36,322 nt of DNA, taken from positions 1 to 36,322 of the forward strand of contig JAFTPG010000061.1 in assembly GCA_017463375.1 (NCBI GenBank), read 5' to 3'. The number at the start of each line of letters is the position of its first letter. The stretch's first letter is position 1. The notes beneath the pieces are model-generated. The model was not told the origin of the DNA. It made no database searches and was given only the letters and a program-made list of their open reading frames with translations. This DNA is from Ruminococcus sp. (GTDB lineage: Bacteria; Bacillota; Clostridia; Oscillospirales; Ruminococcaceae). The translations under genes were made by a program, and so were the position numbers. Positions 1-36,322 of this stretch are shown here, piece after piece.

Positions 1-129
1 CAGTTCGTTTTCAAGCTCTCTGACAGCGTTTGAGAGACTCGGCTGTGAGATAAAGAGCTGCCGTGCAGCTTCGGTGATTGAGCCGCATACTGCGACTGTT
101 TTGATATATTTAAGCTGTTGAAGAGTCAT
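1..129 (-). CDS. LysR-family transcriptional regulator, N-terminal fragment
   Basis: The minus strand from 129 encodes 43 residues beginning MTLQQLKYIKTVAVCGSITE and continuing through AARQLFISQPSLSNAVRELE. This is the winged helix-turn-helix at the start of LysR-type regulators, with the typical SQPSLS recognition-helix context. The window edge cuts the rest, including the whole effector-binding domain, so the regulon and ligand cannot be inferred. The start has a good ribosome binding site (GGAGGA just upstream, seen as tcctcc at 134-139). LysR genes often regulate a divergent neighbour, but the next 375 bp hold only a repeat, so no target is evident here. Confidence 0.85.
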   Translation of the reverse strand, partial: MTLQQLKYIKTVAVCGSITEAARQLFISQPSLSNAVRELENEL

Positions 130-199
130 AGTTCCTCCGAATATAAAATAAAGAAAAGTTGATATTAGATTTGCATAAATAACATGCTGAGTAAAAAAT

Positions 200-437
200 G
201 AAAGTTTCGGTCAAGCCTTTTCAAAGGCTTGCGGATTCCAAAGGCAGACTCAACGAGTCCGTCCCCTTTGTCAGCTTCGCTGACATTTCCCCACACAGTG
301 GGGAATCAACTTTGGGCGCTCTCCGCAGAGAGCGAAATTTTCTTGCCCTGAAAGGCGCTCCGCATAGGGTGAATTCAAAAACAGTCCAGTGGACTGTTTT
401 TGAAGAGGGGCATGCCCTGTAAGAGAGGGCTGCCCCT
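200..437. repeat. Hairpin-array intergenic repeat, copy 1
   Basis: This gene-free stretch is a chain of short inverted repeats: AAGCC/GGCTT near 214-231, GTCAGC-ttc-GCTGAC near 269-283, TTCCCCAC-aca-GTGGGGAA near 287-305, GCTCTC/GAGAGC near 319-334, CAGTCCA-g-TGGACTG near 383-397, and a closing GGGGCA.GCCCT/AGGGC.TGCCCC at 407-436. The first, fourth, fifth and last blocks, plus the linker CCCTGAAAGGCGCTC, recur at 11860-12037. It is non-coding: open frames across it have no ribosome binding site and only echo the repeats. It may be a non-autonomous mobile repeat or a structured RNA. The gap 130-504 holds nothing else except a terminator. Confidence 0.75.
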
Positions 438-470
438 GAATTTTCGTACAATAAGAATTCTGTAAAATTT

Positions 471-494
471 AAGAGGCGGAGAAATCCGCCTCTT
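471..494. terminator. Intrinsic terminator downstream of the M15-like gene
   Basis: A perfect 10-bp stem (AAGAGGCGGA / TCCGCCTCTT) closes a GAAA loop. It is T-rich on the plus strand (TTTTATTTT) and has a weaker T-rich stretch on the minus strand. It lies 11 bp past the stop of the minus-strand gene at 505 and probably terminates it. Confidence 0.75.
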
Positions 495-504
495 TTATTT
501 TATA

Positions 505-1464
505 TTATTTTACGGCAGTAAGAATAAATCCGTCGATATTATTTCCGGAAATAGTGTAATTGCCTGAAATCGGAACTCTTACCGAGGTTGAGTCACCCAT
601 AGAGCCTGTGAAGTAGATCTCGTACTGAACGCCGTCAGCCTCGCAGGTGAGGGGAGCGGTGTTAAGCTTGTACGCTCTGAGAAAGTCAACATATTCCTCA
701 AGGCAGAGGTTATTCTGAGCCATAACAGCAGCGTGAGGCTTACCGACATATCTCAGATGCCACGGGCAGTAGTCCTGTCCTGTAGCGGAGGTTTTGTCTT
801 TGGGATATCTCAGGATGAAGCCGTAATCCGCGCAATTTTCAATAAGCCATGACTGCTCGTCGTTGCCGTCGTAAGCGATAACGGAGCTGGAGCCATTGAT
901 TGCGATGTCTACTGTATAGCCTGTAACTGACTCCGGATAAGAAGTAGGATAGATCGAATCATCGTATGTATACGGCTGAGTAGTGCTGTACACAACGAAG
1001 TCTGAAAGTCCTGTAGCGTTATTGTATGCCTGCATCAGCTGATTGAGAGCGTCAGCGGCCTCCTGATTGAGCACAAGGTCGTCGTTTCTGAGCGAGTAGC
1101 ACTCGTTTTTCTCTTCGGAAAGCTTAACAAGAGCTGACGAGTTATCCTCTGCTGACGCCGGGTGAGACGCATTGATAATAGTGAGCAGACCCGATGAGAT
1201 CTGAGAAGAGGGCACAGCAAGCTCAGAGTAGCCGAGATAGGAGATTCCGGTAGCAGTCTGCTGAGTATTACTGCCCATTACAGAAGGGTCGCTGAAATTA
1301 GCGGAAGGGTCAGTGCTCGAGCCTTTAAAATTTCCCGAAACGACAATAGTGGTATCGGGCTTCACGAAAAAGTCTCTTCTGAGGCTGTCAGCAGCGACAA
1401 TAGTGCCGACAGTGAGAGCAAAGGTCATGATGACCCTGCCCTTTTTAAGACGTGGTTTTGCCAT
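505..1464 (-). CDS. Membrane-anchored M15B (VanY-like) peptidase homologue with degenerate active site
   Basis: This 319-residue protein has a basic N-terminus and one hydrophobic segment (about residues 10-26), then a linker and a C-terminal VanY/M15B D,D-carboxypeptidase-like domain. Family landmarks are clear: GYTVDIAI (183-190), ADYGFILRYPKDK (212-224) and PWHLRYVGKPHA (234-245). Canonical M15B enzymes bind zinc through the His and Asp of SxHxxGxxxD and the His of ExWH, with that Glu catalytic. Here the first motif reads PESVTGYTVD, so Ser179 replaces the zinc His, and the second reads CPWH, so Cys233 replaces the catalytic Glu. Asp186 and His236 remain. The fold is probably kept while normal hydrolysis is lost. 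It could bind peptidoglycan or partner the neighbouring DacA. The start at 1464 has GGAGGA upstream. Confidence 0.8.
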   Translation of the reverse strand: MAKPRLKKGRVIMTFALTVGTIVAADSLRRDFFVKPDTTIVVSGNFKGSSTDPSANFSDPSVMGSNTQQTATGISYLGYSELAVPSSQISSGLLTIINASHPASAEDNSSALVKLSEEKNECYSLRNDDLVLNQEAADALNQLMQAYNNATGLSDFVVYSTTQPYTYDDSIYPTSYPESVTGYTVDIAINGSSSVIAYDGNDEQSWLIENCADYGFILRYPKDKTSATGQDYCPWHLRYVGKPHAAVMAQNNLCLEEYVDFLRAYKLNTAPLTCEADGVQYEIYFTGSMGDSTSVRVPISGNYTISGNNIDGFILTAVK

Positions 1465-1524
1465 AAGTAATGTCCTCCGTATTCAATTATTCCACACAAG
1501 TAAGTTTATATTTTTATCTGTTAA

Positions 1525-2592
1525 TTAAACCGGCGGAGGGTCATAAGCCTGACCTCCGACGCAGTAGATGCTGTAGCCGCTGAGCGAATCGTAAACGGCT
1601 TTCCATCTTGAGGTTCCTCCTGCGAGAACCATGATATAGGTTTTTCCGTTTGCTTCGGCATAATTTGCAAGACACTGACCAGCCTGGTCGGTGAAGCCAG
1701 TCTTGCCGCCTTTGATAGTAACTCCGGGCATTTCAGTTCCTTCCATGCGGCTGAACATCGTGCTGTAGAGCGTTATACCCTCAGGGTTGTACTCCGTCGG
1801 GGGAATGTAGTACTGATAAGTTGACATGATCTTCTGGCAGGTTTCATCACGCAAAGCATATTCAAGAATGAGAGCCATGTCAACAGCGGTGCTGTAGTGA
1901 TTTTCGTCATGCAGTCCTACAGGGTTGGTAAAGTGAGTGTTTTTGAGTCCGATTTCCTGAGCCTTGCTGTTCATGAGTTCAACGAAAGCGGCTTCCGAGC
2001 CTGCGACATATTTAGCGGCGGCAAGCGAAGCGTCAGCTCCTGACGGGAGCATCATGCCATAGAGAACCTGTTCCATAGTCGGAGTTTCGCCTGCAACGAA
2101 GCCGGCTCTTGAAGCTTCCATGTCGATCATGGGGTCGATCATATCGGCAGTGATCTCGACCGTATCGGAAAGATCCTCGATATTTTCGACAGCAACGATG
2201 AGCGTCATGATTTTAGTCAGTGAAGCGGGATACATGATCGTATCAGGGTTGCGGTGAGCAATGATTTCGTTTGTTTCCGTATCAATGAGAACCGCATATT
2301 TGGTGTCGAACTCCTCGGAAAACTGTACAGCCGTCGGAGAAAGACTCGGATACACGAGTCCCGGAGCTGTAGTAGGCTCAGGCTCGGTAGTCGGTTCTGA
2401 AGCTTCATCGGGCGTATTTTCGGATACGGAACCTGCATTCAGCCGAGCAGCTGATCTGGAAGAATCAGAGCTGTCCGAGCATGAATTGACGATAAATACT
2501 ATACCAACAATTATAAGAACCAATAGAAGAAAAGCTGCAGCGATCCGGAAATAATGAATTTTGTATTTTTTCTTTCTTTTTTTATTGGCCAT
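1525..2592 (-). CDS. dacA: Serine-type D-alanyl-D-alanine carboxypeptidase (S11, DacA-like)
   Basis: This 355-residue low-molecular-weight penicillin-binding protein trims the terminal D-Ala from peptidoglycan stem peptides outside the membrane. A lysine-rich N-terminus and a hydrophobic segment (about 17-36) precede a Ser/Glu/Pro/Thr-rich linker to residue 85, then the S11 domain. Catalytic motifs: S124-L-T-K127 (SxxK), S184-G-A186 in the SxN position (Asn replaced by Ala) and K297-T-G299 (KTG). The C-terminal PBP5_C beta domain typical of DacA is absent. I start at MANKKRKKK (2592) because GAGGTG precedes it; a longer frame upstream lacks a ribosome site and overlaps the promoter. It has its own consensus promoter. 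The M15-like gene follows 60 bp downstream, so the two may be co-transcribed. Confidence 0.9.
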   Translation of the reverse strand: MANKKRKKKYKIHYFRIAAAFLLLVLIIVGIVFIVNSCSDSSDSSRSAARLNAGSVSENTPDEASEPTTEPEPTTAPGLVYPSLSPTAVQFSEEFDTKYAVLIDTETNEIIAHRNPDTIMYPASLTKIMTLIVAVENIEDLSDTVEITADMIDPMIDMEASRAGFVAGETPTMEQVLYGMMLPSGADASLAAAKYVAGSEAAFVELMNSKAQEIGLKNTHFTNPVGLHDENHYSTAVDMALILEYALRDETCQKIMSTYQYYIPPTEYNPEGITLYSTMFSRMEGTEMPGVTIKGGKTGFTDQAGQCLANYAEANGKTYIMVLAGGTSRWKAVYDSLSGYSIYCVGGQAYDPPPV

Positions 2593-2622
2593 TCTGCACC
2601 TCAACATATATCTATATACAAT

Positions 2623-2651
2623 ATTATAATACAAAAAAAGACAGGTGTCAA
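2623..2651 (-). promoter_or_regulatory. Sigma-A promoter of dacA
   Basis: Read on the minus strand, TTGACA (2651-2646) and TATAAT (2628-2623) are separated by exactly 17 nt. Both hexamers match consensus perfectly, about 30 nt upstream of the dacA start. Confidence 0.85.
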
Positions 2652-2717
2652 CAGTGAAAAACAAAATGTCGCAGAAATCAGTTTTATTTGTTGAAATATT
2701 GAATATGACAATTGCAG

Positions 2718-2739
2718 GGGCTGGCGTCCCCGACAGCCC
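2718..2739. other. Small hairpin in the dacA / S11-homologue divergent gap
   Basis: GGGCTG (2718-2723) and CAGCCC (2734-2739) form a GC-rich stem around a TCCC loop. It has no adjacent T-run. It may be a fragment of a dispersed GC-rich intergenic repeat. The rest of the 2652-2881 gap shows only the GGGAGG ribosome site of the next gene. Confidence 0.35.
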
Positions 2740-2881
2740 GCAGGTGAATTTTAACGTCACTTCGTTCGACCTTGCTTTGTACAATCTGAGCTGTTGAAAG
2801 CTGTTGAAGGCGGTGAAAATAATTCGCACTGTTCCGGCATAGAATATATGCAGAAAAGTTTGTACTATACGGGAGGAAGCT

Positions 2882-4024
2882 ATGATAAAGAGCATGATCA
2901 GACGGTATACAGCGGTATTGCTTGCGATACTGACAGTAATTATGAGCGGAACTGTACGGGTTCAGGCGGAGGAGAATGCGGCAGCATACATCCTGACGGA
3001 AGCATGCACGGGAGCGGTTCTTGAGGAATATAACTCGGATCAGAGGTTAAATGCAGGATATCTGAGCAAGCTCATGTCGCTTCTGCTGATAGCGGAGGAT
3101 ATTGAAACGGGGAAATTTTCCCTTGAAACGGAGCTTACGGCTCCTCAGTCGGTATACGGGACAAAGGGCGCTGTAATATGGCTCGAGCCGGGGGATAAGC
3201 TGACTGTTGACGAGCTTCTGAAAGGCGCAGTCATAGGAAATGCAAACGACGCAGTAACTGTTCTTGCGGAGCGTTCGGAAGGTTCGCTTGAGAAGTTCAC
3301 AGCAAGAATGAACAGTGAAGCCTTTGACCTCGGACTGCGTGACACGGCGTTTTATTCTCCGCATGGCTACTACGATGAAAGGGAGTACACAACGGCTCAC
3401 GACCTTGCGGTGATCTGTTCTGAGCTTCTGAAATACGAGTTCATGGAGCCTTATTTCAGGACGTGGAGAGACTTCATCAAGGAGGGTCAGACGGAGCTTG
3501 TGAACGAGAACACCCTTGCCCGGACATACGATCGCCATGTCGGATTCAAGGCTTCTCATTCGGAGGAGTCGGGCTATTGTATTGCCGAGTGCGGACGCTC
3601 TGAGGACGGAACAGCATTCATAGCCATTGTACTCGGAGCTTCTGACGAGAACTCGTCCTTGTCTCAGGCAAAACAGCTCGTGAAAAAGGGCTTCAGCGAC
3701 TATAAGGTGACTACTCCGGGCTTCCTCGACGAGCTTCTTCGTCCGGTGAAGGTGAAAAACGGAGTCGATTCGGCAGTGGAGGTCCGCCTGAAAAGCCAGA
3801 GTACCGTGGTCGTTCCAAAGGGAGTGAGCGAGCTTTCAAACGTGATCGTTATGCCCGAATATCTGGAAGCTCCGCTGAAAAAGGGGCAGAAAGCCGGTAC
3901 GGCAGCCTTCTACAACGGGGATACTCTGGTCTATGAAACCGACATCATAGTACAAAATGACGTTAAACGACTCACTTACAGCTATATTTTAAAGAAAATG
4001 TTGTTAAACCTCATAGAAAATTAG
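2882..4024 (+). CDS. S11 D-Ala-D-Ala carboxypeptidase homologue lacking all three catalytic motifs
   Basis: This 380-residue secreted protein has a signal peptide with predicted cleavage after VRVQA (residue 29), an S11-like domain and a C-terminal PBP5_C-like beta domain (about 255-355) ending in an amphipathic tail. Alignment to DacA-type enzymes is easy (ILTEACTGAVLEEYNSDQR, YSPHGYYDEREYTTAHDLAV), but each active-site motif is altered. SxxK reads YLSK with Tyr60 in place of the nucleophile, SxN reads N120-A-N122, and KTG reads K223-A-S225. Lys63 and Asn122 persist. The frame is intact with a strong GGGAGGA ribosome site, so it is not a decaying gene. It lies divergent from dacA, which has catalytic motifs but no PBP5_C domain. 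A regulatory, scaffolding or muropeptide-binding role is inferred. Confidence 0.85.
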   Translation: MIKSMIRRYTAVLLAILTVIMSGTVRVQAEENAAAYILTEACTGAVLEEYNSDQRLNAGYLSKLMSLLLIAEDIETGKFSLETELTAPQSVYGTKGAVIWLEPGDKLTVDELLKGAVIGNANDAVTVLAERSEGSLEKFTARMNSEAFDLGLRDTAFYSPHGYYDEREYTTAHDLAVICSELLKYEFMEPYFRTWRDFIKEGQTELVNENTLARTYDRHVGFKASHSEESGYCIAECGRSEDGTAFIAIVLGASDENSSLSQAKQLVKKGFSDYKVTTPGFLDELLRPVKVKNGVDSAVEVRLKSQSTVVVPKGVSELSNVIVMPEYLEAPLKKGQKAGTAAFYNGDTLVYETDIIVQNDVKRLTYSYILKKMLLNLIEN

Positions 4025-4158
4025 GTGAAAAATTGTATGGAATGTACAATTGTTGAAATTCTACTTGAAATAAATCTCAAAATATAGTATTATAATAGTG
4101 GTAAATTATATTGTATGCATGAGAATTTTCACTCATGCAAACTGGAGGTACAATAACT

Positions 4159-5493
4159 ATGTCTTTAACACTCAATACCAAGTATTTGGAAGGCTTTGTC
4201 AATGCTGACGAAATGGCTGGCATCAAGGCTCAGGTTGAAACTGCTGCTGAAATGCTCCACAGCAAGACAGGTCTCGGCAATGATTTCTTAGGATGGGTTG
4301 AGCTTCCTACAGATTACGATAAGGACGAATTTGCAAGAATCAAGGCTGCTGCTGAGAAAATCAAGTCAAATTCCGATATTCTCATCGTTATCGGTATCGG
4401 CGGTTCATATCTCGGCGCAAGAGCTGCTATTGAGCTTCTCAAGTCGCCCCTTTACAATAATATGAAGAAAGATACACCCGACATCTACTATGTCGGCAAC
4501 AGCATTAATCCCACTTACCTCAACGAGGTTATTTCTCTCTGTGAGGGCAAGGATTTCTCTGTAAACGTTATCTCTAAGTCAGGTACAACTACCGAGCCGG
4601 CTCTCGCTTTCAGAATCTTCAAGAAGATGGTTGAGGATAAGTACGGCAAGGAGGGCGCTAAGGATAGAATTTTTGCCACAACTGACAAGGCAAGAGGAAC
4701 TCTCAAGAGCCTTTCCGATACAGAGGGCTATGAGACCTTCGTAATTCCGGACGATGTAGGCGGAAGATTCTCCGTTCTTACAGCAGTTGGTCTGCTCCCG
4801 ATCGCTGTTGCAGGCTGCGACATCGACGCTCTTATGAAGGGCGCTGCAAAGGCTCAGGCTGACTTTATGGCTGACTTCGACAACAATGACTGCTACAAGT
4901 ATGCAGCTCTCAGAAATATCCTCTACAGAAAGGGTAAGTCTGTTGAGATGCTCGTTTCTTACGACCCCAGCTTCGTTATGATGTCTGAGTGGTACAAGCA
5001 GCTCTTCGGCGAGAGCGAGGGCAAGGACAACAAGGGTATTTTCCCATCATCTGTTGTATTCTCCACAGACCTCCACTCAATGGGTCAGTATATCCAGGAC
5101 GGCGCAAGAATCATGTTCGAGACCGTTGTTGATATCAAGACTCCCAAGCAGGATTACTTCCTCGAGAGCGACGAGGCTAACCTCGACGGTCTTAACTTCC
5201 TCACAAACCAGAATATGTCCGTTGTAAACAGAAAGGCATTCGAGGGTACTGTTCTCGCTCACACAGAGGGCGGAGTTCCCAACATCATCCTCGAGCTTGC
5301 TGATACAACTGAAGAGAGCGTCGGATATATGATCTACTTCTTCGAGAAGGCTTGTGCGATCTCAGGCTACGTTCTCGGAGTAAATCCGTTCAATCAGCCC
5401 GGCGTTGAAAGCTATAAGGCTAACATGTTCGCTCTTCTCGGAAAGCCCGGATATGAGGGACAGAAGGCTGCTCTCGAAGCTAAGCTCGGCTAA
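4159..5493 (+). CDS. pgi: Glucose-6-phosphate isomerase
   Basis: This cytosolic enzyme of 444 residues interconverts glucose-6-phosphate and fructose-6-phosphate. The Firmicute-type short PGI is recognised by [14 protein letters not shown] (sugar-phosphate binding loop), [16 protein letters not shown] (PGI signature SIS motif), [16 protein letters not shown] and the C-terminal [15 protein letters not shown] start at [10 protein letters not shown] because GGAGGT lies at 4144-4149; an ATG 24 bp upstream in frame has no ribosome site. A TATAAT at 4091-4096 is a likely -10; the best -35 (TTGAAA, 4065-4070) is 20 nt away, longer than usual. Codon usage is strongly biased to a few codons, as in highly expressed genes. 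A hairpin follows the stop, and the P-loop gene downstream is probably in the same transcript. Confidence 0.96.
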
Positions 5494-5506
5494 TTATTGA
5501 AGCTAA

Positions 5507-5537
5507 GGAGCTTGTACCGCCTGACGGTACAGGTTCC
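5507..5537 (+). other. Intercistronic hairpin between pgi and the P-loop gene
   Basis: A 13-bp stem with two wobble positions (GGAGCTTGTACCG / CGGTACAGGTTCC) closes a CCTGA loop, 14 bp past the pgi stop. No T-run follows, so it looks like an mRNA stabilising or processing hairpin rather than a terminator. It would leave pgi and the next gene in one transcript. Confidence 0.5.
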
Positions 5538-5588
5538 GCTAAATAAAAATACATAACACTGCCGCCAAGGCAATGGAAGGAGTAAATT

Positions 5589-5996
5589 ATGATTAAGCTT
5601 ATCACAGGAAAAAAAGGAACAGGCAAAACAAAGATCCTTATCGACATGATTAATGACGCTGTTAAGGCAACAAACGGCAGCCTCGTTTGCATCGAGAAGG
5701 GCGAAGCTATCAGACGTTCTATCAGCTATAAGGTAAGATGGTGCGATACTGAGCAGTTCAACATCACAGGCTATGAGTCAATCTACGGCTTTATCGCAGG
5801 CATGCTCGCAGGCAACTACGATATCAAGGAGGTTTTCGTTGACGGAATCTTCAAGATCGGCGGACGTGACTATGAGGAGTTCGGCAAGACTCTCGAAAAG
5901 CTCGACGCTCTTACAGGCGACGATACAACTGTAGTATTCACAGTTTCTGCTGATGAGTCTGAGCTCTGCGACAGCGTTAAGAAGTTCATCAAGTAA
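5589..5996 (+). CDS. Small P-loop NTPase-fold protein of unknown function
   Basis: This 135-residue soluble protein opens with MIKLITGKKGTGKTKILIDM, a Walker A motif (GKKGTGKT, residues 7-14). A Walker B-like strand may be EVFVDGIFKIGG (about 80-91), with an Asp where B motifs usually place it. TVVFTVSADESE (about 117-128) resembles a later beta strand with a sensor-like turn. It is far shorter than ordinary AAA+ or ABC ATPases and has no recognisable DNA-binding or membrane segment. The frame is well translated (GGAAGGAG upstream) and uses the same biased codons as pgi. Context gives no firm role. It could be a minimal nucleotide-binding regulator. I do not recognise the family. Confidence 0.75.
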   Translation: MIKLITGKKGTGKTKILIDMINDAVKATNGSLVCIEKGEAIRRSISYKVRWCDTEQFNITGYESIYGFIAGMLAGNYDIKEVFVDGIFKIGGRDYEEFGKTLEKLDALTGDDTTVVFTVSADESELCDSVKKFIK

Positions 5997-6035
5997 GCTT
6001 CTGAAAGAATTTTCCGCAATTTTTCCGTCTTGCTA

Positions 6036-6064
6036 TTGACAGAATTTGCGGATTGGTGTATAAT
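6036..6064 (+). promoter_or_regulatory. Sigma-A promoter of yceD-rpmF
   Basis: TTGACA (6036-6041) and TATAAT (6059-6064) are both perfect, spaced 17 nt, about 30 nt before the yceD start. Confidence 0.85.
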
Positions 6065-6095
6065 ATAATTTATGGTGCTCTAAAGGATTTGTAAT

Positions 6096-6542
6096 ATGAT
6101 AATTAATTTAAAACAGCTTTTAAATATTGTCGGGGAAAGTAAGGATATTGACGGCTTCGTCACTAAAGAGGAGCTTGCTGATATCCGTGGATGTAATTTC
6201 AGCTCTCCGGTGCATATAAAAGGCAGAATTTTCAACAGAGCCGGTGTGGTTCATCTGAATTTTTCTGTGGATTTTACTCTCTTTATGCCCTGCGACAGGT
6301 GTATGAAGGAGTTTGAGAGAGATTATCATTTCGATTTTGAACATATTGTCGTTCATTCCTCAAGCAGTGACAACGATGAGTATATCATTGCCGAGGGAGA
6401 GAGCATTGATCTGAGTGAAATCGCTGTTACGGATCTGCTTTTGCAGCTGCCGTCAAAGTATCTCTGTCAGGACGACTGTAAGGGGCTTTGTATGGTGTGC
6501 GGCTGCGATTTGAATGAATCCGAGTGCGATTGTCTAAAATAA
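6096..6542 (+). CDS. yceD: DUF177 / YceD family protein
   Basis: This 148-residue member of the YceD (DUF177) family is conserved next to rpmF across bacteria, and members in other organisms have been linked to 23S rRNA or ribosome metabolism. It is recognised by the internal MPCDRCMKEFERDY segment and the C-terminal LCQDDCKGLCMVCGCDLNES with paired cysteines, which suggests a zinc-binding tail. The ribosome site AAAGGA precedes the start, and a consensus promoter lies just upstream. rpmF follows after 35 bp, so they form an operon and ribosome-linked expression is expected. The exact biochemical function is not known from sequence alone. Confidence 0.88.
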   Translation: MIINLKQLLNIVGESKDIDGFVTKEELADIRGCNFSSPVHIKGRIFNRAGVVHLNFSVDFTLFMPCDRCMKEFERDYHFDFEHIVVHSSSSDNDEYIIAEGESIDLSEIAVTDLLLQLPSKYLCQDDCKGLCMVCGCDLNESECDCLK

Positions 6543-6577
6543 ACTGAGCTGTGAAAGCTCTGTAAGGAGGTGCCAGA

Positions 6578-6763
6578 ATGGCTGTACCGAAGAGAAAAAC
6601 TTCCAAGGCTAGACGTGATAAGAGACGTTCTGCTGTATGGAAGCTTGATGCACCGGCTATGTCCAAGTGCAGTAACTGCGGCGCATACAAGGCTCCGCAT
6701 AAGGTTTGCAAAAACTGCGGTTTCTATAAGGGCGTTGAGGTTCTTAAAATGGATGCTGAATAA
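6578..6763 (+). CDS. rpmF: 50S ribosomal protein L32
   Basis: This 61-residue ribosomal protein starts [18 protein letters not shown], the L32 signature, followed by a zinc-ribbon pair CSNCG...CKNCG. It belongs to the zinc-binding (C+) form rather than a zinc-independent paralogue. It has a near-perfect anti-Shine-Dalgarno match (AAGGAGGTG) upstream and is second in the yceD-rpmF operon. A strong terminator follows 24 bp later. Confidence 0.97.
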
Positions 6764-6787
6764 TCGGATGTATCTGATACATGAGGA

Positions 6788-6818
6788 GGAGAGGAGGAGA
6801 AATCCTTCTCTCCTTTTT
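6788..6818 (+). terminator. Rho-independent terminator of yceD-rpmF
   Basis: The arms GGAGAGGAGGA and TCCTTCTCTCC pair over 11 positions with one G-T wobble, closed by a GAAA tetraloop and followed by TTTTT (6814-6818). Confidence 0.88.
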
Positions 6819-6871
6819 GGGTTTATAGCCCCTGTAATTCGCCGTTCCGGCAGAATTGGGAGTTTTAATAT

Positions 6872-8173
6872 ATGGTAAAAATCAGCAGTGTTGACGCCGG
6901 TTCTCCGGCGGCAAGGGCAGGCATTCTCGACGGAGACTGCCTTGCTTCAATCGGAGGAAATCCTGTGAAGGATGTCCTCGACTATATGTTTTATGCCGCT
7001 GAGGAGTCGCTTGAGCTTGAAATAATCAGAGGCGGAGAATCTCTGCACTTCAATATAAAAAAGGGCGAGTACGATGACCTCGGTCTGCAATTCGATACTT
7101 TTCTTATGGACAGCAAGCAGTCCTGCCGCAATAAGTGCGTGTTCTGCTTCATCGACCAGATGCCGCCGGGAATGCGTGAGACGCTCTATTTCAAGGACGA
7201 CGACGCTCGTTTGTCCTTTTTGCAGGGCAATTACGTCACTCTGACAAATCTTGAGCAATCCGACATCGACAGAATAATCAAGATGAAGCTCAATATAAAT
7301 GTCTCGGTTCATACGACGAATCCCGAGCTTCGCTGCAAAATGATGAACAATCGCTTTGCAGGCGAAAAGCTGAAATATATCCGTCAGCTTGCGGAAAACG
7401 GAATTAAGCTCAACTGTCAGATCGTATGCTGCCCCGGACTCAACGACGGCGAGGAGCTGAGACGCTCTCTTACAGATTTGGGAGAGCTGATGCCGAATAT
7501 CACCAGTATGGCAGTCGTTCCCGTGGGACTTACTAAATTCCGTGAGGGACTCTATCTGCTGGAGGGCTTCACCAAGGAGACTGCGGCTGAAACTATTGAT
7601 ATTATTGAGGAGTTTCAGGCTGTATTTCTCGAAAAGTTCGGGACTAGAACCGTTTTTCCGTCGGACGAGTTCTTTCTTATTGCAGAGCGTGAGCTTCCGC
7701 CTGTGGAGTATTACGAGGACTTCTCGCAGTACGAAAACGGAGTAGGAATGCTTCGTTCGCTGATTGACGAGTTTGAAAAGGCGCTTGACCTCGCTGAATG
7801 GGAGGGCGGAGAACGTCACGTTTCCATTGCGTGCGGCTATGCTCCGTATTCCACAATGCAGAGTCTTGCAAAGATGGCGGAGGAGCGTTTTCATCAGCTG
7901 AAATGTAATGTTTATCGAATCCGAAACGACTTTTTCGGCGAGACTATTACTGTTACAGGACTTATTACTGCTCAGGACCTGATTGCTCAGCTCAGGGGAC
8001 AAGAACTCGGAGACGAGCTTCTGATTTCGTCGGCAATGCTGCGACGGGATTCAGAGCAGTTTCTCGATGACCTCACAGTCAGCGATGTCGAAAGAGAGCT
8101 TGGAGTAAGCGTGAGAGCTTCGGATAACGATGGATATGAATTGCTTGACGCAATTATGGGAATAACTTATTAA
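6872..8173 (+). CDS. PDZ-like / radical SAM protein of the DUF512 family
   Basis: This 433-residue protein begins with a PDZ-like domain (about 1-75; AGSPAARAGILDGDCLASIG). Next comes a compact radical-SAM-like region with the cluster motif CRNKCVFCFID (CxxxCxxC, about 82-92), then the DUF512 domain (MAVVPVGLTKFREGLYLLEG onward). These proteins are widespread in Clostridia and typically sit beside der, as here (23 bp gap). Substrate and reaction are not established, so I name only the family. The cluster suggests SAM-dependent radical or FeS chemistry in the cytosol. The ribosome site is weak (GGGAG about 10 nt upstream). The gene follows the rpmF terminator, and no clear promoter was seen in the short gap. 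Confidence 0.88.
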   Translation: MVKISSVDAGSPAARAGILDGDCLASIGGNPVKDVLDYMFYAAEESLELEIIRGGESLHFNIKKGEYDDLGLQFDTFLMDSKQSCRNKCVFCFIDQMPPGMRETLYFKDDDARLSFLQGNYVTLTNLEQSDIDRIIKMKLNINVSVHTTNPELRCKMMNNRFAGEKLKYIRQLAENGIKLNCQIVCCPGLNDGEELRRSLTDLGELMPNITSMAVVPVGLTKFREGLYLLEGFTKETAAETIDIIEEFQAVFLEKFGTRTVFPSDEFFLIAERELPPVEYYEDFSQYENGVGMLRSLIDEFEKALDLAEWEGGERHVSIACGYAPYSTMQSLAKMAEERFHQLKCNVYRIRNDFFGETITVTGLITAQDLIAQLRGQELGDELLISSAMLRRDSEQFLDDLTVSDVERELGVSVRASDNDGYELLDAIMGITY

Positions 8174-8196
8174 ACAAAAAGAAAGGAGATGCTGAA

Positions 8197-9525
8197 ATGT
8201 CATTACCGATTGTTGCAGTTGTGGGACGCCCTAATGTGGGAAAGTCCACGCTTTTCAATAAGCTTATCGGTCAGAGACTCTCTATCGTGGAGGACACTCC
8301 GGGAGTTACGAGAGACAGAATCTACTCGAAATGCGAGTGGAGAGGCAGAGAGTTCATGGTGGTGGATACGGGAGGAATCGAGCCTGACAGCGACGATGTA
8401 ATTCTTGCCCAGATGCGCCGTCAGTCGGAGCTTGCCATCGAAAAGGCAGATGTTATCGTGTTCGTAACCGATATCCGCTGCGGAGTAACCTCTGACGACT
8501 ATACAGTAGCTCAGATGCTCCTCAAAAGCGGAAAGCCGATAGTTCTTGCCGTGAATAAGTGCGATACTCTCGGCGAACCTCCGATGGAGCTTTACGAATT
8601 CTATAACCTCGGTCTGGGAGAACCGTTCCCTGTTTCTTCGCTTCACGGTCACGGAACGGGAGATATGCTCGACGAGGTGTTCAGCCACTTCCATGACGGA
8701 GAAGAGGAGCAGTACGACGACGACTACATCAAGGTTGCCGTAATCGGAAAGCCGAACGCTGGAAAGTCCTCTCTTATCAACAAAATTGCAGGCGAGGAAC
8801 GTGTAATTGTTTCCGATATCGCAGGAACTACCAGAGACGCTACGGATACTGTTATCGAAAATGAGTACGGTAAGTTTGTGTTCATTGATACCGCAGGAAT
8901 AAGAAAAAAATCCAAGGTAACAGAAAAGGTCGAGCACTACAGCGTGCTTCGTGCATATATGGCGGTTGACCGTGCTGATGTCTGCGTAATCATGCTCGAC
9001 GCTGAGGAGGGCTTCACCGAGCAGGACTCCAAGGTTGCCGGATACGCTCACGAACAGGGCAAGGCATGCGTAGTTGCCGTAAACAAGTGGGATTTGATCG
9101 AGAAAAACGACAAGACAATGCAGGAATACCGCACAAAGCTTGAAAACGATTTCAGCTTCATGTCGTATGTTCCGTTTGTGTTTATCTCCGCTAAAACAGG
9201 ACAGCGCATAAACAAGCTGTATGAGCTCATAAAATATACCTATGGACAGAACAGCATGAGAATCTCAACAGGTATGCTCAACGATGTTCTTGCCTATGCG
9301 ACTACAAGAGTTCAGCCGCCCTCGGATAAGGGACGACGACTGAAGATCTACTACATGACCCAGCCCTCGACCAAGCCGCCGACGTTCGTTACATTTGTCA
9401 ACCGTGCAGATCTGTTCCACTTCTCATACAGAAGATACATCGAGAATCAGATCCGTTCAACCTTCGGTCTCGAGGGAACTCCCGTTCGCTTTATCGTCCG
9501 TGAAAGAGGAGGCAGCGACAAATGA
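8197..9525 (+). CDS. der: Ribosome biogenesis GTPase Der (EngA)
   Basis: This 442-residue protein has two tandem GTPase domains and a KH-like C-terminal domain, the arrangement unique to Der, which acts in 50S subunit assembly. Domain 1: GRPNVGKST (11-19), DTPGVTRDR and NKCD. Domain 2: GKPNAGKSS (about 183-191), DIAGTTRDATD, DTAGIRKKSKV and NKWD. The C-terminal part (LKIYYMTQPSTKPPTFV onward) is the KH-like domain. AAGGAGATG precedes the start. The stop overlaps the plsY start by 4 bp (ATGA), indicating translational coupling. Confidence 0.97.
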   Translation: MSLPIVAVVGRPNVGKSTLFNKLIGQRLSIVEDTPGVTRDRIYSKCEWRGREFMVVDTGGIEPDSDDVILAQMRRQSELAIEKADVIVFVTDIRCGVTSDDYTVAQMLLKSGKPIVLAVNKCDTLGEPPMELYEFYNLGLGEPFPVSSLHGHGTGDMLDEVFSHFHDGEEEQYDDDYIKVAVIGKPNAGKSSLINKIAGEERVIVSDIAGTTRDATDTVIENEYGKFVFIDTAGIRKKSKVTEKVEHYSVLRAYMAVDRADVCVIMLDAEEGFTEQDSKVAGYAHEQGKACVVAVNKWDLIEKNDKTMQEYRTKLENDFSFMSYVPFVFISAKTGQRINKLYELIKYTYGQNSMRISTGMLNDVLAYATTRVQPPSDKGRRLKIYYMTQPSTKPPTFVTFVNRADLFHFSYRRYIENQIRSTFGLEGTPVRFIVRERGGSDK

Positions 9526-10196
9526 TGAACTATGTGCTTGCAATTGCGGCAGCAGCTGTAATCAGCTATTTGCTGGGAAGCTGTAATTCTTCAATCATCG
9601 TAGTCAGACTGCTTAAAGGCGAGGATGTCCGCAGTAAGGGAAGCGGAAATGCAGGTCTTACAAATACTCTCAGATGCTACGGAAAGGGCTGCGCTCTGCT
9701 GACTCTCATCGGAGACCTCGGAAAAGGAGTCGTTGCCGTACTGCTTTCGAGACTGATCTGCAAAATGCTTGAAGCAGGTCTTACTCCCGACAATGATACC
9801 CATTACATCGGATATATAGCAGGTCTTTTTGCGATTCTGGGACACGTTTTTCCGCTGTATTACGGCTTCAAGGGCGGAAAAGGCGTTCTTGTCGGAGTTT
9901 CAATCTTCATTGTTGTAAATCCGGTTGTTTTTGCAATTCTCATAGGAATATTCGCAATAGTCCTCATACTTTCAAAGTATGTATCGCTGTCCTCAATTAT
10001 AGCTTCGGCGATGTGTCCGGTTCTGACGATTCCGGTGGGACTTTATATTAATCAGGTCTCGCTGGAAAGAAGCCTGCTTTACGCAGTTCTTTCAATACCG
10101 ATGGCAGCAATGGTAATATGGATGCACCGCTCGAATATTCAGCGTCTGAAAGACGGCTGCGAAAATAAATTTTCATTCAAATCATCAGGAAAGTGA
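9522..10196 (+). CDS. plsY: Glycerol-3-phosphate acyltransferase PlsY
   Basis: This 224-residue integral membrane enzyme transfers acyl from acyl-phosphate to glycerol-3-phosphate, the first step of phospholipid synthesis in most Gram-positives. Family motifs: ISYLLGSCNSSIIVVRL, the conserved GSGNAGLTNTLR (motif 1), GHVFPLYYGFKGGKGV (motif 2, acyl-phosphate binding) and several hydrophobic segments. It overlaps der by 4 bp and is followed after 47 bp by gpsA, which makes its glycerol-3-phosphate substrate. A second ATG 3 bp downstream could also initiate. Confidence 0.95.
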   Translation: MMNYVLAIAAAAVISYLLGSCNSSIIVVRLLKGEDVRSKGSGNAGLTNTLRCYGKGCALLTLIGDLGKGVVAVLLSRLICKMLEAGLTPDNDTHYIGYIAGLFAILGHVFPLYYGFKGGKGVLVGVSIFIVVNPVVFAILIGIFAIVLILSKYVSLSSIIASAMCPVLTIPVGLYINQVSLERSLLYAVLSIPMAAMVIWMHRSNIQRLKDGCENKFSFKSSGK

Positions 10197-10243
10197 TGAT
10201 TCTATGTGTACAGGGGCACTGACCCCGGAGAGGAGTGACATTA

Positions 10244-11236
10244 ATGGCAAATATAGTAATTCTCGGTTCGGGAGGCTTCGGATTAAGCCTTGCTGTAATG
10301 GCGGAAAAGTACGGACATAAGGTTACGGTCTGGTCGAAGTTTCAGAAGGAGATCGATGACATAAGAGCGCACGGAGAGCACGTTCAGAAGCTCCCGGGAG
10401 TTCCTGTGAGTGAGAGAATAGGTCTTACATCAGATATCTCATGCGTTCAGGGCTGTGAAATACTGATTTTCGGAATTCCGTCAAGCTTTGTCCGTGATGT
10501 AGCAAAGGAGGCTAAGCCTTATATTGACGAGAATATGGTTATTGTCAATACGGGAAAGGGTCTCGAGGACGGCTCTCTCAAGCTTCTGAGCGAGGTTCTT
10601 GCAGAAGAGCTTGAATCCGATAAGATCGTGGTTCTTTCGGGTCCCTCTCATGCAGAGGAGGTCGCAAGAGGAATCCCGACAACTATAGTTGCGGCTTCAA
10701 AGAATATGGAAGCAGCTGAATATGTTCAGGAAACTCTCTGCAATGAGGTGCTCAGAATCTATCTCAGCGAGGATGTTGTGGGTTGTGAGATCGGCGGAGC
10801 TTTAAAGAATACGATTGCTCTCAGCGCAGGAATATGCGATGGTCTGCGCTACGGTGACAATACCAAAGCAGCTCTCATGACAAGGGGAATTCACGAAATT
10901 GCCCGTCTCGGTGTCGCAATGGGAGCAGATATGCAGACATTCAGCGGACTTACAGGTCTGGGAGATCTTATCGTTACATGCACAAGCATGCACAGTAGAA
11001 ACCGCCGTGCAGGAATTCTGATCGGCGAGGGCGTCTCTCCCGAGGAAGCTGTCAAGAAGGTTGGAACTGTAGAGGGCTATCACTGCTGTAAGACCTCCTA
11101 TGCGCTTGCTCAGCGTCTCGGAGTAGAAATGCCTATTACGGAACAGCTTTACAGCGTGCTTTTCGGCGGAGCAAATGTAAAATCTGCAATAGATGAGCTT
11201 ATGTCACGTCCGCAGAAAAATGAATCCGAGCTTTAA
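10244..11236 (+). CDS. gpsA: NAD(P)H-dependent glycerol-3-phosphate dehydrogenase
   Basis: This 330-residue cytosolic enzyme reduces dihydroxyacetone phosphate to sn-glycerol-3-phosphate, the substrate of the adjacent plsY. Motifs: N-terminal Rossmann loop ILGSGGFGLSLA, VNTGKGLEDGS, LSGPSHAEEVARG, the catalytic-lysine region GCEIGGALKNTIALSAGI, and GLTGLGDLIVTCTSMHSRNR. I start at MANIVILGSG (10244), 8 nt after AGGAG. An in-frame GTG three codons upstream overlaps the ribosome site and is less likely. A short GGGG/CCCC hairpin (about 10213-10226) sits just before the ribosome site and might modulate translation. Confidence 0.96.
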   Translation: MANIVILGSGGFGLSLAVMAEKYGHKVTVWSKFQKEIDDIRAHGEHVQKLPGVPVSERIGLTSDISCVQGCEILIFGIPSSFVRDVAKEAKPYIDENMVIVNTGKGLEDGSLKLLSEVLAEELESDKIVVLSGPSHAEEVARGIPTTIVAASKNMEAAEYVQETLCNEVLRIYLSEDVVGCEIGGALKNTIALSAGICDGLRYGDNTKAALMTRGIHEIARLGVAMGADMQTFSGLTGLGDLIVTCTSMHSRNRRAGILIGEGVSPEEAVKKVGTVEGYHCCKTSYALAQRLGVEMPITEQLYSVLFGGANVKSAIDELMSRPQKNESEL

Positions 11237-11259
11237 GCTTTGACGGAGGCGGTGTTGAA

Positions 11260-11799
11260 ATGAAACTTATTGCAGTTCTGGGAAGCAATCGTCCCGGCTC
11301 TGTTTCGGAGCGTGCGGCGAAGCATTTTATTGACGGAGCTAAGGCTGCCGGATATGATGAGGTCAGGGTGTTCAGTGCAAATGACATGAATATCAGAGGC
11401 TGCCGAGGCTGCGGCTCGTGCAGAAAAAATGATACTGACTGCGTTATTGAGGATGATTTTGCAAAGTATCTGTCAGAGCTGAAAAGCTGTGACGCTCTTC
11501 TTGTGACGGCTCCGAATTATTATTCACAGGTTGCAGGCCCCATGATGACGTTTATGAACCGTCATTACTGTCTGACACGCAAAGACAAGACCCAGCGTCT
11601 CAGACCGGGGATCAAGGTTACGGGAATTTTTGCTCAGGGAGCGCCCGAGGATTATCCGAAATACCCGTCAACCTATGAGTGGTACATGGGAACATTTGCA
11701 GGAAAGGGAATGGAAAACTGCGGAATGCTGATAATCGGCGGAGACAGTGACATTGCCCGAAAGCTTGACGAAGCATATGAAATGGGAAGATCCCTATAA
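11260..11799 (+). CDS. Flavodoxin-fold NAD(P)H-dependent FMN reductase-like protein
   Basis: This 179-residue flavodoxin-like protein begins MKLIAVLGSNRPGSVSERAA, the FMN phosphate-binding loop of the NADPH-dependent FMN reductase superfamily. It carries the cysteine motif GCRGCGSCRKNDTDCVIEDD (about 46-66), shared with small iron-sulfur flavoproteins, and the TAPNYYSQVAGPMMTFMNR substrate/FMN region. It may bind FMN and possibly an FeS cluster. The physiological acceptor is unknown. It is the last gene of the plsY-gpsA run (23 bp gap), ends at a strong terminator, and resembles the gene at 35377-35994. Confidence 0.85.
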   Translation: MKLIAVLGSNRPGSVSERAAKHFIDGAKAAGYDEVRVFSANDMNIRGCRGCGSCRKNDTDCVIEDDFAKYLSELKSCDALLVTAPNYYSQVAGPMMTFMNRHYCLTRKDKTQRLRPGIKVTGIFAQGAPEDYPKYPSTYEWYMGTFAGKGMENCGMLIIGGDSDIARKLDEAYEMGRSL

Positions 11800-11803
11800 T
11801 GAA

Positions 11804-11834
11804 AAAAGGACGACTGCTCAACAGTCGTCCTTTT
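11804..11834. terminator. Bidirectional intrinsic terminator
   Basis: A 13-bp perfect stem (AAAAGGACGACTG / CAGTCGTCCTTTT) closes a CTCAA loop. Its A and T arms supply the T-run in either direction. It lies 5 bp after the flavoprotein stop and ends the DUF512-der-plsY-gpsA operon. Confidence 0.9.
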
Positions 11835-11859
11835 ATATTTATAAGCCTGAATAAAGCAG

Positions 11860-12037
11860 AAAGTTTTCGGTCCAGCCTTTTTCAAAAGGCTGGCGGGGTC
11901 GAGGGGCAGCGCACCTCGTCGCTCTCCGCAGAGAGCGAAACTCCTTGCCCTGAAAGGCGCTCAGCAAGGGGTGAATTTCAAAACAGTCCGGTGGACTGTT
12001 TTGAAAGAGGGGACGCCCTCTCTTGCAGGGCGTCCCC
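11860..12037. repeat. Hairpin-array intergenic repeat, copy 2
   Basis: This is homologous to 200-437 but lacks its central hairpins. Shared blocks are GAAAGTTT.CGGTC at the start, a CCAGCC/GGCTGG hairpin, GCTCTCCGCAGAGAGCGAAA, CCTTGCCCTGAAAGGCGCTC, ACAGTCC..TGGACTGT and a closing 11-bp perfect stem (GGGGACGCCCT at 12009-12019, AGGGCGTCCCC at 12027-12037). In two helices the copies differ by compensating changes on both arms, which argues that the base pairing itself is maintained. It lies between the flavoprotein terminator and the convergent dnaC-like gene. No coding potential is apparent. Confidence 0.75.
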
Positions 12038-12050
12038 TATACTAAAAAGT

Positions 12051-13016
12051 TTATTTTTTCCCGTTCTGTTTGAGCTGGAAACGCACGTCCTCGCCCTTGA
12101 ATTCCATGCAGGTATAGACCGCTGTAATTCGTGAGACGACACGCTCCTCGTAGCGGCGGCGGATTCCTGCAAAATCAAGATTAGTACTGATAATAGTAGG
12201 TCTGCCGCTGTTGAGACGTGTATTTATGATATTATAGATAGTGGAGCTGTAAAAAGCGGATTCATATTCCGTACCGAGGTCATCGAGAATCAGCAGCTCT
12301 GCGTCCATAACAAGATTGATCATGTCGGAGCTGTGCTCACGGCTGAAATGCTCACGCTCGATGCTCCGCAGGATATTGATAATGGAGTCATAAATAACGC
12401 TGTAGCCTCGCTCGAGAACCTTATTTGCAATAGCAAGAGAAAGATGAGTTTTACCCAGTCCCGTTTTGCCGAACATGAGTATGCTCTCAGAATTGGCGTT
12501 GAAGGTTTCGGCATAACGCTTGGCGAAATTGAAAATGCGCTCCATAGTGAAATAGTCCTCGCCCTTGTAGTAGCTGAGACTGAACGTGTCGAAGCTGGAG
12601 AGCTGAAGCTGAGCGTTGCGGTTGAGATTGGAGGCGGCAAGGCTTCCGCAGAGCTTTTTGAAGCAGTCGCAGAATTCGCTGTTGAAGTAGCCTGTATCCT
12701 GACACTTAGGACAGGAGTAGTGCAAATCAAGGTAATTCTCGGGATATCCGTTCGAGACAAGAATCTGACGTGACATCATCTGAGCGCCGAGGTTAAACTG
12801 TCTGAGCTGTTCGATTTTTTCGGTTACAGCCGCACCCTGTCCGGAGGTCATAATTTTAATCAGCTCCTTGCCGGTATTGTAGAGCTGATTGTTAATCTCA
12901 CGGATCTGAGGAATTTTTTCATTGATTTCACGGATTCTGTTTTCGTTTTCGTTTACAGCCTTCATGCGGCGGTTGGTCATAATCGCACGGGCTTTGTCAA
13001 AGATTTCGCTGTCCAT
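12051..13016 (-). CDS. DnaC/DnaI-like helicase loader ATPase
   Basis: This 321-residue AAA+ protein resembles replicative-helicase loaders. An N-terminal helical region (about 1-95) precedes a cysteine motif CPKCQDTGYFNSEFCDC (about 103-119), probably zinc-binding. The ATPase core has Walker A GKTGLGKTHLSLAIAN (about 183-198), Walker B ELLILDDLGTEY, then the IINTRLNSGRPTIISTN sensor region and a C-terminal arginine-rich RRRYEERVVSR. DnaI-type loaders place DnaB helicase on DNA at initiation or restart. It lies 11 bp downstream of the DnaD-like gene, the usual primosome pairing in Firmicutes. The ribosome site AGGAGGTG is strong. Confidence 0.9.
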   Translation of the reverse strand: MDSEIFDKARAIMTNRRMKAVNENENRIREINEKIPQIREINNQLYNTGKELIKIMTSGQGAAVTEKIEQLRQFNLGAQMMSRQILVSNGYPENYLDLHYSCPKCQDTGYFNSEFCDCFKKLCGSLAASNLNRNAQLQLSSFDTFSLSYYKGEDYFTMERIFNFAKRYAETFNANSESILMFGKTGLGKTHLSLAIANKVLERGYSVIYDSIINILRSIEREHFSREHSSDMINLVMDAELLILDDLGTEYESAFYSSTIYNIINTRLNSGRPTIISTNLDFAGIRRRYEERVVSRITAVYTCMEFKGEDVRFQLKQNGKK

Positions 13017-13027
13017 ATCAACACCTC

Positions 13028-14035
13028 CTAGAAGTTATTGATGAATATTTTGTACTTATCGACATCAAAGTCGTCGTCCGAAGCTCTGGCGTCGGATTTT
13101 TTTCTCTTTTTGTAGTCACTTTCGGCATTTTTGACATCTTTGACGGAGGTATATCCGCTGTCACGCCATGAAAGGAGAATCTTATTTATGTACTCGAAAG
13201 AGAGCTTATCAATCTGCTCAATTGTTTTCTCGTAGGCATAGTGTATCAGCTCCAGATTGAAGCCGATAGTTTTCCACTGAGCAATAATATCCATCTGCTT
13301 GGCAGTGGGACGGCGTTTCATCTCAAATGAGCGCATGATCTGAGTGACATACTCTCTTGATCCAGACATACGGCTGACTTCCTCCTGAGCGGCGTTGAGC
13401 GTATTGATTTCGTTTTCGCTCCAGTCGCAGGCAATTTTCTCAATATATCCCGGGTTTGTCTTTTCGATTGAAACGCAGTAGGCAAGAAGAGTTATGATAA
13501 CCTCTTTTTTCAGTCCGAGATATGTATACATCCAGATCAGGGAATTCTGCTGAATGTGGGTAAGCGTGCCGAGTATGCTTTCAGCAGTTTTAAAAAGCTC
13601 GGAAATATCGTCGGAATCCTTCATAAGCTTTGAGATCTCCGACGGAGTGAGATTCTGTTTCTGTCTTGGCTGAGGAGCTGTTTTTTTCTCCTCGGCAGGA
13701 GCCTTCTGTACTGAGTCAGACGGTGAGGCAGCCGGCGGAACAGTATTCTGAACCGGAGCAGCCGTCATGATAGAATTATTCCGGAGCGTCTGAGCTGAAT
13801 CAGGCGACAGAACGTTTACCTGCTGCCAGAACATAACTGCGTCGGCAGCCTGCTGAGGAGAAACTCCGGTATTGAGAGCAATTTCCTCATCGGTGCAGTC
13901 TCTGCCCGAGCAGCGAAGAATATAAAGCAGAACCTTGAGCTGTTCACCAGTAGCGAGCTTGAGAAAGTTATCTGCCACAATGCAGGGGACTCCGAACATA
14001 GTACCCCAAATACCGCTGTTTGTCTTGAAATTCAA
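13028..14035 (-). CDS. DnaD/DnaB-type primosome component
   Basis: This 335-residue replication-initiation protein has an N-terminal winged-helix DnaD-like domain (about 15-95). A Pro/Ala/Lys-rich linker follows (about 100-140), then one or two DnaB_2/DnaD C-terminal helical domains: SEISKLMKDSDDISELFKTA with QNSLIWMYTYLGLKKEVIIT, and a second block near SREYVTQIMRSFEMKRRPTA. The order matches DnaD-family proteins that, with DnaI-type loaders, deliver helicase to the origin. The start is a TTG: no in-frame ATG is nearer than residue 13, and GGGAGG lies 8-9 nt upstream. That ribosome site is inside one arm of an inverted repeat whose loop carries the promoter (see 14044-14098). A basic C-terminal tail follows the last domain. 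Confidence 0.88.
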   Translation of the reverse strand: MNFKTNSGIWGTMFGVPCIVADNFLKLATGEQLKVLLYILRCSGRDCTDEEIALNTGVSPQQAADAVMFWQQVNVLSPDSAQTLRNNSIMTAAPVQNTVPPAASPSDSVQKAPAEEKKTAPQPRQKQNLTPSEISKLMKDSDDISELFKTAESILGTLTHIQQNSLIWMYTYLGLKKEVIITLLAYCVSIEKTNPGYIEKIACDWSENEINTLNAAQEEVSRMSGSREYVTQIMRSFEMKRRPTAKQMDIIAQWKTIGFNLELIHYAYEKTIEQIDKLSFEYINKILLSWRDSGYTSVKDVKNAESDYKKRKKSDARASDDDFDVDKYKIFINNF

Positions 14036-14043
14036 AAGAAATT

Positions 14044-14098
14044 CCTCCCGAAAAGATGATATCTACATTATTATATCACATTTTCGGGAGGTTGTCAT
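14044..14098 (-). promoter_or_regulatory. dnaD-like promoter inside an inverted repeat that covers the ribosome site
   Basis: An 11-bp perfect inverted repeat (CCTCCCGAAAA 14044-14054, TTTTCGGGAGG 14081-14091) flanks 26 bp. Read on the minus strand, ATGACA (14098-14093) and TATAAT (14075-14070) are 17 nt apart, with TGA before the -10 as an extended element. The expected start point is inside the loop. The downstream arm contains the GGGAGG ribosome site of the TTG-initiated dnaD-like gene. Transcripts from this promoter lack the upstream arm and leave the site open, whereas read-through from sigK could fold and hide it. Confidence 0.65.
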
Positions 14099-14134
14099 CA
14101 TGTAATTTTGAACAATTTCAATTGTGTGCCATTG

Positions 14135-14818
14135 TCAGAACGGCGTAGTATCATACATTTTTTTCAGCTTGTCGATAGCCTTTTTTTCGAGTCTTGATAC
14201 ATATGAACGGGAAATGCTGAGCTTTTCTGCAACTTCATTCTGCGTATGAGGATGAGTTCCGTAGAGTCCGTAGCGATGCACAATAATTTCAAGCTCACGC
14301 TTATCGAGGCATTTGTCCAGAAACTGATAAAGCTGACGTGAGCGGATAAGCAGATCAACCTGGTCATGAATATTGACTCCGTCGTCCATCAGATCCATCA
14401 GAGTCAGCGTGTTGCCGTCCTTGTCTGTATCAATCGGGTCGTTGATGCAGACATCACCTGCGGTTTTCTTCATCGCACGGAAATTCATCAGGATCTCGTT
14501 TTCTATACACCTGCTTGCATAAGTAGCGAATCTGGCACCCTTGGTATAGTCGAAGGTAGAGACCGCCTTAATCAGCCCGATAGTACCGATAGAAATCAAT
14601 TCATCCTGATCGGCGGTCGGAGAGGAGTATTTCTTCACGATATGAGCAACAAGCCGCAGATTATGCTCGATCAGCTTATTTTTAGCAGACCTGTCGCCCT
14701 CAGCAAGCAGCCGGAAGCATTCCTCCTCTTCTTTTTTTGAAAGAGGCTTCGGGAAAACAGTATTGCTCTCAATGTGGAGAGCGAAAAAAATCAGGTTTCT
14801 GAGAAGTTCAAGCAGCAT
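14135..14818 (-). CDS. sigK: RNA polymerase sporulation sigma factor SigK
   Basis: This 227-residue sigma-70-family protein matches sigma-K in length and sequence. A hydrophobic pro-sequence (about 1-20, LLRNLIFFALHIES) precedes FPKPLSKKEEEECFRLLAEG, then region 2 (NKLIEHNLRLVAHIVKKYSS, DQDELISIGTIGLIKAVSTF, ATYASRCIENEILMNFRA) and region 4 with helix-turn-helix EVAEKLSISRSYVSRLEKKA. In Bacillus and Clostridium sigma-K drives late mother-cell genes. The gene is uninterrupted here, with no skin-type element. GGAGGA precedes the start. A possible sigma-E-type promoter lies upstream. Presence suggests spore-forming ancestry or ability, but other sporulation genes are outside the window. Confidence 0.93.
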   Translation of the reverse strand: MLLELLRNLIFFALHIESNTVFPKPLSKKEEEECFRLLAEGDRSAKNKLIEHNLRLVAHIVKKYSSPTADQDELISIGTIGLIKAVSTFDYTKGARFATYASRCIENEILMNFRAMKKTAGDVCINDPIDTDKDGNTLTLMDLMDDGVNIHDQVDLLIRSRQLYQFLDKCLDKRELEIIVHRYGLYGTHPHTQNEVAEKLSISRSYVSRLEKKAIDKLKKMYDTTPF

Positions 14819-14847
14819 ACATATCCTCCGTTTACAAAAGATGTTCT

Positions 14848-14875
14848 ATGATATGCACAACAGCTTGAACGATAT
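14848..14875 (-). promoter_or_regulatory. Possible sigma-E-type promoter of sigK
   Basis: On the minus strand, ATA (14875-14873) and CATATCAT (14855-14848) are 17 nt apart. They resemble the sigma-E pattern of ATA, about 16-18 nt, CATACAAT, with six of eight positions matching in the -10. The weak consensus makes this tentative. Confidence 0.3.
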
Positions 14876-14940
14876 TATAGCTCTCAGAGCTTCATAAAAT
14901 TTTAGAGCGATATAAAGGGATCTGTGGGCAGCAGCTCGGA

Positions 14941-15894
14941 TCAAAGAAAGGCAAGAAGCTCGTCACGAACGCCGTCAAGACGAGTATCAGAAAGCCCGAA
15001 GTCCATTTCCTTATAGCTCCATGCACATCTTGAAATGCCGTGCTTCTCAAATACGCTATTGATAGCTTTGAACCACTTTACTGTATCTTCGGGAGACACA
15101 ACGTCAATAACACCGTATTCTCCGCAGTAAAGCGTGGTATTGCTGAGCTTTGCCGCTTCAATGGCAGGAGCGAACAGTTCCTCGAAGAATTCAGGAGTAA
15201 TATTGCTTTCATCAAAGGACAAACGCTCCTCGGGCTTGATTGCGTCAGTCCAGTAAGCGCCCTGATGAGTGAATTTCAGCGGCTCATAGCAATGGAAATT
15301 GTATACGACCTTATCGTCATAGGGTTTATCGAGAGCAGGAACAGTCTCGGAGCTGTTATTATTATAGCTTCCCACAAGAATTAAAGTATCGGGGGCATAG
15401 GCACGGATTCTTTTTATGCACTCGTTTGAGATTCTGTTCCATGCAGTAATATACTCCTTGCAGGTAACCTCGTTGAGAAGCTCAAAAGCAACGGTGTCCG
15501 GATATTTTCCGTATCTGCGTGAAACCTCCTCCCAAAGACGGTAAAAGCGTTCCTGAAGCTGCTCATTTTCAAAGAAGCCTGATTCACTTTCACCGTAGCT
15601 GTCAAAGGAGAAGCCTGCGGTTTTGTGAAGGTCAAGAACGGTATTCAGATTATACTTTCTGCACAGTTCAAGTGCCCGGTCGATTCTTGCAAAGCCCTCG
15701 GCATTGTAAGTACCGTCGTTATTTTCAACAACATTATAGTCAAAAGGAATTCTTATATGGTCGAGACCCCACGAAGAGATCTTCTCAAAGTCAGGCTCTG
15801 TGATGAAATTATTCAGTCTGTCCTCGCTGTAATCGCACTGAGAGAGCCATCCGCCTAAATTTACGCCTCTGTAAAAACCTTTGCTTTTTAACAT
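14941..15894 (-). CDS. Intracellular GH5 family glycoside hydrolase
   Basis: This 317-residue single-domain (beta/alpha)8 hydrolase starts MLKSKGFYRGVNLGGWLSQC, has no signal peptide and carries no carbohydrate-binding or dockerin module. GH5 hallmarks: HIRIPFDY (46-53), the acid/base VAFELLNEV (Asn141-Glu142), His201/Tyr203 in NFHCYEP, the nucleophile Glu259 in YCGEYGV, and aromatic-platform Trp292. A retaining mechanism on beta-1,4-linked glucans or mannans is expected. The cytoplasmic location suggests it cleaves imported oligosaccharides. The exact substrate cannot be read from sequence. It is divergent from an AraC regulator, with a paired direct repeat between them, so substrate-dependent control by that regulator is likely. 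Confidence 0.9.
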   Translation of the reverse strand: MLKSKGFYRGVNLGGWLSQCDYSEDRLNNFITEPDFEKISSWGLDHIRIPFDYNVVENNDGTYNAEGFARIDRALELCRKYNLNTVLDLHKTAGFSFDSYGESESGFFENEQLQERFYRLWEEVSRRYGKYPDTVAFELLNEVTCKEYITAWNRISNECIKRIRAYAPDTLILVGSYNNNSSETVPALDKPYDDKVVYNFHCYEPLKFTHQGAYWTDAIKPEERLSFDESNITPEFFEELFAPAIEAAKLSNTTLYCGEYGVIDVVSPEDTVKWFKAINSVFEKHGISRCAWSYKEMDFGLSDTRLDGVRDELLAFL

Positions 15895-15959
15895 AGTATA
15901 TCCGCCTTTCTGCTGATTTGAATTTCTGATGAGATGAGTATATCATATTCTCCTTAGTG

Positions 15960-15989
15960 GTTAATATCATATTCATGCTGTTAATATCA
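15960..15989. promoter_or_regulatory. Paired direct repeat, candidate AraC-type operator
   Basis: GTTAATATCA occurs at 15960-15969 and again at 15980-15989, a 20-bp centre-to-centre spacing close to two helical turns. It lies between the divergent GH5 and AraC genes. AraC-family dimers typically bind direct half-sites with about this spacing. Confidence 0.5.
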
Positions 15990-16046
15990 GATTTATATTG
16001 CATTTTCTGCCGCAATGATGTAAAATGTATTCAGAGGTGATACGAT

Positions 16047-16796
16047 ATGGATATTGAAAGAAAGCTCTCTCATGCGGAATTTCTCAACAGGGAATACAAT
16101 GTTACGCATTTGCCTTACCAACATGAAATGGAATTTTTTCAAAGTGTAAAGCAGGGAGATATCAATAAAATAAGACAGCTGTTCAAACCTCTTGGCTGCG
16201 GCGAAATGGGAAAGCTCAGCGATGACAGCCTGCGGAATCTGAAATATCATCTCATTATTACGGTAGCTTTTATTACACGCTACTGCATTGAAGGCGGAAT
16301 GGAGATGGAAACGGCATATAATCTTAGTGACGTTTATATCCGCAGCATAGATAAGTGTATCAGCGAAAAAGAAATCCACATACTGCATCGTGAGATTGTA
16401 GAAGATTTTGCTCAGCGCATGCATATTATTCACCGGACAGTACTTTATCCGAAGCAGATCGTTGTTTGTCTTGATTATATTTACGATAATCTGCATACAA
16501 AGATCACGCTGGAAAGGCTTGCTGAGATTGCCGGTCTGAGTACGTCTTATCTGTCGAAGCTTTTTCACAAGGAGGTCGGGGTCACCGTTTCGCAATATAT
16601 CACCAGAAAGCGGATAGAGGCTGCCGAGAATATGCTGAAATACTCCGATTATTCCTGCATTGAAATATCAAATTATCTTTGCTTCAGCTCGGAAAGCCAT
16701 TTTATTCAGGTGTTCAGAAAGCATACCGGCTTCACTCCGAAATGCTATCGTGGAAAATTCTTCCGAAAGAGATATGATGACGAATCCAAAAAATAA
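16047..16796 (+). CDS. AraC-family transcriptional regulator
   Basis: This 249-residue regulator ends in the two-helix-turn-helix AraC domain (about 145-245). The first HTH is in ITLERLAEIAGLSTSYLSKL and the second in CIEISNYLCFSSESHFIQVF, followed by RKHTGFTPKCYRG. The N-terminal 140 residues are helical and poorly conserved, with no obvious cupin motif or membrane segment, so the ligand is unknown. The gene is divergent from the GH5 hydrolase 152 bp away. The simplest inference is that it senses a saccharide and controls GH5. It precedes the GNAT gene by only 14 bp. The ribosome site is GAGGTG. Confidence 0.88.
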   Translation: MDIERKLSHAEFLNREYNVTHLPYQHEMEFFQSVKQGDINKIRQLFKPLGCGEMGKLSDDSLRNLKYHLIITVAFITRYCIEGGMEMETAYNLSDVYIRSIDKCISEKEIHILHREIVEDFAQRMHIIHRTVLYPKQIVVCLDYIYDNLHTKITLERLAEIAGLSTSYLSKLFHKEVGVTVSQYITRKRIEAAENMLKYSDYSCIEISNYLCFSSESHFIQVFRKHTGFTPKCYRGKFFRKRYDDESKK

Positions 16797-16810
16797 GAGA
16801 GGTGTTATTG

Positions 16811-17371
16811 ATGGAACTGATACAAGTAAAGAAGCTGTCACAATGGAAGCAGATATATAAGCTTTACCGATCTGCATTCCCGAAGTATGAGCGAAAGCCC
16901 TTTTATCTGATATGGCTCAAGCACAAAAAGGGCTGTGCGGATGTGTGGACTATCGGGAGCGGGAACGAATTCGCAGGTCTTGCCATTACCATGAATTCAG
17001 GAGATATGGTTCTGCTTGATTATTTTGCAGTCTGTGAGGAAAAAAGAGGAAATGGACTCGGCGGCAGAGCCCTGAGAGAATTGCAGGATCACTATAAAGG
17101 AAAACGTTTTTTTCTCGAGATCGAGAGTGTATATGACAAAGCTGAAAACATCTCTGAACGCAAACGCCGGAAAAGCTTTTATCTTTCAAACGGCATGACC
17201 GAAATGAAGGTTATGGCAAATGTTTTCGGCACGGCTATGGAGCTTCTGGGACATGGCTGTGAAGTCAGTTTCAGTGATTACCGGTCGGTTTATTGCAATG
17301 TCTACGGCGAATGGGCAGCTAAAAATCTGGCTGAGCTGACCTATCCGTCAGCGGACGAAAATGACGGATAA
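16811..17371 (+). CDS. GNAT-family N-acetyltransferase
   Basis: This 186-residue protein has the GNAT acetyl-CoA binding signature EEKRGNGLGGRALRELQ (about 77-93, RGNGLG loop) and a preceding strand with LLDYFAV. The substrate is not identifiable. I start at MELIQVKK (16811), about 10 nt after AGAGAGG. An in-frame GTG at 16802 overlaps the ribosome site. It lies 14 bp after the AraC gene and ends before a bidirectional terminator facing dapL. Confidence 0.8.
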   Translation: MELIQVKKLSQWKQIYKLYRSAFPKYERKPFYLIWLKHKKGCADVWTIGSGNEFAGLAITMNSGDMVLLDYFAVCEEKRGNGLGGRALRELQDHYKGKRFFLEIESVYDKAENISERKRRKSFYLSNGMTEMKVMANVFGTAMELLGHGCEVSFSDYRSVYCNVYGEWAAKNLAELTYPSADENDG

Positions 17372-17380
17372 TAAAGTAAT

Positions 17381-17413
17381 CGGAGCAGATTCTGTATTAT
17401 AGGATCTGCTCCG
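17381..17413. terminator. Hairpin between convergent GNAT and dapL genes
   Basis: A 10-bp perfect stem (CGGAGCAGAT / ATCTGCTCCG) around a 13-nt loop sits between two convergent stop codons. T-runs are weak on both sides, so termination efficiency is uncertain. Confidence 0.6.
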
Positions 17414-17427
17414 TATTCGTATATAGA

Positions 17428-18615
17428 TTATTTTTTCAGCAGCTGCTTGATTCTCTCAGCTGCAATTTTTGTATCCTCGGGACTTCCGAAGGTAGAGAAA
17501 CGGAAATAGCCTTCACCGCATTCGCCGAAGCCCTGACCGGGAGTTCCGACAACCTGAATTTCATTGAGAAGGAGATCGAAAAACTCCCAGCTTGTCAGAC
17601 CGTCGGGGCATTTGATCCAGATATATGGAGCGTTTTTTCCTCCGCAGTACCATATACCCAGCTCATCAAAGGCGCTCATGAGGCAGGCAGCGTTCTGCTT
17701 GTAAATTCTGATATTGCTGTGAATCTGCTGCTGACCCTCGGAAGTGAAAACTGCGGCAGCTCCTTTCTGAATGATGTAGGATACGCCGTTTGTTTTTGTC
17801 GTACGGTTGCGTACCCACATCGAGTTCAGGTTCATTCCCCTGCGTTCAAGCTCCTTGGGAATAACTGTATAGCCCAGACGAGTACCGGTAAATCCGGCAG
17901 TCTTTGAAAGCGAGCAGATTTCAATTGCACAGGTGCGTGCACCGTCTATTTCAAAGATGCTGTGGGGGAGCGAGTCGTCCTCAATGAAAGCCTCGTATGC
18001 GGCGTCAAAAAGAATTACCGAGCCGTTTCTGTTAGCATAGTCAACCCATTCTTTGAGCTGAGTGCGGTTGAATACAGCACCTGTAGGGTTGTTCGGAGAA
18101 CAGATGTAGAGTATGTCAGCCTTGATATTATCGTCAGGTGCAGGAAGAAAGCCGTTCTCCCTGCCGGATGAAACGTGGACGATCTTTCTTCCGCCCATAA
18201 TGTTTGCGTCCACATACGCAGGATATGCCGGTTCAATTACGAGTGAAGTATTGCTGCGGTCGAAAAGGTCGAGGATATCGCCAAGCTCATCGCTTGCGCC
18301 GCTTGACACAAAGACTTCGTCCGGAGACAGGGTTACTCCTCGGGTTCTGTAATATTCCGCAATTGCTTCACGCAGGAACGGTGCGCCGCATTCGGGCATA
18401 TATCCGTGAAAGGTTCCAGCCTGAGCCTGATCGTCAACAGCTTCGTGGAGAGCTTCTATAACAGCGCCGCACAGAGGAAGCGATACGTCGCCTATTCCCA
18501 TTCTGTAAAGGTGAGTATCAGGGTGCTCATTCAGATATGCTTTGGTTTTCTGAGCGATATTATAAAAAAGGTATGAATCCTTGAGGTCGGAATAAAAAAG
18601 ATTTGGTGTAGTCAT
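17428..18615 (-). CDS. dapL: LL-diaminopimelate aminotransferase
   Basis: This 395-residue PLP-dependent class I aminotransferase converts tetrahydrodipicolinate to LL-diaminopimelate in one step, bypassing the succinyl or acetyl DAP branches. Features: HLYRMGIGDVSLPL near the N-terminus, GTFHGYMPECGAPFLREAI, SSGASDELGDILDLF, CSPNNPTGA, and the PLP-lysine motif SLSKTAGFTGTRLGY. It overlaps dapF by 4 bp (ATGA), whose product epimerises LL-DAP, so the pair supplies meso-DAP for peptidoglycan and lysine. It is the last gene of the asnB-pyrG-purF-dapF-dapL run. Confidence 0.95.
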   Translation of the reverse strand: MTTPNLFYSDLKDSYLFYNIAQKTKAYLNEHPDTHLYRMGIGDVSLPLCGAVIEALHEAVDDQAQAGTFHGYMPECGAPFLREAIAEYYRTRGVTLSPDEVFVSSGASDELGDILDLFDRSNTSLVIEPAYPAYVDANIMGGRKIVHVSSGRENGFLPAPDDNIKADILYICSPNNPTGAVFNRTQLKEWVDYANRNGSVILFDAAYEAFIEDDSLPHSIFEIDGARTCAIEICSLSKTAGFTGTRLGYTVIPKELERRGMNLNSMWVRNRTTKTNGVSYIIQKGAAAVFTSEGQQQIHSNIRIYKQNAACLMSAFDELGIWYCGGKNAPYIWIKCPDGLTSWEFFDLLLNEIQVVGTPGQGFGECGEGYFRFSTFGSPEDTKIAAERIKQLLKK

Positions 18616-19400
18616 ATTTCAGTTTCTCCTTCGTAAATAGTTTCAGCAGGACCTGTCATAGTTATCCTGAAATCATCGGCAGCATTGATTTTAAGTGTTC
18701 CGCCGTCGAGAATAACGGAGATCTCCTCGTTGTGACGGCAGAATCTCTTAGCAGCCGCTGCTGCTGCGGAAGCGCACGCTCCGGTACCGCATGCCATAGT
18801 AATTCCGCTTCCTCGCTCCCATACTCTCATGCGGAGAGTGCTTCTGTCAATGACCTGAACGAACTCGACATTTACTCCTCCGGGGAAGGCGTCGTGCTTT
18901 TCGATCGCAGGTCCGACCTTCTCAAGAGCCACAGCCTCAGCGTCGGGAACGAATATAACAGCGTGAGGATTTCCCATAGAAACAGGCGTGCAGGTGATCT
19001 CTTCGCCGCTGACTGTGAGAGTCATATCATCGCTGATCTCAGCGATCCCCATATCAACAGAAGCGCTTTTTACCCGTCCCTTTGAAACTTTAAGTTCAAG
19101 AGTTTTAATACCCGAAAGTGTTTCGACCGTAATACGGGTTTTATCGGTATAGCCCTTGTCGTAGACATATTTTCCGACGCAGCGTATGCCGTTTCCGCAC
19201 ATTTTAGCTTCGCTGCCGTCGGCATTGAAGATACGCATTTTGAAATCCGCCGTATCGGAGGGAGAGATCCATATCATACCGTCCGAGCCTGCGCCGAAGT
19301 GGCGTTCGGAAAGCTTTACAGAAAGCTCCGAAGGATTTACAGGCTCGCCGTATACATATAAGTAGTCGTTTCCAAGACCGTGCATTTTTGTAAAGTGCAT
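18612..19400 (-). CDS. dapF: Diaminopimelate epimerase
   Basis: This 262-residue PLP-independent epimerase interconverts LL- and meso-diaminopimelate. It starts MHFTKMHGLGNDYLYVYG. The two catalytic cysteines lie in AKMCGNGIRCVGKYVYDKG (first) and TMACGTGACASAAAAAAKR (second). Other motifs are GSDGMIWISPS and GNPHAVIF. It is coupled to dapL by a 4-bp overlap and follows purF after 14 bp. AGGAGGT-like GGAGGTA precedes the start. Confidence 0.96.
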   Translation of the reverse strand: MHFTKMHGLGNDYLYVYGEPVNPSELSVKLSERHFGAGSDGMIWISPSDTADFKMRIFNADGSEAKMCGNGIRCVGKYVYDKGYTDKTRITVETLSGIKTLELKVSKGRVKSASVDMGIAEISDDMTLTVSGEEITCTPVSMGNPHAVIFVPDAEAVALEKVGPAIEKHDAFPGGVNVEFVQVIDRSTLRMRVWERGSGITMACGTGACASAAAAAAKRFCRHNEEISVILDGGTLKINAADDFRITMTGPAETIYEGETEI

Positions 19401-19414
19401 AATATTACCTCCAT

Positions 19415-22464
<3,050 letters not shown>

Positions 22465-22466
22465 TT

Positions 22467-22627
22467 AGAACCTGTTCACATAGGATATAATGCACGTCTT
22501 TTCGGCAGATTTCGCTGTTGACTGCGTTAAAAAATTTGAAATGCGACAGCATTCCTGCGTTTTTTGCCTTGTCCTCAACAAAATTGTGCTTGAAAATCCA
22601 CACATGAATCCTATGTGGACAGGTTCT
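22467..22627. mobile_element. MITE-like element A between asnB and pyrG
   Basis: A 161-bp non-coding element has 20-bp terminal inverted repeats with one mismatch (AGAACCTGTTCACATAGGAT at 22467-22486; ATCCTATGTGGACAGGTTCT at 22608-22627). It shares its terminal motif (TGTTCACAT) and an interior block (TTCCTGC, GCCTTG, ATGCTT-type segments) with 26491-26655, in the same orientation. No transposase is encoded. It occupies essentially all sequence between the asnB stop and the pyrG ribosome site. Confidence 0.75.
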
Positions 22628-22632
22628 TAAAA

Positions 22633-24210
22633 TTATTTTCCGCTGTCTCCGTAGTTTGCAAGAACTCTCGCCGAGGGGTCGTTTACATCGCAGCCCTCCC
22701 ACTCCTTGTTGGGCATCCAGAAATCAACTATCATTCCGCCCTGACCGGGATAGTACTTCTCAAAAATCTCACGGTAAAGGAGCGACTCCTTTGTAAATGG
22801 CTGAGCGTGGGTATATTTCCGGCGCAAAGTCTCAAACTCATCGTCAGTGTAGAAGGCTTCGGCGTATTCTTTAAGATAATCCACCATGGAGTGTCCCACT
22901 GCGTCTGAGAAGGCAGCCTTTTCACGCCAGAGTATCTCATCGGGGAGATAGTCTCCTTCAAAGGCTTTTCGGAGAAGATATTTGCCCTTTCCGTACTTAT
23001 TCAGCTTCATCTCAGGGTCGATGGACATGACATATTTCACGAAATCGAGGTCTCCGAAGGGAACTCTTGCCTCGAGTGAGTTTACCGAAATACAGCGGTC
23101 GGCACGAAGTACATCGTACATATGAAGCTCACGGATCCTCTTCTCTGATTCGGCTTGGAAAGCCTGAGCGTCAGGAGCAAAATCTGTATACTTGTAGCCG
23201 AAAAGCTCGTCGGAGATTTCTCCTGTGAGGAGCACACGGATATCGGTCTGCTCATGGATCGCCTTGCAGATGAGATACATTCCCATACTCGCACGAATGG
23301 TTGTTATATCGAATGTGCCGAGCAGGTGAATAACCGTTTCCAGCGAAGAAAGCACATCGTCCTTTGTGATGTAGATTTCCGTGTGGTCACTTCCGATGAA
23401 GTCTGCTGCCTGCTTAGCATATTTGAGATCGATAGCGTCCTCGTTCATACCCACGGCAAAGGTTTTAATGGGAGCGTCACTTTTCTTTGCGGCAATAGCG
23501 CAGACAAGTGAGGAATCAAGACCTCCCGAGAGCAGGAATCCTACCTTTGCGTCGGCAACAAGACGTTTTTCAACTCCAGTTACGAGCTTATCGTGAATAT
23601 TGCGGCATACAGTTTCGAGACCATCGCAGCAGACGGTTTCAGGCTTTGCGATATCGCAGTAGCAGATGAACCTGCCATCTTTATAATAATGTCCGGGCGG
23701 AAACGGCATAATCTTATCTGTAAGACCGACAAGGTTTTTTGCTTCGCTTGCAAACAGAATTATACCTTTTTCGTCATAGCCGTAATAAAGCGGACGGATT
23801 CCGATAGGATCTCTTGCGGCGATATAGTCCTGAGTCTCTGCGTCGAATATAATGCAGGCGAACTCAGCGTCGAGCATAGCAAACATATCGGTGCCGTACT
23901 CCTTATACATAGGCAGCAGTATCTCACAATCGGACTCACTTTCAAAGCTGTACTTAGAAGAAAGAGCCTTTTTCAGCTTTTCAAAGGCGTAGATCTCGCC
24001 GTTGCAGACAGCATAGCTTCCGTCAAGAGAAAAGGGCTGCATACCCGAAGGCGTCAGTCCCATAATTGCGAGACGGTGAAATCCAAGCAGTCCATTGCCC
24101 GTATCAACGATACGGCTGTCATCGGGACCTCTTGAAACGGTCTGCTCAAATCCTTTTTTGAAAGCGTCTGAATCAGCACTGCATCCGCAGTAACCCATAA
24201 TTGAACACAT
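22633..24210 (-). CDS. asnB: Asparagine synthase (glutamine-hydrolysing)
   Basis: This 525-residue class II amidotransferase makes asparagine from aspartate using glutamine nitrogen. Cys2 in MCSIMGYCGCS is the N-terminal nucleophile, followed by SRGPDDSRIVDTGNGLLGFH and YAVCNGEIYAF. The C-terminal synthetase has the PP-loop FLLSGGLDSSLVCAIAAKKS and LTGEISDELFGYKYTDF. I start at 24210, preceded by GGAGGAG, because Cys2 must follow the initiator Met; an in-frame ATG 23 codons upstream would bury it. A short upstream reading frame ends 2 nt before this start. It lies between glnN and pyrG and is probably in the same transcription unit. Confidence 0.94.
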   Translation of the reverse strand: MCSIMGYCGCSADSDAFKKGFEQTVSRGPDDSRIVDTGNGLLGFHRLAIMGLTPSGMQPFSLDGSYAVCNGEIYAFEKLKKALSSKYSFESESDCEILLPMYKEYGTDMFAMLDAEFACIIFDAETQDYIAARDPIGIRPLYYGYDEKGIILFASEAKNLVGLTDKIMPFPPGHYYKDGRFICYCDIAKPETVCCDGLETVCRNIHDKLVTGVEKRLVADAKVGFLLSGGLDSSLVCAIAAKKSDAPIKTFAVGMNEDAIDLKYAKQAADFIGSDHTEIYITKDDVLSSLETVIHLLGTFDITTIRASMGMYLICKAIHEQTDIRVLLTGEISDELFGYKYTDFAPDAQAFQAESEKRIRELHMYDVLRADRCISVNSLEARVPFGDLDFVKYVMSIDPEMKLNKYGKGKYLLRKAFEGDYLPDEILWREKAAFSDAVGHSMVDYLKEYAEAFYTDDEFETLRRKYTHAQPFTKESLLYREIFEKYYPGQGGMIVDFWMPNKEWEGCDVNDPSARVLANYGDSGK

Positions 24211-24212
24211 AA

Positions 24213-24272
24213 TTAACTCCTCCATGTACCACTTAATGCCGACGGATCTCTCCGCCGGCATAAATGATCCAT
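24213..24272 (-). promoter_or_regulatory. Candidate leader peptide (uORF) of asnB
   Basis: A 19-codon frame (MDHLCRRRDPSALSGTWRS) begins 9 nt after AAGGAG and stops with TAA 2 nt before the asnB ATG, overlapping the asnB ribosome-site region. Its coding sequence holds a 9-bp GC-rich hairpin (GCCGACGGA 24238-24246, TCCGCCGGC 24251-24259). Translation through it could open the hairpin and couple ribosomes into asnB. There is only sequence plausibility for this, and no comparative support. Confidence 0.3.
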
Positions 24273-24307
24273 AATACATTTCTCCTTTCCTTATTCAATA
24301 AGGAACA

Positions 24308-26404
24308 TTATTTAACGCCGAAAAGCAGATCTCCGTAAGTGGGGAAAGGCCAGTATTTTTTAGCAGTAATAACCTCCGCCTCATCGCAGGCAGCACGCAG
24401 CTCGCTCATTCTGACAAGAACAACGTCACGGATCGCGTCAGCTTCCTCACCGATATTTCCTGCTGAATCAAGAGCAGCTACAGCCTGTTCAAGCTCAATA
24501 GTTCCGTCAAAGATGCTGTCTGCAAGAGCCGAGAGCTTCTTTACAAGAGTGGTTTCATAAGCACAGGGAATGCTTTCGTCAAGAGCCTTCTTTGCAGCGG
24601 CAGTCTTAGCAAGCTCCATAGCATAAGCCTCAACCGCAGGAGCAATCTCTGTTCTTGCCATATCCACCATTGTATCTGCTTCAATTCTGACAGTCTTGCA
24701 GTAGTTTTCGAGCATGATCTCATATCTTGATTTCAGCTCTGTTTCGGAGAATACTTTCAGAGAAGTCAGCATAGTCACATTCTTCTCATCCAACAGATGA
24801 GGCATACAGTCGGGAGTAGTGCGGTAGTTGAGGAGACCTCTCTGCTCTGTAGCCTCCTTGATCCATGAATCGTCATAGCCGTTTCCGTTGAAGATAATGT
24901 GCTTGTGATCCTTGATAGTCTTGCGTATCATCTCGTGAAGAGCAGTTTCAAAGTCCTCAGCCTGTTCAAGCCTGTCAGCGTAGATCCTCAGGCTTTCAGC
25001 AACAGCGCTGTTGAGCATGATGTTAGCACAGGCGATGCTGTTGGAGGAACCAAGCATACGGAACTCAAATTTATTGCCTGTAAATGCGAAGGGGGATGTA
25101 CGGTTACGGTCTGTAGTATCACGGTTGAATTTCGGAAGAACATCAACTCCGAGCTTCATCTTAGTTTTTTCAGTACCGCTGTAGGGCTCATCCTTTTCGA
25201 TAGCTTCGATCACCGCATTCAGCTCATCGCCGAGGAATATTGAAACAACTGCGGGAGGAGCTTCATTTGCACCGAGTCTGTGGTCATTGCCGGCGGTCGC
25301 AACGGAAATTCTGAGCAGATCCTGATAATCATCGACAGCCTTGATAACTGCACAGAGGAAAAGCAGGAACTGTGCATTTTCGTAAGGAGTCTCACCGGGA
25401 GAAAGAAGGTTAACACCTGCGTCAGTGGCAAGAGACCAGTTGTTATGCTTGCCGCTTCCGTTAACTCCTGCGAAGGGCTTCTCATGAAGGAGACAAACAA
25501 GTCCGTGCTTAGCTGCGACCTTCTGCATGATCTCCATTGTAAGCTGGTTGTGGTCGGTTGCGATATTGGTAGTAGTATATATAGGAGCAAGCTCATGCTG
25601 TGCGGGAGCTACCTCGTTATGCTCGGTCTTAGCGAGGATACCAAGCTTCCATAGCTCATCGTTAAGCTCTTTCATGTAAGCCTCGACTCTGGGCTTGATG
25701 ACGCCGAAGTAATGGTCATCCATCTCCTGACCCTTAGGCGGCTTTGCTCCGAATAAAGTACGTCCTGTAAATATAAGGTCACGGCGCTGATCGTACATTT
25801 TCTTATCTACGAGGAAATATTCCTGCTCGGGACCTACAGAAGTGCGTACACATTTTACGCTGTCATTTCCGAAAAGTCTCAGAATACGAACAGCCTGCTT
25901 GCTGAGAGCTTCCATTGAACGGAGAAGCGGAGTTTTCTTATCGAGAGCCTCGCCGCCGTAGGAGCAGAATGCTGTAGGAATGCATAATGTCTTACCCTTG
26001 ATAAAAGCATAAGAGGTAGGATCCCATGCTGTATAGCCTCTTGCCTCGAAGGTAGCTCTCAGACCTCCGGAAGGGAAGGAAGAAGCGTCAGGTTCGCCCT
26101 TGATGAGTTCCTTTCCTGAGAACTCCATGATCACACCGCCGTCGGGTGAGGGAGTGATAAAGCTGTCGTGTTTTTCAGCTGTAATGCCTGTCAGCGGCTG
26201 GAACCAATGAGTGTAGTGAGTAGCACCATTAGCGATCGCCCAGTCCTTCATAGCAGCTGCCACAGCATTTGCAACGCCGATGTCAAGCTTTGCGCCCTCG
26301 TCGATAGTCTTTTTAAGTGACTTATAAACCTTTGCAGATAAATTGGCTTTCATCACTCTGTCGTCAAATACCAGACTTCCGAAATACTCAGATACAGTTC
26401 CCAT
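24308..26404 (-). CDS. glnN: Type III glutamine synthetase
   Basis: This 698-residue GSIII ligates ammonia to glutamate with ATP, the main ammonia-assimilating enzyme in ruminococci and Bacteroidetes. The length is typical of GSIII (about 700) and far above GSI (about 450). Recognisable blocks: [40 protein letters not shown] in variant form ([20 protein letters not shown]), [49 protein letters not shown] and [19 protein letters not shown] start at [10 protein letters not shown] (26404) after AAAGGAG; a longer frame starts inside the attenuator. Its roughly 375-nt leader has two terminator-like hairpins separated by a MITE, indicating control by attenuation, probably by nitrogen status. Confidence 0.95.
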
Positions 26405-26424
26405 AAAAATCTCTCCTTTACTTA

Positions 26425-26478
26425 ATAAAAAAGACAAGGGCACCTCTGATGTAAATACATCAAAGACGCCCTTGCCTT
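26425..26478 (-). terminator. Proximal attenuator hairpin (H2) of the glnN leader
   Basis: On the minus strand GGCAAGGGC pairs with GCCCTTGTC, enclosing an inner stem TGATGT-attt-ACATCA, followed by TTTTTT. It ends only about 20 nt before the glnN start. Its 5' arm and downstream AGGTGCC match the distal hairpin H1. An intrinsic terminator between promoter and gene fits an attenuator. Confidence 0.75.
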
Positions 26479-26490
26479 AATATATCATAT

Positions 26491-26655
26491 TAGAGCGTGT
26501 TCACATTAAAACCAAACACGCATATTTTTGCAAATTTCATCAACTTCTGCGTTGAAAATTTTTGCAATACGCAAGTATTCCTGCAAATTTTCGCCTTGAA
26601 TTTGACGAAATTATGCTTAAAAATCTGCATATTCATTTTATGTGAACACGCTCTA
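26491..26655. mobile_element. MITE-like element B within the glnN leader
   Basis: A 165-bp AT-rich element has 16-bp perfect terminal inverted repeats (TAGAGCGTGTTCACAT at 26491-26506; ATGTGAACACGCTCTA at 26640-26655). The interior resembles element A at 22467-22627 in the same orientation. It encodes no transposase. It separates the two attenuator hairpins of glnN. Confidence 0.78.
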
Positions 26656-26718
26656 AATTTTTGCCGCTGACGTTCACAGGTTTTGAACACAGCGTTTTAA
26701 AGTCTGCGCTGACTTATG

Positions 26719-26774
26719 GGGAAAAAGAAAAGACAAAGATACCTTCAAGGATGAACCTCAAAGACGCCTTTGCC
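26719..26774 (-). terminator. Distal attenuator hairpin (H1) of the glnN leader
   Basis: On the minus strand GGCAAAGGCGTCTTTGAGG folds back on TCCTTGAAGGTATCTTTGTC with interior mismatches, followed by TTTTCTTTTTC. It begins about 13 nt after the -10 box, so the transcript enters the hairpin almost at once. Its sequence parallels H2 and the glt leader hairpin. Confidence 0.7.
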
Positions 26775-26787
26775 TTTTCTGCTTTGT

Positions 26788-26816
26788 ATTATACACCTGC
26801 AAAAATCATTTGTCAA
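26788..26816 (-). promoter_or_regulatory. Sigma-A promoter of glnN
   Basis: On the minus strand TTGACA (26816-26811) and TATAAT (26793-26788) are perfect and 17 nt apart. Transcription would start near 26780, roughly 375 nt before glnN. Confidence 0.85.
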
Positions 26817-26865
26817 CCCCCTTTTCATAATTTTCCAAAAAAATTTGAAATCGAAAATTTTGGTC

Positions 26866-26894
26866 TTGACAAAGCTAAAAAAGCGTAGTATAAT
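26866..26894 (+). promoter_or_regulatory. Sigma-A promoter of the glutamate synthase operon
   Basis: TTGACA (26866-26871) and TATAAT (26889-26894), both perfect, are spaced 17 nt. It is divergent from the glnN promoter with about 50 bp between the two -35 boxes. Confidence 0.87.
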
Positions 26895-26906
26895 ACAGAC
26901 AAATGA

Positions 26907-26969
26907 GCAAAGGCGTTCGTTTCAAAGCAGGCTTAGGTGTCTGTTCTGAAATGAACGCCTTTCTTTTTT
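26907..26969 (+). terminator. Attenuator hairpin (H3) of the glutamate synthase leader
   Basis: A 16-bp stem with one mismatch (AAAGGCGTTCGTTTCA at 26909-26924, TGAAATGAACGCCTTT at 26947-26962) is followed by CTTTTTT. It starts about 8 nt after the predicted start site and lies about 90 nt before the first gene. The 5' part GCAAAGGCGT and the loop AGGTGTC match the glnN attenuators at the same spacing. Confidence 0.8.
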
Positions 26970-27059
26970 AACGTGTTCTTATTGACGGCATATATGTAAA
27001 GACGCATATAAATACACATAAGGACAGGTTTTAAAATCTCCGAAAGGAAGGGAAACCCT

Positions 27060-28151
27060 ATGAAATTAGAAGGTCAGGTGCGAATCCCCTCAGGATGTGC
27101 GATTGCAGCTGTTATTTCCAAAGACGGAAACAGAATGTCCGGAGAGATGATTACAAATTCAATGAAACCGATGCATGACCGCTCCAACGGACTTGGCGGA
27201 GGCTTTGCAGGCTATGGAATTTATCCTGAATACAAGGATTTTTACGCATTGCATTTCTTTTTTGATGATCGAGCAACCCGGAAAAGCTGCGAGTTTTTTC
27301 TAAAAGAAAGATTTGAGATCGTGAAATCCGAAATGATCCCCACACGAAAGCTTGCTGCCATCACAGACGAGCCTGTTATATGGAGATACTTTGTTGCTCC
27401 GCTGAAATCAGTTCTTGCCTCGCTTCAGCTTGATGAAAAGGAATTTGTCGCAAGAACTGTCATGAAGATCAATACCGAAATAAACGGAGCTTATGTATTC
27501 TCCAGCGGTAAGAATATGGGAACATTCAAAGCTGTGGGCTTCCCCGAGGATGTCGGTGTATTTTATAAGCTTGAGGAATACGAGGGCTATTCATGGACTG
27601 CTCACGGACGTTATCCCACTAATACTCCCGGATGGTGGGGCGGAGCTCATCCGTTTACACTTCTTGACTATTCTATTGTTCACAACGGAGAGATCTCCTC
27701 GTATGACGCAAACCGCCGCTTCATAGAAATGTTCGGCTATAAATGCAATCTCCAGACCGACACCGAGGTAATCACCTATATCATGGATTATCTCATCCGT
27801 GTCCAGGGACTGACGCTGGAAGAGGCTGCAAATGTGATTGCGGCTCCGTTCTGGAGTACGATTGCTTCAAAGGATGAGGCTGAACGCCAGAAGCTCACAT
27901 ATCTGCGTACAGTATTTTCAAGTCTGCTTGTAACAGGTCCGTTTTCAATCGTACTCGGGTTCAGCGGCGGACTTATGGCTCTTAACGACCGCCTGAAGCT
28001 GCGTTCAATGGTGGTCGGAGAAAAGGACGATAAGGTGTACATTGCCAGCGAAGAAGCCACTATACGGGTAATGGAGCCGGAGGCTGAGAACATTTATGCT
28101 CCTGCCGGCGGAGAGCCTGTAATTATAAAAGTAAAGGAGGGCGCATTCTGA
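27060..28151 (+). CDS. Glutamate synthase, glutamine amidotransferase subunit (GltB N-terminal domain)
   Basis: This 363-residue stand-alone class II amidotransferase corresponds to the first domain of GltB, as in archaeal-type split glutamate synthases. It releases ammonia from glutamine for the partner synthase. The probable nucleophile is Cys13 after a 12-residue propeptide ending in RIPSG (then CAIAAVISKDG). Other motifs: MHDRSNGLGGGFAGYGIYPE, WTAHGRYPTNTPGWWGGAHP, SIVHNGEISSY and TDTEVITYIMDYL. GGAAGGG precedes the start. Its stop overlaps the next start (TGATG). The transcript begins in the H3 attenuator leader. Confidence 0.92.
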   Translation: MKLEGQVRIPSGCAIAAVISKDGNRMSGEMITNSMKPMHDRSNGLGGGFAGYGIYPEYKDFYALHFFFDDRATRKSCEFFLKERFEIVKSEMIPTRKLAAITDEPVIWRYFVAPLKSVLASLQLDEKEFVARTVMKINTEINGAYVFSSGKNMGTFKAVGFPEDVGVFYKLEEYEGYSWTAHGRYPTNTPGWWGGAHPFTLLDYSIVHNGEISSYDANRRFIEMFGYKCNLQTDTEVITYIMDYLIRVQGLTLEEAANVIAAPFWSTIASKDEAERQKLTYLRTVFSSLLVTGPFSIVLGFSGGLMALNDRLKLRSMVVGEKDDKVYIASEEATIRVMEPEAENIYAPAGGEPVIIKVKEGAF

Positions 28152-29656
28152 TGAGTGCAGAATTTATATATCCCGAATTTGAGGTTGTCAGAAATGACAG
28201 CCGCTGTACCGGATGCAGAGTTTGTGAGCGCCAGTGTGCAAACGAGGTTCATACCTTTGACGCAGAAAACGGCATTATGCTGAGCGATGAATTGAAGTGC
28301 GTAAACTGTCAGCGCTGCGTATCGCTTTGTCCGACAAGAGCGCTCAAAATCGTAAAAAGCGGCTGTACTCTGCGTGAAAATGCAAACTGGAAAAACGATA
28401 CCATCAGGGAGATCTACAAGCAGGCAAACAGCGGAGGAGTCCTCCTTTCTTCAATGGGAAATCCCAATTCGCTTCCTGTATACTGGGATAAGATCCTGAT
28501 CAATGCGTCTCAGGTAACCAATCCTCCCATCGACCCGCTGAGAGAGCCTATGGAGACTAAGGTTTTCCTCGGCAGGAAGCCCGGAAAAATGAGACGTGAT
28601 GAAAATGGCAGACTTGATTGCAGTCTGTCTCCTCAGCTTGAGCTTTCAATGCCCGTAATGTTTTCGGCAATGAGCTACGGCTCTATCAGCTATAACGCCC
28701 ATGAGTCGCTTGCAAGAGCTGCTGCGGAGCTTGGCATTCTCTACAATACGGGCGAAGGCGGACTGCATGAGGATTTCTACTGCTACGGCGAAAACACAAT
28801 AGTACAGGTTGCCTCCGGGCGATTCGGCGTTTACAAGAATTATCTTGAGGCAGGAGCTGCTATTGAAATCAAAATGGGTCAGGGAGCTAAACCGGGTATC
28901 GGCGGACATCTCCCCGGAGCTAAAATTGTCGGCGACGTTTCCCGTACCCGAATGATTCCCGAAGGCTCGGACGCTATTTCACCTGCACCTCATCATGATA
29001 TTTACTCTATTGAGGATCTGCGCCAGCTTGTATTCTCGCTGAAAGAAGCTACCGAGTACAAGAAGCCTGTGATCGTAAAGGTTGCCGCTGTACATAACAT
29101 TGCCGCCATCGCAAGCGGTATTGCACGAAGCGGAGCTGATATTATCGCTATTGACGGTTTCAGAGGAGGTACAGGCGCAGCTCCCACAAGGATCCGTGAC
29201 AATGTGGGAATCCCGATAGAGCTTGCACTTGCGTCCGTTGACCAGAGACTGCGTGACGAGGGAATCAGAAATAACGTTTCGCTTATAGTCGGAGGAAGTA
29301 TCCGCAGTGCCGCTGACGTTGTAAAAGCAATTGCACTCGGAGCCGATGCCTGCTATGTCGCAACTGCTGCGCTTCTGGCAATGGGCTGTCATCTCTGCCG
29401 TACCTGTCAGAGCGGCAAGTGTAACTGGGGTATTGCAACACAGCGTCCCGAGCTTGTAAAGAGGCTTAATCCCGATGTGGGCAGTGAGCGCCTTGTAAAT
29501 CTTATGAACGCATGGCGTCATGAAATCAAGGAGCTTATGGGCGGAATGGGTATCAATTCCATTGAAGTACTCAGAGGAAACCGTCTTATGCTGAGAGGCA
29601 TTGGTCTGACGCAGAAGGAACTTGAGATCCTCGGTATCTCTCATGCAGGCGAATAG
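28151..29656 (+). CDS. Glutamate synthase, FMN-binding catalytic subunit with ferredoxin domain
   Basis: This 501-residue central subunit of the split glutamate synthase makes glutamate from 2-oxoglutarate and ammonia. Residues 14-75 form a two-cluster ferredoxin domain (CTGCRVCERQC and CVNCQRCVSLCP). The FMN barrel follows, with PVMFSAMSYGSISYNAHESL, EGGLHEDFYCYG, KMGQGAKPGIGGHLPG and AIDGFRGGTGAAPTRIRDN. The cysteine run CHLCRTCQSGKCNWGIATQ corresponds to the 3Fe-4S site. No NAD(P)H-oxidising GltD is encoded next door, so electrons may come from ferredoxin or a distant GltD. It overlaps the amidotransferase gene by one base. Confidence 0.93.
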   Translation: MSAEFIYPEFEVVRNDSRCTGCRVCERQCANEVHTFDAENGIMLSDELKCVNCQRCVSLCPTRALKIVKSGCTLRENANWKNDTIREIYKQANSGGVLLSSMGNPNSLPVYWDKILINASQVTNPPIDPLREPMETKVFLGRKPGKMRRDENGRLDCSLSPQLELSMPVMFSAMSYGSISYNAHESLARAAAELGILYNTGEGGLHEDFYCYGENTIVQVASGRFGVYKNYLEAGAAIEIKMGQGAKPGIGGHLPGAKIVGDVSRTRMIPEGSDAISPAPHHDIYSIEDLRQLVFSLKEATEYKKPVIVKVAAVHNIAAIASGIARSGADIIAIDGFRGGTGAAPTRIRDNVGIPIELALASVDQRLRDEGIRNNVSLIVGGSIRSAADVVKAIALGADACYVATAALLAMGCHLCRTCQSGKCNWGIATQRPELVKRLNPDVGSERLVNLMNAWRHEIKELMGGMGINSIEVLRGNRLMLRGIGLTQKELEILGISHAGE

Positions 29657-29676
29657 CCGAAAGGAGGCATATAAAT

Positions 29677-30396
29677 ATGAAAATCAACGCTTGTAATTAT
29701 GATTACAAAAAGCTTAATGATATTATACGCCGTTCTGAGGAGAACTGCGAGATATCCGGCTGCTGCGGTCAGAGATTCATTGCCGCAGGTATGTCGGACA
29801 AAAGCATAACGATTGACGGAGTTCCCGGAAACGCACTCGGAGCATATCTCAACGGAGCTTCCATTACAGTAAATGCCAACGCACAGGACGCCGTTGGCGA
29901 TACCATGAACGAGGGCGAGATCATAATCCACGGAAACATCGGCGACGCAGCAGGTTATGCAATGCGCGGCGGAAAGATCTACGTCAAGGGAAATGCAGGC
30001 TACCGTGCCGGGATCCATATGAAGCAGTATGAGGATAAGGCTCCCGTAATGGTGATCGGCGGTACGGCAGGAAGCTTTCTCGGCGAATATCAGGCAGGCG
30101 GAGTCATTGTGGTTCTCGGTCTTGAAGCAAACAAGCAGCGCATTGTGGGAAATTTTCCATGCACAGGTATGCACGGCGGAAAAATGTTCCTCAGAGGAGA
30201 CTGCGCTGATATTAAGTTCCCCCGTCAGGTAACCGCAAGAAAAGCAGCTGCTGAGGATACCGAAGAAATAAGAAAGTATGTATCGGAATACTGCGCTTTG
30301 TTCGGATATGACACGGAGGATATAATGAACGCACCGTTTACGGTTGTGACTCCCGACAGCAAGAATCCGTATAAGCAGATGTACGTTGCAAACTGA
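29677..30396 (+). CDS. Glutamate synthase, GXGXG beta-helix subunit (GltB C-terminal domain)
   Basis: This 239-residue protein is made largely of the right-handed beta-helix repeats of the GltB C-terminal domain: GVPGNALGAYLNGASITV, NAQDAVGDTMNEGEIIIHGN, IGDAAGYAMRGGKIYVKGN and GTAGSFLGEYQAGGVIVVLG. In whole GltB this domain holds the other two together and shapes the ammonia channel. It is the third gene of the operon, 20 bp after the FMN subunit, with AAAGGAGG upstream. The operon ends in a hairpin shared with the convergent deacetylase gene. Confidence 0.92.
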   Translation: MKINACNYDYKKLNDIIRRSEENCEISGCCGQRFIAAGMSDKSITIDGVPGNALGAYLNGASITVNANAQDAVGDTMNEGEIIIHGNIGDAAGYAMRGGKIYVKGNAGYRAGIHMKQYEDKAPVMVIGGTAGSFLGEYQAGGVIVVLGLEANKQRIVGNFPCTGMHGGKMFLRGDCADIKFPRQVTARKAAAEDTEEIRKYVSEYCALFGYDTEDIMNAPFTVVTPDSKNPYKQMYVAN

Positions 30397-30413
30397 AATT
30401 ATAGCTTGAAAAA

Positions 30414-30447
30414 GGGCTGCTGCACCTTGATGCCGGTGCAGCAGCCC
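30414..30447 (-). terminator. Terminator between glutamate synthase and deacetylase genes
   Basis: A 13-bp perfect stem (GGGCTGCTGCACC / GGTGCAGCAGCCC) has an 8-nt loop. Read on the minus strand it is followed by TTTTT, so it primarily ends the convergent deacetylase gene. The GC-rich stem may also slow plus-strand transcription. Confidence 0.85.
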
Positions 30448-30455
30448 TGACTGTG

Positions 30456-31742
30456 TTATTGAGATTTAAAAAGCATATTTCTCATCAGACATAAATCAAG
30501 AGAATCAATACAGCCGTCCTCGTATAGATCTCCTGCGCTCCAGTCGGTGAGAGTCTGGGCACGGAGGAGATACTGCTGCATCATCACAACATCAGCAACA
30601 GTGAACTCACCGTCGGCATTTACGTCGCCGGAAACGGATTCTGCCGGAGCTTCCTTAATGAGAATATCAAGACTTGTCATGGTCATAGTTCCGCTGTAGG
30701 GAAGGATATACATTCGGTCGAGGTCTGTATATTCAACGCCGTTTTCGCTGAGAGCGTTCTGAATATCCTCAGCCAGGAAGCATGCACGTTCGCCGTTATA
30801 ATAGGTTGGCTTGATGGTGTACCACAGCGAGGTGCCTCCCGACCATTTCTGAAGCACAACTACGGGAGGATAAATTCCCTCGCAGTCAGCCTCAAGTGCG
30901 TAGGAATCACCCAGCTGAGCAAGCTCGTTCCGGTCGAGTACAGTATTTTCGCTCCAGCCCGACCAGCTTCCGTCTCCGGTAATCTCGCCGGAAAAGAGGT
31001 TCTTGTAATCGGTATAATCACTGCACGGATACTTTGTAACCTCACTGTAGAGCAGAGTTTCTTTGGGAGTCTCGCCCTGACGCTCGAACAGCTCCGTAAG
31101 AGTTACAAATTCGTAGCCGTCCTCAATGAGAGCAGGAATAATGATTTCAAGAGCGTCAACTGTCTGGTAATTGCCTGCGGAATCGTGAAGGAGCACGATC
31201 AGACCGTCCTTAGCGGCAGAAAGAACAGCGTCAGCACGCTCCTGAGTGGTTACATCGTCCATATAGTCATTGCAGCCGACGCCGCAGATAAAGGGAAGGT
31301 CAATGACGTCGTACATATTCTGACTTGTATCAATGAACGGCGGACGGAAAAACTTAGTGTGCTCGCCTGTGATTTCAAAGACATAATCGTCTACATACTG
31401 AATTTCAGCAAGAAGCTCTTCATCGGACATATCCGACATATTTGAGTGAGTTTTCGAGTGATTGTTGATTTCGCAGCCCATGTCGTAGGCACGTTTTACT
31501 GTGACAGCGCTCTCATCGTTGATATTGTTTCCGATAAGGAAGAACGAGCCTACTGCCCCGTACTTTTCAAGAACGTCAAGAACATCGTTTGTTGTAGTAG
31601 TGTTAGGTCCGTCATCGAAAGTAAGAGCGATCAGCTTATCCGGCTCGGTTACGTCGGACGACGCAGCAGAAGAAAACGAAGCAAGCATGTTCAGTGATAA
31701 AGCAGCACTGACAGCATACGATATCAGATTTTTCAGTTTCAT
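30456..31742 (-). CDS. Secreted CE4 polysaccharide deacetylase with C-terminal dockerin
   Basis: This 428-residue modular enzyme has a signal peptide (about 1-27, cleavage near ASFSSA-ASS), a NodB/CE4 domain (about 33-220), a beta-rich middle module (about 230-365) and a type I dockerin (about 368-428). CE4 motifs are complete: TFDDGPN (Asp43-Asp44), the metal histidines His95/His99 in NHSKTH, FRPPF (133-136) and LLHDS (His186). The dockerin shows two calcium-binding repeats, DVNADGEFTVAD and DLYEDGCIDSLD. Likely substrates are acetylated xylan or peptidoglycan/chitin-type sugars. The dockerin implies docking to a cohesin of a cellulosome or cell-surface scaffold. The middle module resembles carbohydrate-binding beta-sandwich domains but I cannot name it. 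Confidence 0.92.
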   Translation of the reverse strand: MKLKNLISYAVSAALSLNMLASFSSAASSDVTEPDKLIALTFDDGPNTTTTNDVLDVLEKYGAVGSFFLIGNNINDESAVTVKRAYDMGCEINNHSKTHSNMSDMSDEELLAEIQYVDDYVFEITGEHTKFFRPPFIDTSQNMYDVIDLPFICGVGCNDYMDDVTTQERADAVLSAAKDGLIVLLHDSAGNYQTVDALEIIIPALIEDGYEFVTLTELFERQGETPKETLLYSEVTKYPCSDYTDYKNLFSGEITGDGSWSGWSENTVLDRNELAQLGDSYALEADCEGIYPPVVVLQKWSGGTSLWYTIKPTYYNGERACFLAEDIQNALSENGVEYTDLDRMYILPYSGTMTMTSLDILIKEAPAESVSGDVNADGEFTVADVVMMQQYLLRAQTLTDWSAGDLYEDGCIDSLDLCLMRNMLFKSQ

Positions 31743-31775
31743 GGCAACTCGATCCTTTCAAAATATATTGATTAC

Positions 31776-31804
31776 AGTATATCACAGAATTTACACAATT
31801 TCAA
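31776..31804 (-). promoter_or_regulatory. Promoter of the dockerin deacetylase
   Basis: On the minus strand TTGAAA (31804-31799), a 17-nt spacer and TATACT (31781-31776) with an extended TGA precede the start by about 35 nt. Confidence 0.65.
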
Positions 31805-31843
31805 CAGCATAATTTGTTAGCATCCTAAAACTTTCCAAAGGTA

Positions 31844-31872
31844 TTGACAGACTGTAAATAATCGGTTATAAT
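31844..31872 (+). promoter_or_regulatory. Sigma-A promoter of the manganese riboswitch
   Basis: TTGACA (31844-31849) and TATAAT (31867-31872) are perfect, 17 nt apart. The start point would be about 31880, just before the aptamer. Confidence 0.87.
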
Positions 31873-31894
31873 ATAAGCATAACAACTGAATATT

Positions 31895-31980
31895 CCTGAT
31901 GAGGGAGTAGTGGCGCAAAAGCGTGGCAAGTCAACATCCTGACGTTTTCGTCTGGCTTGTCTTAAATAACGAGACTCATG
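31895..31980 (+). promoter_or_regulatory. yybP-ykoY family manganese riboswitch aptamer
   Basis: The layout matches the yybP-ykoY class. A 5' P1 arm ATGAG leads into GGGAGTAG, then a short GGCG-caaa-GCG-type hairpin. Next comes GGCAAGTCAACA, a GACG-tttt-CGTC hairpin, TGGCTTGTC closing the long helix, and ACGAGACTCAT closing P1. In this class Mn2+ bridges two loops and stabilises P1. The 3' P1 strand (CTCAT) is also the 5' arm of the following terminator, so metal binding should prevent termination (an ON switch). Identification is by motif order. I did not run a covariance model. Confidence 0.82.
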
Positions 31981-32017
31981 TATTGCAACATAGCTGTACA
32001 TGGAGTCTTTATTTTTT
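31972..32017 (+). terminator. Expression-platform terminator of the manganese riboswitch
   Basis: AGACTCATGTA pairs with TACATGGAGTCT (one bulge) and is followed by TTTATTTTTTT. Its 5' arm overlaps the 3' P1 strand of the aptamer, giving mutually exclusive folds. Confidence 0.82.
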
Positions 32018-32055
32018 TCCGGATACAGCTTATGAAAGTTGTATCCGGATTTTTT
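32018..32055 (+). terminator. Second terminator immediately after the riboswitch
   Basis: A 10-bp perfect stem (TCCGGATACA 32018-32027, TGTATCCGGA 32040-32049) is followed by TTTTTT. It directly abuts the riboswitch terminator, with no gene between them. The remaining gap to 32151 shows no convincing gene. Confidence 0.85.
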
Positions 32056-32151
32056 GTTATCCTGAGCTAACTTTGAATTGTGGAAAATGCTGAATGCAGC
32101 AGCTCTTACAGCGGAAGGTTTTGTAAGAAATGCTATAATTTCAATCAGTAA

Positions 32152-32180
32152 TTGACAATCGGATGAAGCTGCGGTATAAT
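32152..32180 (+). promoter_or_regulatory. Sigma-A promoter of the ABC transporter
   Basis: TTGACA (32152-32157), a 17-nt spacer and TATAAT (32175-32180), about 40 nt before the ATPase start. It makes the transporter independent of the riboswitch transcript. Confidence 0.83.
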
Positions 32181-32221
32181 GAATACATGTTCAATTGTTC
32201 ATACAAGAAAGGGTTGGTGTT

Positions 32222-32920
32222 ATGTTTCTGGAAATCAGTAAAATCAAAAAGCATTTCGGTGAAGGCGAAAGCAGAGTAGAGGTACTCAAGGGTATTGACG
32301 TAGGTATCGAAAAGGGTGAAATCTGTGTACTGCTTGGAGCATCAGGTTCGGGAAAGTCGACGCTTCTCAATATTATCGGAGGTATAGACAGTGCCGACAG
32401 CGGTTATATTGCAATCAACGGCGAAAAGACTGCCGATATGAATGAAAAGGCACTGACTATGTACCGCAGAAAGCATCTCGGGTATATTTTTCAGATGTAC
32501 AATTTGATTCCAAATCTGAATATTAAAGAGAATGTCGAAGTTGGAGCATATCTCAGCGACAATCCTCTTAATGTAGATGAAATTCTCCACACACTTGGAC
32601 TTTATGAGCATCGTCATAAGCTTCCGAATCAGCTTTCGGGCGGTCAGCAGCAGAGAACTGCAATCGGACGCGCAATTGTAAAAAATCCAGATATTCTTCT
32701 CTGCGACGAGCCTACAGGCGCTCTCGATTACAATACCTCCAAGGAGATCCTCAAGCTCATTGAGGAGATAAACAAAAAGTACGGCAATACTGTTGTGATG
32801 GTTACTCACAACGACGCTATCAAGAATATGGCAGACAGAGTAATTACTCTGCGTGACGGAATGATCCGTAAGAATTATCTAAATGAGAAGAAAATTCCCG
32901 CAGCTGAGCTTGATTGGTAA
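32222..32920 (+). CDS. ABC transporter ATP-binding protein (MacB/LolD type)
   Basis: This 232-residue ATPase has Walker A GASGSGKST (39-47), Q-loop IFQMYN (about 89-94), signature LSGGQQQR (138-145), Walker B ILLCDEP (158-164) and the switch VTHND (His196). Its closest family is the MacB/LolD/BceA-like group that pairs with FtsX-type permeases. That group works in mechanotransmission, lipid or peptide removal and antimicrobial resistance rather than ordinary solute import. The permease follows after 15 bp. I start at MFLEIS (32222); an upstream in-frame ATG at 32195 has no ribosome site. It is driven by its own consensus promoter. Confidence 0.93.
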   Translation: MFLEISKIKKHFGEGESRVEVLKGIDVGIEKGEICVLLGASGSGKSTLLNIIGGIDSADSGYIAINGEKTADMNEKALTMYRRKHLGYIFQMYNLIPNLNIKENVEVGAYLSDNPLNVDEILHTLGLYEHRHKLPNQLSGGQQQRTAIGRAIVKNPDILLCDEPTGALDYNTSKEILKLIEEINKKYGNTVVMVTHNDAIKNMADRVITLRDGMIRKNYLNEKKIPAAELDW

Positions 32921-32935
32921 GGAGGAGGTACGGCA

Positions 32936-35188
32936 ATGAAAAATCCACTTATCAAAAGACTTCCGAGAGAGCTTAAAAGCGAGGCAGGAAAATATATCGT
33001 ACTCTTTCTGTTCATTACCATTATGACCGGATTTGTTTCGGGATTCCTCGTGGCGTCGGGAAGCATGTCGGAAGCCTATGACGAAAGCTTTGAGAAATAC
33101 AATATCGAGGACGGCAATTTCGAGCTGGTGAGCGAGGCTGATGAAGCCCTTATCGGAACTCTTGAAAAGGAAGATGTAACGATTTATGAAAACTTCTACA
33201 TAGAAAGAGAAACCGATGATATCGACAGCAATCTGCGGATCTTCAAAATCCGTGAGGAGGTCAATAAGGCTTGCGTAATGGAGGGAGAGCTTCCCGATAG
33301 TGCAGATGAAATAGCCGTTGACAGAATGTATGCGGACAATAATAAAATTTCCGTAGGCGATAAAATTTCCGTGGAAGGAACAGAGCTTACTGTCTCAGGA
33401 CTCGTTGCTTTTTCGGATTACAGTGCACTTTTTTCCAGCCAGTCGGATATGATGTTCGACGCAATGAAATTCAGTGTTGCGGCAGTGACGGAAGAAGGCT
33501 TTGCAGAGCTCGGCGAGAATGGTCTGCATTTCAGCTACTCATGGAAGTACGATAATCCTCCTGCTGATGATATTCAGGCGAAGGAGCTGTCAGACGACTT
33601 TCTTGAGGTTCTTTCTGCCAATGCAGCTCTGACGGACTATGTTCCGCAGTACCTGAATCAGGCGATTAATTTTGCGGGAAATGATATAGGCAGAGACAAC
33701 ATGATTTTTGCCGTGTTCCTTTACGTTGTAATGGGCATTATTGCATTCATCTTTGCAATCACCACCAGTAATACTATTACTAAGGAAGCCGCAGTTATCG
33801 GTACGCTCAGAGCCTCAGGCTATACCAAAGGCGAGATTCTACGCCACTATCTTGCAATGCCGGTGCTGGTAACTCTTATTTCAGCAGTTGTCGGAAATAT
33901 TCTCGGATACACTATTTTTGAAGACATCGGCGCAGATATGTATTATTCAAGCTACAGCCTGCCGACCTATGAGACTCTGTGGAATATGGACGCATTTATC
34001 AAGACTACTGTGATTCCTGTAATTCTGATGACTGTGATCAATTTTGCAATTCTCGTAAACAAGCTGAGTCTCTCACCGCTGAAATTCATCCGCCGTGACC
34101 TGAGCAAGAAGCAGAAGAAAAAGGCATTTAAGCTGAATACAAAAATCGGGATCATGAAGCGTTTCAGACTGAGGATTATATTCCAGAATATGCCGAACTA
34201 TATTACTATTGTGATCGGTATTTTTATGGCGAACGTAATACTTCTCTTCGGAACGGCTTTCCCTCCGCTTTTTGAAAAGTATCAGGACGATATTGTCTCA
34301 AACATGATCTGCGAGTATCAGTATATTCTGAAAGCTCCTGCCGAAACGGAGACGGACGGTGCAGAGAAATTCTGTGCAGGCGGACTTGTAACCATCGAGG
34401 GCAGACTCAAAAGCGAGGATGTTTCACTTTTCGGAATCTCAGCCGGAAGTGAATACATTGACATTGATTTCGGAGCGGACAGCGTGTATATATCGGATGC
34501 TTATTCGGAGAAATTTGATGTCTCAGAAGGCGATACAATTACTCTGAAAGAGGAGTTCACTGGCAGGGAGTACAGCTTCACAGTGGAAGGAACATACGAT
34601 TATCCCGCAGGAATAGCTGTATTCATGAGCCGTGAGATGTTCAGCGAAACATTTGGATACGACGCTGAATATTTCAACGGATATTTCTCTGATAACGAGA
34701 TTACCGATATTGACGAGAAGCTCATAGCAGCAAAGATCACGGAGGATGACCTCACCAAAACCTCACGGCAGATGCTTCTTTCGATGGGAAGCATGATGGA
34801 TCTGCTCTCGGTATTCGGTGTAGTAATGTTCATGCTGATAATCTATCTGCTCTCGAAAATTATCATTGAGAAGAATTCCCAGTCGATCTCAATGACCAAG
34901 ATTCTCGGCTATACAAATAACGAAATAAGCGGACTGTATATCATGTCCACAAGCATAGTGGTTATCGGTTCATCTATTCTCACCATGCCGCTTGTAAATG
35001 CTGTAATGAAGCTGCTGTGCGAAGTAATGCTGTCGCAGTTCCCGGGCTGGCTGCCGTATTACGTTCCGATGACAGTGTTTGTGAAAATAGCCGCTGCCGG
35101 TATCGCTGCTTACGCTGTGATCGCATGGATGCAGTTCAGGAGAGTGAAGAAAATTCCGCTTAACATAGCATTGAAAAATGTTGAGTAA
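32936..35188 (+). CDS. ABC transporter permease with duplicated FtsX-like domains
   Basis: This 750-residue membrane protein is the partner of the preceding ATPase. Predicted membrane segments lie near residues 18-42, 258-283, 304-330, 355-378, 422-444, 624-645, 668-697 and 711-733. Two large extracytoplasmic domains (about 43-255 and 445-620) each precede an FtsX-type membrane block. This is the arrangement of long DUF/FtsX permeases in Firmicutes. The substrate is unknown. Possibilities are peptide or antibiotic resistance, or an envelope-stress function. A response regulator gene lies 0.8 kb downstream, which would fit two-component control, but a separate promoter and a flavoprotein gene intervene. 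Confidence 0.9.
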   Translation: MKNPLIKRLPRELKSEAGKYIVLFLFITIMTGFVSGFLVASGSMSEAYDESFEKYNIEDGNFELVSEADEALIGTLEKEDVTIYENFYIERETDDIDSNLRIFKIREEVNKACVMEGELPDSADEIAVDRMYADNNKISVGDKISVEGTELTVSGLVAFSDYSALFSSQSDMMFDAMKFSVAAVTEEGFAELGENGLHFSYSWKYDNPPADDIQAKELSDDFLEVLSANAALTDYVPQYLNQAINFAGNDIGRDNMIFAVFLYVVMGIIAFIFAITTSNTITKEAAVIGTLRASGYTKGEILRHYLAMPVLVTLISAVVGNILGYTIFEDIGADMYYSSYSLPTYETLWNMDAFIKTTVIPVILMTVINFAILVNKLSLSPLKFIRRDLSKKQKKKAFKLNTKIGIMKRFRLRIIFQNMPNYITIVIGIFMANVILLFGTAFPPLFEKYQDDIVSNMICEYQYILKAPAETETDGAEKFCAGGLVTIEGRLKSEDVSLFGISAGSEYIDIDFGADSVYISDAYSEKFDVSEGDTITLKEEFTGREYSFTVEGTYDYPAGIAVFMSREMFSETFGYDAEYFNGYFSDNEITDIDEKLIAAKITEDDLTKTSRQMLLSMGSMMDLLSVFGVVMFMLIIYLLSKIIIEKNSQSISMTKILGYTNNEISGLYIMSTSIVVIGSSILTMPLVNAVMKLLCEVMLSQFPGWLPYYVPMTVFVKIAAAGIAAYAVIAWMQFRRVKKIPLNIALKNVE

Positions 35189-35198
35189 ATAAATCAAG

Positions 35199-35235
35199 GA
35201 GCGCTGACAGTGAGATATGCCGGCGCTCTTTTTTT
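35199..35235 (+). terminator. Terminator of the ABC transporter operon
   Basis: GAGCGC (35199-35204) pairs with GCGCTC (35223-35228), extended inward by a wobble, and is followed by TTTTTTT (35229-35235), starting 10 bp after the permease stop. Confidence 0.82.
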
Positions 35236-35310
35236 CGGTCAGAGGTTGAACATCCTGCATAAAAAGAAAATCATGTTTTTGTATATGCTTACAAATATTA
35301 TTTGCAGTAA

Positions 35311-35339
35311 TTGAGAATAAGAATGAAGTGTGTTATAAT
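35311..35339 (+). promoter_or_regulatory. Promoter of the flavodoxin-fold gene
   Basis: TTGAGA (35311-35316), a 17-nt spacer and TATAAT (35334-35339), about 40 nt before the start codon. Confidence 0.7.
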
Positions 35340-35376
35340 ATATTTTACTAAATTATTGAAACAGGAGATGTTATTT

Positions 35377-35994
35377 ATGAAAGTATTGTTACTCAACGGA
35401 AGTCCTCATGCAAAGGGAAGCACATATACGGCTCTTCATGAAATGGAGAAGGTTTTTCACACTGAGGGAATAGAAACCGAAATTGTTCAGGTAGGAAATC
35501 TCAGTATCAGAGGCTGTATGGCGTGCAGAAGCTGTTTCGAGAGCGGAAAATGCGTATTCGATGATATCGTAAACGAGCTTGCGCCGAAGTTTGAAGCCTG
35601 TGACGGACTCGTTGCAGGCTCGCCTGTATACTATGCCTCTGCGAATGCAACGCTTGTTGCATGTCTCGACAGACTTTTCTACAGCACGAAATTCGATAAG
35701 ACAATGAAGGTCGGAGCTTCCGTAGTTTCAGCCCGAAGAGGAGGACTCTCATCCACGTTTGACGAACTTAATAAATATTTTACTATATGCGGAATGCCCG
35801 TTGCTTCCGGTCAGTACTGGAACAGCATTCACGGCGCAAATGCTGAGGACGCCTGTCAGGATGCTGAGGGTCTGCAAACCATGAGAACTCTTGCACGCAA
35901 TATGGCGTTCCTGATGAAGAGCATACAGCTTGGCAGGGAAAAGTACGGTCTGCCCGAAAAGGAAGAGCATCTCTGGACTAACTTTATCAGATGA
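35377..35994 (+). CDS. Flavodoxin-fold NAD(P)H-dependent oxidoreductase with cysteine motif
   Basis: This 205-residue protein starts MKVLLLNGSPHAKGSTYTAL, the FMN-binding loop of NADPH-dependent FMN reductases. It carries GCMACRSCFESGKCVFDD (about 48-65), the CxxC-rich segment of iron-sulfur flavoproteins, and GSPVYYASANATLVACLDRL for the second FMN loop. The acceptor is unknown. I start at 35377 after AGGAG; upstream in-frame ATGs lie inside the promoter region. The related protein at 11260-11799 has the same motif order. The response regulator begins 26 bp after its stop, so they may share a transcript. Confidence 0.87.
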   Translation: MKVLLLNGSPHAKGSTYTALHEMEKVFHTEGIETEIVQVGNLSIRGCMACRSCFESGKCVFDDIVNELAPKFEACDGLVAGSPVYYASANATLVACLDRLFYSTKFDKTMKVGASVVSARRGGLSSTFDELNKYFTICGMPVASGQYWNSIHGANAEDACQDAEGLQTMRTLARNMAFLMKSIQLGREKYGLPEKEEHLWTNFIR

Positions 35995-36020
35995 TAACGC
36001 TGTAAGGAGAAGTGATATTC

Positions 36021-36322
36021 ATGCGTATACTATTGGCTGAGGATGAATCCGACCTTAATCGTATTATTACAAAGAAGCTTTCAGCGGATGGCTATTGCGT
36101 AGACAGCTGCTTTGACGGAAGAGACGCCATCGACTGTCTTGATGCAGCCGATTATGATGCGGTTATACTTGACATCATGATGCCGCAGGTTGACGGATTC
36201 GGAGTTCTGCGTCATCTCAGACAACAGGGCAAAATGACTCCGGTGCTGTTTCTGACTGCAAAGGATACTGTTTTAGATAAGGTAAAGGGTCTTGATAGCG
36301 GAGCAAACGACTATCTTGTCAA
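36021..36322 (+). CDS. Response regulator, receiver domain (3' end beyond window)
   Basis: The first 100 residues form a CheY-like receiver: MRILLAEDESDLNRIITKKL (acidic pocket in LAEDE), phospho-acceptor Asp in AVILDIMMPQVDGFG, the conserved Thr in VLFLTAKD and Lys-bearing GLDSGANDYLVK at the very end. The spacing and sequence suggest the OmpR/PhoB class, but the output domain lies outside the window. AAGGAG precedes the ATG. A sensor kinase is expected downstream. Targets might include the nearby ABC transporter, which is inference only. Confidence 0.88.
   Translation, partial: MRILLAEDESDLNRIITKKLSADGYCVDSCFDGRDAIDCLDAADYDAVILDIMMPQVDGFGVLRHLRQQGKMTPVLFLTAKDTVLDKVKGLDSGANDYLV

What the first reader, a model, noticed from the sequence alone, without database searches (positions are those of the whole stretch)
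26405..27059. Twin divergent promoter-attenuator leaders share a short RNA motif upstream of glutamine synthetase and glutamate synthase
Two consensus promoters face outward. Each is followed within about 12-14 nt of its -10 box by GCAAAGGCGT and then a strong hairpin plus U-tract before any gene. All three hairpins (two in the glnN leader, one in the glt leader) share GCAARGGCGT, then 18-20 nt, then AGGTRYC. In the glt leader the 5' motif half is also the 5' arm of the 16-bp terminator stem, so the motif and the terminator could be alternative folds. The genes are the ammonia-assimilation pair, so a nitrogen signal (glutamine, ammonium, or an ANTAR-type or other RNA-binding protein) is plausible. 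The sequence does not look to me like the known glnA or downstream-peptide glutamine aptamers, or like classic two-hairpin ANTAR targets.
Basis: partly seen in the sequence, partly recalled or inferred. Interest (0 to 1): 0.75.

Follow-up and report, generated by a model that had tools for sequence, protein, structure and literature searches.

The report
One-hairpin nitrogen switches at gene starts
Two nitrogen-assimilation operons start with a tiny RNA hairpin that an RNA-binding protein probably grabs to stop early termination; the kind of switch is known, but these versions use one hairpin where the studied ones need two.

Summary
Two consensus promoters face outward, each followed by a terminator before glnN or glt. 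GCAARGGCGT is a hexaloop hairpin, GC[AARGGC]GT, with A at loop position 1 and G at 4: the ANTAR target signature. Its loop and 3' arm are reused in the terminator's 5' arm. AGGTRYC is not part of the motif.

The same genome has the same design at guaA-carAB and at glnA plus an ANTAR gene. Many clostridial loci fetched for ANTAR genes (28 of 80 named ones) carry such leaders, at glt, glnN, glnA, amt, gdhA and glutamine-using genes. Of hexaloop leaders counted by loop letters, A1/G4 makes 41 of 47 and 42 of 55.

Best explanation: antitermination by a glnA-linked, pseudo-receiver ANTAR protein, like clostridial NitR. Unlike EutV targets there is one hexaloop, at the predicted transcript start, leaving no room for the P1 hairpin that eut antitermination requires. 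A second A1/G4 hexaloop is not enriched nearby. So: a new variant of a known kind. The regulator is inferred; the signal (glutamine, through glutamine synthetase) is a guess.

The parts
26866..26894 (+). glt promoter, TTGACA-17-TATAAT (12 of 12)
26901..26922 (+). glt hexaloop (antiterminator) hairpin AAATGAGC[AAAGGC]GTTCGTTT, loop 26909-26914
   Evidence: loop starts 14 nt after the -10 box
26909..26969 (+). glt intrinsic terminator; 5' arm begins at loop base 1; U-rich tail to 26969
   Evidence: leader fold -35.7 kcal/mol
27060..30396 (+). three-ORF glutamate synthase (27060-28151 amidotransferase, 28151-29656 ferredoxin + FMN synthase domain, 29677-30396 GXGXG)
26788..26816 (-). glnN promoter, TTGACA-17-TATAAT (12 of 12)
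26760..26777 (-). glnN hexaloop hairpin 1, AAAGGC[AAAGGC]GTCTTT, loop 26766-26771
   Evidence: leader fold -19.2 kcal/mol
26490..26656 (.). MITE-like inverted-repeat insertion between the two glnN attenuators
   Evidence: 16 matches in the genome, itself on both strands and short pieces included
26463..26478 (-). glnN hexaloop hairpin 2, AAGGC[AAGGGC]GTCTT, loop 26468-26473
26426..26477 (-). glnN terminator 2 with U-tract; contains AGGTGCC in its 3' arm
   Evidence: leader fold -32.3 kcal/mol
24308..26404 (-). glnN, type III glutamine synthetase
   Evidence: GSIII_N, Gln-synt_C
17428..24279 (-). genes probably co-transcribed with glnN: asnB 22633-24279, pyrG 20839-22452, GATase-PRTase protein (purF-like) 19415-20842, dapF 18612-19400, aminotransferase 17428-18615
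   Evidence: co-transcription inferred from close same-strand spacing

Best explanation
Each leader is a transcription attenuator controlled by an ANTAR-family antiterminator. Transcription starts from a near-perfect sigma-A-type promoter, presumably constitutively. The first RNA made can fold into a small hairpin with the hexaloop AANGRN. If the ANTAR protein is active it holds this hairpin, the loop and 3' arm cannot join the terminator stem, and polymerase reads on into glnN or glt. Otherwise the far more stable terminator forms and transcription stops. glnN and guaA carry two such units in tandem. The likely regulator is the ANTAR protein encoded behind glnA on contig C63 (a second glnA-ANTAR pair is on C12). 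Its receiver domain lacks the phospho-acceptor Asp, so it is probably gated by a partner, most simply the adjacent glutamine synthetase reporting glutamine or nitrogen status. Shown from sequence: promoters, hexaloops, terminators, their overlap, conservation, covariation, loop signature, gene linkage. Inferred: protein-RNA binding, antitermination, activation under nitrogen limitation. Guess: glutamine synthetase as sensor.
For: Loop signature against the other 15 letter pairs at loop positions 1/4 (one terminator can count under more than one pair). Terminators with an overlapping hexaloop of 4 bp or more: A/G 54, others 3 to 16 each, over 764 terminators near ANTAR and glt genes; A/G 66, others 7 to 26, over 1343 terminators in 80 named-genome loci picked by ANTAR protein. 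With a promoter also required: A/G 41, all others together 6; A/G 42, all others 13, of which GG 8. With no stem required: 39 of 48 and 37 of 39 leaders form 4 bp or more, against 13.5 and 18.4 with partners shuffled. Covariation 0.749, shuffled 0.329, slid at most 0.236 (rows had been chosen for pairing). Own genome: four covariance-model hits of 49-54 bits, then a gap to 28 bits; six hexaloops. Glutamine synthetase beside ANTAR: 71 of 71 named loci with room, 52 of 59 of the mixed set. R1 model hit at E <= 5e-4 in 40 of 69 ANTAR+ and 2 of 31 ANTAR- family genomes, p = 6e-7; without training genomes 32 of 61 and 2 of 31, p = 8e-6. Class: 34 of 100 and 3 of 96 (hand count). 42 of the 77 R1 hits with E <= 8.3e-4 lie within 10 kb of an ANTAR gene. 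EutV's essential Met172 is kept in 59 of 59 proteins, Tyr164 is His in 59, phospho-Asp is absent in 58. A review says NitR, an ANTAR protein of C. saccharobutylicum, antiterminates and induces GS/GOGAT genes on nitrogen limitation (PMC6316151, passage).
Against: No expression or binding data. The hexaloop hairpin alone is weak (median -3.7 kcal/mol, range 0 to -7.1; terminator median -26.1). Published work says a single hexaloop is not enough for EutV antitermination in vivo (PMC3369931, PMC8934654). R1 hits at E <= 5e-4 occur in genomes where no ANTAR gene was found: G093 and G117 in the family, G196, G200 and G283 in the class. 29 of 69 ANTAR+ family genomes and 66 of 100 ANTAR+ class genomes have no R1 hit at that cut-off. 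The C12 glnA-ANTAR pair has no such leader. Only 28 of 80 named loci showed a promoter-proximal leader within the fetched flank. Of 56 AA-loop hexaloop terminators in the named set, 23 had no promoter close by under my criterion; several are second units of tandems, others odd spacings or coding sequence (by eye). 9 of 48 and 2 of 39 promoter-AANGR-terminator leaders lack a 4-bp stem. In the family sample 10 of 40 ANTAR loci had no clear glutamine synthetase in the upstream 3.3 kb.
Confidence: 0.85

Rival explanations
1. Classic dual-hexaloop ANTAR target whose second hairpin (P1) has been overlooked.
Against: In the window the -10 boxes end 14 and 16 nt before the loops. In the 100 leaders the stem would start at about +1 to +9. 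A/G hexaloops upstream: 4 of 100 with 3 bp or more, 0 of 100 with 4 bp or more; in the terminator region 15 of 100, within the range of the other letters (6 to 28). Without any promoter condition, a P1-like hairpin in 1 of 56 AA-loop hits of the named set. Tandem loops lie 63 to 298 nt apart, outside the 5-12 nt eut linker.
Confidence: 0.06
2. Metabolite-binding RNA (glutamine- or ammonium-type aptamer) without a protein.
For: The genes mostly make or use glutamine, glutamate or ammonium.
Against: No Rfam match at gathering score; 29 sub-threshold matches in the leader region, all below gathering, best E 8.5e-5 to an animal microRNA hairpin model. The conserved part is a hairpin of some 14-22 nt with 12 different four-pair stems, too little for a known aptamer (inference). 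Loop letters are those of ANTAR targets and R1 hits track ANTAR genes.
Confidence: 0.04
3. Constitutive terminators with no regulation; the shared sequence is ordinary terminator similarity.
For: 13 of 19 GCAARGGCGT copies in the genome are not leaders, so the string alone is common.
Against: Stem halves covary; loop letters are strongly selected; near-perfect promoters sit at a similar distance and the genes are mostly nitrogen genes.
Confidence: 0.04

Closest known systems
ANTAR target RNAs of EutV, NasR and AmiR (Ramesh 2012, PMC3369931; Walshe 2022, PMC8934654)
   Same: Hexaloop with A1 and G4, short stem with conserved closing pairs, hairpin overlapping the terminator 5' arm; eut consensus AGCAANGRRGCUY against GAGCAARGGCGTTC here.
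   Different: Those have two hexaloops P1 and P2 (linker 5-12 nt in eut) and eut needs both; here each terminator has one, starting near the predicted +1.
NitR of Clostridium saccharobutylicum (Stutz 2007, not held; known here only from a passage in PMC6316151)
   Same: ANTAR protein reported to antiterminate GS/GOGAT genes on nitrogen limitation.
   Different: Whether its leaders have one or two hexaloops could not be checked here.
AmiC-AmiR and NasS-NasT partner-gated ANTAR regulators
   Same: The ANTAR protein here has a receiver without phospho-Asp, as AmiR has (PMC8934654 discussion; PMC3369936 passages); NasS releases NasT on a nitrate/nitrite signal (PMC3795266, search listing).
   Different: The neighbouring gene is glutamine synthetase, not an AmiC- or NasS-like protein.
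Glutamine-synthetase control of TnrA in Bacillus (passage in PMC6316151; GlnR recalled)
   Same: Would be the model if glutamine synthetase gates the ANTAR protein.
   Different: DNA-binding regulators there, RNA-binding antiterminator here. No interaction was tested.

Membership tests
ANTAR target RNA | hexanucleotide loop with A1 and G4 on a stem of 3 bp or more | tested here: met
   3 of 3 window hairpins and 6 of 6 leaders in the genome; loop-letter controls
ANTAR target RNA | hexaloop hairpin overlaps and excludes an intrinsic terminator | tested here: met
   29 of 30 covariance-model loci (L192 without a detected terminator)
ANTAR target RNA | two hexaloops P1 and P2, linker 5-12 nt in eut (2-25 nt accepted in PMC8164766, passage) | tested here: not met
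   promoter geometry
ANTAR target RNA | ANTAR protein encoded in the same genome | tested here: met
   two ANTAR genes, on C12 and C63
ANTAR target RNA | bound by an ANTAR protein, causing antitermination | not testable with these tools
   needs EMSA, in vitro transcription or reporters
NitR-type nitrogen ANTAR regulator | ANTAR gene beside glnA/glt genes | tested here: met
   L022 glnA 11853-13064 then ANTAR 13083-13667; 71 of 71 named loci with room, 52 of 59 in the mixed set
NitR-type nitrogen ANTAR regulator | sequence relationship to NitR itself | not tested
   NitR sequence not fetched; its paper is not held
phospho-relay ANTAR regulator (EutV type) | phospho-acceptor Asp in the receiver | tested here: not met
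   Asp in 1 of 59 proteins, Asn in 44 (L022 and L023 both Asn)
Rfam riboswitch families | match at gathering score | tested here: not met
   0 matches in the whole window

The most novel reading that the evidence does not exclude
A Clostridia-wide nitrogen regulon run by natural single-hexaloop antiterminators placed at the very 5' end of transcripts, so that a P1 recruitment hairpin is dispensable. The ANTAR proteins form a separate class (pseudo-receiver, His in place of EutV Tyr164) gated by the glutamine synthetase encoded next to them: an RNA-level counterpart of the glutamine-synthetase control of TnrA/GlnR.
Probability: 0.35. Interest if true: 0.75.

Novelty: new variant of a known kind. 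Interest (0 to 1): 0.62.

Why it matters
Walshe et al. 2022 found that an EutV dimer contacts one hexaloop at a time, yet both hexaloops are needed for antitermination; they called for work on how far single-hexaloop targets matter and expected them where polymerase timing is no constraint. These leaders look like single-hexaloop targets exactly where timing does matter, so they are a natural test of what P1 is for. They also suggest how many gut Clostridia control ammonium assimilation and glutamine-using enzymes, with one compact signature (promoter, AANGRN hexaloop, terminator) that can be searched for. The named, deposited strain Agathobaculum desmolans ATCC 43058 has the same glt/glnN pair.

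Tried and rejected
AGGTRYC as a motif: rejected, absent from the three C63 leaders. Pattern search TANNNT-N-GCAANGGCGT in 60 genus genomes: swamped by chance hits (own genome 16 against 11 for the reversed control; no clear excess in most others, by eye), because stem and loop differ in relatives; replaced by the geometric scan. Leader upstream of the C12 glnA-ANTAR pair: none seen, only a MITE-like repeat. Sub-threshold Rfam matches: 29 with E up to 5, all below gathering scores, mostly microRNA hairpin models; rejected. A second hexaloop as hidden P1 or inside the terminator: not enriched. Divergent leader pairs as a rule: common but not universal (46 of 71, 10 of 29, 24 of 42). GG hexaloops (8) may be other registers of the same hairpins; not followed. 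A fifth stem pair pairs in 15 of 28 rows only.

Weak points of the counts. The 71-leader set includes leaders from 30 loci picked by covariance model R1, and the 28 class loci were picked the same way (29 leaders in 23 of them), so the 100 leaders lean to the model; that scan also allowed only 9-18 nt from -10 box to loop. Sets not picked by RNA features are the first line. Alignment A1 used 28 of the 35 rows. One search gave 59 proteins from 62 loci; three ANTAR loci (L084, L105, L113) found by Pfam had no tblastn match and were dropped. Presence/absence counts depend on incomplete drafts. Of 40 family ANTAR loci, 30 had a type I glutamine synthetase match over 300 bits upstream (in L121 it is some 850 nt from ANTAR); 20 of 20 in the genus set. 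In one search, 15 of 19 unassigned downstream genes were read as ammonium transporters: two by Pfam (L085, L171), 13 by eye. In one search five of eight unassigned genes were read as gdhA by eye; gdhA was confirmed by Pfam in L178 and L230, dapF in L325.

Full report
What is there. The window is contig C129 of a 2.28 Mb draft genome; dockerin proteins suggest a Ruminococcus-like cellulose degrader, which is my inference. Between glnN (24308-26404, -) and a three-ORF glutamate synthase (27060-30396, +) lie two 12-of-12 promoters facing outward. The + leader has one terminator, the - leader two, separated by a MITE-like insertion (26490-26656) with 16 matches in the genome, itself on both strands and short pieces included.

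What the motif is. GCAARGGCGT folds as GC[AARGGC]GT: a hexaloop with A1 and G4 on a stem of 5 to 8 pairs. This is the loop signature of ANTAR target RNAs; the eut consensus AGCAANGRRGCUY is nearly the same string (PMC3369931: abstract, passages and three parts of its main section read). The loop and 3' arm are also in the terminator's 5' arm, so the two folds exclude each other. The hexaloop hairpin alone is worth -2.6 to -5.7 kcal/mol in this genome and the glt leader as terminator -35.7, so the default state should be termination.

The same design elsewhere in the genome. The exact string occurs 19 times. Six copies are leaders; of the other 13, 12 lie in long open frames and one, L006, is intergenic but not such a leader. 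Three leaders are in the window. The other three are on contig C63 (L022) in the same layout: a tandem leader to guaA-carAB one way, a single leader to glnA the other way, and directly behind glnA an ANTAR gene (guaA and carAB named by eye from their sequences). A covariance model of promoter plus hairpin finds these four promoters at 49-54 bits; the next hit is at 28 bits. The AGGTRYC half-motif is missing from the three C63 leaders and is dropped.

Relatives and controls. I scanned terminators in loci around ANTAR and glt genes for any hexaloop hairpin overlapping the 5' arm and compared all 16 letter pairs at loop positions 1 and 4. A/G: 54, the rest 3 to 16 each. Requiring a promoter as well: A/G 41, all others together 6. 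In 80 loci from named genomes, picked by ANTAR protein: A/G 42, all others 13; without the promoter condition 66 against 7 to 26. Loop base 2 was not selected for, yet is A in 71 of 71 (partly model-picked) and 40 of 42. Without requiring any stem, 39 of 48 and 37 of 39 leaders form 4 bp or more, against 13.5 and 18.4 with shuffled partners. Stems vary (CAGC/GCTG, GAAC/GTTC, AGGC/GTCT, GAGC/GTTC and others).

Genes. Downstream genes in the 71-leader set: glt 24, glnN 19, glnA 4, pyrG 4, guaA 1, 15 read as ammonium transporters (two confirmed by Pfam), one each of glutamate dehydrogenase, SAICAR synthetase and CP-ATP-grasp, one unclear. Class-level and named loci add asnB, NAD synthase, a glmS-like protein and dapF. 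In the window the genes behind glnN are asnB, pyrG, a purF-like protein, dapF and an aminotransferase. The theme is making or using glutamine, glutamate and ammonium, with a few genes outside it.

The protein. The ANTAR protein matches Rv1626, EutV and AmiR in the PDB. Type I glutamine synthetase lies directly upstream in 71 of 71 named loci with room and is present in 52 of 59 loci of the mixed set. In those 59 proteins the EutV phospho-acceptor Asp is absent in 58, Met172 is kept in 59, and Tyr164, which stacks on G4 in EutV, is His in 59. So this is a pseudo-receiver class, probably gated by a partner; the usual neighbour, glutamine synthetase, is the first candidate, untested. Genomes with an ANTAR gene have an R1 hit at E <= 5e-4 more often: 40 of 69 against 2 of 31; class level 34 of 100 against 3 of 96 (hand count).

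What is different. In eut, deletion of P1 abolishes induction and the 5-12 nt linker matters (PMC3369931). Walshe 2022 (PMC8934654; abstract and sections 23, 24, 26 read) argued that a dimer contacts one hexaloop at a time, kept P1 as a recruitment hairpin, and left single-hexaloop targets as an open question. A second A/G hexaloop is not enriched upstream (4 of 100; 0 of 100 at 4 bp) or downstream (15 of 100), and without any promoter condition a P1-like hairpin appears in 1 of 56 hits of the named set. Tandem leaders do not supply P1 either: the first unit has its own terminator, and the loops are 63 to 298 nt apart.

Known or new. ANTAR control of nitrogen genes, including glutamate and glutamine synthase genes, is known (PMC3369931; PMC3369936, passages), and NitR of C. 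saccharobutylicum is reported to antiterminate GS/GOGAT genes (PMC6316151, passage; primary paper not held). I found no description of single-hexaloop attenuators of this kind in searches of the open-licence library; subscription papers and supplements were not searched. Verdict: new variant of a known kind.

Limits. Everything rests on sequence. Start sites, binding, antitermination, the direction of the nitrogen response and the glutamine synthetase partnership are untested. Exceptions (R1 hits without a detected ANTAR gene, ANTAR genes without a detected leader) are listed under evidence against.

Noticed in passing
window 26490-26656: MITE-like element with terminal inverted repeats (TTAGAGCGTGTTCACA...) inserted between the two glnN attenuators; 16 matches at 70-100% identity in the genome, the element itself on both strands and short pieces included.
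   Followed up: partly
L023 9848-11745 (contig C12): Second glutamine synthetase plus ANTAR pair without a hexaloop leader; a MITE-like inverted repeat sits upstream (about 9620-9780; by eye).
   Followed up: partly
window 27060-30396: Glutamate synthase split into three ORFs (amidotransferase, ferredoxin + FMN domain, GXGXG), unlike the single long GltB of L151 (1511 aa).
   Followed up: no
window 17428-20842 (-): purF-like, dapF and aminotransferase genes behind glnN-asnB-pyrG; dapF also follows a hexaloop leader in L325 (Pfam) and, read by eye, in L327.
   Followed up: partly
leaders in the family, class and named sets: Hexaloop leaders often come as divergent pairs, -35 boxes mostly 42 to 141 bp apart, a few 285 to 482 (46 of 71, 10 of 29, 24 of 42 leaders); why is unexplained.
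   Followed up: partly
G093 (L189), G117, G196, G200 (L233), G283: R1 hits in genomes where no ANTAR gene was found; L189 and L233 also have the hexaloop and a terminator. Gene loss, a missing contig or another regulator are possible.
   Followed up: no
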